Source of the DNA: Bacteroidota bacterium
GTDB lineage: Bacteria; Bacteroidota; Bacteroidia; Palsa-948
DNA: 64,000 nt
Direction of reading: 5' to 3'
Assembly: GCA_016213405.1 (NCBI GenBank)
Contig: JACRAM010000016.1
Coordinates: forward strand, 1-64,000
The notes under the pieces are model-generated. The model searched no databases. It was not told the origin of the DNA and saw only the letters and a program-made list of their open reading frames with translations. The number at the start of each line of letters is the position of its first letter. Position 1 is the stretch's first letter. This document shows positions 1 through 64,000 of this stretch, piece by piece. The translations under genes and the position numbers were made by a program.

Positions 1-147
1 AGAAAAGCAATTAACCGCAGAGAACACAGAGAAAACAACACGCGGAGAGCCGCAGAGAAAATGCAATCTTGTATTCTCAGCGGTTCTCTGCGTAAAACCT
101 CAGCGAACTCTGCGGTAAAAATGTATTTGCGTAACATCAGTGATTAA
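1..147. repeat. Long hairpin repeat, copy A (empty-site copy)
   Basis: Near-identical to 44799-45029. The left arm repeats the word CGCAGAG/ACAGAGAA and the right arm repeats its complement (TCTCTGCG, CTCTGCGG), so the unit can fold on itself. Copy A lacks two insertions that copy B carries. Its left edge may extend beyond the window. Confidence 0.85.
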
Positions 148-196
148 GAAAGAAAAAATCTGTGAATCAGTGGCATATTTGTATTTTTTGCGTAAG

Positions 197-232
197 TCCT
201 GATATGAGAAAGTCATTTCCTGATATGAGAAA
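197..232. repeat. Direct repeat of TCCTGATATGAGAAA
   Basis: Two exact 15-nt copies start at 197 and 218, a 21-nt (3 x 7) spacing. They lie in the gene-free stretch 1-460, downstream of the minus-strand gene ending at 461. Confidence 0.75.
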
Positions 233-292
233 ATGAAAAAAACAAGTTTGTCTAAACCTTCATTTATTCGCTAAAAATGGAGGTTGGATTGT

Positions 293-453
293 TATACTTG
301 GATTACACATATTTCCGATGAGCGCGAAACGCGCCATGGCGCAAGGCGCCAAAAGGCAAATACAGATTACACCGATGAAAGGCAATTGGGAATCCATCCC
401 TTCGGGACAAGTAATCGGTGTAATCTTTCTAAAATCTGTGTAATCTTGGTATA
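293..453. repeat. Composite nested inverted repeat (GATTACAC family)
   Basis: The outer arms are TATACTTGGATTACACA at 293 and its near-complement ending at 453; the inner arms are AGATTACACCGAT and ATCGGTGTAATCT. The core is GC-rich and contains the perfect palindrome GCGCCATGGCGC. A 21-bp mini-element (387-407) sits between the arms. The ORFs in both directions here are by-products of the repeat. Confidence 0.8.
387..407. repeat. 21-bp mini-element, copy 1
   Basis: TGGG-AA-TCCATCCCTTCGGGA. It matches the 21-bp insertion at 44978-44998 at all but two positions (AA versus TT). Confidence 0.7.
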
Positions 454-460
454 TCAAATG

Positions 461-811
461 TCAGTTCTTCTCCTTCGTAGGCACTGCTCCATAAATACTT
501 GAGCCATCCACCGCTTCAATGTTCACCGGAATTCCATAACTTGAATTGATAGAGCTTCCGCTGAGTTCCTTAATGTTGATAGGCATTGCTCCATAAATGT
601 AATTGCCACCTACTTCTGCAACATTCACTTTCATGGTTTCAGTGAATTTTACATTGATGGAGCCATCGGGGTTTAACGGAATGGCTGCGAATGCTGCCGT
701 TGATTTTGATGCGTTTGCTTTCGGAAAAAAATCCGTGTTCTGAAACGCAATAAGGATTAATGCTCCTGCAATAATTGTAAGAACAGTTTTTGTGTACACA
801 TCTGTTTTCAT
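461..811 (-). CDS. Small membrane-anchored protein of unknown function
   Basis: The 116-residue protein has a short basic N-terminus, one hydrophobic helix (about residues 8-24) acting as anchor or uncleaved signal, then a soluble region. That region holds three related units around the motif YGAMP/YGIPV/YGAVP, each followed by N-I-K/E. Basic N-terminus plus single helix suggests the C-terminus is periplasmic. It follows the sensor phosphatase gene on the same strand, but a 109-bp inverted repeat separates them, so co-transcription is uncertain. No family function is recognised. Coding looks genuine from the clean helix and repeated motif. Confidence 0.6.
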   Translation of the reverse strand: MKTDVYTKTVLTIIAGALILIAFQNTDFFPKANASKSTAAFAAIPLNPDGSINVKFTETMKVNVAEVGGNYIYGAMPINIKELSGSSINSSYGIPVNIEAVDGSSIYGAVPTKEKN

Positions 812-828
812 GGTATTGTTTGTTTAGA

Positions 829-937
829 AGCCCATCCTAAATCCTTCCCGAAGGGAAGGACTTTTTTGACAGACTATGATTATTTGTTGTTTTATTTTTC
901 TTTTCACCCTTCCCTTTGGGAAGGGAAGGGATGGGCT
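829..937. repeat. Inverted repeat, CCCATCC/GGATGGG family
   Basis: The arms read AGCCCATCCTAAATCCTTCCC and its complement ending in GGGATGGGCTC, each with its own small CTTCCC/GGGAAG hairpin. It fills the gap between the sensor stop codon and the next gene. The left half is almost identical to 33057-33090 inside the TonB receptor gene. Confidence 0.85.
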
Positions 938-938
938 C

Positions 939-3900
939 TTAAATTCTGATTCCAATAACAAGTATGTCATCCACTTGCTGTTCTGTTCCTGCCCATTCAT
1001 TCAGACTGTTCTCCAGAATATTCTTCTGGTCACCGAGATTTTCTTTTTGCAACGAAAGCAGAATTTCTTTAAATCGTTTCTTGGTCAGTTTTTTCCCTTT
1101 GTCTCCTCCAAACTGATCGGCATAGCCATCGGTAAATAAATAGAAGGTATCGCCCGGCTCAAGGAGCATTTCTTTATTGGTGAATGGTTTGTCTATACCA
1201 AGATAAATGCCGATAGGCATTTTGTCGGCTGTAAGTTCTATCAGTTCTCCTTTTCTTATCAGGTATAACGAGTTGTTTGCTCCGGCATAGCAAAGTTTGT
1301 GATTTATTTTCTTTCCTACAAGAGATACTTCCAAACTCACGAGCGACATATCCATCCCGTCTTTCTGTTCGCCTGACTGCCCTGTTTGACCTAATGATTT
1401 TACGATTCCTTTTTTCATTGAATCGAGAGCGGCAGCCGGATCGGAGAATGATTTTTCAAGCAGCACTTCATTCAAAAGAGAATAGCCGATGAGTGACATG
1501 AATGCGCCCGGCACACCGTGACCGGTGCAGTCGCAGGCAGCAATAATAAATTTTCTGTCCTTCTCAGCAAACCAATAAAAATCTCCGGCAACAATATCTT
1601 TTGGCTTGTATAATATAAAACTTTCCGGAAATCTGCTTCGCATTATTTCATACTGCGGAAGAATTGCTTCCTGAATTCTTTTGGCGTAATTAATACTGTC
1701 AGTGATATTGCGGTTCTTATATTCAATTTCTTCTTTTTGCTTCACCACTTCGGCAGTGCGCTCACGGATGATTCTTTTCAGTCCGTGTGAGAAATAAGTA
1801 ACAACTCCCCAAATAAATCCTATAGAAGAAAGCACGTATAACACATACGCCCACCAGGTTCTGTACCACGGAGGAAGAATAACAAATTCGTATATAGCTT
1901 CACTGCTTTCTTTATTAAAAACATTTTTTGCTTTTACGTGGAAGGAATAAGAACCTTCCGGAAGATTTGTATACACCGCTTTTGTTTCGTGCTTAAAGTT
2001 GCTCCATTCTTTGTCAAATCCTTCCAGGAAATATTGAAATTGTTCAGCCCCTTCATTAATAAAATCAAGAGCGGAAAATTCAAAAATGATAGAGTTATTT
2101 GCAAACGGCAATTCATATTTCAGCAATTGATTTTGAAGGAGCGAAGTAATCTTTGATGAATCAAAAGATGTTCCGTTAAAGATGGTTGAATCTTTTCCAA
2201 TGGTTACTTTCCGGATGATGGAAGTGAAGGGCTGGCTTTCATTCACATCTTCATTCGCATCGTACCTGAAAAGTCCGGCAGCGCCTCCAAACCAGGTGAT
2301 GCCGTTTCCGTCATGAAATATTACATGAATGATTTCATCAGAATAGGTTAAGAAAGGATTGGTAATCCAGTCATAGCCGCCATTTTTATTTTTTTTCAGA
2401 AACCCGAATTCAAATTTATTTTTTTCAGTGTAGTAGGTCTCCATCCATATTTTCCCGGATTGATTATCCACTGCCACTCGGTAAACCTGATGGGTGCCAT
2501 CCGAGAACTGAGAACCAAATGCAGTGTCGGGAGAAAACTTTTCATCTTTCATACTGTAGATTCCCTTCGCAGTAAAAAAAAGAATTTCCCCGTTCACATC
2601 TTCTAATTCAACGCTTCCATCCGGTAATCCTGCTGAAGAACTGTATTTAACATAGCGGTAAGATTGCGTGTCATTATTTTTTCTTGCAGCGTGCTGATGA
2701 TTTTTGAAACTGACCTTTATGGTGCCGTTATCATGTCCGAGCCAAACATTGCCATCCTTGTCCTCGTTGATGGAGCGAACGCTTTCTTTTATTTCCAGAA
2801 TGCTTCCTTCATCAATCCATTTTGTTCCATTCCAATAAATGGATGCAAAACCATTGTTGAGACCTAAAAAAATTCTTGATGAATCAAAGTTGGAGCAGTG
2901 AAGAACCCAGGGTCCGTAAGGAAATAAGGGAGAAATTCTTTTTTGTGCGTCAATGGAATAAATACTTCCGTTGGATGCGGCAAGAAGGGTGGAATAATTG
3001 CCGGACTTGAATGAATACAGATCCCAGCACTCTTCATTAATGGAAGGAATTTTTTCAAATGAGGCAGGAGAAAGCGCATTGCCGTTTATTACATTTCCGG
3101 GATTGAGTGAATAAACTCCCTGAACAGTTGTAACATACAATGTGTTATTATGCCGGATGATGGATTGCACAGTTCCGCCCGGTCCGTTTTTATCTGTAAA
3201 ATGTGTAACAGGCGATTTGATGGCAACTCTTGAAATTCCGTTGCTGGTGGCAAGCCATAAATTTCCTGAAGCATCCACATACTGCGAATAAATTGTTTCG
3301 TCTTGCAGCCCAATGTCTTTGTTCAGAAAACTGACAAGGTTCCCCTCCGCATCAATGATTACGGCTCCCTTTGTAACGGTGGCAACAGAATATCCCACTT
3401 CTGTTTTCAACAGGTGATAACTCAGGTTTTCAAGCAGGAACGGATCAACTTGAGTGGGGAAACTTTCCAGTACAAATGAAGCTCCTTCATAAGTATTTTT
3501 TAATGAAGGTTTCAGAATATACAGTCCTTTCTTTTTTGTGCAGAGCAAAATATTGGAAGAAGTGCCGTTATCAATCTTTCCCGGAAAAGGAATCATGGCA
3601 TAAACGCTTTCTTCTGCAAATGTTTCTCCGCCTTTTAGCAGCGTGAGATTGTCGCCTTCAATTTCAAGAAGCCCAACCTCCCGCTCTCTTACAAACAGAT
3701 GCCCGTTCACATAAAAGATCCTGTGAAAAGATTTCTCCGCATTCCATACTTTCATGTTCTTTCCATCCCACCTGAAAATTTTATTGTCAGATTGAAAGTA
3801 AATGCCGTCTTTGGCAGACTGCGTACACCAGATGTCAGAAAAATCCAAATCATTTTTATCCACATGCGGAAGAAGGGAAACATACCGCATATTTCCCAAT

Positions 3901-4298
3901 GAGTCGGGAGACATGTACCCGAATTCTCCCAGCGCTCCTAAAAATATTTTTCCTTTATCATCTATTGCGTAAGAACGGATATTTGATTCATTATTTACTT
4001 TTATCATTCTCCACGAAACGCCATCGTATTCTAATATTCCCTGGTTATTTCCAAAATACATCACACCCCGCTTATCCTGTATGATTGCCCAGTTTTGCGG
4101 AAGGGCGCGGTATTCTTTTGTAGAGTAATTATAAAGCGGATAAAATCCCTTTTCTCCAATCAGAAATTTGTTTTCTGTATTATTCCCCCTTAATAAAGGG
4201 GGTAAGGGGGATGTTTGTATTTGCTGGCAGAAAAGAGAAAAAGAAAACAGCAAGCACAAGAGTTGTGTCAATACATATCTTCTTCTTAAAAAACACAT
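939..4298 (-). CDS. Propeller/Y_Y_Y sensor with SpoIIE-type phosphatase output
   Basis: This 1119-residue protein has a signal peptide (about 1-25), a long extracytoplasmic propeller with 'two-component regulator propeller' motifs (e.g. GVMYFGNNQGILEYDG, GNLWLATSNGISRV, GNVWLGHDNGTIKV), a Y_Y_Y domain (about 740-825), one membrane helix (about 830-850), a coiled coil and a C-terminal PP2C/SpoIIE serine phosphatase (about 890-1119; KPKDIVAGDFYW, CDCTGHGVPGAFMS, DGYADQFGG). Such proteins link an outside signal to dephosphorylation of an anti-sigma antagonist; no partner is adjacent, so the substrate is unknown. A C-rich repeat (4184-4210) is read in frame just after the signal peptide. The only ATG lies at the predicted transcription start, so the message may be leaderless or start at a TTG further in. 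Confidence 0.9.
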   Translation of the reverse strand: MCFLRRRYVLTQLLCLLFSFSLFCQQIQTSPLPPLLRGNNTENKFLIGEKGFYPLYNYSTKEYRALPQNWAIIQDKRGVMYFGNNQGILEYDGVSWRMIKVNNESNIRSYAIDDKGKIFLGALGEFGYMSPDSLGNMRYVSLLPHVDKNDLDFSDIWCTQSAKDGIYFQSDNKIFRWDGKNMKVWNAEKSFHRIFYVNGHLFVREREVGLLEIEGDNLTLLKGGETFAEESVYAMIPFPGKIDNGTSSNILLCTKKKGLYILKPSLKNTYEGASFVLESFPTQVDPFLLENLSYHLLKTEVGYSVATVTKGAVIIDAEGNLVSFLNKDIGLQDETIYSQYVDASGNLWLATSNGISRVAIKSPVTHFTDKNGPGGTVQSIIRHNNTLYVTTVQGVYSLNPGNVINGNALSPASFEKIPSINEECWDLYSFKSGNYSTLLAASNGSIYSIDAQKRISPLFPYGPWVLHCSNFDSSRIFLGLNNGFASIYWNGTKWIDEGSILEIKESVRSINEDKDGNVWLGHDNGTIKVSFKNHQHAARKNNDTQSYRYVKYSSSAGLPDGSVELEDVNGEILFFTAKGIYSMKDEKFSPDTAFGSQFSDGTHQVYRVAVDNQSGKIWMETYYTEKNKFEFGFLKKNKNGGYDWITNPFLTYSDEIIHVIFHDGNGITWFGGAAGLFRYDANEDVNESQPFTSIIRKVTIGKDSTIFNGTSFDSSKITSLLQNQLLKYELPFANNSIIFEFSALDFINEGAEQFQYFLEGFDKEWSNFKHETKAVYTNLPEGSYSFHVKAKNVFNKESSEAIYEFVILPPWYRTWWAYVLYVLSSIGFIWGVVTYFSHGLKRIIRERTAEVVKQKEEIEYKNRNITDSINYAKRIQEAILPQYEIMRSRFPESFILYKPKDIVAGDFYWFAEKDRKFIIAACDCTGHGVPGAFMSLIGYSLLNEVLLEKSFSDPAAALDSMKKGIVKSLGQTGQSGEQKDGMDMSLVSLEVSLVGKKINHKLCYAGANNSLYLIRKGELIELTADKMPIGIYLGIDKPFTNKEMLLEPGDTFYLFTDGYADQFGGDKGKKLTKKRFKEILLSLQKENLGDQKNILENSLNEWAGTEQQVDDILVIGIRI
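4184..4210. repeat. CCCCCTT repeat inside sensor gene
   Basis: CCCCCTTAATAAAGGGGG followed by TAAGGGGG forms a hairpin that is translated just after the signal peptide of the sensor. It resembles the CCCC/GGGG elements found between genes. Confidence 0.65.
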
Positions 4299-4303
4299 GG
4301 TGG

Positions 4304-4311
4304 CAAATATA
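4304..4311 (-). promoter_or_regulatory. Putative -7 element for the sensor gene
   Basis: Read on the minus strand this is TATATTTG, a match to the Bacteroidota -7 consensus TAnnTTTG. It lies only 6 nt before the annotated ATG. No convincing -33 TTTG at the right spacing was seen. Confidence 0.45.
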
Positions 4312-4377
4312 GAAAAGTTGAATTGGTTAGGGTTGCCAATTAAGTTTTTTTAACAAATGAAGTTATTAAAAGAATAT

Positions 4378-4385
4378 TAAATTTG
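4378..4385 (+). promoter_or_regulatory. Putative -7 element for the chaperone cluster
   Basis: TAAATTTG matches TAnnTTTG and lies 35 nt before the ATG at 4421. The -33 region is not clear. Confidence 0.5.
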
Positions 4386-4420
4386 CCACTCATAAAACAA
4401 CGCCATAAAAAATAATTCCC

Positions 4421-6535
4421 ATGAAAAAACAATTGCATTTTTTCTTTACAGTTTGTATTACATCTGCCATCTGCCATCTTACCTCTTACATTTCCTTTTC
4501 TCAAAACAAAGATGCAGTGCTCATGACCATCGGCAATGACAAAGTCACCGTAGATGAATTTCTGAGTATTTACAAAAAAAATAATAATAAAGATGGCGCA
4601 GCGCTCGATAAAAAATCAATCGAAGAGTATTTGGATTTATACACCATCTTCCGCCTCAAGGTGAAAGAAGCAAAAGAAATGGGAATTGATACCTCAAAAG
4701 CATTCAGAGATGAATTAGCCGGATACCGCAAAACCCTTGCCCAGCCCTATCTCACCGAAAAAGAAGCCGTAGATAATCTGGTGAAAGAATCCTATGACAG
4801 AATGAAATGGGACATTCGCACCAGCCACATTCTTGTCAAGATGGATGCTGACCCAACTCCTGAAGACACGATGGATGCGTATACAAGAATTTCCCTTATT
4901 AGAGATTTTATCAATGGAAAAATGAATGCGGCAAACATGAAGAAGTATGAAACTAATGTGAAAGCATCTCTTAAGATTTCCAAAACCTCCCCTCCCAAAG
5001 ATACCATGATGGCTTTTAACAAATTGAGCCCGCTTAAAAACATGTCTAAACTCAAAGCGCATGACTTTGCTTCTGTGGCGAAAGTTGTTTCTGATCACGG
5101 CTCAAAAGTTAATGGCGGAGATTTAGGTTACTTCACCTCCATGGCGCAAGGATATCCTTACGAATATGAAAATGCCGCCTACAAAGCAAAGCAAGGCGAA
5201 GTGTATGGTCCCATCCGCACCCCAATGGGTTATCACCTGGTGCTGGTTACAGACAAGCGCGCTCATAAAGAATTACATCTTGAACACCTCATGTTTCTCT
5301 TCAAGAAAAACATGACGCGCGATGATTCGGTAAAAATGAAAATGAAGATTGATTCCATTTCAGGTTTGATTAAGAAGGGAGAAAATTTTGAAGAGCTGGC
5401 TAAAAAAGTTTCTGACCATAAGGAAACTGCTAAGAAAGGCGGAGACATAGGATGGCTTTCAATAGGTTCAAACTTCCCTCCCGAATTCAAAGAAGTGGCA
5501 TTCGCGATAAAAGATAATGGATTGGTTTCTGATCCGGTGAAAACACGTTTTGGCTGGCACATCATCAAAAGAATCGGCAACCGCGAACTTCCTCCGTTCG
5601 ATTCATTGAAAATCGACCTGAAAGGAAAAATTCAGAAAGATGCCCGCAATAGTGTGGCGAAAGAAATGATGATAGCGAAAGTGAAAACTCAGTATGGCTT
5701 TAAAGAAGTCATGCCGAAAAATTATACAGACTTTTATTCTGTAGTGGACTCTACATTGCCAATGGGTCAATGGAAAGCTGAAAAAGCAAAAGCGCTGACA
5801 AAGCCAATGTTTACTATCATAGACAAAACATACACACAACAGGATTTTGCAAAATACATTGAGAAAAATTACCGCATGGTTGGAAAAATTTCTCCCAAGC
5901 GGATGGTGGATGCGCTGTACAAGCCCTTTGTGGATGAAGTTTGTTCAAACACAAGAGAAAACCGTTTGGAACAGGAATATCCTGAATTCAAATTGCTGAT
6001 GAATGAATACAGCGATGGAATCCTCCTCTTCAACCTCACCGACCAAAAGGTTTGGTCAAAAGCAATAAAAGACACTACCGGTGCAAAAGAATATTATGCA
6101 AAGAACAAGGAACATTTCCTGTGGGAAGACAGGCTTGATGCGTCCATCTATACCTGCAAGGATGAAAAAACTGCCGAGAAAGTAAAGAAGATGATAAAAG
6201 GAAATAAATCAGATAAGGATATTCTTTCTGCGTTGAATAAGGACACCGTATTTAATGTGATGGTAGATGGCAGAACATTGTTTCTCAAAGGAGATAACGC
6301 AATGCTTGATAAAACAAACTGGACACCCGGCATTACGGCAAGTAACACCGAGAAGAACAAAGTTGTATTTGCCAACATCCGAAAAATTGTGAAGCCAACT
6401 CCAAAATCGTATACCGAAGCGAGAGGTCTTGTAACAAGCGAATACCAGTCCTGGCTGGAGAAAGAATGGATTTCTTCATTGAAGAAAAAATATCCTGTTG
6501 CTATTGACAGAAAAGTATTTGATACGATACAATAA
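4421..6535 (+). CDS. Periplasmic peptidyl-prolyl isomerase, two rotamase domains
   Basis: A 704-residue PpiC/parvulin-type isomerase and chaperone for envelope proteins. After a signal peptide (about 1-28) comes a SurA-like helical N-terminus (about 35-125), a first rotamase domain starting at TSHILVK and interrupted by an insert before GGDLGYF, a second rotamase domain (LEHLMFLF ... GGDIGWLS ... FGWHIIKRIG, about 290-395) and a long C-terminal region. The signal peptide is encoded by a CATCTGC heptamer run (4460-4494). It leads a cluster with two more SurA-like genes; the next gene starts inside its stop codon. Confidence 0.9.
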   Translation: MKKQLHFFFTVCITSAICHLTSYISFSQNKDAVLMTIGNDKVTVDEFLSIYKKNNNKDGAALDKKSIEEYLDLYTIFRLKVKEAKEMGIDTSKAFRDELAGYRKTLAQPYLTEKEAVDNLVKESYDRMKWDIRTSHILVKMDADPTPEDTMDAYTRISLIRDFINGKMNAANMKKYETNVKASLKISKTSPPKDTMMAFNKLSPLKNMSKLKAHDFASVAKVVSDHGSKVNGGDLGYFTSMAQGYPYEYENAAYKAKQGEVYGPIRTPMGYHLVLVTDKRAHKELHLEHLMFLFKKNMTRDDSVKMKMKIDSISGLIKKGENFEELAKKVSDHKETAKKGGDIGWLSIGSNFPPEFKEVAFAIKDNGLVSDPVKTRFGWHIIKRIGNRELPPFDSLKIDLKGKIQKDARNSVAKEMMIAKVKTQYGFKEVMPKNYTDFYSVVDSTLPMGQWKAEKAKALTKPMFTIIDKTYTQQDFAKYIEKNYRMVGKISPKRMVDALYKPFVDEVCSNTRENRLEQEYPEFKLLMNEYSDGILLFNLTDQKVWSKAIKDTTGAKEYYAKNKEHFLWEDRLDASIYTCKDEKTAEKVKKMIKGNKSDKDILSALNKDTVFNVMVDGRTLFLKGDNAMLDKTNWTPGITASNTEKNKVVFANIRKIVKPTPKSYTEARGLVTSEYQSWLEKEWISSLKKKYPVAIDRKVFDTIQ
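4460..4494. repeat. CATCTGC heptamer run inside a signal-peptide coding region
   Basis: Four to five drifting copies of the 7-mer (CATCTGC, CATCTGC, CATCTTA, CCTCTTA) encode the hydrophobic part SAICHLTSYI of the signal peptide. The run is almost the same as 7525-7560 in the SurA gene. Confidence 0.85.
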
Positions 6536-7452
6536 TGTTTCTATCACTATTGCGACTCAGACCGCGAGTTTGCGAAGTGGGAAGAGGAAGCAATCTCATC
6601 AGGGATTGCTTCTTCGTTTTTAGTGTGTTCTTTGCAATCTTTTTTCTTTCCTGCAGTAATAATTTGCCTGTTAACTCAGATGAAAAGCCATTGGCAAAAG
6701 TTGGCGATGCCTATCTTTTTCCCTCTCAGCTTAAAGAAATAATTTCTAAAAGCGCAGAACAAAAAGACAGTGTTGAAATCGTTCGTAATTATGTCAATAA
6801 CTGGATTCATGAAACACTCTTGCTTCAACAGGCAGAAAAAAATCTTACAGACGATTTGAAGAAATTTGACAAGATGGTGGAGAACTACCGCAAATCACTT
6901 ATAACGTATGAATACGAAAGCGAACTGGTAAAACAAAAGCTTGACACGATTGTCAGCGATGACGAAATTGAAAAATACTATGAAGAAAATAAAAGTAATT
7001 TTGAACTGAAGGACAATATTATCAAAGTGATTTACGTTAAAGTCCGCAAGAATGCACCCAAAGTTGAAAAGATTAAAGAATGGTACAAGTCAAATGAAGC
7101 TAAAGACAGAGATGCCCTTTCAAGTTATTGCTACCAATATGCCGATAATTTTTATTTAGATGAAAATATATGGTTATTGTTTGACGATGTGCTGAAAGAA
7201 ATACCTATGAAACTTTATGACAAGGAAGCATTCTTGCAAAACAACCGCACTATAGAAACGCAGGATTCAGCACACTACTATTTTGTGAACATAAAAGGAT
7301 TTATGACCAAGAACAGCACCTCACCGCTTTCATTTGAAAAAGAAAATATCAGGAGCATCATTCTGAATAAACGCAAAGTGGAACTTATCAAGAAGATGCG
7401 GGAGGATATTTATAACGAAGGAGTAAAAAATAAATCATTTGAAATATATTAA
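6535..7452 (+). CDS. SurA-like lipoprotein, probable chaperone
   Basis: 305 residues. The start codon overlaps the stop of the upstream isomerase (translational coupling). The first ~27 residues are encoded by a repeat hairpin (6551-6616); a proper lipoprotein signal follows, ending in the lipobox FLSC with Cys at about residue 41. The mature part (VGDAYLFPSQL, NNWIHETLLLQQAEK, DDEIEKYYEENKSNFEL) is a SurA/PpiC-type helical N-domain, but no complete rotamase domain is visible, so it may be chaperone only. It lies between two isomerase genes, pointing to a shared role in outer-membrane protein folding. Confidence 0.8.
   Translation: MFLSLLRLRPRVCEVGRGSNLIRDCFFVFSVFFAIFFLSCSNNLPVNSDEKPLAKVGDAYLFPSQLKEIISKSAEQKDSVEIVRNYVNNWIHETLLLQQAEKNLTDDLKKFDKMVENYRKSLITYEYESELVKQKLDTIVSDDEIEKYYEENKSNFELKDNIIKVIYVKVRKNAPKVEKIKEWYKSNEAKDRDALSSYCYQYADNFYLDENIWLLFDDVLKEIPMKLYDKEAFLQNNRTIETQDSAHYYFVNIKGFMTKNSTSPLSFEKENIRSIILNKRKVELIKKMREDIYNEGVKNKSFEIY
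6551..6616. repeat. Repeat hairpin at the 5' end of the lipoprotein gene
   Basis: GAAGAGGAAGCAATC pairs with GATTGCTTCTTC across a short loop, preceded by a GCGACT/GCGAAG stretch. It is translated as the N-terminal extension before the lipoprotein signal. Confidence 0.7.
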
Positions 7453-8847
7453 ATGATTACACCGATGAAAGAAAGATTACACAGATTAGTCATTTGTCAT
7501 TTGTCATTAATCATTTGTGTTTTCACATCTGCCATCTGCCATCTTACATCTTACATTTCATTTGCACAGCCCAAGGTGCTCGATGGCGTAGTGGCGATAG
7601 TAGGTTCAAGCCCCATCCTTCAGAGCGAGGTTGAATCAAAACGTGTGCAGGCAAAACTTGATTCTGTTGAGTTTGACCGATGCTCTGCCCTGGAAGATTT
7701 ACTTTATCAAAAACTTCTTCTTGCACAAGCGATAAAAGACAGCGTTGAAATTACCGATGAACAGGTAGAGGAAGAGCTGGAAAGGCGGCTGCGTTATTAC
7801 ATTCAGCAATTCGGCTCTGTTCTGGCATTCGAAAATTTTTATGGCAAGAATGTAGAGAAATTTAAAGAAGAATTCAGGGAGGAATTACGTGAAGTCCTTC
7901 TGGTTCAGAAAATGCAGGCGAAAGTTACCGATGGAATTACAGTCTCTCCATCTGAAGTAAAAGATTTTTTTGATGCTATTCCGAAAGACAGCATTCCGCT
8001 TATCAATGCAGAAATAGAAGTAGGGCATATTATGAGAAAGCCAAAAATAAATCCTGAACTGAAAAAATACGCTAAAGAAAAACTGGAAACAATACGTCAG
8101 GAAATCATTGCAGGGAAAAAAGATTTTTCAACAGCGGCAATATTATATTCTGAAGACCCCGGCTCTGCTTCCAAAGGCGGGTTGTATGACCATGTTCAGC
8201 GCGGAACGTTTGTGCCTGAATTTGATGCCATGGCATTTCGAATGAAAGAGAAAGAAGTATCAGAAATATTCGAAACAGATTTTGGCTATCACATATTGAT
8301 GGTGGAAGCGCGAAGGGGAGAAGAGATTGATGTGCGCCATATTCTTCTTGTCCCTCAGCCCGCTCCGGAAGATTTGCTGAAAGCAAAAACTTTTCTTGAC
8401 AGTATTGCCGATTTAGTGAAGAAAGATTCTATCTCTATCACAGAAGCCGCCTCGCGCTTTTCTGATGATGAAGATACCAAGCATACAGGAGGGCTTATCA
8501 GCAACCCTTACACCGGCAGCACTAAATTTGAAATGAGCCAGCTCAGCCAGATTGACGCTAACCTTGTTTTCACTACCGACAAACTTAAAACAGGTGAATT
8601 GTCTGCTACAGAATTAACCCAATCGCATGATGGAAAACAATCGTATCACATCATCTATGTGAAAAGCAGGACAGAACCGCATCGTGCTAATCTCAAAGAA
8701 GATTACCAACTCATGCAAGACGAAGCGCTGGCGGCAAAAAAAGATAAGGAAGTAAGCAAATGGATAAAGAAAAAGATAACTTCTAATTATATTCGCGTTT
8801 CAGAAGAATATAAAAATTGTAAGTTTGATAATAAGTGGATAAACTGA
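7453..8847 (+). CDS. surA: SurA-type peptidyl-prolyl cis-trans isomerase
   Basis: 464 residues, directly after the preceding stop codon; the internal ATG at 7465 is an alternative start. A signal peptide (about 1-39) is followed by the SurA N-terminal helical domain (VAIVGSSPILQSEVESK, about 40-170) and two parvulin domains: VGHIMRKP ... GGLYDHVQRG ... FGYHILMVE (about 185-290) and VRHILLVP ... GGLISNPY ... SYHIIYVKS (about 295-415). It would chaperone outer-membrane proteins in the periplasm. The whole signal peptide is built from three short repeat blocks (GATTACAC, CATTTGT and CATCTGC words). Confidence 0.93.
   Translation: MITPMKERLHRLVICHLSLIICVFTSAICHLTSYISFAQPKVLDGVVAIVGSSPILQSEVESKRVQAKLDSVEFDRCSALEDLLYQKLLLAQAIKDSVEITDEQVEEELERRLRYYIQQFGSVLAFENFYGKNVEKFKEEFREELREVLLVQKMQAKVTDGITVSPSEVKDFFDAIPKDSIPLINAEIEVGHIMRKPKINPELKKYAKEKLETIRQEIIAGKKDFSTAAILYSEDPGSASKGGLYDHVQRGTFVPEFDAMAFRMKEKEVSEIFETDFGYHILMVEARRGEEIDVRHILLVPQPAPEDLLKAKTFLDSIADLVKKDSISITEAASRFSDDEDTKHTGGLISNPYTGSTKFEMSQLSQIDANLVFTTDKLKTGELSATELTQSHDGKQSYHIIYVKSRTEPHRANLKEDYQLMQDEALAAKKDKEVSKWIKKKITSNYIRVSEEYKNCKFDNKWIN
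7454..7560. repeat. Three stacked word-repeat blocks encoding the SurA signal peptide
   Basis: GATTACACCGAT ... GATTACACAGAT (7454-7488), then CATTTGT x3-4 with drift (about 7490-7518), then CATCTGC x2 and CATCTTA x2 (7525-7560). All three words recur in intergenic elements elsewhere in the window. Confidence 0.88.
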
Positions 8848-8856
8848 ATAACTATT

Positions 8857-9822
8857 ATGAATTTTAAAGACGATGTTGAAGCGGTTGACGCCCTGCGTGC
8901 CAAATATAAAGTCCTTACTGCCGAGATCGGGAAAATAATTATCGGGCAGAACGAAGTAGTTGAAGATGTGCTGATTTGCATCCTCAGCAGAGGACATTGT
9001 TTGCTGGTTGGCGTTCCGGGTCTGGCTAAAACACTTTTGGTCAATACCATCTCCCGTGTTCTCGGCTTGCAGTACAGCCGGATTCAATTCACGCCTGATT
9101 TAATGCCGTCAGATATAATAGGAACAGAAATACTGGATGAAAGCCGCCAGTTCCGTTTTGTGAAAGGACCTCTCTTTGCCAACATCATTCTTGCCGATGA
9201 AATAAACCGCACTCCTCCTAAAACACAGTCCGCATTGCTCGAAGCTATGCAGGAACGTGCCGTTACAACCGCAGGCAAAAGATATGAATTAGGAAATCCG
9301 TTTTTTGTTCTCGCCACGCAAAACCCCATAGAGCAGGAAGGAACCTACCCGTTGCCCGAAGCGCAGTTAGACCGCTTTATGTTCAACGTGTGGCTCACCT
9401 ATCCCAAGATGGAAGAAGAGATAACGGTGGTAAAAAATACCACATCCGATTACAACCCCGAATTGAAAATAATTCTCAGCGCTGAAGAAATTCTTTATTT
9501 TCAGGATTTGATACGCAGAGTGCCTGTTACGGATAATGTTCTGCAATATGCTGTGCGCCTTGCCTCCAGCACACGACCTGAAAATCCTGATTCTCCTTCA
9601 AAGGTGAAACAATACCTCTCTTGGGGAGCAGGACCGCGCGCTTCTCAATATCTCATACTTGGCGCAAAAACTCATTCAGTCATTCACGGAAAATATTCTC
9701 CTGATATTGAAGATGTGCGCGCTGTTGCCAACGCCATCCTTCGCCACCGCATTGTTCGCAACTACAAAGCCGAAGCAGAAAATGTTTCTGCCGAAGATAT
9801 TATCAAAGAGTTGGTGAAGTAA
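8857..9822 (+). CDS. MoxR-family AAA+ ATPase
   Basis: 321 residues, full length. Walker A GVPGLAKT (52-59), Walker B ILADE (111-115), sensor-1 ATQNP (153-157) and the LDRF segment near 171 are present, followed by the lid domain. MoxR proteins are chaperone ATPases that activate or mature partner complexes, usually with a DUF58/VWA protein encoded next door; no such partner is here. The gene begins 9 nt after surA, so it is probably co-transcribed with the chaperones. Confidence 0.95.
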   Translation: MNFKDDVEAVDALRAKYKVLTAEIGKIIIGQNEVVEDVLICILSRGHCLLVGVPGLAKTLLVNTISRVLGLQYSRIQFTPDLMPSDIIGTEILDESRQFRFVKGPLFANIILADEINRTPPKTQSALLEAMQERAVTTAGKRYELGNPFFVLATQNPIEQEGTYPLPEAQLDRFMFNVWLTYPKMEEEITVVKNTTSDYNPELKIILSAEEILYFQDLIRRVPVTDNVLQYAVRLASSTRPENPDSPSKVKQYLSWGAGPRASQYLILGAKTHSVIHGKYSPDIEDVRAVANAILRHRIVRNYKAEAENVSAEDIIKELVK

Positions 9823-9955
9823 ATCTACCCTTCAAGAGAATTCGGGTTAAAACAAATGACTTATTGGAAGTTCTAACAAGAAATACAGCAGGTAGTTTAA
9901 TTAAAGTGTTTTGCACCCTACCTTAAAAAAATCACTCTTCGTATTAAAATTTATT

Positions 9956-9963
9956 TACCTTTG
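9956..9963 (+). promoter_or_regulatory. Putative promoter of the ribosomal-protein superoperon
   Basis: TACCTTTG followed by CGCCCC matches the Bacteroidota -7 element TAnnTTTG. It leaves a leader of about 140 nt before rpsL. The -33 box is not clear. Nothing else is recognised in 9823-10065. Confidence 0.6.
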
Positions 9964-10065
9964 CGCCCCTTCTGAAGTTCAGTCATAAAAAAGACTTCTT
10001 CATGGAAGGAGAGATTATTTTGTTTACACCCGAAAATAAAGGTGAAAAAAAAGTAAAAAAGATAC

Positions 10066-10096
10066 AACCCGCGGGATAAAATATCCAACGGGTTAA
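10066..10096. repeat. CCCGT...ACGGG element in the rpsL leader
   Basis: AACCCGCGGGATA ... TATCCAACGGGTT followed by AA forms a stem with a short A-rich loop, ending 12 nt before the rpsL start. It belongs to the same family as 21794-21826 and the TTAA-flanked insertion at 44813-44871. Confidence 0.75.
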
Positions 10097-10108
10097 ATAA
10101 AAAAGTAA

Positions 10109-10534
10109 ATGCCTACAATTCAACAACTGATTAGACACGGACGCAAAAAATTTACGCGCAAGAGTAAATCCATAGCGCTGAACCGCAGTCCGCAGCGCAG
10201 AGGCGTGTGTATTAAAGTGTACACCACTACTCCTAAAAAACCAAACTCCGCATTGAGAAAAGTTGCGAAGGTTCGTCTCTCAAACGGGAATGAAATTATT
10301 GCATACATCCCTGGTGAAGGACATAATCTTCAGGAACACTCTATCGTGCTGGTACGCGGAGGCAGGGTGAAAGACCTTCCAGGCGTACGTTACCACATCG
10401 TTCGCGGAACATTAGATACAGCGGGTGTTGACAATATGCGCCAGTCCCGTTCAAAATATGGAGCAAAAAGACCAAAAGCTGGAGCGCCAGCACCGGCACC
10501 TAAAGTAAAAGCAGCAGCAGAACCCACAAAATAA
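10109..10534 (+). CDS. rpsL: 30S ribosomal protein S12
   Basis: 141 residues; decoding-centre protein of the small subunit. The [11 protein letters not shown] motif (41-51) and [11 protein letters not shown] are intact with unmutated lysines (44 and 88), the positions whose changes give streptomycin resistance in other bacteria. It has an Ala/Pro/Lys-rich C-terminal tail of about 15 residues beyond the usual ~125. It heads the superoperon and is 9 nt upstream of rpsG. Confidence 0.98.
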
Positions 10535-10543
10535 TTTACCAGA

Positions 10544-11014
10544 ATGAGAAAATCCAAAGCAAAAAAACGCCTCCTACTTCCTGACCCCAGATTTCAGGAT
10601 ACGCTTGTTACCCGTTTTGTAAATAATCTGATGTATTCAGGAAAGAAAAACAAAGCATACGGAATCTTTTATGAGACCATTGACATTGTTGCCGACAAAA
10701 CAAAAGAAGATGGTTTACAAACATGGAAAAAAGCATTGAGCAATGTTACTCCTCAGGTAGAAGTTAAATCACGCAGGATTGGCGGTGCAAACTACCAAAT
10801 CCCACAGGAAGTTCTTCCGGAAAGAAAAATTGCTCTTGCCATCAAATGGATGATCCAATATGCTAAAGAAAGAAAAGAACACAGAATGAGCAATGGACTT
10901 GCTTCTGAAATTATTGCTGCAGCAAAGCAGGAAGGTGCCGCATGGAAAAAGAAAGAAGACGTTCACCGCATGGCAGAAGCAAACAAAGCATATTCACATT
11001 TTAAGATCAAGTAA
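10544..11014 (+). CDS. rpsG: 30S ribosomal protein S7
   Basis: 156 residues, the normal length. Primary 16S-binding protein that nucleates the 30S head. Motifs include [14 protein letters not shown] and [11 protein letters not shown]. It lies 9 nt after rpsL and 11 nt before fusA, the standard str-operon order. Confidence 0.98.
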
Positions 11015-11025
11015 GAAAAGAAGAA

Positions 11026-13152
11026 ATGAGCGATTTAAGATATACAAGGAACATCGGCATTGCAGCGCACATTGATGCAGGTAAAACAACTTGCACTGAG
11101 CGCATACTGTATTATACTGGTGTTAACCACAAGATCGGTGAAGTGCATGACGGAGCAGCTACAATGGACTGGATGATTCAAGAGCAGGAACGCGGAATCA
11201 CAATCACTTCTGCCGCTACTACTTGTTTTTGGAACTATCGCGGTAATAAATATAAGGTAAACATTATTGATACTCCCGGCCACGTGGATTTCACGGTGGA
11301 GGTAAACCGGTCGCTTCGTGTACTCGATGGACTGGTTTTCTTGTTTTCAGCAGTGGATGGTGTTGAACCACAATCTGAAACCAACTGGCGTCTCGCTAAT
11401 AATTATAATGTAACGCGTATCTGTTTCGTAAATAAAATGGACCGTGCGGGCGCTGACTTCCTTAATGTTTGCAAGCAGGTAAAAGAAATGCTTGGTGGAA
11501 ATGCTGTTCCCCTTCAATTGCCTCTTGGAGCAGAAGCAAATTTTCGTGGAGTAATTGACTTGATTAACAACCGAGCTATCGAGTGGAATGAAGAAGATAA
11601 AGGAATGACTTTTAAAGTTGTGGATATTCCTGCTGATATGAAAGATGAAGTATATCACTGGAGAGAAAAACTTCTTGAATCAGTTTCTGAATTTGATGAT
11701 AAGATTATGGAAAAATTCTTCGCTGACCAGTCAACAATAACTGAAGATGAAGTTCTCACTGCGCTTCGCAAAGCAACTATTGCAGGAAAAATAATTCCAA
11801 TGGTTTGCGGTTCGGCATTCAAAAATAAAGGTGTTCAAACAATGCTTGATCTGGTGATGTCAATCATGCCATCGCCCCTTGATAAAGATAATATTCATGG
11901 TATAAATCCGGATACAGAACAGGAAGTTACACGTAAACCCGATGTGAAAGATCCTTTCACAGCACTTGCGTTCAAAATTGCAACCGATCCTTTTGTAGGA
12001 CGTTTGGCATTCTTCCGCGCGTATTCAGGCAGATTGGATTCCGGTTCTTATGTATTGAACACTCGCTCAGGACAGAAAGAGCGCATATCCCGTATTTTCC
12101 AAATGCACGCCAACAAACAAAACCAGGTTCCTTTTATTGAAGCAGGAGATATTGGCGCTGCGGTGGGATTCAAAGACATTAAAACAGGCGACACACTTTG
12201 CGATGAGAAACATCCTATCGTTCTCGAAGCAATGAATTTTCCTGAACCTGTTATCGGTATCGCCATCGAGCCAAAAACTCAGGCAGACCTTGACAAGCTC
12301 GGAACTTCCCTTGCAAAACTTTCTGAAGAAGATCCAACATTCAGAGTTAAAACCGATGATGATACAAACCAAACAATCATCAGCGGAATGGGTGAACTTC
12401 ACCTCGAAATTATTGTTGACCGTTTAAAGCGCGAGTTTAAAGTGGAGATAAATCAGGGCGCTCCTCAGGTTAATTATAAGGAAGCAATTACCGGAACGAT
12501 TGAACATCGTGAAGTATATAAAAAACAAACAGGTGGTCGCGGTAAATTCGCTGACATGGAATTTACAGTTTCTCCTGTGGATGCTGACTTTGAAGTGACA
12601 GAAAAGAATGGCGGATTGCAATTTGAAAATGAAGTGAAGGGCGGTAATATTCCGCGCGAGTTCATTCCTGCTGTAGAAAAAGGATTCCGTGCCGCAATGG
12701 TGAATGGCGTTCTTGCAGGATTCCAGATGCAAACAATGAAAATTGTTTTATCAGACGGTTCTTACCACGATGTGGATTCTGACGCTCTCTCATTTGAGAT
12801 TTGCGCGCGCACCGCTTTCCGTGAAGCATTGCCGAAAGCAAAACCCGTTCTGATGGAACCGATAATGAAAATTGAAGTCATCACTCCTGAACAATATATG
12901 GGTGATGTGGTGGGTGACTTGAACAGACGCAGAGGAATCATCGAAGGAATGGACAGCAAAGCAAATGCGCAGGTGATTAAAGCAAAAGTTCCGCTCGGAG
13001 AAATGTTCGGATACGTAACGCAGTTGCGCACACTTTCTTCAGGGCGTGCAACTTCTACTATGGAATTTTCACATTACGCGGAAACACCAAGAAATATTTC
13101 TGAAGAAGTAGTAGCAAAAGCAAAAGGTAAAAAAGCAGCAGAAAAAGTTTAA
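11026..13152 (+). CDS. fusA: Elongation factor G
   Basis: 708-residue GTPase driving ribosomal translocation. The G1 loop AHIDAGKTT (14-22), RGITI switch, DTPGHVDF and NKMD motifs are present, followed by domains [16 protein letters not shown] and the C-terminal [14 protein letters not shown] segment are intact. tufA does not follow, as is usual in this phylum: rpsJ comes next after 11 nt. Confidence 0.98.
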
Positions 13153-13163
13153 ATCAACCAAAT

Positions 13164-13472
13164 ATGTCACAGCAGAGAATTAGAATCAAATTAAAATCCT
13201 ACGACCATCACCTGGTTGATAAGTCGGCAGAAAAAATTGTTAAGACAGCAAAGTCTACAGGAGCTGTTATAAGCGGACCCATTCCACTTCCGACTAACAA
13301 ACGCATTTATACAGTTCTTCGTTCCCCGCACGTGAATAAAAAAGCAAGGGAGCAATTTCAACTTTGCACATACAAGCGCCTGATTGATATTTACAGCACA
13401 AGCGCAAAAACTGTTGACGCGCTCAGCAAATTAGAATTACCCAGCGGTGTGGAAGTAGAAATTAAAGTGTAA
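13164..13472 (+). CDS. rpsJ: 30S ribosomal protein S10
   Basis: 102 residues, normal length. Head-domain protein that also binds NusB in antitermination. Conserved GPIPLPT and [12 protein letters not shown] are present. It joins the str genes to the S10 cluster without an obvious promoter or terminator. Confidence 0.98.
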
Positions 13473-13477
13473 TTAAA

Positions 13478-13573
13478 TCAATTTGAAGATTAGCCAATTT
13501 GAAAATTTGATAATGATAAAAAACAAAAACACGCAATTTTCAAATTAGCATATTTTTCAAATTATCAAATTAA
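13478..13573. repeat. CAATTTGAA-word hairpin between rpsJ and rplC
   Basis: The left arm repeats CAATTTGAAGATTAG/CCAATTTGAAAATTTG; the right arm repeats TTTTCAAATTAG/TTCAAATTATCAAATTA; the A-rich loop is about 18 nt. It fills nearly the whole 106-nt gap. A sister element is at 15322-15416. Confidence 0.85.
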
Positions 13574-13578
13574 AAAAA

Positions 13579-14199
13579 ATGGCAGGATTACTCGGGAAAA
13601 AAATAGGAATGACCAACATGTTTGACGTTTCAGGCAGATACGTTGCATGTACTGTCATTGAAGCGGGACCTTGTGTGGTTACACAAGTAAAAACAAAAGA
13701 GAAGGACGGCTATGATTCTCTTCAGCTTGGTTTCGCGGAGAGAAAAGAAAAACATACCACTTCTCCTCAGATGGGCCATTTCAAAAAAGCAGGAACTACT
13801 CCAAAGAAAGCAGTTGCCGAGTTTCATGATTTTGAAGGAGATAAAAAAGCAGGCGATACCATCACGCTCGACATTTTCACTGAAGGAGAATACGTTGACG
13901 TTGTAGGAACTTCCAAAGGAAAAGGATTTCAGGGTGTTGTGAAACGCCACCACTTCAGCGGGGTTGGAGCAGGAAATGGTCACGGTCAGCATGATCGCCA
14001 GCGTTCACCCGGTTCTATCGGTGCATCCTCTTTCCCATCACGCGTATTAAAAGGAATGCGCATGGCAGGAAGAATGGGAGGTGACCGCGTGAAGGCACGC
14101 AACTTAGAAGTATTAAGATTAATAAAGGATAAAAACCTTCTGATAGTGAAAGGCTCAGTGCCCGGAGCTGCCGGAAGTTTTGTAATGATTCAGAAATAA
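13579..14199 (+). CDS. rplC: 50S ribosomal protein L3
   Basis: 206 residues. Early 23S-binding protein reaching the peptidyl-transferase centre. LLGKKIGMT at the N-terminus and the [15 protein letters not shown] and [15 protein letters not shown] loops are intact. Its start is immediately downstream of the repeat hairpin that separates it from rpsJ. Confidence 0.98.
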
Positions 14200-14244
14200 T
14201 AAATCATCGAAAAACGAAATAGTACAAAAAATACGAAACAAGAA

Positions 14245-14973
14245 ATGGAACTCACTGTAGTAAATATTAAAGGAGATAAAACAAAGCGCAAGGTTTCTTT
14301 GCACGATTCCATTTTCGGAATTGAACCCAACGATCACGCTATTTATCTTGACGTGAAACAATTCCTCGCTAACCAGCGACAGGGAACTCACAAAGCAAAA
14401 ACGAGAAATGAAATTCACGGAAGCACGCGCAAACTCCACAAGCAAAAAGGAACGGGTGGTTCACGTAAGGGCGATATCAAGAGTCCAATCTTCCGTGGCG
14501 GTGGGCGTATTTTCGGTCCCGAGCCAAGAGATTATCATTTCAAACTGAACAAGAAAGTAAAGCAACTTGCCCGCATGAGCGCGCTTTCTCATAAAGCGAA
14601 AAATAATTCCATCACCGTGCTTGAAGATTTTTCTTTTGAGAATCCAAAGACAAAAAATTATGCTGAACTTTTGAGCAATCTGGAAATGAACGGAAAAAAA
14701 ACCTTGCTGGTTGTTGGCAATGATGACAAGAACATCAATCTTTCTGCAAGAAACATTCAATCAGCAAAAGTTACTTCAGCAAATTCGCTGAGCACGTATG
14801 ATATTATTAATGCAAATATCCTTCTCTTATCCGAAGGCTCGCTAAAGACTATTGAAACTATCTTGCTTGATGATGAAACTGCAGAAGCGAAGCCGAAAGT
14901 GAAAGCGAAGGCAAAATCAACAGTAAAGAAAACAAAAACAATAAAGAAGAAATCATCAACAAAAGAGAAGTAA
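14245..14973 (+). CDS. rplD: 50S ribosomal protein L4
   Basis: 242 residues; exit-tunnel protein. The tunnel loop [19 protein letters not shown] is present. A Lys-rich tail of roughly 35 residues follows the core ([17 protein letters not shown]), longer than the ~205 residues usual elsewhere. Such basic tails recur on L5, S3 and L17 in this operon. Confidence 0.97.
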
Positions 14974-15007
14974 TATTGAACAATCAATCATTAATAATCA
15001 ATACAGA

Positions 15008-15319
15008 ATGAGCATCTACCTAAAACCAATCATCACCGAAAAGTATGCCGCCAAGGGCGATGCTGCCGGAAAGAACAACGGAGGCAAAGGGCGCTACGCA
15101 TTTGTGGTGGAGAAAACCGCCAACAAAGTAGAAATCAAAAAAGCTATAGAAAAAGCATACGCAGTTACTGTTGAAGAAGTGAATACGATGAATTACATCG
15201 GCAAAATAAAAACCAGATACACAGCAACAAAAATAATGAATGGTTTAGTGAAGAAAGCAAAGAAAGCAATTGTAACATTAAAAAAAGGAGACACAATAGA
15301 TTTTTACGGAAATATATAA
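15008..15319 (+). CDS. rplW: 50S ribosomal protein L23
   Basis: 103 residues. Located at the tunnel exit, where it docks SRP and trigger factor. Motifs YLKPIITEK, YAFVVEKTANK and VNTMNYIGKIKTR are present. The internal AAGKNNGGKG stretch is a small insertion in the loop. Confidence 0.97.
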   Translation: MSIYLKPIITEKYAAKGDAAGKNNGGKGRYAFVVEKTANKVEIKKAIEKAYAVTVEEVNTMNYIGKIKTRYTATKIMNGLVKKAKKAIVTLKKGDTIDFYGNI

Positions 15320-15321
15320 AC

Positions 15322-15416
15322 CAATTTGAAAATGAGTCAATTTGAAAATTTGAAAATGAAACAAACATCTATGGATTTTAATTTTCAAATTAGCTAATCT
15401 TCAAATTATCAAATTA
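15322..15416. repeat. CAATTTGAA-word hairpin between rplW and rplB
   Basis: The arms (15322-15358 and 15379-15416) use the same AATTTGAA/TTCAAATT words as 13478-13573 but in a different order, so the two are related yet not simple copies. The loop holds ACAAACATCTATGG. Confidence 0.85.
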
Positions 15417-15421
15417 GAAAA

Positions 15422-16261
15422 ATGGGAGTAAGAAGATTCAGACCTATCACACCAGGTCAACGACATAAAGTAGCAAACGATAACAGCGACATCACCTCGT
15501 ATGTTCCTGAAAAGTCATTGCTTCGTTCAAGCAAAAGAAGCGGTGGCAGAAACCACACAGGTAAAATGACTATGCGCTATCTCGGAGGCGGACATAAAAG
15601 ACGTTTCCGCGTGATTGATTTCAAAAGAGACAAGCAGGATATTCCAGCCGTTGTAAAATCAATTGAGTATGACCCGATGCGCACCGGGCGCATCGCACTT
15701 CTTCAATATAATGACGGAGAAAAAAGATACATCCTCGCTCCGCAAGGATTACAAGTGGGTCAAACAGTTGTGTCAGGAAAAAATGTAGCGCCCAATCTTG
15801 GAAACGCAATGCCTCTTTCAGCCATTCCACTCGGAACAATTGTACATAATATAGAATTGAATCCCGGACAAGGAGGAAAATTTATTCGCAGCGCAGGCAC
15901 TTACGCACAACTTACTGCTAAAGAAGCAAAGTTTGTAATATTAAAAATGCCATCAGGAGAAACACGCATGGTACTTGCAACTTGCATGGCAACCGTTGGT
16001 TCAGTTTCAAACGCAGACCACAATCAAGAGGTACACGGAAAAGCCGGGCGCATCCGCTGGTTCGGACGCAGATCACGCAACCGACCTGTTGCAATGAACC
16101 CTGTTGATCACCCGATGGGCGGTGGCGAAGGAAGAGCTTCAGGCGGGCATCCCCGCTCTCGAAACGGACAATTATCTAAAGGACTAAAAACAAGAAAGAG
16201 AACAAAACGCTCTAACAGATATATAGTAGAAAGAAGAACTAAAGGATATGGCTCGAAATAA
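15422..16261 (+). CDS. rplB: 50S ribosomal protein L2
   Basis: 279 residues, full length. Peptidyl-transferase and subunit-association protein. The conserved [13 protein letters not shown] loop, with the histidine near the active site, is intact, as are [10 protein letters not shown] and the [20 protein letters not shown]-terminal region. A 115-nt repeat-filled gap follows. Confidence 0.98.
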
Positions 16262-16266
16262 AAATT

Positions 16267-16369
16267 GGCAGTAGGCAGTAGCCAATAGGCAAAAAATACA
16301 AAAAGCAAAAAAAGAAAATAGAAACAAAAAAAAAAAATCGGTGTAATCTAAAATACATCGGTGTAATCT
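16267..16369. repeat. GGCAGTA and CGGTGTAATC word repeats between rplB and rpsS
   Basis: GGCAGTA, GGCAGTA, GCCAATA, GGC (16267-16290) is a heptamer run whose complement is the word seen in the signal peptides at 60296 and 49071. ATCGGTGTAATCT occurs twice at 16337 and 16357. Neither has a full second arm here. Confidence 0.8.
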
Positions 16370-16376
16370 AAAAAAG

Positions 16377-16694
16377 ATGGCTCGAAGTTTAAAAAAAGGA
16401 TTCTTCATTGATTTCAAACTCAACAAAAGAGTTCAGGAAATCATTGGCGGAAAAAAGAAATATATAGTCAAAACATGGTCCCGCAGGTCAATGATTACTC
16501 CTGAGTTTGTTGGATTGACTTTTGCCGTTCATAACGGAAACAAGTTCATTCCTGTTTATGTAACAGAAAATATGGTGGGGCATCGCCTGGGGGAATTTTC
16601 GCCAACGAGAACTTACCGCGGACATACCGGTCACGTAAAAGCAGAAGCAAATGTTCCTGCTCCTGCAGCAACACAAGCGCCAGAAGCAAAATAA
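16377..16694 (+). CDS. rpsS: 30S ribosomal protein S19
   Basis: 105 residues; binds 16S rRNA with S13 in the head. [23 protein letters not shown] and [16 protein letters not shown] motifs are conserved. A ~14-residue Ala/Pro-rich tail extends beyond the usual ~92. Confidence 0.98.
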
Positions 16695-16713
16695 TAAATT
16701 AAATAACAAAAAT

Positions 16714-16790
16714 GATTACACCGATTCTAAAAACCAAAGATTACACAGATAAAACATCGGTGTAATCTATTTCTAAAATCTGTGTAATCG
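16714..16790. repeat. GATTACAC-word hairpin between rpsS and rplV
   Basis: GATTACACCGAT ... GATTACACAGAT on the left and ATCGGTGTAATC ... ATCTGTGTAATC on the right, i.e. each left word has a complement on the right but in swapped order. Fills most of a 109-nt gap. Confidence 0.88.
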
Positions 16791-16803
16791 AAATAAAAAT
16801 ATC

Positions 16804-17208
16804 ATGGGAGTTCGTAAAAGAGAAATGGCAGAAGCAAGAAAAGAAGCAAACAAGACAACTTACTTTGCAAAGTTGAATAATTATCCTACTTCGCCCCGCA
16901 AGATGCGCCTTCTTGCTGATTTAATTCGCAACCAGCCGGTTGAAAATGCACTGAATGTATTGCGCTTTCACACACAGCATGCATCACTTCCGCTTTCAAA
17001 GCTAGTAGTTTCAGCAGTAAAAAACTACGAAGCAAAAACAGGTTTGCGCGCAGAAGACAGCACACTCTTTGTAAAAGAGATTAGAGTAGACAGCGGACAA
17101 ATGCTTAAACGCTTCCGCCCTGCCCCACAAGGTCGCGCATACAGAATCCGCAAGCGTTCCAATCACGTAACAGTAATATTAGATACAATAAAAGAAACAC
17201 AAGAATAA
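16804..17208 (+). CDS. rplV: 50S ribosomal protein L22
   Basis: 134 residues, slightly longer than usual at the N-terminus ([16 protein letters not shown]). Contacts all 23S domains and lines the exit tunnel ([22 protein letters not shown] loop region, split here by the loop tip). The core [18 protein letters not shown] is conserved. Confidence 0.97.
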
Positions 17209-17220
17209 AAAAAAAGAAAA

Positions 17221-17251
17221 TCGGTGTAATCTTTTTTACATCGGTGTAATC
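17221..17251. repeat. Double CGGTGTAATC word between rplV and rpsC
   Basis: TCGGTGTAATC occurs at about 17221 and 17241, separated by a T-rich spacer, within a 53-nt gap. Same word as 16337-16369. Confidence 0.8.
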
Positions 17252-17261
17252 AAAAAAAAGA

Positions 17262-18002
17262 ATGGGACAAAAAGCAAATCCAATTGGTAATCGCCTCGGA
17301 ATCATCCGCGGATGGGACTCAGCATGGTTTGGCGGAAATCATTATGCCGAAAAACTTATTGAAGACGAACGCATTCGCAACTATCTGAAAGCTCGTTTAC
17401 CAAAGAGCAGCATGTCACGCATTGTGATTGAGCGCACGCAGAAAATCGTAACAGTGACTATTCATACTGCGCGTCCTGGAATTATAATTGGAAAAGGCGG
17501 TTCAGAAGTTGACAAGTTGAAAGAAGAATTAAAAAAGATTACCGGAAAAGATATTCAGATAAATATTTTTGAAGTAAAACGGCCTGAAGTAGACGCACGC
17601 ATTGTTGCCGATGGAATCGCCCGCCAGATTGAAGCGAGAATTTCTCACAAGCGCTGCATCAAAATGGCGATTGCTTCTGCCATGAGAATGGGAGCTGAAG
17701 GAATTAAAGTTCGCGCAGGCGGCCGTTTAGGCGGAGTGGAAATTGCACGCAGTGAAGCCTTCAAAGAAGGAAGAACTCCTCTTCACACCTTTCGGGCTGA
17801 TATTGATTTTGCAATTGCTGAAGCGCATACTTCCATGGGAAGAATCGGAATCAAGGTTTGGATATGCAGAGGAGAAGTTTTCGGAAAACGCGACCTCTCC
17901 CCTAACATCACTGACAGCCGCGACAAGAAAAAAGGAAAACGCAAAGACAGAGACAGAAATGACCGCGGAGACAGAGGCGGGCACAGAGATAACAGAAGAT
18001 AA
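17262..18002 (+). CDS. rpsC: 30S ribosomal protein S3
   Basis: 246 residues. mRNA-entry protein with a KH domain; the GKGG-type loop is present as [14 protein letters not shown]. The C-terminal ~30 residues are a highly charged Lys/Arg/Asp/Gly tail ([17 protein letters not shown]), disordered in character. The gene lies between two repeat-filled gaps. Confidence 0.98.
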
Positions 18003-18011
18003 AAAATACAG

Positions 18012-18091
18012 AGTACAAAGTATTAAGTAATAAGTACAATTAGAAAACAAAAACATATTTAATACTTAAATACTCGATACATAATACTTGA
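18012..18091. repeat. AAGTATT/AATACTT-word hairpin between rpsC and rplP
   Basis: The left arm is GTACAAAGTATTAAGTAATA and the right arm AATACTTAAATACTCGATAC with AATACTTG. The A-rich loop is about 24 nt. It occupies nearly all of a 95-nt gap. Confidence 0.8.
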
Positions 18092-18097
18092 ATTAAT

Positions 18098-18529
18098 ATG
18101 CTACAACCAAAGAAAACAAAATTCAGAAAAATGCATAAGATGGTTCCGAGCGGAAACGCACGTAGAGGAACTACTCTGGCATTCGGTTCTTTCGGACTTA
18201 AGTCAGTTGAAACAGCTTGGATAACTGCCCGCCAGATTGAAGCAGCCCGCGTTGCACTTACCCGACACATTGGAAGAGAAGCAAAAGTGTGGATCAGAAT
18301 TTTCCCTGATAAACCCATCACCAAAAAACCTGCAGAGGTTCGTATGGGAAAAGGAAAAGGAAATCCTGAATACTGGGTGGCGGTGGTAAAAGCGGGAAGA
18401 GTAATGTTTGAAACGGAAGGAACAAGCTTGGAAACAGCAAAAGAAGCGATGAAGCTAGCTGGAGACAAACTTCCATGCATTTCAAAGTTTATGGTCAGAA
18501 ATGATTTTTTAGAAAGCATTAATAAGTAG
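18098..18529 (+). CDS. rplP: 50S ribosomal protein L16
   Basis: 143 residues, normal length. Binds near the A site and helps position t[14 protein letters not shown] and [15 protein letters not shown] are conserved. rpmC starts 4 nt later. Confidence 0.98.
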
Positions 18530-18533
18530 AAAA

Positions 18534-18737
18534 ATGAAAAAAGCAGATTTATCACAACTCTCAACCAATGACCTTGAGGAAAAACTGAAGGAAGAAGTTG
18601 CATCATTGGATAAAATGAAGTTCACGCACACCATTTCTCCTGTAGAAAGTCCTGCGCGCATTACGCATTCAAGAAAAACTGTTGCCCGCATGATGACTGA
18701 ACTTCGCAAAAGAGAATTAGCAGAAACTAAAAAATAA
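18534..18737 (+). CDS. rpmC: 50S ribosomal protein L29
   Basis: 67 residues, two-helix protein at the tunnel exit. [17 protein letters not shown] and the C-terminal [16 protein letters not shown] helix match the family. Spacing is 4 nt from rplP and 8 nt to rpsQ. Confidence 0.96.
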
Positions 18738-18745
18738 TTATTCAG

Positions 18746-19006
18746 ATGGAATTAACAAGAACACGCAGAAAAGAAAAAGTAGGGCTCGTAACGAGCAACA
18801 AAATGGCAAAGTCAATTGTTGTTTCTGTTGAACGTCAAATCAAGCATCCTAAATACGGAAAGTTTATCAAGCGCACAAGCAAGTTCATGGCGCACGATGA
18901 AAAAAATGAAGCGAACATAGGTGATTCAGTTCGCATTGTTGAAACACGCCCTCTTAGCAAAAACAAATGCTGGAGGTTGGTTGAAATTGTTGAAAAAGCG
19001 AAATAA
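18746..19006 (+). CDS. rpsQ: 30S ribosomal protein S17
   Basis: 86 residues, OB-fold 16S-binding protein. [29 protein letters not shown] and [19 protein letters not shown] match the family. Confidence 0.98.
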
Positions 19007-19027
19007 AAAAAATTAATACAAATAGTT

Positions 19028-19396
19028 ATGATACGACAGGAATCAAGATTAATATGTGCAGACAACAGTGGAGCGAAAGAAGTTCTCTGTATCCGCGTTC
19101 TCGGAAGCACACGCAAGAGCGGTGCATCCGTTGGAGATAAAATTGTTGTGGCTGTAAAAAAAGCATTGCCCGCTGGCGGAGTGAAAGAACATTCTATTTC
19201 AAAGGCAGTGATTGTCCGCACGAAAAAAGAAATCCGCAGAGCTGATGGTTCTTACATCCGCTTTGATGATAATGCAGCCGTTCTGCTCAACGAAGTGGAC
19301 GAACTGAAAGGTACACGCATCTTTGGTCCTGTTGCCAGAGAACTTCGCGACAAACAGTTCATGAAAATAGTTTCATTAGCTCCTGAAGTATTGTAA
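19028..19396 (+). CDS. rplN: 50S ribosomal protein L14
   Basis: 122 residues, normal length. Subunit-interface protein. [19 protein letters not shown], the VVRTKKE-like [19 protein letters not shown] and [13 protein letters not shown] motifs are intact. Confidence 0.98.
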
Positions 19397-19435
19397 GAAT
19401 CAGATAGCAATAAGAATAAAGTAAAAAGTCAGACA

Positions 19436-19768
19436 ATGATAAAGTTCAAAATAAAAAAAGGCGACACTGTGAAAGTGATTTCTGGTGACGATAAAGGCAA
19501 ACAAGGAAGAGTTCTATCGGTTGACAGGGAAACTTTCCGTGCGCTGGTTGAAGGAATCAATATGGCGACCAAGCATACACGCCCAACTGCTAAAAACACA
19601 AAAGGCGGTATCATTCATCAGGAAGCTTCCGTTCATATTTCAAACCTGATGCTTGTTGATGCCAAAGGAAACACTACAAGAGTCGGAAGAAGAATTGATG
19701 AAGCAACAGGCAAACTGGTTCGCTATTCAAAAAAATCTGACGAAACAATTAAAAATGTTAAACAGTAA
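19436..19768 (+). CDS. rplX: 50S ribosomal protein L24
   Basis: 110 residues. Assembly initiator with a KOW motif: [20 protein letters not shown]. The start is [10 protein letters not shown], and a short SD-free leader of 39 nt separates it from rplN. Confidence 0.97.
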
Positions 19769-19779
19769 GCATTCATAAA

Positions 19780-20505
19780 ATGGCAAAGCAAGAATCAAAG
19801 AAAAAACAGGTGGTTAAAGGCGAACAGGCAGAAAAAGTTTCTGGTCCCCTATCCGTTCCGAAAAATTATATTCCTCGCCTGAAAGAAAAATACAATAAAG
19901 AAATTGTTCCTGCTCTTCAAAAAGAGTTCAATTTCAAGAGCCCGATGCGCGCTCCCCTCCTGAAAAAAATCTCCATCAACCAGGGAGTTGGTGACGCGGT
20001 TGCTGACAGAAAAATAATGGATAGCGCATTGAGCGAGATGGCTACTATCACTGGACAAAAACCAGTCGCAACTCTTTCAAAGAAAGATATTTCAAATTTC
20101 AAAGTGAGAAAAGGAGTTGCTATTGGCGTAAAAGTTACTTTGCGTTCAAATAATATGTATGAATTTCTTGATCGGTTCATTTCCACCGCCCTGCCCCGAA
20201 TCCGCGATTTTAAAGGCATCAGCAAAAATGGTTTTGACGGAAGAGGAAATTATACACTCGGCATCACAGAGCAAATTATTTTTCCTGAGATCGATATTGA
20301 TAAAGTAAATAAAGTTCGTGGAATGGATATCACTTTCGTAACATCAGCAAGAAATAATTCCGAAGCGATGTCTTTGTTAAGAGAGTTTGGAGTTCCGTTC
20401 AAAAAAGAAGAAGATGAGATAAAAAAAGGAAGCAAGAAAGAAACAATTTTCGGAACAGTGGCTAAGAAAGATGCTCCTAAAAAAGAAACTAAAAAAGATA
20501 TTTAA
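19780..20505 (+). CDS. rplE: 50S ribosomal protein L5
   Basis: 241 residues, against about 180 in most bacteria: a Lys/Gln-rich N-terminal extension of ~25 and a Lys-rich C-terminal tail of ~30 flank the core ([18 protein letters not shown] to REFGVPFK). L5 binds 5S rRNA and the P-site tRNA. The start at 19780 is the only one 11 nt downstream of rplX, but an internal start cannot be excluded. Confidence 0.96.
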
Positions 20506-20516
20506 TAACATACCTC

Positions 20517-20786
20517 ATGGCTAAAGAATGCATTAAAGCAAGACAAAGAAAACGCGAAGCGCTGGTAGATAAGTATGCCGCCAAGCGTGCAGCTCTTAAA
20601 AAAGCAGGCGACTACATTGCACTTAGCAAACTTCCCCGGAACTCTTCAAAAGTAAGATTGCGAAACAGATGCCAGGTGTCAGGAAGAGCACGCGCTTACT
20701 CCCGTCAATTCGGAGTTTCACGACTTGTTTTCAGAGACTGGGCTCTCAATGGAAAAATCCCTGGTGTAACAAAATCAAGTTGGTAA
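20517..20786 (+). CDS. rpsN: 30S ribosomal protein S14 (zinc-free form)
   Basis: 89 residues, the long form without the CxxC...CxxC zinc knuckle (single Cys at positions 5 and 52 only). Conserved [21 protein letters not shown] is present. It sits 11 nt after rplE, as usual. Confidence 0.98.
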
Positions 20787-20817
20787 AAAAAATAAAATAA
20801 TAATTATTAATTAAAAG

Positions 20818-21210
20818 ATGGACACAATAGGAAATTATCTAACGCTGGTAAGAAACGCAATCAAAGCGAATCATAGAATTGTTGAGGTTCCGTCTTCTGG
20901 ACTGAAGAAGGAAATCACAAAAATTCTGAAAGAGAAAGGATACATTCTTGACTATAAAATCGAAGAAAATCCCGTACAGGATAAAATAAAAATTGCACTC
21001 AAGTATCATCCCTCAACTAAGCAATCTGCCATCCGCAAGATTCAGCGTGCAAGCAGACCCGGTTTGAGAAAATATTCTTCTGTGGAAGATATGCCCCGTG
21101 TATTGAGTGGTCTTGGAATCGCCATCATCTCTACTTCAAAAGGTGTTATGACGGATAAAGAAGCAAAGAAAATAAATGTTGGAGGAGAAGTAATTTGTTA
21201 CGTGTATTAA
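20818..21210 (+). CDS. rpsH: 30S ribosomal protein S8
   Basis: 130 residues. 16S central-domain binder and, in model bacteria, translational repressor of the spc genes. GLGIAIISTSKGVMTDKEA and the VYSS-like C-terminus (GGEVICYVY) are family features. Confidence 0.98.
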   Translation: MDTIGNYLTLVRNAIKANHRIVEVPSSGLKKEITKILKEKGYILDYKIEENPVQDKIKIALKYHPSTKQSAIRKIQRASRPGLRKYSSVEDMPRVLSGLGIAIISTSKGVMTDKEAKKINVGGEVICYVY

Positions 21211-21229
21211 TAAAATAATTTTTTAGAAA

Positions 21230-21790
21230 ATGTCACGAATAGGAAAACAACCCATCACCATCCCTCAGGGAGTTACTGTAACAGTAAATAAAAGCTCTGT
21301 TACGGTGAAAGGAAAAACAGGTGAACTCACTCAGGCAGTGGATCCGGATATCACTGTAAAAATTAAGGACAACCTCGTTGTTCTTGAACGCCCTACTGAG
21401 CAGAAACGCCACAAAGCACTGCATGGAATGTATCGCTCGCTTATTGCGAACATGATAAAAGGCACCAGTGAAGGATATAAACTTCAGCAGGAAGTAGTGG
21501 GCGTTGGTTTCAAAGCTGCTCATAAAGGACAACAACTGGATCTCGTGGTAGGATTTTCTCACCATGTGGTTCTTGAACTTCCGAAAGAAATAAAACTGGA
21601 AACAAAAACTGAAAAAGGAAGCAACCCTACTATCTTTCTTCAATCTGCAGACAAACAATTGCTCGGGCAGGTGGCAGCAAAGATTCGTTCTATCCGCGCG
21701 CCTGAACCATACAAAGGAAAAGGTATCAAGTTCACAGGTGAGCAATTAAGAAAGAAAGCAGGAAAAACAGCTGCAACTGCAGCAAAATAA
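21230..21790 (+). CDS. rplF: 50S ribosomal protein L6
   Basis: 186 residues. Binds the sarcin-ricin loop region. MSRIGKQPITIPQGV at the N-terminus and the KIRSIRAPEPYKGKGIKF C-terminal signature are intact. Confidence 0.98.
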   Translation: MSRIGKQPITIPQGVTVTVNKSSVTVKGKTGELTQAVDPDITVKIKDNLVVLERPTEQKRHKALHGMYRSLIANMIKGTSEGYKLQQEVVGVGFKAAHKGQQLDLVVGFSHHVVLELPKEIKLETKTEKGSNPTIFLQSADKQLLGQVAAKIRSIRAPEPYKGKGIKFTGEQLRKKAGKTAATAAK

Positions 21791-21793
21791 TAA

Positions 21794-21826
21794 TTAAAAC
21801 CCGTAGGATAATATCCAACGGGTTAA
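21794..21826. repeat. Minimal TTAA-flanked CCCGTAGGATA element
   Basis: TTAA, then AACCCGTAGGATA, ATATCCAACGGG and TTAA: terminal inverted repeats directly back to back, bounded by TTAA on both sides. It lies between rplF and rplR and appears to be a short form of the 59-bp insertion at 44813-44871. Confidence 0.85.
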
Positions 21827-21838
21827 ACTGAAATTATC

Positions 21839-22192
21839 ATGAGATCAAGAGAGATCAGAAGAGCAAAAATCAAAAAAAGAATCCGCAGCAGGCTGAGCGG
21901 CACTAGCTCTCGCCCTCGCCTCACTGTATTCCGCAGCAACAACGAAACATATGCTCAGCTCGTGGATGATTCTACCGGAAAAACAATCACTACTGTTTCC
22001 TCTATAGGAAAAAATGATGCGCGTGTGAAAGGTTCGAAATCCGATAAAGCAAAATCTGTTGGCGCAGCGATTGCAAAATGGGCTGTAGGAAAAGGAATTC
22101 AGGAAGTGGTGTTTGACAGAAACGGCTATCTCTATCATGGACGAGTTAAAGCGGTGGCTGAAGGCGCACGCGAAGCAGGATTGAAATTCTAA
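21839..22192 (+). CDS. rplR: 50S ribosomal protein L18
   Basis: 117 residues; 5S rRNA-binding protein. RIRSRLSGTSSRPRLTVFRS and the C-terminal FDRNGYLYHGRVKAVAEGAR signature are present. Confidence 0.98.
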   Translation: MRSREIRRAKIKKRIRSRLSGTSSRPRLTVFRSNNETYAQLVDDSTGKTITTVSSIGKNDARVKGSKSDKAKSVGAAIAKWAVGKGIQEVVFDRNGYLYHGRVKAVAEGAREAGLKF

Positions 22193-22199
22193 AAATAAT

Positions 22200-22248
22200 G
22201 TTCGTTGTTTGTTGTTCGTGGTTGAATAACAAACGACAAACGACAAAC
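22200..22248. repeat. GTTGTTC/AAACGAC heptamer hairpin between rplR and rpsE
   Basis: Left arm GTTCGTTGTTTGTTGTTCGT, right arm ACAAACGACAAACGACAAAC, with a loop of about 9 nt. A clear 7-nt period. It fills a 64-nt gap. Confidence 0.88.
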
Positions 22249-22256
22249 TAAAAACA

Positions 22257-22775
22257 ATGTCAAAAGAAAACGTAAAACGGGTTAAGTCAAGCGAGATAGA
22301 ATTAAAAGATCGTCTCGTTGCCATCAACCGCGTTGTAAAAACCACAAAGGGAGGACGCACATTTTCTTTCTCAGCAATTGTTGTTGTTGGAAACGGTAAA
22401 GGTGTTGTAGGTTATGGTCTTGGCAAATCCCGCGAGGTGACTGATTCAATTTCAAAAGGGGTTGATGACGCAAAGAAAAATTTATTGAAAGTTCCGATCA
22501 TCAAAGGAACTGTTCCACATCTTCAATATGGAAAGTATGGCGGATCAAGAGTATTTCTCAAACCCGCTTCTCACGGAACAGGAGTTATTGCAGGTGGTGC
22601 CATGCGCGCTGTGCTTGAGAGCGCGGGCATTACAGACGTGCTTGCAAAATCACAGGGCTCATCAAATCCTCACAATGTGGTGAAAGCAACTATGGATGCT
22701 CTTTTAAAAATGAGAGACCCTATCACTGTTGCACAAAACCGCGGTGTGTCACTTAAAAAAGTTTTTGAAGGCTAA
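22257..22775 (+). CDS. rpsE: 30S ribosomal protein S5
   Basis: 172 residues. Translational-accuracy protein near the mRNA entrance. The double-stranded-RNA-binding N-domain ([21 protein letters not shown]) and the C-terminal [19 protein letters not shown] segment are intact. The next gene in most bacteria, rpmD, is absent. Confidence 0.98.
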
Positions 22776-22781
22776 ACAAAA

Positions 22782-22864
22782 TGCAGATTCAAACGGATAA
22801 AAAAAAACAAAATTCAAACGGATGAAATCCGTATGCATCGGCTGTTAAAAATCCGTTTGCATCC
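22782..22864. repeat. TTCAAACGGAT-word hairpin in the place of rpmD
   Basis: ATTCAAACGGAT occurs twice on the left; ATCCGTATGCATCGG and ATCCGTTTGCATCC lie on the right. It fills the 103-nt rpsE-rplO gap, which is too short for an L30 gene. Confidence 0.82.
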
Positions 22865-22878
22865 AAAATAAAAAGAAA

Positions 22879-23334
22879 ATGGAACTACATAATTTAAAAC
22901 CGGCAAGAGGCTCTGTAAAAGCAAATGTTAAGCGTAAAGGGCGCGGACAAGGTTCAGGTAAAGGCGGAACTTCTACAAAAGGTCATAAAGGTCAGCAGTC
23001 GGATAGCGGCTACAATATGAGACGCGGTCACGAAGGAGGGCAGATGCCTTTGCAAAGGCGTTTGGCTAAGTTTGGTTTCACTAATCTTTTCCGAAGAGAG
23101 TTTCACGGAGTTAATCTTCATACACTTCAGCGTTTAGTTGATGAAAAGAAAGTAAGTTCGTTCGACATTCAAACATATATTACTAACGGATTGGTTTCAA
23201 AAAGCCAGCGCGTGAAAATTCTAGGCACCGGAGAACTGAAATCAAAAGTAGATGTGAAAGCGCATGCTTTCTCTGCAGCGGCAAAATCAGCAATAGAAGC
23301 AAAAGGTGGTAAAATAGAAGTGGTGAAGGCATAA
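22879..23334 (+). CDS. rplO: 50S ribosomal protein L15
   Basis: 151 residues; late assembly protein. The Gly/Arg-rich N-terminus (GRGQGSGKGGTSTKGHKGQ) and the C-terminal VKAHAFSAAAKSAIEAKGG are typical. It follows rpsE directly because rpmD is missing. Confidence 0.98.
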   Translation: MELHNLKPARGSVKANVKRKGRGQGSGKGGTSTKGHKGQQSDSGYNMRRGHEGGQMPLQRRLAKFGFTNLFRREFHGVNLHTLQRLVDEKKVSSFDIQTYITNGLVSKSQRVKILGTGELKSKVDVKAHAFSAAAKSAIEAKGGKIEVVKA

Positions 23335-23335
23335 A

Positions 23336-23464
23336 AGCCCCACCCTGCCCACCCCATAAGGGAGGGAAAAAGTAAAATGAAACAGAAAACAAAAAATAAA
23401 GTCCAGCAAGTTCTCCCTAACGGGGAGGATTCCCGCCTGCCGGACGGGCAGGTAGGAGGGGCTC
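23336..23464. repeat. AGCCCC/GGGGCT composite inverted repeat between rplO and secY
   Basis: The outer arms AGCCCCACCCTGCCC and GGTAGGAGGGGCTC enclose CTCCCTAACGGGGAG and CCCGCCTGCCGGACGGGCAGG palindromes. Fills nearly all of the 137-nt gap before secY. Confidence 0.82.
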
Positions 23465-23471
23465 TTTTTCT

Positions 23472-24809
23472 ATGAGGAATCTGATACAGACCATAAAAAA
23501 TATTTTCGCAATTGAAGATTTGCGCTCACGGATCTTCTATACGCTCGGATTCATTCTGATATACAGATTGGGTTCTTACGTGATGCTTCCTGGCGTGAAT
23601 GCGGCAGCACTTCATTCAAAAGGCAGCGCAGAAGGGCTGGCTGGACTAATAAACATGTTTGCGGGCGGTGCTTTTGCACGCGCTTCTGTTTTCGCACTCG
23701 GTATAATGCCTTATATTTCTGCATCCATCGTTGTGCAATTATTGGGCATGGCATTTCCGTACTTCCAGCGCATGCAGAAAGAAGGTGAAAGCGGAAGAAG
23801 AAAAATGAACCAATATACCCGCTTCCTCACAGTAATCATTACTGCACTTCAGGCACCGGGATATCTTTCTTCACAATTAACAAGTTACGCGGGTGTAGTT
23901 GCAAATCCAAATCAATTATGGTGGATAACTTCTGTGATCATTCTTATTGCCGGAACTATTTTCGTAATGTGGCTCGGAGAAAGAATTACAGACCGCGGAC
24001 TTGGAAACGGAATTTCCCTGATTATCATGGTTGGAATTCTTGCCGACCTCCCTTTTGCATTTGTTTCTGAATTTGCTTCGCGTATGGAAGCAAAAGGTGG
24101 CGGACTCATTATGATGCTTCTTGAAATCGTATTCTTACTCTTCATTATTATAGGATGTATTCTCCTCGTTCAGGGAACCAGAAAGATTCCGGTACAGTTC
24201 GCAAAAAAAATTGTTGGCAACCGGCAATATGGCGGAGTTCGCCAATATATCCCGTTAAAAGTAAATGCTGCAGGTGTTATGCCAATCATCTTTGCACAGG
24301 CAATCATGTTCATTCCAATTACTATTGCAGGATTCGCAGCATCTGACAAACTCAGCGGAGTGATTGGTACACTTTCCAATCATAATGGCTTTACTTACAA
24401 TTTAATTTTTGCATTACTCATAATAGTATTTACTTATTTCTATACTGCAATCATGGTAAATCCAACTCAAATGGCGGATGACATGAAACGCAACGGTGGA
24501 TTTATTCCCGGAGTGAAACCGGGAAAACAAACTGCGAGTTTTATTGATGATGTAATGTCAAAAATCACTTTGCCCGGCTCTATCTTTCTTGCTTTAGTGG
24601 CCATTATGCCTGCAGTATCAAGACAAACTTTTGGCGTATCTGATATGTTTGCACGCTTTTTCGGAGGAACATCGCTTTTGATTATGGTGGGTGTTATGCT
24701 GGATACGCTTCAGCAGATTGAAAGTCATTTATTGATGCGCCACTATGATGGATTGATGAAGTCGGGAAGAATAAAAGGAAGAACTTCAATGAGTATGGCG
24801 ACTGCGTAA
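23472..24809 (+). CDS. secY: Protein translocase subunit SecY
   Basis: 445 residues with about ten membrane helices; the central channel of the Sec translocon. The plug and pore region (LINMFAGGAFARASVFALGI), the cytoplasmic NPTQMADDMKRNGGFIPG loop and the C-terminal segment are intact. Its stop overlaps the start of map (TAATG). Confidence 0.98.
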   Translation: MRNLIQTIKNIFAIEDLRSRIFYTLGFILIYRLGSYVMLPGVNAAALHSKGSAEGLAGLINMFAGGAFARASVFALGIMPYISASIVVQLLGMAFPYFQRMQKEGESGRRKMNQYTRFLTVIITALQAPGYLSSQLTSYAGVVANPNQLWWITSVIILIAGTIFVMWLGERITDRGLGNGISLIIMVGILADLPFAFVSEFASRMEAKGGGLIMMLLEIVFLLFIIIGCILLVQGTRKIPVQFAKKIVGNRQYGGVRQYIPLKVNAAGVMPIIFAQAIMFIPITIAGFAASDKLSGVIGTLSNHNGFTYNLIFALLIIVFTYFYTAIMVNPTQMADDMKRNGGFIPGVKPGKQTASFIDDVMSKITLPGSIFLALVAIMPAVSRQTFGVSDMFARFFGGTSLLIMVGVMLDTLQQIESHLLMRHYDGLMKSGRIKGRTSMSMATA

Positions 24810-25615
24810 TGGGAAAGATATATTTAAAGACTGATGAGGAAATAGAATTGATTCGCGAAAGTTGTTTGTTGGTTTCGAGAACGATTGCAGAAGTTGAGAA
24901 GAATATAAAAGAAGGAATAAGCACGATTGAGTTAGATAAGATTGCGGAAACGTTCATAAGAGATAATGGCGCAGCGCCAGCGTTCAAAGGTTACAGAAAG
25001 GAACGATTGGTTTTTGATTATACGCTTTGCGTTTCGGTAAACGAACAAGTGGTTCATGGAATGCCGGGCAGTTACGTTCTTAAAAATGGTGATATAGTAT
25101 CGGTAGATTGCGGAGTTCTTAAAAATGGATTCTACGGAGATTCGGCTTACACTTTTTATGTAGGAGAAATCAGCGAAGAAGCAAAGCAACTGATGATAGT
25201 AACGAAAGAATCTCTGTACAAAGGAATCGAAAACGCTGTGGCAGGAAAAAGAATCGGAGACATCAGCAGCGCAGTGGAAGAACACGTAAGCAAGTATGGA
25301 TATGGAATTGTTCGGGAATTAGTAGGGCACGGAATCGGAAGAAGTTTGCATGAAGCGCCAGAAGTTCCGAACTACGGAAAACGCGGAAGCGGAGTGAAAA
25401 TGGAAGAAGGATTAGTGTTAGCAATTGAGCCGATGATAAATTTAGGAAAGCGAGATGTGAAAACTGAGAGGGATGGATGGACAGTATCAACCATTGACAG
25501 AAAACCATCCGTACACTTTGAACATACGATTGCAGTAAGAAAAAACAATGCAGAATTATTGACAACTTTTGAATATATAAAACAAGAAGTAAAACTAAAA
25601 ACAGAAGCAGTATAA
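24809..25615 (+). CDS. map: Methionine aminopeptidase, type I
   Basis: 268 residues. Removes initiator Met from new proteins. Metal ligands are visible in the motifs [17 protein letters not shown], the [12 protein letters not shown] histidine segment, and AIEPMINLG / [16 protein letters not shown]. It lacks the N-terminal zinc-finger extension. Translationally coupled to secY by a 1-nt overlap. Confidence 0.97.
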
Positions 25616-25622
25616 AGAAAAT

Positions 25623-25841
25623 ATGGCAAAGCAGTCGTTGATTGAACAGGATGGAACCATTACAGAAGCGCTTTCAAATGCCATGTTTCGTGTTAAACTG
25701 GAAAACGGACACATCATCACTGCGCATATTTCCGGCAAGATGCGGATGCACTACATCAAGCTTCTTCCCGGAGATAAAGTAAAACTGGAAATGTCGCCCT
25801 ATGATTTAACAAAAGGAAGAATAACTTTTAGATATAAATAA
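25623..25841 (+). CDS. infA: Translation initiation factor IF-1
   Basis: 72 residues, an OB-fold protein occupying the A site at initiation. [20 protein letters not shown] and [19 protein letters not shown] match the family. Located between map and rpmJ as in many bacteria. Confidence 0.98.
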
Positions 25842-25845
25842 TACT

Positions 25846-25962
25846 ATGAGAATCAGAACATCCATCAAAAAAAGAGGCGTTGACGACAAGATTGTCCGCA
25901 GAAAAGGCAAACTGTATGTCATCAATAAAAAAAATCCGAAACACAAACAACGACAAGGATAA
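25846..25962 (+). CDS. rpmJ: 50S ribosomal protein L36 (zinc-free form)
   Basis: 38 residues: starts [14 protein letters not shown], continues [16 protein letters not shown] and ends PKHKQRQG. The C-terminal signature is exact for L36. None of the four zinc-binding Cys/His positions of the C+ form holds a cysteine, so this is a zinc-independent paralogue. It starts 4 nt after infA. Confidence 0.97.
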
Positions 25963-25972
25963 ATAAAACAAC

Positions 25973-26042
25973 AATGGTTAATGTAAGATGGCTAATGTCT
26001 AATGGCAATACATCAACCATCAACCATCAACCATTAACCATT
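25973..26042. repeat. CAACCAT heptamer hairpin between rpmJ and rpsM
   Basis: Left arm: AATGGTTAATG, GATGGCTAATG, TCTAATGG. Right arm: CATCAACCATCAACCATCAA then CCATTAACCATT, a 7-nt repeat. It fills the 87-nt gap. Confidence 0.88.
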
Positions 26043-26049
26043 TAAACAC

Positions 26050-26433
26050 ATGGCACGTATATCAGGAATTGACCTTCCAAAAAACAAACGCGGTGAAATT
26101 GGCCTTACCTATATTTATGGTATTGGCAGAAGTTCTGCAAACAGAATTTTGAAAGAAGCTGGCGTGGATAAGAACAAAAAAGTTCAGGACTGGAACGATT
26201 CAGACCTCAACAAAATCCGCAGCATCATTACAGATAAATTCAAAGTGGAAGGCTCACTTCGTTCAGAAACGCAATTAAACATAAAGCGTTTGATTGATAT
26301 CGGAACTTACAGAGGAATGCGCCACCGTTCTGGCGCTCCTGTTCGCGGACAGCGCACACGTTCCAATGCACGTACAAGAAAAGGAAGACGTAAAACAATT
26401 GCAAACAAGAAAATGGCTCCTTCTAAAGGATAA
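26050..26433 (+). CDS. rpsM: 30S ribosomal protein S13
   Basis: 127 residues. Head protein contacting P-site tRNA and the 50S subunit. [20 protein letters not shown] and the C-terminal [20 protein letters not shown] are conserved. Confidence 0.98.
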
Positions 26434-26443
26434 AAAATAAGTC

Positions 26444-26507
26444 AGGAGTTAGGAGCAGGGAGTTCGTAGAAATACACTCCGAACTCCAGACTCCCCTACT
26501 CCAAACT
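26444..26507. repeat. GGAGTTA/GAACTCC heptamer hairpin between rpsM and rpsK
   Basis: Left arm AGGAGTTAGGAGCAGGGAGT; right arm GAACTCC, AGACTCC, CCTACTCC. Fills most of the 82-nt gap. Confidence 0.85.
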
Positions 26508-26515
26508 AAAAAAAC

Positions 26516-26956
26516 ATGGCTGAAGAAAAAAAACCACAACAGGACAAAGCACAAGGTAGCGCAGAAGCTACCGGCAAACCGGTTAAAGCGAAAAAGAGAA
26601 CCGTAAAAGTTGACGCTATCGGTGAAGCGCATATCAATGCAACTTTCAATAACATAATTATTACACTGACAAACCTCAGAGGACAAACAGTTGCATGGTC
26701 GTCTGCAGGCAAGATGGGATTCCGCGGTTCAAAGAAAAATACTCCGTATGCAGGACAGGTAGCATCCTCTGACGCTGCACGCGTTGCTTACGAAGCAGGG
26801 CTCAGAAAGGTAAAAGTGTATGTGAACGGACCGGGTGGTGGAAGAGAAAGCGCTATACGCGCATTGCACACAAATAAAATTGAGGTTACAGAAATCATTG
26901 ACATTACTCCTATTCCACACAATGGCTGTCGTCCTCCTAAAAAACGCAGAGTATAA
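26516..26956 (+). CDS. rpsK: 30S ribosomal protein S11
   Basis: 146 residues: a ~20-residue Lys/Ala-rich N-terminal extension precedes the core ([17 protein letters not shown]). Platform protein at the mRNA exit. The C-terminal [15 protein letters not shown] is the family signature. Confidence 0.98.
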
Positions 26957-26988
26957 AATTTACAATTCATAATTTATAATTTCAAAAG

Positions 26989-27597
26989 ATGGCACGTTAC
27001 ACAGGACCAAAACAAAGAATCAACAGAAAATTCTTAGAACCGATTCTTGGCGGAAATGGAAAAACACTTGAGAAAAAAGCGTATCCTCCGGGCATGCACG
27101 GCATGACAAAAAAAAGAACCAAGAAGTCGGAGTATTCTGTTCAGCTGGCTGAAAAGCAAAAAGCAAAATACACCTATGGTGTGATGGAGCGTCAGTTTGA
27201 AAACACATTCATCCGCGCAGCACGCGCAAAGGGTGTAACAGGAGAAGTGCTTTTGCAGCTTCTTGAATCCCGGCTCGACAATATTGTTTACAGAATGGGC
27301 ATTGCTCCTACCCGCAGGGCTGGGCGACAGTTTGTTTCTCATAAGCATATCACTGTCAACGGGAATGTTGTTAACATTCCTTCCTATACGGTGAAACCAG
27401 GCGATATGATTGGAGTGCGCGAGCGCTCTAAAGATATGGACCCGATAAGAAATTCTTTGTCAAGTGGAAATACAAAATTCCAGTGGCTGGAATTTGACCG
27501 AAATACAATGCAGGGGAAATTTATGGCACTGCCCGAACGGTCGCAGATTCCTGAAAATATCAAAGAACAATTAATTGTGGAATTGTATTCCAAGTAA
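26989..27597 (+). CDS. rpsD: 30S ribosomal protein S4 (zinc-free form)
   Basis: 202 residues. 16S assembly initiator with an S4 RNA-binding domain ([20 protein letters not shown] ... [16 protein letters not shown]). The N-terminus lacks the CxxC zinc site (C- form), matching the zinc-free S14 and L36 in this operon. Confidence 0.98.
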
Positions 27598-27630
27598 TCA
27601 TAAACAAGAACAAACTAAATCTATATAACT

Positions 27631-28638
27631 ATGGCAATCTTAACATTTCAGAAACCCGATAAAGTGATCATGATTCACTCAACAGACACAGAAGGTCAGT
27701 TTGAATTTCGTCCGCTTGAGCCGGGCTACGGAGTCACGGTGGGCAACACGCTCCGCAGAATTCTTCTCTCTTCTTTGGAAGGACATGCCATTACAGGCAT
27801 CCGCATCGAAGGAGTTGATCACGAATTTTCCACCATCAAAGGAATTGTGGAAGATGTAACTGAAATCGTTCTTAACCTGAAACAGGTTCGTTTCAAAAAA
27901 CAAATTGAAGGAGTTGACACAGAAAAAGTAACCATCTCCCTCAATGGAAAAGATGAATTCACCGCTGGCGATATCGCAAAAGGAACTTCAGCTTTTCAGG
28001 TTCTGAATCCAGATCTCGTTATCTGCACGATGGAAAGCAATGTGAAAGCGAAAATTGAAATCACCATTGACAAAGGGCGCGGATATGTTCCTGCAGAAGA
28101 AAACAAGCCGCTGAACGCACCTGTCGGATACATTCCGATTGATGCCATCTTCACTCCTATCCGCCATGTAAAATATACGATTGAGAATTTTCGCGTTGAA
28201 CAGAAAACCGATTATGAAAAACTTATTCTGGATATAAAGAGTGATGGAAGCATTCATCCGAAAGAAGCCTTGAAAGAAGCGGCTAAGATTCTAATCCACC
28301 ACTTCATGCTCTTCTCAGATGAGAAAATAACTCTTGATACGGAAGATAAAGCCAAAGAGCAGGACTTTGACGAACACGCACTTCACATCCGTCAGCTTTT
28401 GAAAACAAAACTGGTTGATATGGATTTGTCTGTTCGCGCGCTCAACTGCCTGAAAGCAGCAGACGTTGAAACGCTTGCTGATCTTGTTTCTTATAACAAA
28501 ATGGATCTTTTGAAATTTCGCAACTTCGGAAAAAAATCTCTTGCCGAACTGGAAGAATTGGTAGCTAACAAAGGACTTAACTTCGGAATGGACGTTGCCA
28601 AATACGGATTCATGAAAGAAAGGGGAGCATTAAACTAA
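27631..28638 (+). CDS. rpoA: RNA polymerase alpha subunit
   Basis: 335 residues. The N-terminal dimerisation/assembly domain ([20 protein letters not shown]) spans 1 to about 235; a linker leads to the C-terminal domain (about 260-325), which has the helix-hairpin [19 protein letters not shown] equivalent here beginning VRALNC. Located between rpsD and rplQ as usual. Confidence 0.98.
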
Positions 28639-28643
28639 TAACA

Positions 28644-28718
28644 GGTTTCCGGTCTACGGTCTACAGTCTATGGTTAGTGGCTGTTAAACCGTAAACCAAA
28701 AACCGTAAACTGTAAACC
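28644..28718. repeat. GGTCTAC/GTAAACC heptamer hairpin between rpoA and rplQ
   Basis: Left arm: GGTTTCC, GGTCTAC, GGTCTAC, AGTCTAT, GGTTA. Right arm: AAACCGTAAACC, then AAAAACCGTAAACTGTAAAC. 7-nt period. Related in words to 55124-55190. Confidence 0.87.
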
Positions 28719-28722
28719 GAAA

Positions 28723-29235
28723 ATGAGACACGGAAAAAAAATAAATCACCTTTCGCGAAAATCGCAGCACAGGCATGCTCTGCTGTCGAATATGGCGACT
28801 GCGCTGATTACGCACAAGCGCATCAATACTACGCTGGCGAAAGCAAAAGCGCTCAAGAAATATTTTGAGCCCATCATCACGCGTGCAAAAAGCGATACTA
28901 CCCATGCACGCAGAATGGTATTTCGTAAATTGCAAAACAAAGAAGCGGTGATTGCACTCTTCCGCGATGTCGCTCCAAAGGTGGGAGAACGCCATGGAGG
29001 ATACACACGCATTCTAAAAACAGAATTCCGTACAGGAGATAATGCCAGCATGTGCCTGATTGAACTCGTTGACTTTAACGAAAACATGCTCAAGGCAGCA
29101 AGTGTAAAAGCAGTTCCTGCAAAGAAAACACGCAGAAGCCGTGCCGGAAAGAAAAAGGAAGAAGTGCCTGCGGCAGAGAACACTGCTTCAGAATCAACCG
29201 ACACAACTAACACAGAAGAACAGAAAAGTGAATAA
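28723..29235 (+). CDS. rplQ: 50S ribosomal protein L17
   Basis: 170 residues; the ~115-residue core ([20 protein letters not shown] ... [16 protein letters not shown]) is followed by a ~50-residue Lys-then-Glu/Thr-rich tail. Last gene of the superoperon; a terminator follows. Confidence 0.98.
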
Positions 29236-29264
29236 TTTTTTATTAAAACTTTCCTGATATAAAT

Positions 29265-29297
29265 AAGGATGAAGTAAATTTGCTTCATCCTTTTTTT
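29265..29297 (+). terminator. Rho-independent terminator of the ribosomal superoperon
   Basis: The perfect 10-bp stem AAGGATGAAG / CTTCATCCTT with an 8-nt loop is followed by a T run. It lies 30 nt after rplQ and overlaps the region upstream of carA. Confidence 0.9.
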
Positions 29298-29336
29298 ATG
29301 GGCTCGTCTGGATTTAAAATCCAGACCAACAACAAT

Positions 29337-30479
29337 ATGAAATACAAAACAAAAAAACCCGCCATTCTTCTGCTTCAAGACGGAAAAGTGTTTCACGGAA
29401 ATGCTGCAGGGAAGACCGGAACTGCTACCGGTGAACTCTGCTTCAACACGGGCATGACCGGCTATCAGGAAATTTTTACTGATCCCTCCTACTTCGGACA
29501 ATTATTGGTTACTACACATGTGCACATAGGTAATTACGGAATCAGCGCAAGCGAAGTGGAATCTGAAAACGTAAAGATCAGCGGACTCATATGTAAAAAT
29601 TTTAATGTAATGTATTCGCGCAAAGACGCCATTGAATCCATACAGGATTATTTTGAAGAACAACATGTAGTTGCTATTTCGGATGTTGACACCCGCGCGA
29701 TTGTGAGATACATACGAAGCAAGGGAGCGATGAACGCGGTTATATCATCAGAGATAACCGACATTAAGGAACTGAAAAAAATATTGGATAAAGTGCCTTC
29801 AATGGAAGGATTAGAACTTTCATCAAAAGTTTCTACCAAGAAGCCATACGCAATCGGAAATCAAAACGCCAAATACAAAGTGGCAGCGCTCGACCTTGGC
29901 GTGAAGAAAAATATTCTCCGTTGCTTGAACGAACGTGATTGCTATGTGCAGGTTTTCCCTATGGGAACAAAAGCAATGGAGATATTAAAATCAAAACCCG
30001 ATGGATTGTTCATCTCTAACGGACCGGGCGATCCTGCCGCCATGCCGAATGTGGTTGACACCGTAAGCGAATTAATTGAAAGCAATATCCCTATGTTCGG
30101 AATTTGTTTGGGGCACCAGATCATCGCACAGACAAACGGAATAAAAACTTACAAGATGTTTAACGGACACAGGGGAATTAATCATCCGGTAAAAAATCTT
30201 ATCACAGGCAAAGATGAAATCACTTCCCAAAACCACGGTTTTGCAGTGGATGACAAGGAAGCAAAGAAAAACAAGGAGATTGAAATCACCCACTTCAATT
30301 TAAACGATAACACCATTGAAGGGCTGCGCATGAAACACAAGCCCGTGTTTTGCGTGCAATACCACCCCGAAGCTTCTGCAGGTCCGCATGACTCCCGCTA
30401 TTTGTTTGATGATTTTATTAGCATGATGGCTGAGAAAAAATCTGCAGAGAAGAAGTTTAAGAATAAGATAGAGGTATAA
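29337..30479 (+). CDS. carA: Carbamoyl-phosphate synthase small subunit
   Basis: 380 residues from the ATG at 29337; a longer in-frame start at 29280 lies in the terminator and is rejected. Glutamine amidotransferase subunit providing ammonia for carbamoyl phosphate (arginine and pyrimidine synthesis). The N-terminal domain begins KKPAILLLQDGKVFHG; the class I amidotransferase domain has SNGPGDP, the nucleophile motif GICLGHQ and the FCVQYHPEASAGPHD His/Glu pair. carB is not adjacent. Confidence 0.97.
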   Translation: MKYKTKKPAILLLQDGKVFHGNAAGKTGTATGELCFNTGMTGYQEIFTDPSYFGQLLVTTHVHIGNYGISASEVESENVKISGLICKNFNVMYSRKDAIESIQDYFEEQHVVAISDVDTRAIVRYIRSKGAMNAVISSEITDIKELKKILDKVPSMEGLELSSKVSTKKPYAIGNQNAKYKVAALDLGVKKNILRCLNERDCYVQVFPMGTKAMEILKSKPDGLFISNGPGDPAAMPNVVDTVSELIESNIPMFGICLGHQIIAQTNGIKTYKMFNGHRGINHPVKNLITGKDEITSQNHGFAVDDKEAKKNKEIEITHFNLNDNTIEGLRMKHKPVFCVQYHPEASAGPHDSRYLFDDFISMMAEKKSAEKKFKNKIEV

Positions 30480-30485
30480 ACTTCA

Positions 30486-31079
30486 ATGAAAACAACCTCC
30501 ATTTTCATTTTATCTTTTCTCTTTATTTCATCTTTTTCCTTTTCACAAAACGCTGACATCAACCTTCTCCACTCCATCAATTCAAATAACACTGCTTGCT
30601 GGGACAATACAAATAAGATTTTTTCACAGAGCATGACACCTGTGAGCATTGTCACACCTGCAACTCTTTTTCTAGTTGGCGTATTCAATCATGACAGCAT
30701 CTCGAAAAGAAACTCTTATGTAATGGGCGCTTCTCTGGTTGCTTCGGGAATAATCACTGTCGGAATGAAATATTCTTTCAACCGCAAACGCCCGTTTGTA
30801 ACTTATCCTGATTTAATTACCAAGAAAAGCAAGGCAGGAAGTCCTTCGTTTCCATCTGGGCACACCTCCTCTGCATTCGCCACAGCCACTTCTCTTTCGC
30901 TGATGTATCCTAAATGGTATGTGATTGCTCCTTCTTTTTTGTGGGCAAGCGCGGTGGGCTATTCAAGAATGGAACTTGGAGTTCATTACCCGAGCGATGT
31001 GCTCGTAGGTGCGCTCATCGGCATTGGTTCCTCCTTCCTGATGTATAAGATTGATAAGCGGATGGTGGGAAAGAAATAA
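30486..31079 (+). CDS. PAP2-family membrane-associated phosphatase
   Basis: 197 residues. Signal peptide (MKTTSIFILSFLFISSFSFS) then a PAP2 domain with all three catalytic motifs: KYSFNRKRP, PSFPSGHTSS and SRMELGVHYPSDVLVG. Family members dephosphorylate phosphatidic acid, undecaprenyl-pyrophosphate or related lipids; the substrate cannot be told from sequence. It starts 6 nt after carA, so is likely co-transcribed. Confidence 0.9.
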   Translation: MKTTSIFILSFLFISSFSFSQNADINLLHSINSNNTACWDNTNKIFSQSMTPVSIVTPATLFLVGVFNHDSISKRNSYVMGASLVASGIITVGMKYSFNRKRPFVTYPDLITKKSKAGSPSFPSGHTSSAFATATSLSLMYPKWYVIAPSFLWASAVGYSRMELGVHYPSDVLVGALIGIGSSFLMYKIDKRMVGKK

Positions 31080-31092
31080 TTGCTCTATGATT

Positions 31093-31154
31093 ATATTGTT
31101 TTATTGCCAAAACATCTGACCTGTAAAAAAAACAATACAACAATAAAACAATAT
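31093..31154. repeat. ATATTGTTTTATTG perfect inverted repeat between convergent genes
   Basis: A perfect 14-bp inverted repeat (31093-31106 and 31141-31154) encloses a 34-nt loop that itself holds another ACAATACAA word. It lies between the ends of the PAP2 gene and the minus-strand T9SS gene and could act as a terminator for both. Confidence 0.8.
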
Positions 31155-31171
31155 CAGCAATGCGATTGGAA

Positions 31172-32245
31172 TTACTTCATTAAGATAAGTTTCTTACTTA
31201 CACTTTGGCTGCCTGAAGATATTTTTATAAAATAAATTCCGCCTGGCAAATTCTTTTCTGCAAGGTTCACCAATTCAAGGTGATTGCCATCGCTTTCTTT
31301 CTTATCCAAAATATCAGACACTTTTCTTCCTGTTAAATCAAACAATTCTATTTTCACATTCTCAGATTTCTCGATCGAATAAGAAACAAAAACAAATTCA
31401 TGCGCGGGATTTGGATATACTGTGAATTGTAAATTATAATTTATGAATTCCTGTATTCCGATTTGCGTAACTCCTGCCCGCATACTGTCGCGGTACATCA
31501 CATTGGTTACAATAGGAAATCCGGCTACTTCGTTCGCGATTATTAACAGAAGGGGAATTTTTTTGCCCTGCCCCAGCCATTTGTATTCATACTGCACGGG
31601 AAGTGGAATAGAAAATCCAAAATGAAGAGTGTCAATATAAATCGTGTCTGTTTTGTGAAGAGCTGATTTCACTCTCAGCGTTTGAAAAGTTCCGAAAGGA
31701 GTGGTTAATGTTCCCCATCCATCCACCACATTCACTCTTTTTGTCTTTTCACCGTAATAGCCGATGCCGGGAATAGGAAATCCATAGCCGGAAGTGCATG
31801 AATCCATATTTCCAAAGTTCATCGGGAAACGGTAAACGGTATCGGGAGGATTGTAAAAAAATGGTGCCGGAAACCCACCCACTGTTTGCCCGTATCCCAT
31901 CTGACGGTAAGATGAAGAACTGTTCTTAAAAAAATCAACGCGGTTGGTCGTATCAATTTTATTCGTCTTATATCCATAGGTGGAGATAAAAGGAAAAATC
32001 GGATAACCCGATGATGAAGGCGATATAAAATGTTCCACATCCTGACTGTTAGGAGTAAGAGAAGAAAAGTCCCATGTATAATTTGCTCCCGAAAGATCAG
32101 GATCTATTGTGCCGATAGTATTGGTAATGCTTACACGCAATGTATCGTTTACACTCGGCATATCTGATTGCGTGATGGTAATCTGCCCATGTAAGATGGC
32201 AGAAGGCAAAAGGCAGATGGAGAGAAAAAGTAAAAAATTTTTCAT
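31172..32245 (-). CDS. Secreted protein with T9SS type A sorting domain
   Basis: 357 residues from the ATG at 32245, which places a good signal peptide (MKNFLLFLSICLLPSAILHG) at the N-terminus; the longer ORF adds an unlikely leader. The middle is a beta-rich domain without a recognised family. The C-terminal ~75 residues (NLQFTVYPNPAHEF ... LPGGIYFIKISSG) are a type A sorting domain directing export through T9SS. The end of the signal peptide is encoded by a CATCTGC/CTTTTGC heptamer run. Confidence 0.85.
   Translation of the reverse strand: MKNFLLFLSICLLPSAILHGQITITQSDMPSVNDTLRVSITNTIGTIDPDLSGANYTWDFSSLTPNSQDVEHFISPSSSGYPIFPFISTYGYKTNKIDTTNRVDFFKNSSSSYRQMGYGQTVGGFPAPFFYNPPDTVYRFPMNFGNMDSCTSGYGFPIPGIGYYGEKTKRVNVVDGWGTLTTPFGTFQTLRVKSALHKTDTIYIDTLHFGFSIPLPVQYEYKWLGQGKKIPLLLIIANEVAGFPIVTNVMYRDSMRAGVTQIGIQEFINYNLQFTVYPNPAHEFVFVSYSIEKSENVKIELFDLTGRKVSDILDKKESDGNHLELVNLAEKNLPGGIYFIKISSGSQSVSKKLILMK
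32189..32220. repeat. Heptamer run in a signal-peptide coding region (minus)
   Basis: Read on the minus strand: CCATCTGCCTTTTGCCTTCT, then GCCATCTTACATGG. Same word family as 4460-4494 and 7525-7560. Confidence 0.82.
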
Positions 32246-32346
32246 GGATGATAGTTTTGTTTTTGTACAATAAATCAACTGCATGATAGTTACTGATTGA
32301 GTGTGTAAATATAAGAATCCAAACCTATTCACTTACCCTTTTTTCC

Positions 32347-32354
32347 TATTTTTG
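32347..32354 (+). promoter_or_regulatory. Putative -7 element upstream of the regulatory-domain/TonB operon
   Basis: TATTTTTG matches TAnnTTTG. It is 8 nt before the first ATG (32363) and 41 nt before the ATG at 32396, favouring the later start. Confidence 0.45.
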
Positions 32355-32362
32355 AAATAAAC

Positions 32363-33055
32363 ATGAAAACAATGAGTAAATGTGTAAATGTGCAAATGAA
32401 GAATGTATTTATATTGGCATTCATCAGCATATCCGCACATCTGTTAATCGGCACATTTGCTTTTTCTCAGGACAAAGACCTCATTCAGTTTTCAGGAGTA
32501 ATTGTAGAAAATGACAGCCTGAAGCCCGTTCCGTTCACTAAGGTGATTATCAAAAGCTCCGGCAGAGGCACTCTTGCCGACTTCTATGGATATTTTTCAT
32601 TTGTTGCGCAGAAAAAAGATACCATCATCTTTTCAGGAATCGGTTATAAAAAATCTCAGTTCATTATTCCCGACACGCTATCGGGAAATAAATATTCATT
32701 GATACAGGTTTTGCATTTTGATACGATTCTTCTGAAAGAAACTATTATTTATCCGTGGCCCACGCGCGAACAGTTTAAAGAAGTTTTCCTGAACATGAAA
32801 GTTCCTGATGATGACCTTGCACGCGCCAAAAAAAACCTGGACAGGGAAGAAATGAAAGAGCAATACGAGAATATGGGAATGGATGGAAGCATGAATTACA
32901 AAGCCAGCCAGCAACAGTATCAAAGCCGTTTGTACTGGGCAGGGCAATATCCTCCGAACAACCTGCTGAACCCGTTTGCCTGGGCACAGTTTGTAAAAAT
33001 GTGGCGGGAAGGAAAACTGAAAATAAAACCAGGGAATGAAGATAAAGAAAAGTAA
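32363..33055 (+). CDS. Secreted carboxypeptidase-regulatory-like domain protein
   Basis: 230 residues; the start at 32396 (MKNVFILAFISIS) gives a cleaner signal peptide and a better distance from the promoter. The mature part begins with a CarboxypepD_reg-like beta-sandwich (FSGVIVENDSLKPVPFTKVI ... LADFYGYFSFVAQKKDTI ... GYKKSQF), as found at the N-terminus of TonB receptors, and ends in a charged helical region. It overlaps the TonB receptor gene by 20 nt, suggesting co-translation. Left and right repeat arms lie around the start and in the signal peptide. Confidence 0.82.
   Translation: MKTMSKCVNVQMKNVFILAFISISAHLLIGTFAFSQDKDLIQFSGVIVENDSLKPVPFTKVIIKSSGRGTLADFYGYFSFVAQKKDTIIFSGIGYKKSQFIIPDTLSGNKYSLIQVLHFDTILLKETIIYPWPTREQFKEVFLNMKVPDDDLARAKKNLDREEMKEQYENMGMDGSMNYKASQQQYQSRLYWAGQYPPNNLLNPFAWAQFVKMWREGKLKIKPGNEDKEK
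32376..32460. repeat. AAATGTG/CACATTT hairpin around a start codon and signal peptide
   Basis: Left arm GTAAATGTGTAAATGTGCAA (ending in ATG); right arm CGCACATCTGTTAATCGG then CACATTTGC. The right arm encodes ISAHLLIGTF of the signal peptide. Confidence 0.8.
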
Positions 33056-35735
33056 GGAGCCCATCCTAAATCCTTCCCCAAGGGAAGGACTTTTTATATA
33101 CATTTTTTTTCTTCTATTACTTTTCCCATCCATTGGGGAGGGGCAAGGGGTGGGCACCACTGCCACTCTCTACGGAAAAATAACAGACAAAGAAGGTAAT
33201 CCGATCTCTGAAGCAAGAGTTTCTGTAGCAAATACAAAAATAGTTACAGCAACAAATGAAAAAGGAGATTACGAACTCAGCGTGCCTGCCGGCACAAACA
33301 TAACGATAGAATTTTCTCATGTTAGTTTCGGAATCAAGTTGAAGACGGTCAAACTTTCTGCAGGAGAAAAAGCAAAAGCAGATGTTTCGGTTGACAATTT
33401 AAAAACACTCGACACCTTTGTGGTGGAAGATAAAATCAACCGCTCTAATTTCATCCAGATAATTCCGACCAAAGATATTTATGTGCAAACGGGCGCTTCG
33501 CAGGATTTTAATACAATAATTTTCACTCAACTCGGAGTTCAGCAGAGCAATGAACTCAGTTCTGTGTATTCCGTTCGCGGAGGAAACTTTGACGAGAATT
33601 TAGTTTATGTGAACGACATTGAAGTGTATCGCCCCTTTCTCACGCATAGCGGACAGCAGGAAGGATTAAGCTTTGTGAATTCAGATATGGTTTCGTCCAT
33701 CAATTTTTCTTCGGGCGGATTTGAGGCGCGCTACGGAGATAAAATGTCATCCGTGCTTGACATACGCTACACCAAGCCCAGAGAGTTTGCCGGGAGCGTT
33801 TCAGGCGGTTTGCTGGGCGGCTCTATGCATCTGGAAGGCGCTTCTAAAGACAAACGCTTCACCTATCTGCTGGGCGTTCGCGAGAAATCAAATTCATATC
33901 TGCTGAAATCGCTGGACACAAAAGGAGAATACAAACCTTTGTTCTACGATGTTCAGTCTTACATCACGTTTAATCCCACCAACGAATGGGAACATGGTTT
34001 TCTTTTCAATGTGGCGCGGAATAAATACCGCACGATTCCGCAGACAAGAAAATCATCTTTCGGAACGGTGAATGAAGCGCTTCAGCTTAACGTTTACTTT
34101 GATGGTCAGGAGATTGATAACTATCAAACTATGATGGGTGCATTTACAAGCGCTTATCGTCCGTATGGAAAAGACCTCACACTGAAATTCATCACATCGG
34201 CTTTCAAGACAAAAGAAAGCGAAACGTTTGATCTGCTCGGGCAATATGAATTGAACGAACTTGAAAATGATTTCGGAAAAGATAACTTCGGACAATCTGC
34301 CTTCAACATCGGCACAGGTGGATTTCTGAATCACGCGAGGAATTATTTAGACGCATCGGTTTATAATTTCGAGCACAAGGGAAATAAAACATGGAAGAAT
34401 GGAAGTGCGGAAGAATGGAAGGATGGAAAAAAGAAATCCACCCAACCTTCCAACATTCCAACATTCCATTCCCGTGAACTCTGGTGGGGGGCAAAGTATC
34501 AGCACGAAATCATTAACGACAAACTCAGCGAATGGACGTTGATTGATTCCGCGGGATATTCTCTTCCCAACGGTTCTGATTCTGCCGGATACACCAACCC
34601 CAACGCGCAGCCCTATGAATATCTGGATGTGAATGAAGTCATCAAATCAAAAAATAATCTTTCAAGCAATCGCTATTCAGGATACATTCAGCAGGCGTGG
34701 AGTTGGGAAACAAAAGACACAAGCGAACTTACCATTACTGCCGGAGTACGCGCCAATTACTGGGACTTGAATAAACAATTGCTCCTTAGCCCGCGAACAA
34801 CACTTTCATTCAAGCCGAAATGGAAACGCGATGTATTGTTCAAAGCATCTTCCGGATATTATTACCAGCCGCCTTTCTACAGGGAACTACGCGACTTTCA
34901 GGGAAACCTTCACACCGATCTGAAAGCGCAGCAGTCCATTCATTTTGTTTTAGGAACAGATATAAATTACATGGCGTGGGGGCGACCGTTCAAATTTATT
35001 TCTGAACTGTATTACAAAAGGTTTGACAATTTAATTCCGTATGAAGTGGATAACGTGCGCCTGCGCTACTATGCCGCAAACAGCGCGAAGGGTTACGCAA
35101 CAGGAGTTGATTTTAAAGTGAACGGAGAATTTGTGAAAGGAATTGATTCATGGGCAAGTTTGTCTGTGATGAAAACAATGGAAGACATCAAGACCGATTA
35201 TTACTACATCTACCTCAACAGCGATGGCGATACAATTATTCCGGGCTACTCAAGTAATGCTGTTCACTCCGACAGCATTCGCGTTGAGCCGGGCTACATT
35301 CCCCGCCCGATGGATCAGCGCGTAACGTTCAGCTTGTTCTTTCAGGATTACCTGCCCAATCTGCCGCGATGCAAAATGCACATGAATCTTCTCTTCGGAA
35401 CCGGATTGCCGTTTGGTCCTCCAAGCTTTGAACGCTACAAAGATGTTTTAAGAATGCCGCCTTACCGCAGAGTGGATATTGGGTTTTCGTATGAAGTAAA
35501 AAGAAAGCCCCACCCTTCCCTCCCCATCGGGGAGGAACAAGGTGTGGAAGCCCCTCCTCATGGGAGGGGTTGGGGGTGGGCTTCGGTTTGGTTTTCGTTA
35601 GAAGTGTACAACCTGCTTGCCGTAAACAATGTTGTTTCTTATTTTTGGGTGCGCGATGTAAGCGGAAGGCAATACGCGGTGCCCAACTATCTCTCCAACC
35701 GTTTGCTGAATGCACGGGTGATGATTAAGTTTTAA
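33036..35735 (+). CDS. TonB-dependent outer-membrane receptor
   Basis: 899 residues. N-terminal signal (about 1-35), carboxypeptidase-regulatory-like domain (LYGKITDKEGNPISEARVSV, about 43-125), plug domain (VYSVRGGNFDENLVYVNDIE, about 140-260) and a 22-strand-type barrel to the end. It would take up a ligand across the outer membrane with TonB energy; the substrate is unknown and no SusD partner is present. Three repeat elements lie within its reading frame: over the signal peptide (33057-33156), in the barrel (34391-34473) and near the C-terminus (35505-35583). The reading frame nevertheless stays open. Confidence 0.9.
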   Translation: MKIKKSKEPILNPSPREGLFIYIFFLLLLFPSIGEGQGVGTTATLYGKITDKEGNPISEARVSVANTKIVTATNEKGDYELSVPAGTNITIEFSHVSFGIKLKTVKLSAGEKAKADVSVDNLKTLDTFVVEDKINRSNFIQIIPTKDIYVQTGASQDFNTIIFTQLGVQQSNELSSVYSVRGGNFDENLVYVNDIEVYRPFLTHSGQQEGLSFVNSDMVSSINFSSGGFEARYGDKMSSVLDIRYTKPREFAGSVSGGLLGGSMHLEGASKDKRFTYLLGVREKSNSYLLKSLDTKGEYKPLFYDVQSYITFNPTNEWEHGFLFNVARNKYRTIPQTRKSSFGTVNEALQLNVYFDGQEIDNYQTMMGAFTSAYRPYGKDLTLKFITSAFKTKESETFDLLGQYELNELENDFGKDNFGQSAFNIGTGGFLNHARNYLDASVYNFEHKGNKTWKNGSAEEWKDGKKKSTQPSNIPTFHSRELWWGAKYQHEIINDKLSEWTLIDSAGYSLPNGSDSAGYTNPNAQPYEYLDVNEVIKSKNNLSSNRYSGYIQQAWSWETKDTSELTITAGVRANYWDLNKQLLLSPRTTLSFKPKWKRDVLFKASSGYYYQPPFYRELRDFQGNLHTDLKAQQSIHFVLGTDINYMAWGRPFKFISELYYKRFDNLIPYEVDNVRLRYYAANSAKGYATGVDFKVNGEFVKGIDSWASLSVMKTMEDIKTDYYYIYLNSDGDTIIPGYSSNAVHSDSIRVEPGYIPRPMDQRVTFSLFFQDYLPNLPRCKMHMNLLFGTGLPFGPPSFERYKDVLRMPPYRRVDIGFSYEVKRKPHPSLPIGEEQGVEAPPHGRGWGWASVWFSLEVYNLLAVNNVVSYFWVRDVSGRQYAVPNYLSNRLLNARVMIKF
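33057..33156. repeat. CCCATCC/GGTGGGC inverted repeat forming the TonB receptor 5' end
   Basis: AGCCCATCCTAAATCCTTCC then CCAAGGGAAGGAC on the left and CCATTGGGGAGGGGCAAGG then GGTGGGC on the right. The left part matches the intergenic element at 829-861 almost exactly. The signal-peptide hydrophobic core is the loop of this element. Confidence 0.85.
34391..34473. repeat. ATGGAAG/CTTCCAT-word hairpin inside the TonB receptor
   Basis: Left arm ATGGAAGAATGGAAGTGCGG then AAGAATGGAAGGATGG; right arm CCTTCCAACATTCCAACATT then CCATTCCC. It is translated in frame as a Lys/Trp/Glu then Ser/Pro-rich stretch (WKNGSAEEWKDGKKK) in a barrel loop. Confidence 0.85.
35505..35583. repeat. AGCCCC/GGGCTT inverted repeat inside the TonB receptor 3' end
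   Basis: AAGCCCCACCCTTCCCTCCC ... TCCTCATGGGAGGGG ... GGGGGTGGGCTT. It is translated in frame as HPSLPIGEEQGVEAPPHGRG between two barrel strands. Same family as 23336-23464 and 62047-62083. Confidence 0.87.
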
Positions 35736-35788
35736 TTTTTTTTATTGCACTATTTTTACTACCCATTTTCTGAAATCAAAATAAAAAG

Positions 35789-35796
35789 TAATTTTG
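35789..35796 (+). promoter_or_regulatory. Putative -7 element
   Basis: TAATTTTG matches TAnnTTTG, 46 nt before the ATG at 35843. The -33 element is not evident. Confidence 0.4.
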
Positions 35797-35842
35797 TTTG
35801 GTTTACCAACTATTTACGCTCAATCAATAAAATTAAAATCAA

Positions 35843-37165
35843 ATGAAAAAAAATTTACTCCTTTCATTTTGCATCTCTGCATTGACTATCACTTCCATTA
35901 ATGCACAAACATGGACACCGGCAGGAACCTGGGTGAACAGTTCTATCGAATGTTTAAAGTCCTTCAATGGAAAACTTTTCGTTGGAGGAAATTTCACAGG
36001 AGTAGGCACTAATACATGGAACTGCAACTTTAACGCACAATGGGATGGAAGCACGCTTACTCCCTATTATGATGCAAATCTTGGCGGTCTTGATTTCAAT
36101 TGCTTTGAGATACATAATTCCACACTTTATGTCGGAGGAGCGTTTAACATCGGCTCCTTTGGTCCAAAAGAAGTTGCTGTATGGGATGGAACTTCATGGG
36201 ATGATCCAACGGGTGCCTATCAGCTAAATTCAAATGTGTATGCCATGGCTTCTTTCGGAGGAAAACTTTACATGGGCGGTTATTTCACTACTTATAATTC
36301 TGTTAATTATAATCATGTTGCCAGCAACAGCGGCAGCGGATACTCAACTGTTGGCAGCGGGTTTGATGCAACCGTAATGGCGCTTGCAGTTTATAATGGG
36401 GCGCTGTATGCAGGTGGCGGTTTCACAAATTCAGGTACTACAGCTGTCAATCATATTGCTAAGTGGAACGGAACTTCCTGGCAGCAAGTCGGCACAGGTG
36501 TTAACGGAACAGTTTCAGGAATGGCAGTCATGGGAACTGATTTATATGTAATTGGCTCATTCACACTGGCAGGTTCAACAACAGTAAAAGATATTGCAAA
36601 GTGGAACGGCACCATATGGTCAGATGTTGGCGGTGGTCTTTCAGGAGGATTCAACGGAATACGCGCTGTGATATCGTACAATAACTACCTCTATGTGGGT
36701 GGTGACTTTACAACTGCCGGAAGCATCAGCGCAAAAAATGTTGCGGCATGGAACGGCAGTTCCTGGTTTGCCCTCGGAAACGGCATCACCAATTCTGTGA
36801 ACGCTCTTGAAATCTACAATAACGCTCTTTATGCAGGTCCCTTCTCTTTTGCCAATGACACCAATTACGTGTGGAAATTTTCATCTCTTGCCGGGGTGAA
36901 CGAAACAACGGCTGAGAAAGGGTTTACGGTGAATGCTTCTTATAATTCTTACTCAAATGCCATTCAGCTAAACATTGAAAGCGAAATGTACAGCAAGTTT
37001 TCTTTTATGCTTTATGACATGCTTGGAAAAAATGTTGCGAATGCCGATGTAGTCACCGGAGCAAATGCAATAAATATTGGCTTCACGCCAAACGGAATTT
37101 ACAATTGTGAGGTTTCTTCTGAAAAAGGAAAAAGCACTACAAAGGTTTTTGTTTTGAAACAGTAA
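35843..37165 (+). CDS. Secreted propeller-like protein with T9SS type A domain
   Basis: 440 residues. A signal peptide (MKKNLLLSFCISALTITSIN) is followed by six or seven similar units of ~45 residues built on YNNALYAGG.F...G...V..IAKWNGT.W..VG.G, a beta-propeller-like array, then a type A sorting domain (about 365-440; FMLYDMLGKNV ... TPNGIYNCEVSS). Probably displayed on or released from the cell surface through T9SS; the ligand is unknown. Confidence 0.88.
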   Translation: MKKNLLLSFCISALTITSINAQTWTPAGTWVNSSIECLKSFNGKLFVGGNFTGVGTNTWNCNFNAQWDGSTLTPYYDANLGGLDFNCFEIHNSTLYVGGAFNIGSFGPKEVAVWDGTSWDDPTGAYQLNSNVYAMASFGGKLYMGGYFTTYNSVNYNHVASNSGSGYSTVGSGFDATVMALAVYNGALYAGGGFTNSGTTAVNHIAKWNGTSWQQVGTGVNGTVSGMAVMGTDLYVIGSFTLAGSTTVKDIAKWNGTIWSDVGGGLSGGFNGIRAVISYNNYLYVGGDFTTAGSISAKNVAAWNGSSWFALGNGITNSVNALEIYNNALYAGPFSFANDTNYVWKFSSLAGVNETTAEKGFTVNASYNSYSNAIQLNIESEMYSKFSFMLYDMLGKNVANADVVTGANAINIGFTPNGIYNCEVSSEKGKSTTKVFVLKQ

Positions 37166-37204
37166 TTTTATTTGATGCAATCAGATTTTCAGTCCTAGAA
37201 AAAA

Positions 37205-38227
37205 TCACTTCATCCCCTTCCTCACCGCGCCTTTCATGTTGGCGTACTTGATAGAAATTTCCAAGCCGCTTGCAGATTTTTTTACTTCACCGTAAGAAGA
37301 AACATTAAAGTCATACGAGAGCCCGATGCCGTAATCAGAAAATTCAAAATACACCTGCGGGCTGATGGCGTCTTTCAGGCGGTAATACACACCGGCAGAG
37401 AAAGCCGATTCGGTGTAAAAGGCGGTTACTTTTGTTCCCTGGTTTATTTTATACCTGAGAAGCGTTCCTATGTTTAATTCAGTAGCGGGACCCTGCATCA
37501 TAAAAATGGCGGAAGGAACAACGCCCACTTTGGTTCCGGGAAAATCATAGCGGAAAGATGCATGAGCGATTAATTTTCCGTAAAGGTTTTCTTTATCACC
37601 GCTGTGAAACCTTTGAAGCGGCATGGTGGCATGAAAAAAAGCCGCGCCCAGATCAAACCGCACAATGTCTTTTCCAGCCAGCGTTCCGTTTTGATTAGAA
37701 TATTCATAGTTAGCGCCTGTTCCCATATCGAAATAGGAAAAGTTGCGCTTATATAATTCATTGGAGGACATGCTTGGGTCGTAATTGTGCCCGTTATACT
37801 GGTTGGGCCATTGAATGCTTGAAACATTCAAGCTGCGCTGAACAAAACCAAACTGCATTCCTAAAGAGAACTTGCTTGTTTTATTCATTGGCAGAATTGC
37901 CGACACGGAAAGGTTTCCCTGCGTGGTGCCGAACTGAGAATCGCCTGCTTTGTCAGAAAACAGATAAGCGCCCGCTCCAATGTATCCGCCATTCTTTTTT
38001 TTCATCTCTATTGGCGCGTCAAACGAACCCATGAAAGTGCTGTAGGGTTTTCCCATAGCGGGCCACTGGTTGCGGTAATTAATAATTCCGCGGTAGTAAC
38101 CATCGTACAACCCTGTGAGCGCGGGATCAATTAAAAGAGGAGTTTCAGAAAGCTGCGCGAAGTGAATATCCTGCGTTTTTGCTTCGAAGAAGGTGAAGAG
38201 TAATATGATTGAAAAAAGTTTTTGCAC
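37205..38227 (-). CDS. PorP/SprF family outer-membrane protein
   Basis: 340 residues beginning at a GTG codon (38227); no ATG fits. A signal peptide (about 1-19) is followed by a beta-barrel starting DIHFAQLSETPLLIDPALTG, the family hallmark, and continuing through GYIGAGAYLFSDKAGDSQFG. PorP/SprF proteins work with T9SS to export or anchor the large adhesins with type B sorting domains, and the gene lies just downstream of one such adhesin (38327-41572) on the same strand. Confidence 0.93.
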   Translation of the reverse strand: MQKLFSIILLFTFFEAKTQDIHFAQLSETPLLIDPALTGLYDGYYRGIINYRNQWPAMGKPYSTFMGSFDAPIEMKKKNGGYIGAGAYLFSDKAGDSQFGTTQGNLSVSAILPMNKTSKFSLGMQFGFVQRSLNVSSIQWPNQYNGHNYDPSMSSNELYKRNFSYFDMGTGANYEYSNQNGTLAGKDIVRFDLGAAFFHATMPLQRFHSGDKENLYGKLIAHASFRYDFPGTKVGVVPSAIFMMQGPATELNIGTLLRYKINQGTKVTAFYTESAFSAGVYYRLKDAISPQVYFEFSDYGIGLSYDFNVSSYGEVKKSASGLEISIKYANMKGAVRKGMK

Positions 38228-38240
38228 TATCCTTGTCGAA

Positions 38241-38326
38241 TAAGTTAATTAAGTTGATTGGGTTAACTAAGTTAATTGAGTAACAGCCATATTTAACTAT
38301 TTAACAAATTAACTCAATCAACCATT
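38241..38326. repeat. AGTTAATT-word hairpin between the CotH-like and PorP genes
   Basis: Left arm AAGTTAATTAAGTTGATTGG then GTTAACTAAGTTAATTGAG; right arm TTAACTATTTAAC, AAATTAACTCAATCAACC. Word length about 9-10 nt. It fills the 99-nt gap. Confidence 0.82.
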
Positions 38327-41300
38327 TTACCTAATAACAGTTAAGTTGCCTGACTTGCTGGTAATTTTTCCTTTGCTGTCGGAAGCTGTAAACTTATAGG
38401 CATACACGCCTGACTGAACGGGTTTTCCGTTTTGCGTTCCATCCCATCCGATTGTTTGGTCTTTGGTTTCAAAAACAATTTGCCCCCATCGGTTGTACAC
38501 CACAAAATGCAAGTCCTTGACATCGGCTCCGAAAATAAAGAGCATGTCGTTATTGTTATCTCCGTTGGGAGAAAACCCGGTAGGCACATACACATCGGGA
38601 CAATCGCCCGACAAAAATACCGTTACAGAATCAACACCAAAACAGTTGGGCGCATTTGAAACAACCAGCGTATACGAAGTGGTTGCCGTGGGAGTTGCTA
38701 TGGGATTTGAACAGGTAGCGCAGCTAAGTCCTATCGCTGGCGACCAGGTGTATCCTGTTCCGCCCGATGCCGAAAGCTGTGCGGTTTCAGTTGAACAAAT
38801 GGTAGTATTCGCGCTTACGCTCGGAGTTGGCGGCTGAGTTACGCTAACCGTTACAGCGCCCGTGCCGTTGATGCAGTTTCCGCCCGATGCATTTACAGAA
38901 TAAGTGGTGGTTGCGGTTGGGGAGGCAACAGGACTTGCGCAGGTGGTGCAGCTTAAACCCGCAGGCGGGCTCCACATAAAATTAGTTCCTCCATTTACAT
39001 TCAATGTGGTAGAACTGCCAACGCAAACTGTAGGAACGGAAGCCGTCACCGTTGGCGCTCCTGGCGTAGTCATATTGATAGTGATGCTGGAGGTTCCAAC
39101 AGCGCATGAGCCGGCAACAACAACGGTATACGTGGTGGCGATGGTTGGTGTTGCTACAGGGTTCGCACAAGTGGTGCAGCTTAATCCGGTGGCAGGGCTC
39201 CATGTAAAACTTGTGCCGCTGCTCACAGAAAGAACGGTTGAATCTCCGGGGCAAATGGTAGAATCCGTTGCGGTAACAACGGGAGCAGAAGTTCCTGATG
39301 TGAAATACGCGATGATGCTGTCGGTCATTGTTAAGTTAACGCTGACGGCAGTATCATTAATGCTTGGCGTTGGTGTATGATTTTGAAATTCCCAATGGTC
39401 AAAACAATAAGGAGAATTAGGGCGGGCTACAAAATTCATATTCACTCCGCCAGGATAAGTTGCTGACCAAACGAATGATGAAACATTGATTGAATTGACA
39501 TCAACCGTTCCGGCTCCGGCAGGAACCACATTTAGTTTTATCGGGTAGGGTCCTGTTGTTCCGTTGCAAGGAGCAAAATTATTTACCACAGTAGTGCATC
39601 GGGTGAGAATAAAATTCCGTAAGTCCTGAACGTTCTGCTGCCACTGGGAATAACTTCCGCCTGATCCATTCCACCTTGTTATTTGCGCGGGCATTTCGGG
39701 GTTAATCACATTTACCATGCTGTCGAGAATAGTAATCATTCGTGTGCAACTCAAACCTGTATTCAGTAAATCAAAATACCGCATCACATAATATTGCTTG
39801 AAAGTTGGATTTTGCAAAAGCGCGTTCAGAATCGGAACATGTCCTTGTCCACCGGGATCTCCAAGATTTTGCGGAGCACAGGGATCAGCAGTTGGGGTTG
39901 TGTTTCCAACACCTGTGTAGTCAATATAGTGATCAAAAGTTGCATCTTCATCCCAAAGTCCATAGCGCCATTTCTTTTTACTTGCATTAACATGTTTTCC
40001 CCTCCACCACTCCGTGTTCCAGTTCAGCCAATCAGATGTTACGCAAAGCGAATTCAGGATAACATAATCAGACAAACTTTTCACGCTGTATACACTATCC
40101 ACATAATTATAGTTTGCCGGAATAGCCATGTTGTTGGTTGTGATGAAATTCGCAAGGGCATTCCATTCGTTTTGTGCAGTTGCTCCACCATATTCAGACC
40201 AGGTTCCGCCCCATGTTTTCAGAAACTGCAATGAATCCTGATCAGGAGTAGTAGAATACCATGAATCAGAATTGTGATAGTAATCCAAAAAGTCAGCATC
40301 GTCCACTTTTTCCCTCGTGTCATATACTCCCCAGTAGTTTCCGTTCACATACAAAACGCTGGGTGCCCAGGTGCGCTCGTCCATGTGGAGTTTTGCTTTT
40401 TGAGAAAGCGTGTGAACATATTGGTCGCGGATGTGGCAGCTGCCTAATTGAGAAGCGGGTCCCCATGCATAGGGATTGCCGGTTGTTTCAAAAGGATAAT
40501 TGTCTCCTGCGGATGCCTTGAGTATGATACGCTGAAATTCTGTGCGGGGTTTTGAATTAAAAATCTGATGCTGAAGCGCATAATTATAACCATACTCATC
40601 CCTTGAAATAAAATCAATGCCCCTCTGCGGATATGACCACGAATCATTTCCGTGTTTGTTGGATTCTCCAAAAGATTCTGTTTTGAAAGTTCCGCTTGCA
40701 TCGAAATATTCCAAGCCAACTGTGGGAGTAATCTGGTTGCCGCCAAGCAAAGTAGCAATCTGATCTCCAAAAATTGAAATCACTTCAATCGTATGAGCGG
40801 AATTGATAAAGTAAGTATTGCTTTCTACAAAGCTCGCGGGAATGGTTGCCGTTGAAGAAAATGCTTTTGCACGCAAAACTTTTGTTGTAGAAATTGCTAC
40901 GGGTGACGAATAAATTGTTGATGTAGCAATCGGAGTTGTTCCATTGGTCGTATAGCGAATAGTGATGTTCGGGTCGGGAGAACTAATGGTAACATTTTGC
41001 GTTGCGGCATAAAATCCTGCCGCCACGCTCATGGTTGGTCTGGTTGCATATTCCTGATAAGGGTTTGTATTGGATGCGCCCGGAGTTGGAGTCAGAAACA
41101 CGCTCCATGCGGCTGCTCCATTGGTTGTTCTTCCTCTTGAATGCCCTGCATGCGCAGGTTTCAGCGTGAGAGAATCAATGATGGTTCCGGCAGCGTCTGC
41201 CAGCACAATTGCTTCGGGCTTGCACTGGGTGAGTTTGAAATTGGTGTGCATGAAACCGGAATTAAAATTTCTTCCCGATGCCCATACTCTCACAAATCCG

Positions 41301-41572
41301 TTCGCAGAAATGCTCACCGTTCCGAATGTCCATTTAGTTGGATTGGTTTTCTTATCGCTGAGATGCCAGCCGGTGAGACTAACAGCCGAGCCGGTTGTAT
41401 TGTAAAGTTCAATCCAATCTTCATAGCCGCCAAAGTTATCGGCAAAGGAATTTATATTGGAACAGGAATACTCGTTGATGACCACTTGGGCATGGCAGAT
41501 GTAAGAGGGCAGAGGGCAGAGGGAAAGAAAAACAATTAATACACTATAAATTTTTGAGCGGAGAATACTCAT
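38327..41572 (-). CDS. Giant surface protein: lamin-tail, CotH-like, Ig-like repeats, T9SS type B
   Basis: 1081 residues from the ATG at 41572 (an ATG at 41614 would add 14). After the signal peptide: lamin-tail domain (VVINEYSCSN ... DWIELYNTTG), a chitobiase/hexosaminidase C-terminal-like domain (ISSPDPNITIRYTTNGTTP), a CotH-kinase-like region (ILKASAGDNYPFE ... LYVNGNYWGVYDTREKVD), three Ig-like repeats of ~75 residues (GTSFTWSPATGLSCTTC type), and a type B sorting domain (YVPTGFSPNGDNNND ... YNRWGQIVFETKDQ). CotH homologues phosphorylate proteins; whether this one is active cannot be judged. The downstream PorP/SprF gene fits its export. The signal peptide ends in a CCCTCTG/CATCTGC repeat. 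Confidence 0.9.
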   Translation of the reverse strand: MSILRSKIYSVLIVFLSLCPLPSYICHAQVVINEYSCSNINSFADNFGGYEDWIELYNTTGSAVSLTGWHLSDKKTNPTKWTFGTVSISANGFVRVWASGRNFNSGFMHTNFKLTQCKPEAIVLADAAGTIIDSLTLKPAHAGHSRGRTTNGAAAWSVFLTPTPGASNTNPYQEYATRPTMSVAAGFYAATQNVTISSPDPNITIRYTTNGTTPIATSTIYSSPVAISTTKVLRAKAFSSTATIPASFVESNTYFINSAHTIEVISIFGDQIATLLGGNQITPTVGLEYFDASGTFKTESFGESNKHGNDSWSYPQRGIDFISRDEYGYNYALQHQIFNSKPRTEFQRIILKASAGDNYPFETTGNPYAWGPASQLGSCHIRDQYVHTLSQKAKLHMDERTWAPSVLYVNGNYWGVYDTREKVDDADFLDYYHNSDSWYSTTPDQDSLQFLKTWGGTWSEYGGATAQNEWNALANFITTNNMAIPANYNYVDSVYSVKSLSDYVILNSLCVTSDWLNWNTEWWRGKHVNASKKKWRYGLWDEDATFDHYIDYTGVGNTTPTADPCAPQNLGDPGGQGHVPILNALLQNPTFKQYYVMRYFDLLNTGLSCTRMITILDSMVNVINPEMPAQITRWNGSGGSYSQWQQNVQDLRNFILTRCTTVVNNFAPCNGTTGPYPIKLNVVPAGAGTVDVNSINVSSFVWSATYPGGVNMNFVARPNSPYCFDHWEFQNHTPTPSINDTAVSVNLTMTDSIIAYFTSGTSAPVVTATDSTICPGDSTVLSVSSGTSFTWSPATGLSCTTCANPVATPTIATTYTVVVAGSCAVGTSSITINMTTPGAPTVTASVPTVCVGSSTTLNVNGGTNFMWSPPAGLSCTTCASPVASPTATTTYSVNASGGNCINGTGAVTVSVTQPPTPSVSANTTICSTETAQLSASGGTGYTWSPAIGLSCATCSNPIATPTATTSYTLVVSNAPNCFGVDSVTVFLSGDCPDVYVPTGFSPNGDNNNDMLFIFGADVKDLHFVVYNRWGQIVFETKDQTIGWDGTQNGKPVQSGVYAYKFTASDSKGKITSKSGNLTVIR
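41492..41524. repeat. Heptamer run in signal-peptide coding region (minus)
   Basis: Read on the minus strand: CCCTCTGCCCTCTGCCCTCT then TACATCTGCCAT, a 7-nt repeat encoding LCPLPSYICHA. Same family as 4460-4494. Confidence 0.85.
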
Positions 41573-41642
41573 GGTGATGGTGCAGATGTTATATGAGAAG
41601 ACGTGACTTTTCAAAAAAGGTTGCTTTATCAGGAAAGTTTTT

Positions 41643-41713
41643 TAGGTATAAGTAAGGTATAAGGCATTTTATGGTATTTCCCTTATACCTCTATTTCCTT
41701 ATACCCTTTACCT
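41643..41713. repeat. AGGTATA/TATACCT-word hairpin
   Basis: Left arm TAGGTATAAGTAAGGTATAA; right arm CCCTTATACCTCTATTTCCT then TATACCCTTTACC. It lies upstream of the CotH-like gene. Confidence 0.82.
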
Positions 41714-41861
41714 TTTCCTTTGGCGAGGACGAAGGTAGATAATATATATTGCTCTGTCAATAGGTAAAGGAACATTTTTTAATGAGGGGGTGTTCATATC
41801 AAAGCAGGGTAAATTGTAACCTTTAACAACTTTCCATCGTCTAACTCCCAAATCTGGTTTT

Positions 41862-42086
41862 ATGACAGATAGAAAGCAATCAGATTCAATACAAAAACAC
41901 AGAGTTATGTCTTTCTTCTCTTTCCTTTCCGACAATTACGAGTTGAGCCCGTTTGTTCTTCCAAAGAAAAAACCTGCTGACGACTCGCTCAACAATGATG
42001 AAATGAAAATGCTGCAGGAACTCATTCTTGAAAAAGATTTTTACGAGATAAACTCCCTCATCCGCAAGAAGTATTCGGTGAAGTAG
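41862..42086 (+). CDS. Small hypothetical protein
   Basis: 74 residues; a start at 41907 would give 59 (MSFFSFLSDNYELSPFVLP). The C-terminal half looks helical and charged (NDEMKMLQELILEKDFYEIN). Not recognised. Codon use resembles the neighbouring genes, unlike the repeat-derived ORFs, which supports it being real. It lies alone between the CotH-like gene and a 480-nt repeat region. Confidence 0.5.
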   Translation: MTDRKQSDSIQKHRVMSFFSFLSDNYELSPFVLPKKKPADDSLNNDEMKMLQELILEKDFYEINSLIRKKYSVK

Positions 42087-42129
42087 AAATTATTTCTTCT
42101 TTTTTTTTATTGGGGTCTGCCTTTTTTAA

Positions 42130-42474
42130 CTCCGCACTTTAGTGCGGAGCACAGCATATCAAAACAAGTAGGGCTTTAGCCGCAATGCACTCAAACTCTT
42201 ACATAAGGGCATCTCTAAAATCTATTTTGAATGATGAACATTTGAACATTTGAACAGCGAACATTCGAAGTTTACTTCTGATTTCGTAATTCAAATGTTC
42301 AATTATTCTATTGTTCACCCCGTTGGATTCACCCCGTAGGTCGGACAACCAACGGGGCAAGTATCCTACGGGGTTCATGAGTTTTTAGAGGTTCCCATAA
42401 GACATTGATTTTCTTTTTTCAGGGCTAAAGCCCTTTAATTATTGCTTGCTATTTCCCCATGCTAAAGCATGGGG
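42130..42474. repeat. Composite cluster of nested palindromes (gene-free region)
   Basis: It contains CTCCGCACTTTAGTGCGGAG (42130-42149), outer arms CATAAGGGCATCTCTAAAAT (42202) and TTTTTAGAGGTTCCCATAAG (42382), GAACATTT/AAATGTTC word arms (about 42234-42316), CCCCGTTGG/CCCCGTAGG with CCAACGGGG/CCTACGGGG (42318-42374), AGGGCTAAAGCCCT (42421) and CCCCATGCTAAAGCATGGGG (42455-42474). No gene is seen in 42087-42572. Confidence 0.8.
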
Positions 42475-42479
42475 TTAGT

Positions 42480-42609
42480 TATATCCTCACACCTATCACC
42501 AGCACGTCATCAATCCCGCTGGAAGCCGCAGCGGGATTTCTTATAACATATTAAAGGCACATTACTTTTTCGCTATATCCTCACACCTATCACCAGCACG
42601 TCATCAATC
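42480..42609. repeat. 36-bp direct repeat duplicating the 3' end of the HD/SpoIIE gene
   Basis: 42480-42515 and 42574-42609 are identical. On the minus strand each encodes the end of the phosphatase domain (IDDVLVIGVRI) followed by a stop (TAG in the gene, TAA in the distal copy). The 58-nt spacer includes CCGCTGGAAGCCGCAGCGG. Confidence 0.9.
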
Positions 42610-44516
42610 TGCTCCAGGTCGCCTTTCCAGTCGCGGAAGGTTTTGTCAATCACTTCTTCCTGCTCTTTCATGGAGAGGTGGCGTATGCTGAGGAAGAGTT
42701 TCTGAAACTGCCGGCTCATGAATTTTTTTCCGCCCGGTCCGCCAAACTGGTCGCAGTAGCCATCAGAGAAAATATAAAACGCATCGCCTTTGTTCAGAAA
42801 TATCTGGTGGTTGCTGAATCTTTTTGTATCGCCCGTCAGCATTCCGCCTATGGAGTTTTTATCCGCCCTCACCTCTTCCACTTCGCTGGCGCCTTTGCGC
42901 ACAAGGTATAAATTACGGAAAGCTCCAGCAAACTGAAGCTCGCATTCCGCGCTTTGAATACCGAGCGAACAGAGGGCGATATCCATGCCGTCTTTGTTCT
43001 CTGAACTTTCCATATCCTGCTTGAGCGCGCCCCGTATTCCCGCTTCAAGATGGTTGAGCACTTCGGAGGGAGAAGTGATTCCTTTTTCAATGATGATTTG
43101 GTTCAGCATGTCATGACCAATCATGCTCATGAACGCGCCCGGCACTCCGTGACCGGTGCAGTCGGCAACCCCGAGCATTATTTTATTATTTTTTTCAGCG
43201 AAGAAATAAAAATCACCGCTCACAATATCCTTGGGCTTGTAATATACGAACGACTGCGTGAGCGCCCTGTACACATCGCTGATGTTGGGCAGGATTGCCT
43301 GCTGAATGCGCTTGGCGTAGCTGATGCTGTCGCGTATGTCTTTGTAAGCCACTTCCAGCTTCTGATTTTTTTCTTCTATCTGGTGAAACGCTTTTTCAAT
43401 CTCTTTGTTTGCGCTCTGCAATTCCTGCGTGCGCTGGTCAACCAGCGCCTGCAGTTTTTTTTCTTTTTCCTTCAGATCGTTAAAGATGGTGGCGTTCTGC
43501 TTTCTGAATCTTCCTATGAGAATTTTCATAATGCCCTGCGCCACATCTTTGTGCTTCTGAAGTATCTTATAAAAATCTTCCTGCTCAAGAACAAACAGCG
43601 TGGTGTCGGCAATGGCGGTGATGGAAGCAGAGCGGGGCTCGGTATCGAGCAATGATACTTCTCCGAAAAAATTGCCTTCGCCCAGTTCGGCAATGGTGTA
43701 AATGTCATCGTGCACTTTCACGCGCCCGCTGTGTATGATGTACATGCTTTTGCCGATGTCGCCCTTTTGAATAATGATCTGCCCCGATTTCACCACCAGC
43801 GTTTTTGTCATGGAAGCAATGCCGGAAAGAATTTCGTCAGAGGTGCCGCTGAAAATGGAAAGAGCTTTAAGTGTGAGGATTTTTTCGTCAGCAGGAAGCG
43901 CTGTCATGCTCTCTTCCATAATTGTTTTATGTTTCCTCTTGCCGAGCATTTCTTTCATTTCGGCTATGTACTGCTGTTTTCTCGCTTCCCGCAGTTGGTT
44001 TGCCGACCGGGTGAAATACTTCTGCTTTTTCATGAATGCCAGTTGCTCTTCGTACCACTGAAGCAGTGTTTTGGCTTTGCCGTATTCCGCCCATTCCCTG
44101 CGAAGCGTGTAGGAGATGCTGTAAAAATCTTCCCTGCCGAGATAATCAAGGTCGGCATCGCAAATGATTCTCTCCAGCTGGTTTTTCGGATTGTAGGGAA
44201 GCGAAGTGGAAAGAATGAGTTTGGATACATTCGTTATCTGCACACCCGAATACCCGAAAGAGGTCAGCGTGTCACAGGCGAGCTTTACGCCCAGGTGTTC
44301 ATTGTCGTAATACTGATAAATGAATCCGGCATCGTGATACATGGCGGTTGTTTTCAGAATGACAATCTCCTCTTCGCCCATATTTTCCATTCTTGCTATG
44401 CGCTCAACGGCATCGCGCACATCAAGGGTGTGGTGCAAACCATGATAATGCAGGTTGGCAGGCAATTCCTTCTGGAACTTACCTATAATGAATTTTTCTG
44501 CTTCTGAATAATGCAT
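42573..44516 (-). CDS. HD-domain / cyclic-nucleotide-binding / SpoIIE phosphatase fusion
   Basis: 647 residues, cytoplasmic. Domains in order: HD phosphohydrolase-like (about 1-190; HYHGLHHTLDVRD, MYHDAGF, ICDADLDYLGR supply the H..HD..D metal ligands), cNMP-binding cap (about 215-330; GDIGKSMYIIHSGRVKV, GEGNFFGEVSLLDTEPRSAS), a coiled coil (about 345-400) and a PP2C/SpoIIE phosphatase (about 420-647; KPKDIVSGDFYFF, ADCTGHGVPGAFMS, DGYCDQFGG). It could sense a cyclic nucleotide and control a phosphoprotein switch. The phosphatase closely resembles that of the sensor at 939-4298. Its 3' end is duplicated downstream. Confidence 0.9.
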   Translation of the reverse strand: MHYSEAEKFIIGKFQKELPANLHYHGLHHTLDVRDAVERIARMENMGEEEIVILKTTAMYHDAGFIYQYYDNEHLGVKLACDTLTSFGYSGVQITNVSKLILSTSLPYNPKNQLERIICDADLDYLGREDFYSISYTLRREWAEYGKAKTLLQWYEEQLAFMKKQKYFTRSANQLREARKQQYIAEMKEMLGKRKHKTIMEESMTALPADEKILTLKALSIFSGTSDEILSGIASMTKTLVVKSGQIIIQKGDIGKSMYIIHSGRVKVHDDIYTIAELGEGNFFGEVSLLDTEPRSASITAIADTTLFVLEQEDFYKILQKHKDVAQGIMKILIGRFRKQNATIFNDLKEKEKKLQALVDQRTQELQSANKEIEKAFHQIEEKNQKLEVAYKDIRDSISYAKRIQQAILPNISDVYRALTQSFVYYKPKDIVSGDFYFFAEKNNKIMLGVADCTGHGVPGAFMSMIGHDMLNQIIIEKGITSPSEVLNHLEAGIRGALKQDMESSENKDGMDIALCSLGIQSAECELQFAGAFRNLYLVRKGASEVEEVRADKNSIGGMLTGDTKRFSNHQIFLNKGDAFYIFSDGYCDQFGGPGGKKFMSRQFQKLFLSIRHLSMKEQEEVIDKTFRDWKGDLEQIDDVLVIGVRI

Positions 44517-44517
44517 G

Positions 44518-44593
44518 AATCGGTAATCGGTAATCGGTAATCGGTAATCGGTAATCGGCTGTTACGAATAACAAATAACGATTAACGGTTAAC
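44518..44593. repeat. CGGTAAT heptamer hairpin upstream of the HD/SpoIIE gene
   Basis: Five exact tandem CGGTAAT copies (44521-44555) plus partial ones, a CTG loop, and a right arm of drifting complements (GAATAAC, AAATAAC, GATTAAC, GGTTAAC). It starts 2 nt from the gene's start codon, so it forms the entire immediate leader. Confidence 0.92.
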
Positions 44594-44647
44594 TGCTTCA
44601 GTGTGAACTACGAAAATAAAAATAATAGTGCTTGGGGGAAAAAGAAA

Positions 44648-44726
44648 TCCCAAGTACCAAGCACCAAATTCCAAGGAACAGCCAATGTTGTATTTCTTGG
44701 GACTTGGAATTTGGAATTTGGAACTT
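44648..44726. repeat. CCAAGTA/GGAATTT heptamer hairpin
   Basis: Left arm CCCAAGTACCAAGCACCAAA then TTCCAAGG; right arm CTTGGGACTTGGAATTTGGA then ATTTGGAACTT; loop about 19 nt. Strict 7-nt period on both arms. No gene is seen in 44517-45025. Confidence 0.9.
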
Positions 44727-44812
44727 CTGCATTCAGTGGAAAAGGTTTTTTTATTGACGAAAGTATGCCTCAGGTCAGAATATTAACGTGAGTTACGCAG
44801 AAAAGCAATTAA

Positions 44813-44871
44813 TCCCGTAGGATAATCTGTTCGTTACAAGTTTAGGTCTACAACAATCATATCCAACGGGG
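44813..44871. mobile_element. MITE-like 59-bp insertion with TTAA duplication
   Basis: Terminal inverted repeats TCCCGTAGGATA and TATCCAACGGGG flank a unique core of about 33 nt. TTAA is present on both sides (44809-44812, 44872-44875), whereas the empty copy at 1-147 has a single TTAA at this place. This fits a target-site duplication. Confidence 0.8.
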
Positions 44872-44977
44872 TTAACCGCAGAGAACACAGAGAAAACAAC
44901 ACGCGGAGAGCCGCAGAAAAAATGCAATCTTGTATTCTCAGCGGTTCTCTGCGTAAAACCTCAGCGAACTCTGCGGT

Positions 44978-44998
44978 TGGGTTTCCATCCCTTCGGGA
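44978..44998. repeat. 21-bp mini-element, copy 2 (insertion)
   Basis: TGGG-TT-TCCATCCCTTCGGGA is absent from the matching position in copy A (about 117) but present in the composite repeat at 387-407. Confidence 0.75.
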
Positions 44999-45025
44999 AA
45001 AAATGTATTTGCGTAACATCAGTTA

Positions 45026-45748
45026 TTAACTCACCACACCGTTAACCGTATTGCCCCAGTCGCCTGTTTCTCCGCGGGTATTCAGGTAGCGTGCGCGGTA
45101 ATAAGCGGTGGCTTTCAACTGAGCATCGGTAAAATGCGCGGTGTATAAAAATTTTCCGGTATGAACCAGCGTGTGCCAGTCGCTCTCTTGCGGAAAAGGG
45201 GCAGGCGCAGGAGTTTGTTCAGCAGGCACGGGCACCGGAACAGGCACCGTTTTAGGCACGCCTTCATCGCTTACAGCTATTTGTATTTCAGTTTCTCTTA
45301 CTCCTTTTGGTTTTGCCTGCGTGTGCGGATTAGCGGGGTCGGTGATTTTCAGAATGTGTTTGAGGTGCATCATTTTGTCAATGCTGATGGTTGGCGCGCC
45401 TTCGGGAACTGCCACACGCGTAGGATGCGGGTCGCGCAGTTTTAAGCCAAGCACCACGCGGTCTTGCTCGGTGAGCACACTTTGCGGAATATCTTTATAG
45501 ATACTGCTGAGCAATGTTTTCCATTGCTTGATCATCGTGTCAGTATTTTTAACAACGGTTTTTGTTTTTTTGTCAGGGTCAATGTATTTTGCCCATAGCG
45601 CATCCCACAGGGGTTTCAGGGTATTAACGGCTGTTAAGTTGGCGCCTGAAATCTGAAGGCGCGCTGCGTTGGCGTTCAGATACGGGCAAACAAGTTGAAT
45701 GTAATCATTGAACTTGGCGCGGGTGGTTGGATAGGGTCCTCCTGGCAT
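45026..45748 (-). CDS. Orphan 240-residue protein, no signal peptide
   Basis: No family recognised. The N-terminal ~130 residues look helical (TTRAKFNDYIQLVCPYLNAN, KNTDTMIKQWKTLLSSIYKD), a linker rich in Val/Pro follows (KTVPVPVPVPAEQTPAPAP), and the last ~45 residues look like a fibronectin-III-type strand set (KATAYYRARYLNTRGETGDWG). No signal peptide or sorting domain. It follows the lysine-rich repeat miniprotein by 34 nt on the same strand, suggesting one operon; a LuxR-type regulator lies divergently upstream. Its stop codon is inside the copy-B repeat. Confidence 0.75.
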   Translation of the reverse strand: MPGGPYPTTRAKFNDYIQLVCPYLNANAARLQISGANLTAVNTLKPLWDALWAKYIDPDKKTKTVVKNTDTMIKQWKTLLSSIYKDIPQSVLTEQDRVVLGLKLRDPHPTRVAVPEGAPTISIDKMMHLKHILKITDPANPHTQAKPKGVRETEIQIAVSDEGVPKTVPVPVPVPAEQTPAPAPFPQESDWHTLVHTGKFLYTAHFTDAQLKATAYYRARYLNTRGETGDWGNTVNGVVS

Positions 45749-45782
45749 AGTTTTTAATTTTTAATTGGTTATTGTTGATTTA

Positions 45783-45983
45783 TTATTTACTGCTGTTTTT
45801 ATTTTTCGCGCTCATGCCTTTTTTCTTCGCGCTCATGCCTTTTTCTCGCGCGCCCGTGCCTTTTTTCTTCGCGCCCGTGCCTTTTTTCTTCGCGCTCATG
45901 CCTTTTTTCTTCGCGCTCATGCCTTTTTTCTTCGCGCCCGTGCCTTTTTCTCGCGCGCCCGTGCCTTTTTTATTGGCGCTCAT
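45783..45983 (-). CDS. Lysine-rich heptad-repeat miniprotein
   Basis: 66 residues from ATG at 45983, made of nine 7-residue units of the types GMSAKKK, GTGAKKK and GTGAREK, ending NSSK. Unit DNA is 21 bp. The variants alternate in pairs (TT, MM, TT, MM), suggesting duplication of a 14-residue block. The sequence is very basic and low-complexity, as in disordered nucleic-acid-binding tails. A weak AAAAAGG precedes the start. Whether it is translated is not certain; the antisense frame is also open. Confidence 0.5.
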   Translation of the reverse strand: MSANKKGTGAREKGTGAKKKGMSAKKKGMSAKKKGTGAKKKGTGAREKGMSAKKKGMSAKNKNSSK

Positions 45984-45990
45984 GCCTTTT
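45804..45990. repeat. 21-bp tandem repeat (9 units)
   Basis: Units such as CGCGCTCATGCCTTTTTTCTT and CGCGCCCGTGCCTTTTTTCTT follow each other without spacers. The period is three heptamers, the same multiple that keeps a 7-nt repeat in frame. Confidence 0.92.
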
Positions 45991-46155
45991 TCTATCAACA
46001 CAACCTGTTCCGTTTCATTTGAGTGTGTGCAAAATCTCTTATGTAAATGTAGATTGCTTAGGTGAGAGCGGCAATACTTCAATTGAAGTATTTTACTGAT
46101 ACGGATAACCTCACAACGATTATTCCGTATACATGAATGTTCTTTATTTCTTAAA

Positions 46156-46407
46156 ATGGCACAGACAGAAAAAATAGATTGTCCGCTCTCGAAACGCGAA
46201 CTGGAAGTGCTCTTCCTGATTGCACATGGGTATAAAAGCAAGCAAATTGCCGACCAGCTTTTTATTGATTACACCACTATTCGCACACACCGCCAAAACA
46301 TGATGAACAAAACCCGCACACACAATATGGCGCAGCTCTGCTCGCTTGCCGTAAAATCAGAATGGATAAAATTTGACCCGCTCCTTAACCTGAAAGAGGA
46401 AAAATAA
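46156..46407 (+). CDS. Single-domain LuxR/GerE-type DNA-binding regulator
   Basis: 83 residues containing only the helix-turn-helix: LSKRELEVLFLIAHGYKSKQ, IADQLFIDYTTIRTHRQNMM, then a short C-terminal segment. There is no receiver or ligand domain, so its activity must be set by expression or partners. It is divergent from the heptad-repeat and 240-aa genes and may control them. A terminator follows. Confidence 0.9.
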   Translation: MAQTEKIDCPLSKRELEVLFLIAHGYKSKQIADQLFIDYTTIRTHRQNMMNKTRTHNMAQLCSLAVKSEWIKFDPLLNLKEEK

Positions 46408-46408
46408 C

Positions 46409-46465
46409 AAAGGCGCTCCGTTTTATCCCGATGAATACGGGACAGGTCGGAACGCCTTTTCTTTT
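46409..46465. terminator. Terminator between convergent genes
   Basis: AAAGGCGCTCCG (46409-46420) pairs with CGGAACGCCTTT (46448-46459) with an inner TCCCG/CGGGA stem and a TTTTCTTTT tail. It serves the LuxR gene and probably the minus-strand gene ending at 46478. Confidence 0.85.
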
Positions 46466-46477
46466 GGTGAAAGGAAT

Positions 46478-47464
46478 TTACTCCTTAATAATCTTCTTCA
46501 CTGCTGTGCCGTTATCGGTTTTGAGTTGCAGGAAATAAATTCCGCTGTTCGCCTCGCTCAAATCAATTTGCTGATGTGCGGATGTGCAGATTTGCTGATA
46601 AATACATTCGCCATACACATTATAGATTTTCATCTGCACACTTTCTAATCCGCTCATCTGCACATTAAACAGCCCGCTGGTGGGATTAGGGAAAACTTTT
46701 ATATTATCCTCTATCTTAAAATCACTTATACCACCGATGCTATCACATGGCGTTATCAATACATTATCAATATAATAGTATGATGAATTATATGTACCAC
46801 CATAAAGTGAAGTGTCGCCTCCGCCCACAAAAACTCTATTTACTAGAGAATCGTCTTTGAAACTTCCAATGGTAATAAATTTTTCATCCCCTAAAGCAGT
46901 ATATTCTCCAGAAATTAAAGTCCAATTTATTTTATCACTTAAGAAATTACCTATTGGATTAACAATTTGTGGAATGTTATTTATTACTGTAAATGGTATT
47001 GTATCTTGTTTTACAGTATCAATTGAAAAATATACTCCTACATCATCAGTAGCAAAATTTGCACTGTCAGCTAAGGAAACATAAAACTCAATACAATATT
47101 TTTTATTTGCTTGCAAAGAATTATTAAGTTTTACTTCTATGTATTCTTTTGCATTTGGAAAATACGAACCATAAACATAAAAACCAGCATAAGCGACACC
47201 TGTTTTTGCATTTTGGTTCCCTATAAAATTACTTGGCACATCAGCGTTATAAAAATTTGGATAATTATTATAGCAAGAATTAAAATAATCAGAACTTCCG
47301 CTTATGTTTTGGTTATCACTTGGATTAAACCATGGAATTGCATGGTTAAGTTGTGCAATATTATTCGGGCAAGTATCAAACTGCTCAAAGGATGGGTTAG
47401 GCACAAGGTTTTGTCCAAACAAAGAATAAGAAAAGAAAAGGAATATGTAAAGGAGTTTTTTCAT
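46478..47464 (-). CDS. Secreted protein with T9SS type A sorting domain
   Basis: 328 residues. Signal peptide (MKKLLYIFLFFSYSLFG), then a jelly-roll-like domain opening LVPNPSFEQFDTCPNN, which resembles the N-terminal domain of many Bacteroidota secreted and OmpA-type proteins, and a type A sorting domain (about 255-328; VFPNPTSGLFNVQMSG ... NSGIYFLQLKTDNG). A repeat hairpin (46570-46666) is encoded within the sorting domain. Function unknown. Confidence 0.87.
   Translation of the reverse strand: MKKLLYIFLFFSYSLFGQNLVPNPSFEQFDTCPNNIAQLNHAIPWFNPSDNQNISGSSDYFNSCYNNYPNFYNADVPSNFIGNQNAKTGVAYAGFYVYGSYFPNAKEYIEVKLNNSLQANKKYCIEFYVSLADSANFATDDVGVYFSIDTVKQDTIPFTVINNIPQIVNPIGNFLSDKINWTLISGEYTALGDEKFITIGSFKDDSLVNRVFVGGGDTSLYGGTYNSSYYYIDNVLITPCDSIGGISDFKIEDNIKVFPNPTSGLFNVQMSGLESVQMKIYNVYGECIYQQICTSAHQQIDLSEANSGIYFLQLKTDNGTAVKKIIKE
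46570..46666. repeat. GATGTGC/GCACATC hairpin inside a sorting-domain coding region
   Basis: Left arm GCTGATGTGCGGATGTGCAG then ATTTGCTGAT; right arm CATCTGCACACTTTC then CGCTCATCTGCACATT. It is translated in frame across the T9SS domain. Confidence 0.82.
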
Positions 47465-47669
47465 TTATGCATAAAAGAGAGATTGAGCAATTGCTTTGTA
47501 AAGAACAGTAAAAGTTTTGATATGTGCAAGGGATTAATTTGTTTTGTTTGTAAGCAGAGCTTACCAGCTACTACGGCACGAAGGGAAAAACCTTCGCGCC
47601 TACCCAACTACAAAATACAACTTAGCGCGTACGGGGGAAGTGTAATTTAGTTTTCATATTAATGGAATA

Positions 47670-49135
47670 TTAATTGGTTACTATTATTTTTTTTATGAGT
47701 GTTTCTCTTACAGATATTATCTTGATAAAATAAATGCCTTTAGTAAATGGGCTTATATCTATTCCGATGTTTTTTGTTGAAGAATAAAGATTATCATAAA
47801 TTTTTATTCCAAATAGATTATATAATTCTATTGATTTTAATAAATCAGTTGGAGATTGAATATAAAGTATACTACTAACAGGGTTTGGAAATATTTTTAT
47901 AGAATAATTTCCAATCTCTTGGATGCCATTCAATTCAACTGCGCATGTATCGCAATTAAAATAACTTTCTATAAAATTGGGGAGACCATAACGGCAATAT
48001 TTTCCTGATAAATATAAGTCGTTTTCTAAAAAACTACAAGATGCGTACAACTTGTTTGGATAATTTATTGCACCCAATGTAGTTCCATCGTTAAATGTAA
48101 GGTTAATTCTTGATAAATATATTTTCCTGTCTGCTCCATTCTGTAATCCACAATACCAATATCCAGAGGAAGCGTAAATCAAGGTTTGCGAATTAATGAT
48201 GTCTTGTGGCGTACCTGCTAATAAATCGTATTGAAATAATTTACCCGGCTGAGGGCTTCCGCCACCAGTACCAAAGTATGAAATATATAATCTTGAATTA
48301 TTCGGAGAGAAGGAAGCGCCATAGGCGTATGAGTAAGCAACAGGCAGAGTCATTCCATTACTTACAACACCCGTAGAGTCATTAAAGTCGAATAATTCAA
48401 CTACTGAACTTTCTGATTGAAGAGAAACTATTTTTTTACCATTTGGCGAAAATTTTAGATACCCCACTGAATTGCCATCACTTGTAATTCCAGAATGAAC
48501 AGAGCCAATACTTGAAATTATCGGCACAGTATCCACACCACTATTTGTAACGAGATATGCAAAAAAATTATTACTGTTCCATTCATGAGTCATTACCCAT
48601 ACATCTTTTCCGTTAGTATGATATACTCCGGCAACTTTTTCGGCAACAGGTGTGTGAAGCAAAATATTTTTTTGCACCACTGTGCCAAGACCGCTGTTTA
48701 CTTCATATTAATAACAGAGTATCGTAAGCCCGTTGCTAAGGCGGTTGCACAACCTGTAGTAAATACAAAAAAAATGGAATCATTATTAGGTTCAGGCGCA
48801 ATTAATGCACCTTGTGTAGCACTCCAACAACCGCCAATGTTTGTCCCGTTTTGCATTGCCTGATGATTCTTATTATAAACCGTTTCTCCATCTGTATAAA
48901 ACAATAAGTTGCCAGCAGTATCAGAAAATGTAGCACATCCTTCAAAATTGTTATATACGCCATTTACGTCCGGCACTGCTGACCCACTGCTAAAATCTAA
49001 TCCTGCTTGATTTCCAAAATACCAGTGGTAAGTGCGCTTTATGTCGGGGTTTTGGGAAAAGCAAAAAGAAGTAGGCAATAGACAATAGACAGTAAACAAA
49101 AAGAAGGAAGGAAATATTTTAGTAAAGTTATTCAT
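47670..49135 (-). pseudogene. Frameshifted secreted propeller-like protein with T9SS type A domain
   Basis: Two consecutive frames encode one protein. The first (48698-49135) has a signal peptide and the opening TYHWYFGNQAGLDFSSG ... LLFYTDGETVYNKNHQAM typical of a Bacteroidota propeller family, and ends ...YSVINMK-stop. The second (47670-48680) resumes with VNSGLGTVVQKNILLHTP if one base is added at about 48700-48703, and runs to a sorting domain (IFPNPVSSILYIQSP ... FTKGIYFIKIISV). A single missing base explains the break. It may be a genuine recent mutation or an assembly error. The signal peptide is encoded by a GCCTACT/GTCTATT heptamer run. Confidence 0.85.
49071..49097. repeat. Heptamer run in signal-peptide coding region (minus)
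   Basis: GTAGGCA, ATAGACA, ATAGACA, GTAAAC on the plus strand; on the minus strand it encodes FTVYCLLPT. Same word family as 16267-16290 and 60296-60328. Confidence 0.85.
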
Positions 49136-49212
49136 TCATAAAAGAGCGGTTGAGCAAAGGATACAACAAAGTAACGCAAATTACTTTACTTGCGCAAATC
49201 AATTTACTGAAA

Positions 49213-49250
49213 ACAAAAAAAAAACCTGACAGTATCGTCAGGGGGGTTTC
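49213..49250 (-). terminator. Terminator downstream of the 16-repeat adhesin
   Basis: Minus-strand stem CCTGAC / GTCAGG with a short loop, followed by a run of ten T. A second stem, CTCCGAAGG/CCTTCGGAG (49280-49309), lies between it and the adhesin stop codon. Confidence 0.85.
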
Positions 49251-49313
49251 TTTTGCAAAAAGATTATTACTTTATCTCACTCCGAAGGTCACTAAGGACT
49301 CCTTCGGAGAGTC

Positions 49314-52300
49314 TTAACGGACCAGCGAAACGTTGCCGTTCTTATTAATAAAGTCCTCCGTAATCAGATTAACATTCAGGATATAGAAGAACACAGCCGG
49401 GTCGCATAGTTTTCCTTTAAAGTAGCCATCCCATCCGTCATTTGATTTATTAACGATGCTAACATCATCGGTATGATACACCACCTGCCCCCATCGGTTA
49501 TAAATGGTGAAGTCAAGCGATTTTATGCAGGGCGTTCTGATGGTTACAAAATCATTTTTACCGTCAGCATTCGGAGAAAATGCGCTGGGTATGAAAATAT
49601 CTTCGCACTCAATCCGCACATTAACAATCACTGTGTCAGTGGCTGTACATCCGTTGGCATCAGTTGTAGTGAGAATATAAGTAGTTGTAGCGGTTGGATT
49701 AGCAACAGGATTAGGACAAGTTCCGCAGTTCAAACCGGTGGTAGGGTTCCAGTTGTAGGTTCCGGTGCTGGTAGTTCCTGTAAGTGTAGTTTGCGCTCCA
49801 ATGAGTATTGTGTAAGGATTAGCGGTTGCCAAAGCAGTTGGCACAGGGGAAACATTCACATTGATGGTGGCTGTATCAGAACTGCAGGCATTTGATCCAA
49901 TCACAGTGTAAGTTGTGCTTGTAGTCGGAGAATCTGTAATGGTTGCAGAAGTTGCACCATTATTCCACCATGAATAAGCCCCACCACCTGATGCTGTAAG
50001 AGTTATTGAGACTCCGGCACAAATGCTTGTTATCCCGTTCACAGAAACATTCACAGGAGGAATCACATTTATCAAAGCGCTGGCACTGGCAGTGCAGCCA
50101 TTCGCATCCGTAACAGTTACAGCATAAGTTGTGTCTGCTGTAGGACACACATTAATAGAAGAAGTGGACTGCCCGCTTGACCACACATACGTGTTGCCGC
50201 CAAAAGCAAACAGCGAATCGCATCCACCCACGCAAATGATGGCGGAAGTTGCAGTAACCGAAGCGGTGGGAAGAGGATTGACTCCAATTGAAATGCTGGT
50301 TGTATCGGCACATCCGCCATTGGAAACAATTACTGAATAGGTGGTGGGAGAAACAGGATTCACAACAATCACAGGAGTTGTTTGTCCGCCAGGTGTCCAT
50401 GAATAAGCAGCTCCACCGCTGCCGGTGAGAGTAGTAGAACTTCCTGCGCAAACCGTTGTTGAACCGGTTACCGTAATGCTTGCTGTGGGCTGAGCAGTTA
50501 CAGTAACAGAGAATGTGGCAGTGCCAGTACAGCCCAGCGCATTGGTAGCGGTAACTGTATAATCAGTGTTTGTTGTTGGAAATACCGATATTGAAGTTGA
50601 TGTCTGCCCTCCGGGATTCCACACATACGTTCCTCCGCCTGATGCGGTAAGCGTTGTGGGTTGCCCTGAACAGATAGTAGAATTTGTTCCCGTAATAGAA
50701 GCGGTAACCGAGCCAACATTCACAGTAGCGCTCGCTGTGTCGGTGCAGCCGTTGGCGCCCGTTACAGTAACAGTATATCCGGTATTGGTTGTTGGTGAAA
50801 CAGTAATTGAAGTGGTGGTCTGCGCTGTCGGATTCCAAACATACGTTCCACCGCCCGATGCGGTAAGCGTTGTGCTGCTTCCGTTGCAGATAGTGGTGTT
50901 TCCGCTGATAGCAGCAGCGGGCAATGCATTCACATTTACCACAACAGAATCCTCTGCTGTTCCGCAGGAATTTGTTACAGAAAATGTATAGGTGGTGGTG
51001 GTGGTTGGATTAACCACAATTGAAATAGTTATTTGTCCGCCCGGATTCCAAAGATAAGTTCCGGTGCCGGCTCCTGTGAGAGTTGTATTGCTTCCGTTGC
51101 AGATAGTAGCATCCGTTCCCGCGTTTGCAGTAGGCAAGGGATTTACCGTCACAGAAATAGCAGCGGTGTCGGAACATCCGTTCCCGTCTGTAACAGTTAC
51201 CGTATAACCTGTGGCAGAAGTAAGATTCACAATGAGTGTATCGGTTGTCGCGCCTGTGTTCCATACATATCCCGTTCCACCGGTTGCCACCAGCGTGTCA
51301 TTCAGCCCAAAACAAATAGTTGAGTTTCCGGCAATAGCCGCAGTGGGCAATGCATTTACATTTATGGTCAGCGTATCTGAATCGGTGCATCCGAATGAAT
51401 CGGTGATGGTAACGGTGTAGTTGGTTGCCGAAGTGGGAGAAACTGTGATGCAGGAAGTGGTGGGTCCCGCACTCCATGCATACGTTCCGCCACCGGTTGC
51501 ACAAAGAGTGGATGAACTGCCGGAACATACGGGAGAATTTCCGCTCACCGTTGCAAGGGGCGCATCAATAATTACCCACACGGAATCTTCTGCTGTTCCG
51601 CATCCGGTAGTAATTGTTACTGTATAATTTGTTGAAGCCGTTGGATTAGCCGTTGGATTAGCAATGCTTGTATTATTCAATCCTGTTCCGGGAGACCATG
51701 CATAAGTTCCGCTTCCGCTGGCAATAAGTGTTGTATTTCCGCCCATACATATTGTTGCATCTGTTCCAGCATTTACTGAAGGAGTGGTGGTGATGGTCAC
51801 CATAACAGAATCATCTATGCTTCCGCAAGAGTTTGTTACTGTAACCGTATAAGAAGTTGTTACTGTGGGGTTCGCTGTAGGATTTGCATCGGTTGTGCTG
51901 CTTAACCCTGTTGATGGCGACCAGAGAAAAGTTCCGTTTCCTGTTGCGTTGAGTGTTGTATTAAAACCCGAACAGATGGAAACATCCGTTCCTGCATTTG
52001 CAGTTGGAAGTGGATTAACGGTAACCGTAAAGACATCATCATCCGAACATCCGTTTGCATCGGTTGCTGTTACCGTATAAGTTGTTGTTGATGTGGGATT
52101 GTCAGTAAGTGGATTCGAAGTGGAACCATTATTCCACCATGAAAAACTTGTTCCACCGGAAGCGGTGAGCGTTGTGGTTTGTCCTACGCAAATCGGATTG
52201 GTTCCCCCAATTCCTGCAACAGCAGCAGAAAATATATCTACGGTTGAAGTTGCGGTGTTAGAACATCCGTTCGCATCCGTTCCCCAAACGGTGTAGGTTG

Positions 52301-53204
52301 TAGAAGTAGTTGGACTTACAGTAATTGAAGTGGTTACCGCACCTGTGCTCCAGGAATAACTTGTGCCTCCTGAGCCGGTAAGTGTGGCGCTGTTTCCATT
52401 ACAAATGGAGGTAGCTCCTCCGCTGATAGAAACTGCAGGAAGCGCGTTCACATTTACAGTGGCAGTTGCCGTGTTTGAACATCCAACCGCATCGGTTCCC
52501 CAAACAGTGTAAGTGGTGGAAGACGGAGGGCTTACCGTAATTGGATTTGTTACCGCGCCTGTGCTCCATGAATAGGTGGAACCTCCTGTGCCGGTAAGTG
52601 TTGCGCTGGTGCCGTTGCAAATGGAGGATGCCGCTCCGCTTATTGAAATACTAGGAGGAGAATTTATATTCACAGTTCCGGTTGCTGTGTTGGAACATCC
52701 TGCGGCATTTGTTCCCCAAACCGTATAACTCGTAGCGGTGGTTGGCGATACCGTAATTGAAGTGGTTACTGCGCCAGTGCTCCAGGAATAGGTTGAGCCG
52801 CCAGTGCCGCTAAGCGTTGCACCGTTTCCTATGCAAATTGATCCTGCTCCGGTCATGCCAACACCGGGGAGCGCGTTTACAGTAACGGTAACCGTTCCGG
52901 TTTCTGTACAAGAAACGCCATCCGTAACAAGGCAGGTATAGGTTTGAGTTCCGGCAGGAGTGGCAACAGGATTTGAAAGATTGGGATTGTTTAAAGTTCC
53001 AACAGGTGTCCATGCGTAAGTATAGGGAGCGCTGGTGCCGCTTCCGGTTGCATTAAGAGTTGCAGATTGCCCTGCGCAGATAGTAACATTTGCAGACATG
53101 GTAACCACAGGCGGTGTACACATGGTCTTTAAATGTTTCTGAGCAACAGAGGGATTGATGGCAATGGCAAACAGGAATAAAAGAAAAAGTATGAATCGTT
53201 TCAT
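49314..53204 (-). CDS. Giant adhesin with 16 Ig-like repeats and T9SS type B domain
   Basis: 1296 residues. Signal peptide (about 1-21), then 16 tandem beta-sandwich repeats of ~72 residues, each with a SICNGNSATLTGSGG opening, a YSWSTGAVTTSITVSPTT centre and a YTV...DANGCSNTAT ending, most holding a pair of cysteines that could bridge. The C-terminal ~95 residues (IFIPSAFSPNADGKND ... YNRWGQVVYHTDD) are a gliding-type (type B) sorting domain. Similar to SprB-like surface adhesins exported by T9SS with PorP/SprF partners. A TATATTTG promoter and a clear terminator suggest a single-gene unit. Confidence 0.92.
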   Translation of the reverse strand: MKRFILFLLFLFAIAINPSVAQKHLKTMCTPPVVTMSANVTICAGQSATLNATGSGTSAPYTYAWTPVGTLNNPNLSNPVATPAGTQTYTCLVTDGVSCTETGTVTVTVNALPGVGMTGAGSICIGNGATLSGTGGSTYSWSTGAVTTSITVSPTTATSYTVWGTNAAGCSNTATGTVNINSPPSISISGAASSICNGTSATLTGTGGSTYSWSTGAVTNPITVSPPSSTTYTVWGTDAVGCSNTATATVNVNALPAVSISGGATSICNGNSATLTGSGGTSYSWSTGAVTTSITVSPTTSTTYTVWGTDANGCSNTATSTVDIFSAAVAGIGGTNPICVGQTTTLTASGGTSFSWWNNGSTSNPLTDNPTSTTTYTVTATDANGCSDDDVFTVTVNPLPTANAGTDVSICSGFNTTLNATGNGTFLWSPSTGLSSTTDANPTANPTVTTSYTVTVTNSCGSIDDSVMVTITTTPSVNAGTDATICMGGNTTLIASGSGTYAWSPGTGLNNTSIANPTANPTASTNYTVTITTGCGTAEDSVWVIIDAPLATVSGNSPVCSGSSSTLCATGGGTYAWSAGPTTSCITVSPTSATNYTVTITDSFGCTDSDTLTINVNALPTAAIAGNSTICFGLNDTLVATGGTGYVWNTGATTDTLIVNLTSATGYTVTVTDGNGCSDTAAISVTVNPLPTANAGTDATICNGSNTTLTGAGTGTYLWNPGGQITISIVVNPTTTTTYTFSVTNSCGTAEDSVVVNVNALPAAAISGNTTICNGSSTTLTASGGGTYVWNPTAQTTTSITVSPTTNTGYTVTVTGANGCTDTASATVNVGSVTASITGTNSTICSGQPTTLTASGGGTYVWNPGGQTSTSISVFPTTNTDYTVTATNALGCTGTATFSVTVTAQPTASITVTGSTTVCAGSSTTLTGSGGAAYSWTPGGQTTPVIVVNPVSPTTYSVIVSNGGCADTTSISIGVNPLPTASVTATSAIICVGGCDSLFAFGGNTYVWSSGQSTSSINVCPTADTTYAVTVTDANGCTASASALINVIPPVNVSVNGITSICAGVSITLTASGGGAYSWWNNGATSATITDSPTTSTTYTVIGSNACSSDTATINVNVSPVPTALATANPYTILIGAQTTLTGTTSTGTYNWNPTTGLNCGTCPNPVANPTATTTYILTTTDANGCTATDTVIVNVRIECEDIFIPSAFSPNADGKNDFVTIRTPCIKSLDFTIYNRWGQVVYHTDDVSIVNKSNDGWDGYFKGKLCDPAVFFYILNVNLITEDFINKNGNVSLVR

Positions 53205-53266
53205 GAGATGGGATGAGTTAATTTGGAAAATACAAAATTCATCGTCAGGAATTTAATCGGGGTGTA

Positions 53267-53274
53267 CAAATATA
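53267..53274 (-). promoter_or_regulatory. Putative -7 element of the adhesin gene
   Basis: Minus strand TATATTTG matches TAnnTTTG, 63 nt before the ATG at 53204. The -33 element is unclear. Confidence 0.45.
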
Positions 53275-53424
53275 TACATTAATATTTCAATGATGCAGTT
53301 GTAAAGTTATTTTTTAAACAATAAGATAAACAACTATATTGCAAGGTTAAGTAGGCTTATGAATATTGCCAAATCTATTATTGACTGATAATTAGGAATC
53401 AATCCATCCTGTTGCATAAAAAAA

Positions 53425-53591
53425 GTTAGTATACTAACGCAAGTTGCTAGTTCGTGCACTATGAAAAATATATCGGGGCTAAAGCCCATTATCTCCTGCT
53501 ATTCCTGTAACCCCATCCTTAAGGATGGGGTTAATGAGTCACGGAGAGAAAAGGGCTTTAGCCCTGAAACAACTAGCAACTTACGTTATAC
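53425..53591. repeat. Nested cruciform element (gene-free region 53205-53661)
   Basis: The outer arms GTATACTAACGCAAGTTGCT and its near-complement end at 53591; middle arms GGGGCTAAAGCCC (53475) and GGGCTTTAGCCC (53553); the centre is the perfect 24-bp palindrome AACCCCATCCTT/AAGGATGGGGTT (53509-53532). The left edge is another palindrome, GTTAGTATACTAAC. No gene is seen in this gap. Confidence 0.85.
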
Positions 53592-53632
53592 TATTTGATT
53601 AGTACGGAAAACCATTGTTACAATTCAAATAT

Positions 53633-53640
53633 TAAATTTG
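53633..53640 (+). promoter_or_regulatory. Putative -7 element of the thioredoxin-like gene
   Basis: TAAATTTG matches TAnnTTTG, with a TTG at 53615-53617 at a somewhat short spacing. Its position rules out the ATG at 53638 and supports the one at 53662. Confidence 0.5.
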
Positions 53641-53661
53641 CAAACCATTAACGAAATACGT

Positions 53662-55125
53662 ATGAGAACTAAATTACTAATTTCCTTTTTCAATATCGCC
53701 TGCAGCTTTTTGTCATTCACATTTTCTTTTTCACAAGCCAGCTACACCATCAAAGGGAAAATCAAAGGGCTGCACGATACGGTTTGTTATTTCGGAAATC
53801 ATTACGGCAATAAGCAGTATGTGAAGGATACCACCAGGGTTGACAAGGACGGCAATTTTGTTTTCAAGGGAAATAAAAAACTGGATGGCGGAATTTATCT
53901 CATTGTTCTTCCCAGCAAAAAGTATTTTGAAATCCTGATTGATAAAGAGCAGAACTTTTATGTAGAAACCGACACCACATCCAAGATGGTTGAACGCATG
54001 AAGATAAAAGGTTCGGAGGACAATATTGCATTCTACAAATACCTGCATTTTATTTCTGACGAGCAAAGCAAAGCTGAGCCGATGAGAAAAAGAATCGTCA
54101 AAATCAAAGAGGATTCTCTTGCTGCCGCCACTGCCAAAAAAGATTCTATAAAAATTCTGCAGGATAAAGTCAGCGCCATTGACAGAGAGGTAGAAAAATA
54201 TAAAGAGGATTTTATCAAAATGCATCCTGAATCTTTCCTTACTGCAATCTTTAAGGCGCAGACTGAAGTGCCCACACCGGAAACTCCCTTGCTTCCCAAC
54301 GGAAAAAAAGATTCAACCTTTCCTTACTTTTATTACAAGCAGCATTACTGGGATAATATTCCTCTCACGGATGACCGGCTGCTGCGTACTCCCATTTTTC
54401 ACGCCAAGCTGAAATATTTTTTTGATAAAGTAGTGGTTCAGCATCCTGACTCCATCATTAAGGAATCAGATATTCTCATAGACAAAACAAAGGGGAACAA
54501 AGAAACATTCAAGTACATTGTTTACTATATGACCTACACCTATGAAACATCTGCCATCATGGGAATGGATGCCGTGTTTGTTCATGAAGTGGAAAAATTT
54601 TACGTGACTAAAAAAGCCTTTTGGGTGGATTCCATCCAAATACAGAAAATAGTTCACAGGGGAATGACACTTAAGCCGCTTCTGCTCGGCAAACCATCGC
54701 CTCCCATCATCATGCAGGATTCTTCCGATAAAAATATTTCTCTTTATGAAGTGAAAGCAAAATACACCGTGCTTATTTTCTGGGATCCCGATTGCGGCCA
54801 CTGCCAGAAAGTTTTACCAAAGCTCAAAGAGGTGTATGACAAATCTCTTAAATCAAAAGGCGTGGAAGTTTTCGCAGTGGATATTGAAGACGATGCAGCC
54901 AAATGGAAAAAATTTGTTGTTGATAAAAAAATGAACTGGATCAACACGCACGACAAGTACAAGCAATATTATCTGCGTGAATTATTTGACATTTACAGCA
55001 CTCCTGTTATTTATATACTTGATGAGAACAAGCGCATCCAGGCAAAGCGCATTGATGTGGACCAACTCGATGACTTTATTGACCACCTGGAGAAAGTGAA
55101 GGAGATGGAGAAGAAACGACAATAG
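53662..55125 (+). CDS. Periplasmic thioredoxin-like protein (DUF4369 / TlpA type)
   Basis: 487 residues from ATG 53662. Signal peptide, then a DUF4369-like beta domain (YTIKGKIKGLHDTVCYFGNH ... KLDGGIYLIVLP), a helical middle region (about 120-340), and a thioredoxin fold with the active-site motif CGHC at residues 378-381 (LIFWDPDCGHCQKVLPKL), followed by YSTPVIYILDENKRI with the cis-proline. It would act as a thiol-disulfide oxidoreductase in the periplasm. A repeat-rich gap precedes it. Confidence 0.9.
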   Translation: MRTKLLISFFNIACSFLSFTFSFSQASYTIKGKIKGLHDTVCYFGNHYGNKQYVKDTTRVDKDGNFVFKGNKKLDGGIYLIVLPSKKYFEILIDKEQNFYVETDTTSKMVERMKIKGSEDNIAFYKYLHFISDEQSKAEPMRKRIVKIKEDSLAAATAKKDSIKILQDKVSAIDREVEKYKEDFIKMHPESFLTAIFKAQTEVPTPETPLLPNGKKDSTFPYFYYKQHYWDNIPLTDDRLLRTPIFHAKLKYFFDKVVVQHPDSIIKESDILIDKTKGNKETFKYIVYYMTYTYETSAIMGMDAVFVHEVEKFYVTKKAFWVDSIQIQKIVHRGMTLKPLLLGKPSPPIIMQDSSDKNISLYEVKAKYTVLIFWDPDCGHCQKVLPKLKEVYDKSLKSKGVEVFAVDIEDDAAKWKKFVVDKKMNWINTHDKYKQYYLRELFDIYSTPVIYILDENKRIQAKRIDVDQLDDFIDHLEKVKEMEKKRQ

Positions 55126-55190
55126 TTTACAGTTTACGGTCTTCTGTTTCCAGTTCAACAACCGTAAACTACAGACAGGAAACCGTAAAC
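55124..55190. repeat. GTTTACA/GTAAACC heptamer hairpin between convergent genes
   Basis: Left arm AGTTTACAGTTTACGGTCTT then CTGTTTCC; right arm AACCGTAAACTACAGACAGG then AAACCGTAAAC. It spans exactly from the stop codon of the thioredoxin-like gene to the stop of the minus-strand gene at 55191 and could double as a terminator. Confidence 0.9.
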
Positions 55191-55397
55191 CTATTTATCT
55201 TCCGCCTTATACAGCACAGCGAAGATGAACAGCGCAATAGCGGATGAAACAAAAATCACCAGCAACGTGCTGAGAGATTTCTGAAGTATCTGTTCAATCT
55301 GAATAATGTCCCATATGGCAAGTATGGAAACAATGGTGAAGAACAGAACAAGCGCAACCAGCGCGATGGCGGAAATTTTTCTTACTAATGCTATCAT
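55191..55397 (-). CDS. Small two-helix membrane protein
   Basis: 68 residues from ATG 55397; the longer ORF adds a basic leader that overlaps the neighbouring start. Two hydrophobic helices (about 8-28 and 42-62; KISAIALVALVLFFTIVSIL and STLLVIFVSSAIALFIFAVL) are joined by a short polar loop. No family recognised; divergent from the DUF6580 gene. Confidence 0.6.
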   Translation of the reverse strand: MIALVRKISAIALVALVLFFTIVSILAIWDIIQIEQILQKSLSTLLVIFVSSAIALFIFAVLYKAEDK

Positions 55398-55465
55398 GGT
55401 GTTATTTTTTTTATTTCGTGATTGAGGATTAAAGATTATTTTTGTAATTCCAAAAGTAAAAAAAT

Positions 55466-56035
55466 ATGAAGTCAAAAATATTCACACCGAGATTCCTGTT
55501 CATAACTATCGCCATACTTCTTGCAGCGCTCAGCCGTGTGCTCCCCCACCCTTTCAATTTCACTCCCATTGGCGCCATGGCATTGTTTGGCGGAGCGTGT
55601 CTCAGCAATAAAAAACTCGCTTTCATTATACCTCTTCTTGCCATGTTTATCAGCGACTGCATACTTGAATTGTTTTTCGGATACGGGTTTCACAATACCA
55701 TTATATATGTATACGCAAGTTTTGTTCTCATCACCTTTATCGGCATTTACATCCGCAGCAACGCTAAAGCAGGCACTATTATTTTAGCATCGCTCATTTC
55801 TTCTGTTCTTTTCTTTGTTGTTACAAATTTTGGCGTGTGGCAGGTTGCTGCCCCGATGCAATCAGGAGCGGCAGGATTACTGAGCACTTACTTAATTGCC
55901 ATTCCGTTTTACAGCAATGATCTTTTCGGAAGTTTTTTTCTGAATACCATCATGGGTGATTTGTTCTTCAGCGGAATTCTGTTCGGCTCACTCTATTTTG
56001 CAAAGGCAAAATTTCCGGCACTTGTCCGGGCTTAA
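55466..56035 (+). CDS. DUF6580-type integral membrane protein
   Basis: 189 residues with five or six hydrophobic helices. The N-terminus (AALSRVLPHPFNFTPIGAMA) is the hallmark of a Bacteroidota membrane family (DUF6580-like) related to energy-coupling transporter substrate-binding (ECF S-type) folds; function unproven. Its stop abuts the stop of the convergent minus-strand gene with no gap. Confidence 0.82.
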   Translation: MKSKIFTPRFLFITIAILLAALSRVLPHPFNFTPIGAMALFGGACLSNKKLAFIIPLLAMFISDCILELFFGYGFHNTIIYVYASFVLITFIGIYIRSNAKAGTIILASLISSVLFFVVTNFGVWQVAAPMQSGAAGLLSTYLIAIPFYSNDLFGSFFLNTIMGDLFFSGILFGSLYFAKAKFPALVRA

Positions 56036-57043
56036 TTATTTCACACTCACCTTCACCGAATAGCTGCCTGTGTTGCTTGCGTTATAAACAGTTTCGTAAA
56101 CAGAAAGGAACAACATTCCTGAACCTTGTACTGAACCGTTGAACTTGGCTCCTGCTTTCATCACCGTTCCGTTCTCGCCAATTTTATAAACCACATTTCC
56201 GTAGGTGGGATAGGTGGAACCGCTTCCATAATCTCCTTCGCCATAATCAACATCACTGGTGGCTGCTCCGGATATTTTACCATCGGGCTTGTATTTGTTG
56301 TTCGACAAACTCGCAAAAGTAATTTCTCCGGTTGCCGAGATGTTCAGCTTCTGCCCCTGCTTCATCATGATTCCTGTCTTCAGCCAGCCGCCAGCGCTGT
56401 TGGCACTGATATGTTTTGAACCAAGAAGAATAAAATTCCGGTCAGAGCCATCGCCTGTGGGTGTGTAAAGCACATCAATGTGCTGAATTTTTTCTTTCGG
56501 AAGAGAAAGCATTCCGTATTCTGTTTTCAGGTCAATCTTTTTGAAATCGTATCTGCCGCCCATGGTATATTGCCCGTCAATCGTAATCACATCCTTGTCA
56601 GAAATGTTTTCATCCACATTCAAAGAAGCTTTCAAATCATTGAGGGCGGATTCAGGAGTATAATCGGTGTATTCGGCAGGAACATATTTTTCGGAATAAA
56701 TAAAATCACTTATTATTTGTATGGAGCCGATACTCATCTTGGTAAGTTCTTCATACGCGCTCTTGCGCATGGCTTCATCCGAGTTGCCCATCTGCTTGAT
56801 GAGATTGATGATTTTTGTTTCGTTGCCTTTATCGGGCGTGATGCCCAAATCAAGCGAGGAAACATTCTGCAATGGGATTTCAAGTTTTCCGTAATCCGTA
56901 ACAAGCGAAACATTTCCCATCTGGGTTTTTCCGCTGAAAGAACTTCCGTCCCGAAGGTTCACCCTGATTTCGGTTTCTTTGGTTTGTGAAACACCGATTA
57001 CACAGATTGACAAGAGAAAGATTACACTGATTATTTTTTTCAT
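56036..57043 (-). CDS. Secreted protein with lectin-like C-terminal domain
   Basis: 335 residues. Signal peptide (about 1-19), then two copies of a beta motif (VNLRDGSSFSGKTQMGNVSL ... YGKLEIPLQNV and QYTMGGRYDFKKIDLKTEYG ... MLSLPKEKI) flanking a helical segment, and a C-terminal region (about 205-335; GGWLKTGIMMKQGQKLNISA ... GSGMLFLSVYE) that resembles the PA-I/LecA galactose-lectin type fold. Role unknown; possibly carbohydrate binding. The signal peptide is encoded by GATTACAC words. The promoter is at 57095-57124. Confidence 0.8.
   Translation of the reverse strand: MKKIISVIFLLSICVIGVSQTKETEIRVNLRDGSSFSGKTQMGNVSLVTDYGKLEIPLQNVSSLDLGITPDKGNETKIINLIKQMGNSDEAMRKSAYEELTKMSIGSIQIISDFIYSEKYVPAEYTDYTPESALNDLKASLNVDENISDKDVITIDGQYTMGGRYDFKKIDLKTEYGMLSLPKEKIQHIDVLYTPTGDGSDRNFILLGSKHISANSAGGWLKTGIMMKQGQKLNISATGEITFASLSNNKYKPDGKISGAATSDVDYGEGDYGSGSTYPTYGNVVYKIGENGTVMKAGAKFNGSVQGSGMLFLSVYETVYNASNTGSYSVKVSVK
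56993..57032. repeat. GATTACAC-word run in signal-peptide coding region (minus)
   Basis: ACCGATTACACAGATT and AAGATTACACTGATT on the plus strand; on the minus strand these encode IISVIFLLSICVIGVS. Same words as 293-453 and 16714-16790. Confidence 0.82.
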
Positions 57044-57094
57044 GGCGATTTATTTTATTTATGAGATGCGGTTAAATTCCAATTCCACAAATCT

Positions 57095-57124
57095 CAAATC
57101 TATTTATTTCGTTTCATTTTCAAA
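57095..57124 (-). promoter_or_regulatory. Promoter of the lectin-like gene
   Basis: Minus strand: TTTG (57124-57121), 18-nt spacer, TAGATTTG (57102-57095). Both Bacteroidota promoter elements at near-ideal spacing; the expected leader is about 45 nt. The -33 box lies inside the 3' end of the upstream gene. Confidence 0.7.
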
Positions 57125-60100
57125 GGTTATCTCTGTGATAGGAGTATTGTCCTTAAAGCAATAAATTCCTCCCCAGTTGTGTGTCACTTTTGTATACACT
57201 CCGGCAAAATCATCTTTGATAACCACTCTGCGAAGGACTACTTTTCCGTTATCTGAAAATTCTTCTTCTGTAACGCCATTCGGATATTTAGCGCGCAGTT
57301 CCGATTGATAAACCTTTTTCTTTTCTTCTTCAGAAATTACGGGCGTTTTATCCTTGGGTTTAGTATTCTGAGCGAGAAGGGCTGCTTTCAGCAGCGACTC
57401 AATTTGCGTGAGGCGCTGCTTCGGATATTTTTCATTGGGTTTGTACGTGAGCGCCTCTTCGTAAGCGGGTTTTGCACGCAAATAATCTTTTACTCCAAAC
57501 GCCTTATCTCCCCTGTCAATGCATTGATTGTATTTAATCAGCACATTATTGCTTGCCTGAGCTTCGCCTCTCGCCTTTTCAATTTTTTCAATCTCTGCCA
57601 GCTTATCCTTTGGGTATTGCTCGTCCGGTTTATAGGTGAGCGCCTCGTTGTAAGAAGCTTTTGCATTGGCAAAGGTCTGTTCTTTGAAAGCGAAATCACC
57701 GCGCATGACAGCAGACAGATAATTATCATTCAATGTTTTGTCAGCTGCGTTTTTTGATGCAAGGTCTTTCAGAATTTTGTCAATCTCTGCAAGTTTATTT
57801 TTAGGGTATTGTTCCAAAGGCTTGATTCCGCTTGCTTCGGTGTATCCCGCTTTTGCAGCCGTATAGTCTTTTGAATTAAATCCGTTGTCTCCAGTAGCAA
57901 TAGCGGCTTTATATTTATCATCAATTTCTTTTTGCTTTGCCGCATTGGATTTTTGCGCGTCAAGGTCGGCAAGTATTTTATCTATCTCAGCAATTCTTTG
58001 TTTCGGGTATTGTTCAGCAGGTTTCACACCCAGCGCTTCATTGTATGCTGATTTAGAATTACTGTAATCCTTCGCATTGAAAAGTTTATCTGCCTTTGCG
58101 ATAGCATCGCTATACAGTTTGTCTTTTTCTGCGGCAGATTTCTGCGCGGCAAGGTCGGCAAGCAATTTGTCTATCTCCGCAATTTTTGTTTTTGGATATT
58201 GTTCAGAAGGTTTTATGGTTGACGCCTGCGTGTAAGAATTTTTTGCGCCAGCATAATTCTTTGTTTCGAAAGCAGCATCCGCCTTAGCGATGGCATCTTT
58301 GTACTGCTGTTCTTTTTGTTTTTCTGCTTCTGCCGCTCCAAGTAATTTATCTATTTCGGCAAGTTTGGTTTTCGGGTATTGTTCAGATGGTTTTATTCCG
58401 CTTGCCTCTGTGTATCCCGCTCTTGCAGTCGAATAATCTTTTGAAGTGAATGCACCGTCTCCCTTCGCAATGGCGGCTTTATATTTATCATCAATCTCTT
58501 TTTGTTTGGCGGCACTTGCGGCATCAGCAATAAGTTTTTCTATTTCGGCAAGTTTTGTTTTGGGATATTGCTCAGATGGTTTTATTCCCGATGCTTCGGT
58601 ATATCCTGCTTTCGCTGCAGAATAATCTTTTGCGTTGAAAGCATTATCGCCTTTTGTGATTGCTGCCTGATATTTTGATTCAATTTCCTTCTGCTTTGCT
58701 GCATCTCCTAATAATTTATCAATCTCCGCAAGTTTTGTTTTCGGATAGGGTTCCGAAGGTTTTATTCCGGTCGCTTCGGTATAACCCGCTCTTGCTGTGG
58801 TGTAATCTTTTGAAGTGAATGCCCCATCGCCTTTTGCTATAGCTGCTTTATATTTCTCATCCAGCTCTATTTGTTTCGCGGCATTGGCGGCATCAGCAAG
58901 CAGTTTATCAATCTCTCCAAGCATTTGTTTCGGATAGGGTTCATTCGGCTTAACTCCGATTGCTTCATTAAATCCTGCTTTTGATGTAACATAATCTTTC
59001 GCTTTGAAAGCATTATCTCCTTTGGTGATGGCTGCCTGATATTTTGTGTCAATCTCTTTCTGTTTGGCTGCGTCTCCTAATAATTTATCGAGCTCTGCAA
59101 GTTTTGTTTTCGGATACTGCTCAGCAGGTTTTATTCCGGTCGCTTCGGTGAAAGCGGTTTTTGAAGAAGCATAATCTTTTGTTCCGAAGGCAGCGTCTCC
59201 TTTTGCAATTGCCGCTTTATACTTTTCATCAATTTCTTTCTGCTTGCTTGCATCGGCAAGAAGTTTGTCAATCTCTGCAATTTTTGTTTTGGGATATTGC
59301 TCAGCGGGTTTAATGTATGACGCTTCAGTGAATCCTGCTTTTGCTGTAGTATAATCTTTCGTTCCGAAGGCATTATCGCCTTTAGCAATGGCGGCTTTAT
59401 ATTTTTCATCAACTTCTTTCTGCTTGTCGGCATCGGCAAGAAGTTTCTCTATTTCGGCAAGTTTTGTTTTAGGATATTGCTCCGAAGGTTTTATTCCCGA
59501 TGCTTCCGTATAAGAAGTTTTTGCAGAAGCATAATCTTTTGAAGTGAATGCTCCATCGCCTTTCGTGATGGCTGCTTTATACTTTGCATCAATTTCTTTC
59601 TGTGCATTTGCATTGGCAAGCAACTTATCTATTTCTGCAAGTTTCTGTTTGGGATAGGCTTCAGCAGGTTTGACTCCAAGCGCTTCGTTGTAACCCATTT
59701 TTGCGGTGGAGTAATCTGCGCTTCCGAAAGCTTTGTCCGCTTTGGCAATGGCTGCTTTATATTTATTGTCAAGTTCCAATTGTTTCTGCGCTTCCACAGC
59801 GGCATTCTTCGCCTTATCAGCCATTTCTTTTTCTACCTGCTTTTGCAAATCAGCCAGTTCAGAAAGTTTGCTCTGAATTGCCTGCGTGTATTTTTCATCG
59901 TAATTAAAATTGTTCTCAGATGGAATATATTGGTAAATGGCAATGGGCTGGCTCAATATCGCTTCCACTCTTTTGGCAATTTCAGGAGCGGTGGGCATTT
60001 CAAATAAAGTCACATCGGGTTCAAACGGATTGAAATTGCCACCTTCAGCGCGGTCGGCAGGAACATTAGCGGTGACTATCTTGAATTTTTTTGTAACGTA

Positions 60101-60397
60101 TCCGGGCTTGGTAACTGAAATAAGATATTCAGCATTCGGTGCAAGTTCAAAACTGAATTTTCCGTTAGAGGTGGTAACCACCTGCTGCTGCTGCTTTCCG
60201 TTTTTAAAAAGAGTGATAACAGACCCCAGCGCCCTTTGCGAGCCAACCATTACTTTTCCGTCAACAGGCATTACCCAAGTTTGGGAATAAACAGCCGTAG
60301 GCAGTAAACAGTAGGCAGTAGGCAATAAAAAAAGAAATGCCAAACGCACGCTAAAAACAGTTAGCAAGTAGAAAAAACTATTCGTAATTCGTCTCAT
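57104..60397 (-). CDS. Secreted protein with 13 tandem helical repeats
   Basis: 1097 residues from ATG 60397. Signal peptide (ends LLPTAVYSQ), a carboxypeptidase-regulatory-like domain (VDGKVMVGSQRALGSVITLF ... GKFSFELAPNAEYLISVTKP), a coiled stretch, 13 repeats of 60-67 residues (core: GDxAFxxKDYxxAKxGYxEAxGIKP, then YPKTKLAEIDKLL), each a pair of TPR-like helices, and a short C-terminal domain (KVVLRRVVIKDDFAGVYTKV). Neighbouring repeats are very alike, pointing to recent duplication or gene conversion. It may scaffold envelope complexes; the partner is unknown. The signal peptide is a GCCTACT heptamer run. Confidence 0.87.
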   Translation of the reverse strand: MRRITNSFFYLLTVFSVRLAFLFLLPTAYCLLPTAVYSQTWVMPVDGKVMVGSQRALGSVITLFKNGKQQQQVVTTSNGKFSFELAPNAEYLISVTKPGYVTKKFKIVTANVPADRAEGGNFNPFEPDVTLFEMPTAPEIAKRVEAILSQPIAIYQYIPSENNFNYDEKYTQAIQSKLSELADLQKQVEKEMADKAKNAAVEAQKQLELDNKYKAAIAKADKAFGSADYSTAKMGYNEALGVKPAEAYPKQKLAEIDKLLANANAQKEIDAKYKAAITKGDGAFTSKDYASAKTSYTEASGIKPSEQYPKTKLAEIEKLLADADKQKEVDEKYKAAIAKGDNAFGTKDYTTAKAGFTEASYIKPAEQYPKTKIAEIDKLLADASKQKEIDEKYKAAIAKGDAAFGTKDYASSKTAFTEATGIKPAEQYPKTKLAELDKLLGDAAKQKEIDTKYQAAITKGDNAFKAKDYVTSKAGFNEAIGVKPNEPYPKQMLGEIDKLLADAANAAKQIELDEKYKAAIAKGDGAFTSKDYTTARAGYTEATGIKPSEPYPKTKLAEIDKLLGDAAKQKEIESKYQAAITKGDNAFNAKDYSAAKAGYTEASGIKPSEQYPKTKLAEIEKLIADAASAAKQKEIDDKYKAAIAKGDGAFTSKDYSTARAGYTEASGIKPSEQYPKTKLAEIDKLLGAAEAEKQKEQQYKDAIAKADAAFETKNYAGAKNSYTQASTIKPSEQYPKTKIAEIDKLLADLAAQKSAAEKDKLYSDAIAKADKLFNAKDYSNSKSAYNEALGVKPAEQYPKQRIAEIDKILADLDAQKSNAAKQKEIDDKYKAAIATGDNGFNSKDYTAAKAGYTEASGIKPLEQYPKNKLAEIDKILKDLASKNAADKTLNDNYLSAVMRGDFAFKEQTFANAKASYNEALTYKPDEQYPKDKLAEIEKIEKARGEAQASNNVLIKYNQCIDRGDKAFGVKDYLRAKPAYEEALTYKPNEKYPKQRLTQIESLLKAALLAQNTKPKDKTPVISEEEKKKVYQSELRAKYPNGVTEEEFSDNGKVVLRRVVIKDDFAGVYTKVTHNWGGIYCFKDNTPITEITFENETK
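60296..60328. repeat. Heptamer run in signal-peptide coding region (minus)
   Basis: GTAGGCA, GTAAACA, GTAGGCA, GTAGGCA, ATA on the plus strand; minus strand encodes LLPTAYCLLPTAV. Matches 16267-16290 between rplB and rpsS. Confidence 0.9.
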
Positions 60398-60410
60398 TCG
60401 TAATTCGTAA
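60380..60410. repeat. ATTCGTA word repeat over a start codon
   Basis: ATTCGTA, ATTCGTCTC, ATTCGTA, ATTCGTAA. The word run covers the ATG at 60397 of the 13-repeat protein. Confidence 0.75.
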
Positions 60411-60501
60411 AACTGCAAATGTCGTTATTTTTATTGAATTTGATTGCTTTAATGATTCCCAATTACTATGCCATTCAGAACGGATTTTCATAGAGAATGT
60501 T

Positions 60502-61209
60502 TCATGAATTTTTCAACAAATCGCAGTACCAAAAGCCCTGTGTTTTTGAAGAAGGGTGTTGGTCGTCTCTTTTGATTTCTAATGGCTTGTAGATTTTATC
60601 CACCTGTTTTATTGTAATCGGTTTTTTAAAAATTGGTCCGTCAAAACAAAAGGTGTGATACTCGCCATTCTCTCCGCAGGCATCCACATTTAAAGGAAGT
60701 TCGGAAAGAAATTTCTCATCGATGGTTCTTCCCGCCCACTCTTCTCCCAAATATGCATCATTCGTGCAGCAGACAGTTGTTTTGAATTTGAGCGCAAGAA
60801 ATTCTTCCAGCAGTTTTAGGGTATCTTGTTTCCATAAAGGAAAAACGCCTGTCATTCTGACTTTTGCGAGATTATCTTCGCGGTACTTTCTTAAATCTTC
60901 AAGAAAAATATCTCCGAAGATGACATGGTTGATTCCTTGCAACCTGAATTTCAAAAGAGTTTCTTCCATCTTTCTTTCGTATTCAGAATTCGTTCCTTCG
61001 CTCACATAAATTTTTACAAGAGGAATTCCAATTTGTTTTGCTTGTTCATCCAGCAATTCTTCTCTCACTCCGTGCATGGAAATCCTTTTGAACTGTTCAT
61101 TCACAGTTGTGAGAAGATATTTCACTTCATATTCTTTTTCCTGAAGAATTCTATACAAACACAGCGCGGAGTCCTTTCCTCCACTCCAGCACATGACAGA
61201 TTTTTCCAT
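60502..61209 (-). CDS. Dph6-like PP-loop ATP-binding enzyme
   Basis: 235 residues. The N-terminal PP-loop SGGKDSA (9-15) marks an ATP pyrophosphatase-type amide- or thio-forming enzyme; GVREELLDEQAKQIGIPLV and the C-terminal ENGEYHTFCFDGPIF are diphthine-ammonia-ligase (Dph6, DUF71) family motifs. Diphthamide is not made by bacteria, so the bacterial substrate is unknown. No partner gene is adjacent. Confidence 0.88.
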   Translation of the reverse strand: MEKSVMCWSGGKDSALCLYRILQEKEYEVKYLLTTVNEQFKRISMHGVREELLDEQAKQIGIPLVKIYVSEGTNSEYERKMEETLLKFRLQGINHVIFGDIFLEDLRKYREDNLAKVRMTGVFPLWKQDTLKLLEEFLALKFKTTVCCTNDAYLGEEWAGRTIDEKFLSELPLNVDACGENGEYHTFCFDGPIFKKPITIKQVDKIYKPLEIKRDDQHPSSKTQGFWYCDLLKNS

Positions 61210-61343
61210 ATTTCAAAAATAAAAGAATGTACAATACGTCATATATCTATAGAGATAAGTACAAACTGTCCGTTAAATTATGTTAAAGAAGAACAGGAGT
61301 GACTTTTGTTATCTACATTTACAAACAATAAACCTACTTAACT

Positions 61344-62045
61344 ATGATGATGTTCGACCCGATATTAATGGTAATCACGCTGGTGTTCATGGGCATTGGA
61401 ATGTTTGTGAGCGCGCGTTTGAAATCTAAATTTGCTGAATACTCTAAAACTCCTCTTCAAAATGGAATGAGCGGAAAAGAGGTTGCCGAAAAAATGCTCC
61501 GCGATAACGGAATAACAGATGTAAAAATAATTTCGGTGGACGGACAACTTAGCGACCATTACAATCCGCTGACAAAAACCGTGAACCTCAGCCGCGAAGT
61601 TTTTGAAGGAAGAAATATTGCTTCTGCCGCAGTTGCTTCTCACGAATGCGGACACGCAGTTCAGCATGCTCATGCCTATTCATGGCTCACGCTTCGCTCT
61701 GCCATTGTTCCGGTGGTGAACATCAGTTCAAAAGCAATGAATATAATTATTCTTGCCGGATTTTTCTTAGGATTCATGTATCATTGGTACAACCAAATGC
61801 TTTTGGCAATTATTCTTTGTCAGGGAGTGATCACCGTTTTCTCCATGATAACTCTTCCTGTGGAACTTGACGCCAGCAAACGCGCGCTGGTGTGGCTGAA
61901 CTCTGCCAACATTGCGCGTGGCGATGAACACGCAAAAGCCGAAGACGCTCTCAACTGGGCAGCACGCACTTATTTTGTTGCCGCACTGGCTTCGCTCGCG
62001 CAGCTGATGTATTTTATTATGCTGTTGTTGGGAAGAAGGAAATAA
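61344..62045 (+). CDS. YugP-type membrane zinc metallopeptidase
   Basis: 233 residues. N-terminal membrane helix (about 5-25), the zinc site HECGH at 100-104 with the following YSWLTLRSAIVPVVNISSKA, and two or three further helices (about 130-175 and 208-228). The family (Zn_peptidase_2) is predicted to cleave proteins in or near the membrane. Single-gene unit. Confidence 0.9.
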   Translation: MMMFDPILMVITLVFMGIGMFVSARLKSKFAEYSKTPLQNGMSGKEVAEKMLRDNGITDVKIISVDGQLSDHYNPLTKTVNLSREVFEGRNIASAAVASHECGHAVQHAHAYSWLTLRSAIVPVVNISSKAMNIIILAGFFLGFMYHWYNQMLLAIILCQGVITVFSMITLPVELDASKRALVWLNSANIARGDEHAKAEDALNWAARTYFVAALASLAQLMYFIMLLLGRRK

Positions 62046-62046
62046 A

Positions 62047-62083
62047 AAGCCCACCCCTAACCCCTCCCATTAGGAGGGGAAAA
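62047..62083. repeat. AGCCCACCCC repeat after the peptidase gene
   Basis: AAGCCCACCCCTAACCCCTC then CCATTAGGAGGGG. One arm of the family that is complete at 23336-23464 and in the TonB receptor (35505-35583). Confidence 0.75.
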
Positions 62084-62118
62084 GAAAAATACATTATACA
62101 TTAGTTGAAAGTCCTCCC

Positions 62119-62365
62119 GTTAACATAAGAAAACGTTCATACAAAAGAATATATCGTTAACACAAATAAAGAAAACGTTCATACAAAAGAATATATCGTT
62201 AACACAAATAAAGAAAACGCTCATACAAAAGAAGAAATCGTTAACACAGATAAAGAAAACGCTCATGCAAAAAAAGATATCGTTAATGCAAATAAAGAAA
62301 GCGCACATGCGTTAATTGAAATCATTAACTCAAATAAAGAAAACACTCACGCAAAAGAAGAAAAC
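62119..62365. repeat. 42-bp tandem repeat, about six units
   Basis: Units start at 62119, 62156, 62198, 62240, 62282 and 62324; the first lacks 5 bp. Each 42 bp (6 x 7) encodes a 14-residue unit like VNTNKENVHTKEYI in the plus direction. Confidence 0.9.
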
Positions 62366-62392
62366 ATGGCAGGGATTTTGAGCATTGTATAG
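62129..62392 (+). pseudogene. Possible remnant of a 14-residue-repeat protein
   Basis: An open frame reads through all 42-bp units (NKENVHTKEYIVNT and NKENAHAKKDIVNA types) and ends MAGILSIV-stop, but a stop codon precedes it at 62126 and no ATG occurs until 62366. The 5-bp loss in the first unit disrupts the frame exactly there, suggesting a broken gene. An HTH regulator starts 15 nt later. Confidence 0.35.
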
Positions 62393-62407
62393 ATAAAAAC
62401 AAGAAAA

Positions 62408-62758
62408 ATGAAAACGCATATAGGAAATAAGATAAAAGAACTATTGGACGAAAAGAAAATGAGCGTAAGAGAGTTTGCAAAACTAATTGACGTTACGCCC
62501 AATTCTGTTTATGTGATGCTGAAAAAAGATTTGCTGAACCCGAAATGGATTGAAATCATCTCAGAAGCGCTCGGCTATGACCTGTATCAGCATGCGTATG
62601 CGCCTTCAGCGGGCTCATCTGCCGCAAACACACAAACCACCCTGAACACGCTCCGCGAAGAAAATGAATCGCTTAAGAAACAGAACGAAGACATGAAAAA
62701 AGAAATTGCCTACCTCAAAGAGATAAATGAACTGCTGAAAAAAGGGAAAACAAAGTAA
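62408..62758 (+). CDS. Helix-turn-helix (XRE-like) regulator with coiled coil
   Basis: 116 residues. HTH of the Cro/C1 type at about 5-58 (KIKELLDEKKMSVREFAKLI, DVTPNSVYVMLKKDLLNPKW), a low-complexity linker and a C-terminal coiled coil (about 78-112; REENESLKKQNEDMKKEIAY). Probably a dimeric DNA-binding protein; the target is unknown, possibly itself or the broken repeat gene upstream. Confidence 0.85.
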   Translation: MKTHIGNKIKELLDEKKMSVREFAKLIDVTPNSVYVMLKKDLLNPKWIEIISEALGYDLYQHAYAPSAGSSAANTQTTLNTLREENESLKKQNEDMKKEIAYLKEINELLKKGKTK

Positions 62759-62762
62759 TTAT

Positions 62763-62793
62763 TTTGCGAAGTGGAAAAGAATAAGTAAGTTTG
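62763..62793 (+). promoter_or_regulatory. Promoter of the terminal T9SS cargo gene
   Basis: TTTG at 62763-62766, a 19-nt spacer, then TAAGTTTG at 62786-62793: both Bacteroidota promoter boxes at ideal spacing, 18 nt before the ATG. Confidence 0.8.
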
Positions 62794-62811
62794 CAGAGTA
62801 ATTATCCGGCA

Positions 62812-64000
62812 ATGAAAAAAGTTTTTACTCTCATCGCATTATTTTTATTCATCGATTCCTTTGCACAGGGAGAATATATAGTTGAGATTAATAGAACAAA
62901 TGGAAATTTTAATAAAATTACTTCTGCTATACCGGGTATTACGTATGTTTATGCAAATGTACGTGCATATAATGAAACAAATGGAACATTCATTTTTCAG
63001 GGAGGGATGATAAGTCCGGATTATTTATATTCCATCGATGTTACTAATGGTTCAGTCATTTCTAATCCCCCATTTACATTTGTTGATGGCAAAGAGTTCG
63101 AATTTGATAATTCAACAGGAACTTTATATGGATTATTTTTTGACACTGGACTGTCTCAATACTTCTTAGAAACTATTACCCCCACAACAGGGGTGCATGT
63201 TAATGTATCCACAAGCCCTATTCCCAATATGGGTATTTGCCAGGGTTGTTCTACGTTTGATGAAATCAATAATAAATATCTACTAAAAGGGAATAATAAT
63301 ATTTTATCAATTGATGCAACTACCGGAATTATAAGTTCAAATACAGCACTTGGTTTATTATCAGGAGAAGTTTTAGTAGGTGCTTCTCTCTCTTATGACA
63401 ATTCGACTGGTATATTATATGGACTACTATGGGATTCTAATATCACAAATAAGTATTTTTTAGTCTCAATTAACCCATCAACTGGAACAGTTACAAAAAT
63501 TGGCTCGGGAACTACACTTCTGGAGCAAGGTGGTAGTGCTATAATAGACAAAGTCAATCAACAATATATTTACCTGTATAGTAGTGTGTCTGCAGGAGGA
63601 TGGGAAATTGCGACAATAGACATTGCGACAGGAAATGTTATATACAATGCTCTCATAGCACCTTTTAATGCTAACGATAATTTCTATAGTTTGGAATATG
63701 ACAACATTCAAGGAAAGTTATATGCTATTCACTGGGAGACAAACAGTACAGGAATTTCAGAACAAAATCATTTAAACAATTTCATAAACATTTATCCAAA
63801 TCCCTTTTCTACACAGACAACTTTGCAGATTGACCCCGTAGGAAATCTTTCCAACGGGGCAGGCAATCCTTTACACAACGCAACCCTCACAGTTTATAAT
63901 TGTTTCGGGCAGGCAGTAAAGTCATTAGTCATTAGCCATTCGCCATTCGTCATTGAGCGAGGCAATTTACCAAGCGGGTTGTATTTCATTCGGCTCATGC
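62812..64000 (+). CDS. Secreted propeller-like protein with T9SS type A domain (3' end cut by window)
   Basis: 396 codons are visible with no stop before the window ends. Signal peptide MKKVFTLIALFLFIDSFAQ, then propeller-like units (DVTNGSVISNPPFTFVDGKE, SYDNSTGILYGLLWDSN, IDATTGIISSNTALG), and a type A sorting domain beginning INIYPNPFSTQTTLQI and reaching GLYFIRLM at the edge. The sorting domain contains a CCCGTAGG...CCAACGGGG element (63833-63860) and a GTCATTA heptamer run (63921-63955), both in frame. Only a few residues are probably missing. Confidence 0.88.
   Translation, partial: MKKVFTLIALFLFIDSFAQGEYIVEINRTNGNFNKITSAIPGITYVYANVRAYNETNGTFIFQGGMISPDYLYSIDVTNGSVISNPPFTFVDGKEFEFDNSTGTLYGLFFDTGLSQYFLETITPTTGVHVNVSTSPIPNMGICQGCSTFDEINNKYLLKGNNNILSIDATTGIISSNTALGLLSGEVLVGASLSYDNSTGILYGLLWDSNITNKYFLVSINPSTGTVTKIGSGTTLLEQGGSAIIDKVNQQYIYLYSSVSAGGWEIATIDIATGNVIYNALIAPFNANDNFYSLEYDNIQGKLYAIHWETNSTGISEQNHLNNFINIYPNPFSTQTTLQIDPVGNLSNGAGNPLHNATLTVYNCFGQAVKSLVISHSPFVIERGNLPSGLYFIRLM
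63833..63860. repeat. CCCGTAGG...ACGGGG element inside a sorting-domain coding region
   Basis: ACCCCGTAGGAAATCTTTCC then AACGGGGC. Same terminal inverted repeats as the insertion at 44813-44871 and the copies in the ribosomal operon; here it is translated (DPVGNLSNGAG). Confidence 0.8.
63921..63955. repeat. GTCATTA heptamer run inside a sorting-domain coding region
   Basis: GTCATTA, GTCATTA, GCCATTC, GCCATTC, GTCATTG: five 7-mers in a row, translated as SLVISHSPFVIE, a hydrophobic strand of the T9SS domain. Confidence 0.88.

Follow-up and report, generated by a model that had tools for sequence, protein, structure and literature searches.

Among inteins and homing endonucleases, some of which are Vsr-like, a nuclease gene lies in the frame of conserved genes and the lineages are host-specific. 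Short palindromic repeats of the kind of the Rickettsia palindromic elements (RPEs) lie in frame within many unrelated, conserved genes (PMC2229807, PMC10969869), REPs are small hairpins that also form inverted dimers and are in some cases found within genes, including DNA-repair genes (PMC3733652), and the bacterial MITEs ERIC, Correia/NEMIS and YPAL give rise to in-frame fusions, some bearing segments predicted to act as signal peptides or to lie in membranes (PMC2229807). Additionally, Caulobacter VsrA, a DUF559 protein, is responsible for an SOS response on loss of a cytosine methylase (PMC12907096).

The elements described here resemble the RPE kind in being short palindromic repeats in frame in many unrelated genes, a likeness drawn in way of life and not in descent. 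They differ in that they belong to another phylum, to a host known from environmental metagenomes, and have another sequence, made of bipartite units with a C/T hairpin. Further, they have a candidate enzyme-coding long form, whereas the parts of PMC2229807 and PMC10969869 considered here give no such enzyme for RPE. Small hairpins, inverted dimers and a partly intragenic location are shared with the GTAG/CGTC REPs that are accompanied by RAYTs. Terminal inverted repeats and in-frame fusions are shared with MITEs that have open frames, but the present elements are built of modular hairpin units and no transposase-derived ends were identified in them. With Caulobacter VsrA the long form has the DUF559 domain in common, although DUF559 is not treated as part of a mobile element in the portion of PMC12907096 considered.

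The window, i.e. the whole stretch of 64,000 nt analysed, includes a TonB-dependent receptor gene whose open reading frame runs without a stop through three repeat elements, A, B and C (Table 1). Rfam, at gathering thresholds, gave no match in the window. BLASTN of positions 33040-33170 placed element A at 41 sites in its own genome, itself included (best other E 1.4e-16), while element B has 12 places (best other E 6.9e-13) and element C 15, again counting themselves. These matches and the open frame bear out the preliminary description of three in-frame repeat elements that the protein tolerates. The elements had been matched to a single intergenic family; the repeats are confirmed, but they fall into two families, with A and C in one (the G+C family) and B in a distinct one characterised by GGAAGAATGG-like words and inverted arms.

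Table 1. Positions, within the window, of the receptor gene, its neighbour and the palindromic elements.
Feature	Position	Strand	Basis
Intergenic full-length pair, element A family	825..940	+	BLASTN; unit HMM
Weak pair, G+C family	23333..23431	+	HMM E 0.07 and 0.28
Gene upstream of receptor, CarbopepD_reg_2 domain; stop codon adjoins element A	32363..33055	+	ORF; Pfam
TonB-dependent receptor gene, 899 aa: CarboxypepD_reg domain, plug, 22-strand barrel (model)	33036..35735	+	ORF; Pfam; AlphaFold2; Foldseek
Element A, a palindromic pair of the G+C family, reaching from the upstream stop codon across the signal peptide	33054..33158	+	41 own-genome matches; unit HMM; congener pairs
Element A, left unit	33054..33091	+	Unit HMM, E 1.8e-7
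Element A, right unit	33125..33158	-	Unit HMM, E 0.18 (weak)
Element B, of the GGAAGAATGG-type word-repeat family; arms inverted; adds 22 aa to the strand 8/9 turn	34391..34473	+	Own-genome matches; copies read; orthologue alignment; model
Element C, a compact palindromic pair of the G+C family; lies in the strand 20/21 turn	35504..35584	+	Own-genome matches; unit HMM; congener comparison
Element C, first unit	35504..35537	+	Unit HMM
Element C, second unit	35549..35584	-	Unit HMM
Single unit, G+C family, directly past a gene end	62045..62081	+	Unit HMM

Receptor orthologues were aligned for 30 loci, including the focal one (genome G000). The 22 residues of element B are missing from all 29 other rows. 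Site C is a turn of variable length, where congener G005 has a homologous element and G004, G006 and G003 have other sequences, and at site A, over the signal peptide, pairs of A's own G+C family are also present in congeners G003 and G005. Element C is not a recent event private to G000. The expectation that the elements would be gaps in relatives thus holds for B, and the proposal of three independent events becomes doubtful for C, since G005 shares it; strictly independent hits at site C were withdrawn as a reading. Orthologues of similar length with conserved sequence across these segments, which would speak against insertion, were not seen in the alignment, B being unique and the turn at C length-variable.

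The unit of the G+C family is approximately 38 nt long and consists of AAGCCC..CC followed by a C/T-armed hairpin, with inverted pairs of units flanking a spacer. In 459 kb of the genome, the unit HMM gave 118 hits (E<1) compared with 6 in the reversed sequence, and it was used in place of an earlier, stricter unit descriptor that had found only 44 units and 8 pairs. The same 459 kb hold 46 elements, located between and inside unrelated genes as called with a home-made codon model: 19 are internal, 7 form N-terminal and 3 C-terminal ends, and 17 are intergenic. Internal hosts include cytosolic enzymes such as pyruvate carboxylase, RecG, ThiL, MurE, MeaB and 3-hydroxyacyl-CoA dehydrogenase, and NCBIfam at 1e-20 gave no match for 3 of 16 host genes. 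On average, internal copies have 54 nt, a G+C content of 0.61 and 4.0 of six frames open, as opposed to 87 nt, 0.50 and 2.5 for all others; compared with the rest, those that survive inside genes are shorter, have a higher G+C content and keep more frames open, as a filter would produce.

Intragenic copies that are in frame and missing from orthologues were found in the receptor (element B), in pyruvate carboxylase and in RecG. The 47-aa insert of pyruvate carboxylase is missing in four of the five congeners read, and the fifth (G003) has another insert in the same turn with flanking letters in common with that of G000. Given these shared flanks and the shared element at receptor site C, one old insertion that later diverged may explain them as well as recurrent hits at one site. 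Inspection by eye of the aligned pyruvate carboxylase and RecG sites revealed no target-site duplications.

Both in G000 and elsewhere in the phylum, genes for DUF559, a PD-(D/E)XK, Vsr-like endonuclease, lie between inverted palindromes in the style of the G+C family. The loci comprised 7 of G000, one per genome and 40 picked ones, 25 of these for long frames; among the 76 copies, 2 without flanks were dropped from the bracket test and 2 without a frame from the frame test, leaving 74 in each. Under a strict test, hairpins were present on both sides of 47 copies, on one side of 20 and on neither side of 7, whereas two-sided hairpins were seen at 3 (random spots) and 0 of 2000 controls. For other classes of the phylum the corresponding numbers were 14, 5 and 1 of 20; two of the 28 loci in the phylum-wide set were left out for their short flanks. 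Left and right ends match each other better within a locus (0.43) than between genomes (0.20, sd 0.13; 47 loci). Unit-HMM hits lie at both ends of the recG copy and of the copy next to rluA, and standalone copies often have hairpins of other sub-families.

Long open frames contain 38 of the 74 DUF559 copies, which is no estimate for DUF559 copies in general since the loci were hand-chosen, partly for long frames. Their hosts include LeuRS, MetH, RecJ, RecG, MutS and IcmF, and one set of DUF559 genes is read in frame within housekeeping genes together with the palindromes. In the tree of 73 copies, the gene-inserted ones cluster, requiring 8 changes against 24.9 when shuffled (none of 500 shufflings as low), and their clades are host-specific while spanning GTDB families. 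The DUF559-sized insert of RecG is missing in G001, G003, G005 and G006 (protein alignment, with DNA read for G001 and G003). One RecG loop holds a DUF559 element in G029, a short unit in G000 and an insert in G005.

Taken as a whole, we consider it probable that short palindromic elements of two interspersed families invaded this genome and hit the receptor, the DUF559-bearing form being an autonomous relative. We propose that the short elements are non-autonomous relatives of DUF559 elements, and we infer that DUF559 mobilises them. In such a mechanism, the DUF559-bearing form would be the autonomous element, its nuclease would cut the target, repair or transposition would then insert a copy of it, and the short forms would be its non-autonomous derivatives. 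For element B, no link to an enzyme, DUF559 included, was found. In G000 the short elements are about 50 times commoner than DUF559 genes (46 per 459-kb sample versus 7 per 3.65-Mb genome), and the link to DUF559 therefore rests on architecture and association; the same association would be expected of a passenger gene that benefits from an enzyme elsewhere mobilising palindromes. The hairpins of other sub-families at standalone copies, the 7 of 74 copies with no hairpin and the lack of target-site duplications at the aligned sites also count against the proposal. We give about even chances to a more specific and previously unrecognised class: a palindrome, a DUF559 endonuclease and a second palindrome, open throughout in a single frame and thereby able to persist as a translated, unspliced extra domain in essential genes (LeuRS, MetH, RecJ, RecG, MutS, TsaD/B/C) with homing-like spread to the same genes across families, and seeding short non-autonomous palindromes by the hundred, from which proteins such as the receptor gain peptides and even signal-peptide segments. 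Open-access literature searches (DUF559, COG2852), judged by titles and the beginnings of abstracts, yielded no description of a palindromic DUF559 element, and the part of PMC551604 considered makes no mention of DUF559.

The alternative that survives best, although unlikely, is that a RAYT/IS200-type Y1 transposase moves the short elements, as proposed for REP sequences, with DUF559 as a frequent passenger. REP-flanked RAYTs are the published model (PMC3733652), and the genome has eight Y1_Tnp matches, with a unit pair within the approximately 1.5 kb flank of one (L065) and a unit in that of another (L069). However, units in the flanks of two of eight loci are about what is expected from unit density over some 3 kb of flank, several of the Y1 genes have unrelated hairpins of their own, and the tight two-sided bracket is seen at DUF559 genes instead. 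Of 69 G+C-family units, 4 have the REP tag GTAG and 1 has CGTC at the hairpin foot; among random 18-mers the shares are 2.5% and 1.7%. Unlike REPs with their RAYTs, the G+C family is tied to DUF559 and not to Y1 transposases.

Somewhat less likely still is intein-like homing, in which the gene-inserted DUF559 copies would be spliced out and the short ones would be unrelated REP-like repeats. A DUF559 nuclease gene in frame of conserved housekeeping hosts, with host-specific and homing-like clades across families, is what inteins would lead one to expect. In contrast to inteins, the insert edges are palindromes and not splice motifs, and the inserts are apparently translated as an extra domain. 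The LeuRS insert protein (L161), the single one scanned with Pfam (1e-5; the others with NCBIfam only), has DUF559 and LeuRS domains and no Hint or other splicing domain. Further, long and short forms share units and the RecG loop mentioned above, and the RecG DUF559 inserts of G000 and G029 lie in different loops.

That the receptor inserts were selected as changes to surface loops that help to evade phages or immunity, as the preliminary description suggested, is very improbable, even if several inserts lie in one receptor and the inserts at its sites differ among congeners. The AlphaFold2 model (mean pLDDT 68, pTM 0.62) has TonB-dependent transporters as its best Foldseek matches; its barrel is of medium confidence and its plug is poorly modelled. 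Element A sits in the signal-peptide helix of this model, and B, C and an additional congener site D (strands 10/11) occupy even-to-odd turns. Whichever terminus the count starts from, these turns are predicted to be periplasmic and not to be the extracellular loops originally envisaged. The escape reading is unsupported because strand order would make B and C periplasmic while A falls within the signal peptide, and also because cytosolic enzymes carry the same elements and other genes are multiply hit. Three other genes of the sample have two to three G+C-family elements each, with 1.66 genes expected to have at least two; clustering of elements in genes is modest, and the receptor is not particular. 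Finally, although the genome is a draft of 127 contigs, an artefact of assembly or annotation in this metagenome-assembled genome is hardly credible, since every insert keeps the frame open, similar inserts occur in named independent congener assemblies, and long-frame DUF559 copies are also found in genomes of one or few contigs.

If palindromic elements with a DUF559-bearing relative did invade this genome, the receptor inserts would persist because the signal peptide and periplasmic turns tolerate extra residues, and not because of surface variation. Selfish in-frame palindromes would then be a recurrent source of peptides for Bacteroidota proteins and not peculiar to intracellular Rickettsia. 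There would also be a candidate enzyme for moving intragenic palindromes, making the question of what moves them testable. A mobile nuclease surviving by unspliced translation inside essential genes would represent a distinct survival strategy, and in annotation, DUF559 'domains' in LeuRS, MetH and RecJ as well as GEGLGMG-like peptides would be mobile insertions and not functional domains.

The source genome is a 3.65-Mb draft of 127 contigs, with the window on contig C16, and its named congeners, identified through a protein search, are MAGs of uncultured Bacteroidetes; the name of one includes 'groundwater'. The TonB-dependent receptor gene carries three in-frame repeat elements. Elements A and C belong to one family, in which a ~38-nt unit, running from AAGCCC(A/C)..CC into a C/T-armed hairpin, occurs as inverted pairs around a spacer. 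An HMM of the unit, applied to 459 kb of the own genome, gave 118 matches at E<1 versus 6 after reversal of that DNA. Element B represents a separate family with inverted arms composed of GGAAGAATGG-like words; several word-type repeat families in the window have a similar arm layout.

Coordinates of the receptor, its elements and other repeats (window positions unless a locus or residues are named)
Feature	Location	Details
Receptor gene (+)	33036-35735	899 aa; open throughout; CarboxypepD_reg and plug domains
Element A	33054-33158	41 own-genome matches, self included
Element B	34391-34473 (residues ~455-475)	12 matches, self included
Element C	35504-35584 (residues 824-849)	15 matches, self included
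Site D	residues 559-562	
Direct repeat, 106 nt	11-116, 44872-44977	99% identical, 45 kb apart
Interspersed family, ATCGGTGTAATC words	413-445, 7454-7487, 16336-16368, 16757-16789, 17219-17251	direct and inverted
Tandem arrays, 21-nt period	45756-46012, 62085-62363	one around TTCGCGCTCATGCCTTTTT
Long repeats in register	57771-59792	spacing 180/189 nt; probably a repeat protein
Units within likely signal peptides	L102 9020-12268, L099 3883-5292, L105 5055-7085, L107 5974-7509	e.g. ...LSPFPWGRVGDGLFAQ
Tandem DUF559 genes, source genome	L117 (contig C114) 1432-1821, 2011-2388	same hairpin pair after each: duplicated element

Among the 30 aligned receptor orthologue loci, the 22-residue B segment was present in none of the 29 other rows, in agreement with the preliminary description of in-frame repeats in this gene. 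At site C, the element is shared with congener G005, while sequences differ in G003, G004 and G006 and are shorter in G001 and G002; since G004 retains letters resembling the element's end, an old, later altered insertion is possible. Same-family pairs span the signal peptide at site A in G003 and G005, word-type repeats (judged by eye) lie there in G001 and G006, and a fourth site, D, has additional inserts in G003 and G006. The AlphaFold2 model of the receptor (mean pLDDT 68, pTM 0.62), best matched by TonB-dependent transporters in Foldseek, places element A over the signal-peptide helix (residues 15-36). In our own reading of its DSSP string, B, D and C follow even-numbered strands when the 22 strands are counted from either end, and these turns are periplasmic in the model. 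Both placements argue against the earlier suggestion that the three insertions were perhaps selected as altered surface loops, and no adaptive role is needed for the receptor inserts.

The window plus three contig samples, together 459 kb with 375 genes according to a simple codon model, contained 69 units in 46 elements: 17 intergenic, 19 intragenic, 7 at N-terminal and 3 at C-terminal ends. Coding overlap was observed for 29 of the 46 versus ~40 expected at random; thus the elements avoid genes, yet genes are far from forbidden. The internal copies were spread over 16 genes, with typed hosts including pyruvate carboxylase, ThiL, MeaB, a PGDH-like enzyme, a YegS-type lipid kinase, 3-hydroxyacyl-CoA dehydrogenase and MurE, as well as RecG, UbiD (three copies), a SpoIIE/propeller protein and two secreted proteins whose C-terminal domains are of the sorting type; three host genes had no NCBIfam match at 1e-20. 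Internal copies are shorter, higher in G+C and have more open frames than the others, as expected if A/T-rich, stop-containing copies were purged. Three genes carried two or three elements (1.66 expected with two or more). Units also occur within likely signal peptides, so elements may donate export signals.

Empty sites were found in cytosolic enzymes. The pyruvate carboxylase carries a 47-residue insert in place of the short turn VEFLI-DEKN-HIYFIEVNPR, which is intact in G001, G004, G005 and G006 and holds a different palindromic insert in G003. The RecG unit (residues 415-427) is missing from G001 and G003, with an insert at that place in G005. A second RecG insert of ~150 residues, missing from four congeners in the protein alignment, has a complete DUF559 domain between a left unit and an inverted right unit, in one frame throughout.

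The source genome has seven DUF559 copies, of which one lies in frame within IcmF, a fused isobutyryl-CoA mutase/GTPase, and another precedes an RluA-like synthase in frame; the domain is present in 38 of the 60 relatives searched. Strict hairpins flanked 47 of 74 scorable copies (76 read) on both sides, 20 on one side and 7 on neither; random control spots had both in 3/2000 (own genome) and 0/2000 (distal flanks) cases. Among 20 loci from other classes of the phylum, 14 had hairpins on both sides, five on one and one on neither. Left and right ends are more alike within a locus than compared with ends from other genomes. For 38 of the 74 copies the frame extended over 250 or more further residues, a share enriched by our choice of loci and including fusions near gene ends or copies cut by the locus end, so that not all are demonstrably internal. 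Their NCBIfam hosts are LeuRS (8), MetH (4), SiaA/SpoIIE-type (4), RecJ (3), RecG, MutS, IcmF, TsaB and HsdR (2 each), and TsaD, TsaC, acetate-CoA ligase, CaiB-type, RluA-type and PglX-type (1 each); three (L153, L158, L176) had no clear NCBIfam host name. In L128, L130, L141, L160 and L172, from five GTDB families, DUF559 lies at one LeuRS turn directly before the VFTTRPDTIFG motif.

These elements share their way of life with Rickettsia palindromic elements and intragenic REPs (PMC2229807, PMC3733652, PMC10969869). REP tags are not characteristic of the units, with GTAG in 4 and CGTC in 1 of 69, and the family lacks the RAYT link of REP/RAYT systems: the source genome has eight Y1 (RAYT-type) transposases, with units in the flanks of two and unrelated hairpins at several. 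Searches of an open-access library returned no account of palindromic DUF559 elements. One study describes DUF559 proteins as Vsr-like PD-(D/E)XK endonucleases and attributes an SOS response to VsrA (DUF559) of Caulobacter (PMC12907096); the only clear solved relative found was 3hrl.

Long and short forms can occupy the same place, as RecG of G029, a relative from a different family, has a DUF559 element at the loop occupied by the short unit in the source genome. In a tree of 73 domains, supported by few columns, the gene-inserted label changed 8 times versus 24.9 with shuffled labels, and host-specific clades unite different families. Beyond the observed anatomy, association, in-frame occupancy and empty sites of the elements, the best reading takes the DUF559 form as an autonomous element and the short elements as non-autonomous relatives of it; DUF559 would cut, the element would then be copied in, and the short elements would depend on the DUF559 form.

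Follow-up and report, generated by a model that had tools for sequence, protein, structure and literature searches.

Very small hairpin elements inserted with a 4-bp target duplication in a Bacteroidota genome

Short hairpins repeated in the genome of this Bacteroidota bacterium (G000) were gained as DNA insertions, and they probably belong to one family of tiny mobile elements that are non-autonomous and moved in trans by a putative enzyme that recognises the folded foot of the hairpin. Insertion at the family's sites is shown by the comparisons reported here, as are the target duplication, the constraint on the hairpin and a burst specific to this lineage; the recognition of the folded foot and the trans-acting enzyme are what we infer. 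The copies present in the window, i.e., the whole stretch of 64,000 nucleotides analysed, are listed in Table 1; all the further sites named by a sequence-only reading of this DNA (near 10066, 21794, 42318-42374 and 63833) exist, with the matches running over 10068-10092, 21800-21822, 42319-42372 and 63835-63858.

As sampled here, the order to which G000 belongs comprises one genus, and the comparison set was made of its seven genomes (G000 and six congeners). A loose search for the 16-base hairpin foot gave 64 matches in G000 and none with the reversed control, as compared to 0, 0, 1, 0, 0 and 2 in the six congeners. Empty sites were found in congeners at four loci, two of them inside one ABC-transporter gene (C26) that holds two in-frame copies, each insertion measuring exactly 30 bp (26 + 4); for the first of these sites, four congeners show the empty state in their DNA and a fifth in its protein sequence, and for the second G021 does so, its flanks being intact. 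The site at 21800 of the window is empty in six congeners and that at 10066 in two (AAAGATAAATAA), the insertion amounting to 31 bp (27 + 4) in the latter case. The element previously placed at about 42318-42374 has its ends there, but it really consists of two nested hairpins; the inner insertion is 30 bp long (26 + 4), and the outer hairpin occurs without those 30 bp at three other copies (C42, C55, and C61).

A further filled and empty pair lies within a longer host repeat. Positions 1-147 (copy A) and 44799-45029 (copy B) of the window had been read as one repeat, with which the alignment of the copies agrees, and the 59-bp inverted-repeat unit followed by a second TTAA that had been described in B is present, A having a single TTAA. 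The 63 extra bases attributed to B are a real insertion, but the total difference between A and B is 84 bp (63 + 21), as B also carries a 21-bp indel near 44980, the TTTCCATCCCTTCGGGAA palindrome, which is unrelated to the 59-bp unit and had been missed. The 63-bp and 21-bp differences assort independently among the host-repeat copies (Table 1). Since the host-repeat copy at C63 is empty with a complete left flank, the emptiness of A is not an artefact of the contig end. At C36:7672 and at 44813 of the window, hairpins with unrelated cores occupy the same TTAA of the host repeat, an observation that plain copying does not explain and that counts against the mobile-hairpin explanation; a hot site hit more than once, or an exchange of cores, could have produced it.

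Table 1. Hairpin copies, host-repeat copies and associated features
Feature	Position in window	Strand	Remarks
Left target duplication TTAA	44809..44812	.	repeat copy B
Long-loop hairpin element, 59 bp	44813..44871	+	copy B; foot TCCCGTAGGATA / TATCCAACGGGG, 35-nt core
Right target duplication TTAA	44872..44875	.	copy B
Empty-site TTAA, repeat copy A	11..14	.	complete empty copy exists at C63
Host-repeat copies A and C35			neither 59-bp-type insert nor 21-bp palindrome
Host-repeat copy C36			insert only, core differs from that of B
Host-repeat copy C63			21-bp palindrome only; insertion site empty
Host-repeat copy B			both insert and 21-bp palindrome
Short-loop copy upstream of ribosomal protein gene (rpsL by N-terminal sequence)	10067..10093	+	flanks TACA/TAAA
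25-bp copy between two genes of conserved ribosomal-protein region	21799..21823	+	flanks TAAA/TAAA
56-bp outer hairpin with second hairpin in its loop	42318..42373	-	flanks TTCA/TTCA
26-bp inner hairpin, nested in 42318 loop	42332..42357	+	CCCCGTAGGTCGGACAACCAACGGGG
26-bp copy in frame (PVGNLSNG) in Por_Secre_tail (T9SS sorting) domain	63834..63859	+	flanks TTGA/CAGG
Reading frame enclosing the 63834 copy	62785..63999	+	Por_Secre_tail, E 1.8e-7

The host repeat (window 1-147 and 44799-45029; C1:1-160; C36:7657-7864) has inverted-repeat ends of its own, ACTGATGTTACGCA ... TGCGTAACATCAGT, and looks like a larger MITE-like element, so that B would be a small mobile hairpin inside a bigger one. 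The TTTCCATCCCTTCGGGAA palindrome (about 44974-44994 in the window) occurs in B and at C42, C63 and C120, is missing from A, C35 and C36, and is perhaps a second mobile hairpin family. Contig ends falling within copies (C13, C17) were considered as the boundary of an IS and rejected, a longer shared repeat being found instead.

Identical tetramers flank the element at 28 of 44 independent loci in this genome, as compared to a mean of 10.5 and a maximum of 19 in 5000 permutations, and at 23 of 63 loci in other genomes (permutation mean 7.8, maximum 16), the excess of flank identity being confined to the 4 bp. Together with the empty copy at C63 and the empty sites of the congeners, this supports the earlier claim of insertion with a 4-bp target duplication. 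The duplicated tetramers had been given as TTAA; they are TNAA-like and mostly TAAA (TAAA 16, TGAA 4, TTAA 2, CAAA 2, TTTA 2, TCAA 2), TTAA being only one among them. At the remaining 16 of 44 loci the tetramers differ, the left one being often TTYA or TTAA and the right one TRAA, and simple duplication is therefore not the whole story; later mutation, extension of the palindrome or a donor tetramer carried along may be considered. Flanks that extend the palindrome (TTYA...TRAA) are also what might be expected if there were no single mobile family at all and the repeats were selected structured elements such as terminators or RNA hairpins, or local products of quasi-palindrome correction, an account to which the strength of the hairpins and the intergenic position of many copies also lend themselves. 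We consider it highly improbable, given that element-plus-4-bp insertions are precise at sites empty in congeners, including sites inside genes, that even rare tetramers (CAAA, TCAA, TTTA) match on both sides, and that an Rfam search of the window gave no match.

Structurally, the family is held together by its foot. In the 3.65-Mb genome the exact end pair CCCGTAGGATA...TATCCAACGGG was counted 36 times (0 for the reversed control pattern) and the 11-bp half-site CCCGTWGGATA 100 times (1 in the control). The conserved foot CCCCGTAGG/CCAACGGGG contains a fixed A.A mismatch; the upper part of the stem covaries, and the loop, of 2 to about 35 nt, is unconstrained. With a looser search the fixed part was reduced to the foot CCCGTAGG/CCAACGGG, the next pairs being AT/AT, AA/TT, AC/GT or TC/GA. 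An unbiased search with CCCGTWGGATA returned short-range pairs all of the A.A type, and simple hairpins with a perfect foot were few among about 180 copies, a proportion to be read with the preference of the copy-fetching searches for A.A. Most copies measure 25-64 bp. They form a shorter group of 23-32 bp, in which 26 bp is the commonest length, and a longer one of 55-64 bp, and a 38-bp form is intermediate; the cores of the 57-62 bp forms are mostly unrelated to one another. The "coreless" form, noted earlier at 21794, is the commonest type and no remnant. When the 17 distinct 26-mers of the genome are compared, pairing is seen in 97% of the cells, and the covariation score is 0.287 vs. 0.097 when shuffled (none of 500 shuffles as high), with 18 cells changed on both sides vs. 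5.3; slid registers collapse. Both strands fold well as single-stranded DNA. Covariation could also stem from templated palindrome correction, as the account without a mobile family would have it, but the A.A mismatch has been kept, uncorrected. In Saprospiraceae MAGs (L121, L160, L163, L175), hairpins were also observed in short tandem arrays with a spacing of about 4-5 bp.

Inverted ends, a 4-bp target duplication and mobilisation in trans without coding sequence are also properties of ordinary MITEs, i.e., internally deleted derivatives of DDE transposons (e.g., IS1380- or piggyBac-like, with 4-bp TNAA/TTAA duplications), the full-length parent having been lost or being absent from the draft and the hairpin being a by-product of the inverted ends. 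A TTAA target and ends starting with CCC are piggyBac features that the present elements recall. A longer, transposase-bearing copy had been proposed as a check; end pairs 150-4500 bp apart were looked for in 1.1 Mb of loci and nothing credible was found, in a draft assembly that may lack the parent, and an origin as cut-down transposons was thus not borne out. Half-sites about 7.8 kb apart (C54, C61) were rejected as an autonomous element, as they belong to separate short hairpins. A profile search of the genome gave no PF13701 (IS1380-type) transposase, and PF01609 (DDE_Tnp_1) was discarded as the mover, its one weak gene being unrelated and having no relaxed hairpin copy nearby. A 26-bp form would moreover be very small for a DDE synapse, an upper stem that covaries without sequence conservation, next to a fixed A.A mismatch, would be unexpected for terminal repeats read by a protein, and TAAA rather than TTAA is the commonest duplication, against a strict piggyBac type. 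A MITE origin appears therefore unlikely.

The foot of the hairpin, with its GTAG and a mismatch that marks the strand, points in another direction: a HuH transposase of the Y1 (IS200/RAYT) type, which works on hairpins in single-stranded form, might move these copies as REP-like elements. Y1_Tnp has indeed 8 matches in this genome, and of 19 other carrier genomes 18 have genes for it, as do five of six congeners; atypical secondary structures have, in addition, been described on either side of Bacteroidetes Y1 genes (PMC6006769). Nonetheless, hairpins lie near only 3 of the 38 Y1 loci examined, one carrier (a KSB1 MAG) gave no Y1 match, and in the Y1 tree five of six G000 genes have congeneric counterparts, although the congeners are without the elements. 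GTAG lies within the paired stem of the foot and not as a tag 5' of the hairpin. Y1 transposition (IS200/IS605-type) is not known to make a target duplication, against which the tetramers here match far above expectation. Linkage to RAYT was accordingly rejected, the loci being 3 of 38 and the tree not tracking the carriers, except possibly for one divergent gene. This gene (C88:119399), with no close congeneric relative in the tree and about 1 kb from a copy, is the only Y1 gene that fits the distribution and may be regarded as a weak lead; a plasmid search with it returned distant relatives only. Overall, we hold movement by a Y1 transposase to be quite unlikely. At another locus (L100, C36:28500-31500) an IS21-type transposase gene was observed in two parts, with a Y1 transposase gene in the opposite orientation lying between them.

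In the mobile-hairpin explanation, a nuclease or transposase of the cell, acting in trans, would recognise the folded foot, either as a single-stranded hairpin or as a cruciform. With folding, no DNA loop would be needed for the ends of a 26-bp element to meet, and the A.A mismatch would indicate the strand to the enzyme; a staggered cut of 4 nt at TNAA would then receive the copy, the 4-bp duplication arising as the gaps are filled. In-frame copies were found in UbiD, with 12-13 extra residues as compared to E. coli UbiD (5m1c/2idb), in the ABC transporter and in proteins with a T9SS tail, including the copy at 63834 of the window, the element coding for the peptide PVGYxSNG or, in the reverse reading, TPLDxxPTG. 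Their persistence may be due to the summed length of element and duplication, often divisible by 3 (30, 36 bp), and to a foot that stays open in both of its coding readings. All eight in-ORF copies are in frame, a count that cannot be taken as separate evidence for selection: detection relied on the reading frame, which an insertion out of frame would have disrupted. The C26 ABC transporter (L308) also contains further insertions missing from the congeners (SLVPRPSSLVHSP, LHPSHSLTLSPSHSLFSESEKVRMKESEREK, and YGVRGSEQEKHTAVSASQLPTPNS), from which it follows that other repeat families insert in frame in this genome as well.

The exact hairpin was found in 109 stretches in a scan of named genomes. 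Carriers comprise many Bacteroidota MAGs and one cultured isolate, Terrimonas pollutisoli (L222), and, outside Bacteroidota, MAGs of Cloacimonadota, Stahlbacteria/WOR-3, KSB1, Latescibacterota and Omnitrophota, a list of phyla that mis-binned contigs could inflate. A Cloacimonadota MAG and a Stahlbacteria MAG (L139, L140) share one identical copy, the flanks being near-identical as well, and the viral contigs searched gave no match to the hairpin. A wider claim, which we advance only tentatively and regard as doubtful, is that of a bacterial mobile element that would be little more than one folded hairpin foot, crossing phyla, duplicating 4 bp at TNAA and seeding in-frame peptides into conserved proteins, through a new transposition mechanism that would make it the bacterial counterpart of mitochondrial GC clusters.

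Several known systems invite comparison. Rickettsia palindromic elements (RPEs) measure about 105-150 bp, with their target duplication listed as unknown (PMC2229807, PMC10969869). Compared by description, they are, like the present elements, palindromic and located both in intergenic DNA and, in frame, within genes of functional proteins, whereas most copies here measure 25-64 bp, outside the RPE length, have a clear 4-bp duplication and a different conserved foot, and occur in other phyla. In yeast mitochondria, GC clusters (GC42 and others) are tiny hairpins flanked by short direct repeats, in which the loops vary more than the stems and units merge and are shuffled (PMC4478555); the likeness is in the way of working, a structurally constrained hairpin, short direct repeats and no coding sequence being all found here, but the clusters belong to a eukaryote organelle, have AG or ACT repeats, and no sequence relation is claimed. 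REPs with RAYT (TnpA-REP) are short multicopy hairpins with GTAG in the foot, intergenic and sometimes in genes (PMC3733652, PMC6006769); they have GTAG/GTGG 5' of the hairpin and adjoin RAYT genes, in contrast to the paired GTAG, the lack of RAYT linkage and the target duplication seen here. Bacterial MITEs (Correia, RUP, Nezha and others), usually 50-500 bp long (PMC10969869), share non-autonomy, inverted ends and target duplication with the present elements, but often have a recognisable parent transposon, whereas here none was found in the 1.1 Mb of loci searched, most copies measure 25-64 bp and the commonest form is 26 bp. On these comparisons the hairpin family resembles RPEs and yeast GC clusters in its way of working, membership in neither being shown, and lacks defining features of REP/RAYT systems.

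How tiny palindromic elements such as RPEs, REPs and GC clusters move has been a standing question for decades. The present family offers an unusually clean case: the empty sites of the congeners are exact, the 4-bp duplication can be measured, the conserved hairpin foot bears a strand mark, and conserved proteins contain in-frame copies. As a carrier species stands against congeners that are nearly free of the element, comparing them offers a way to find the enzyme, and a 26-nt oligonucleotide can serve to test it.
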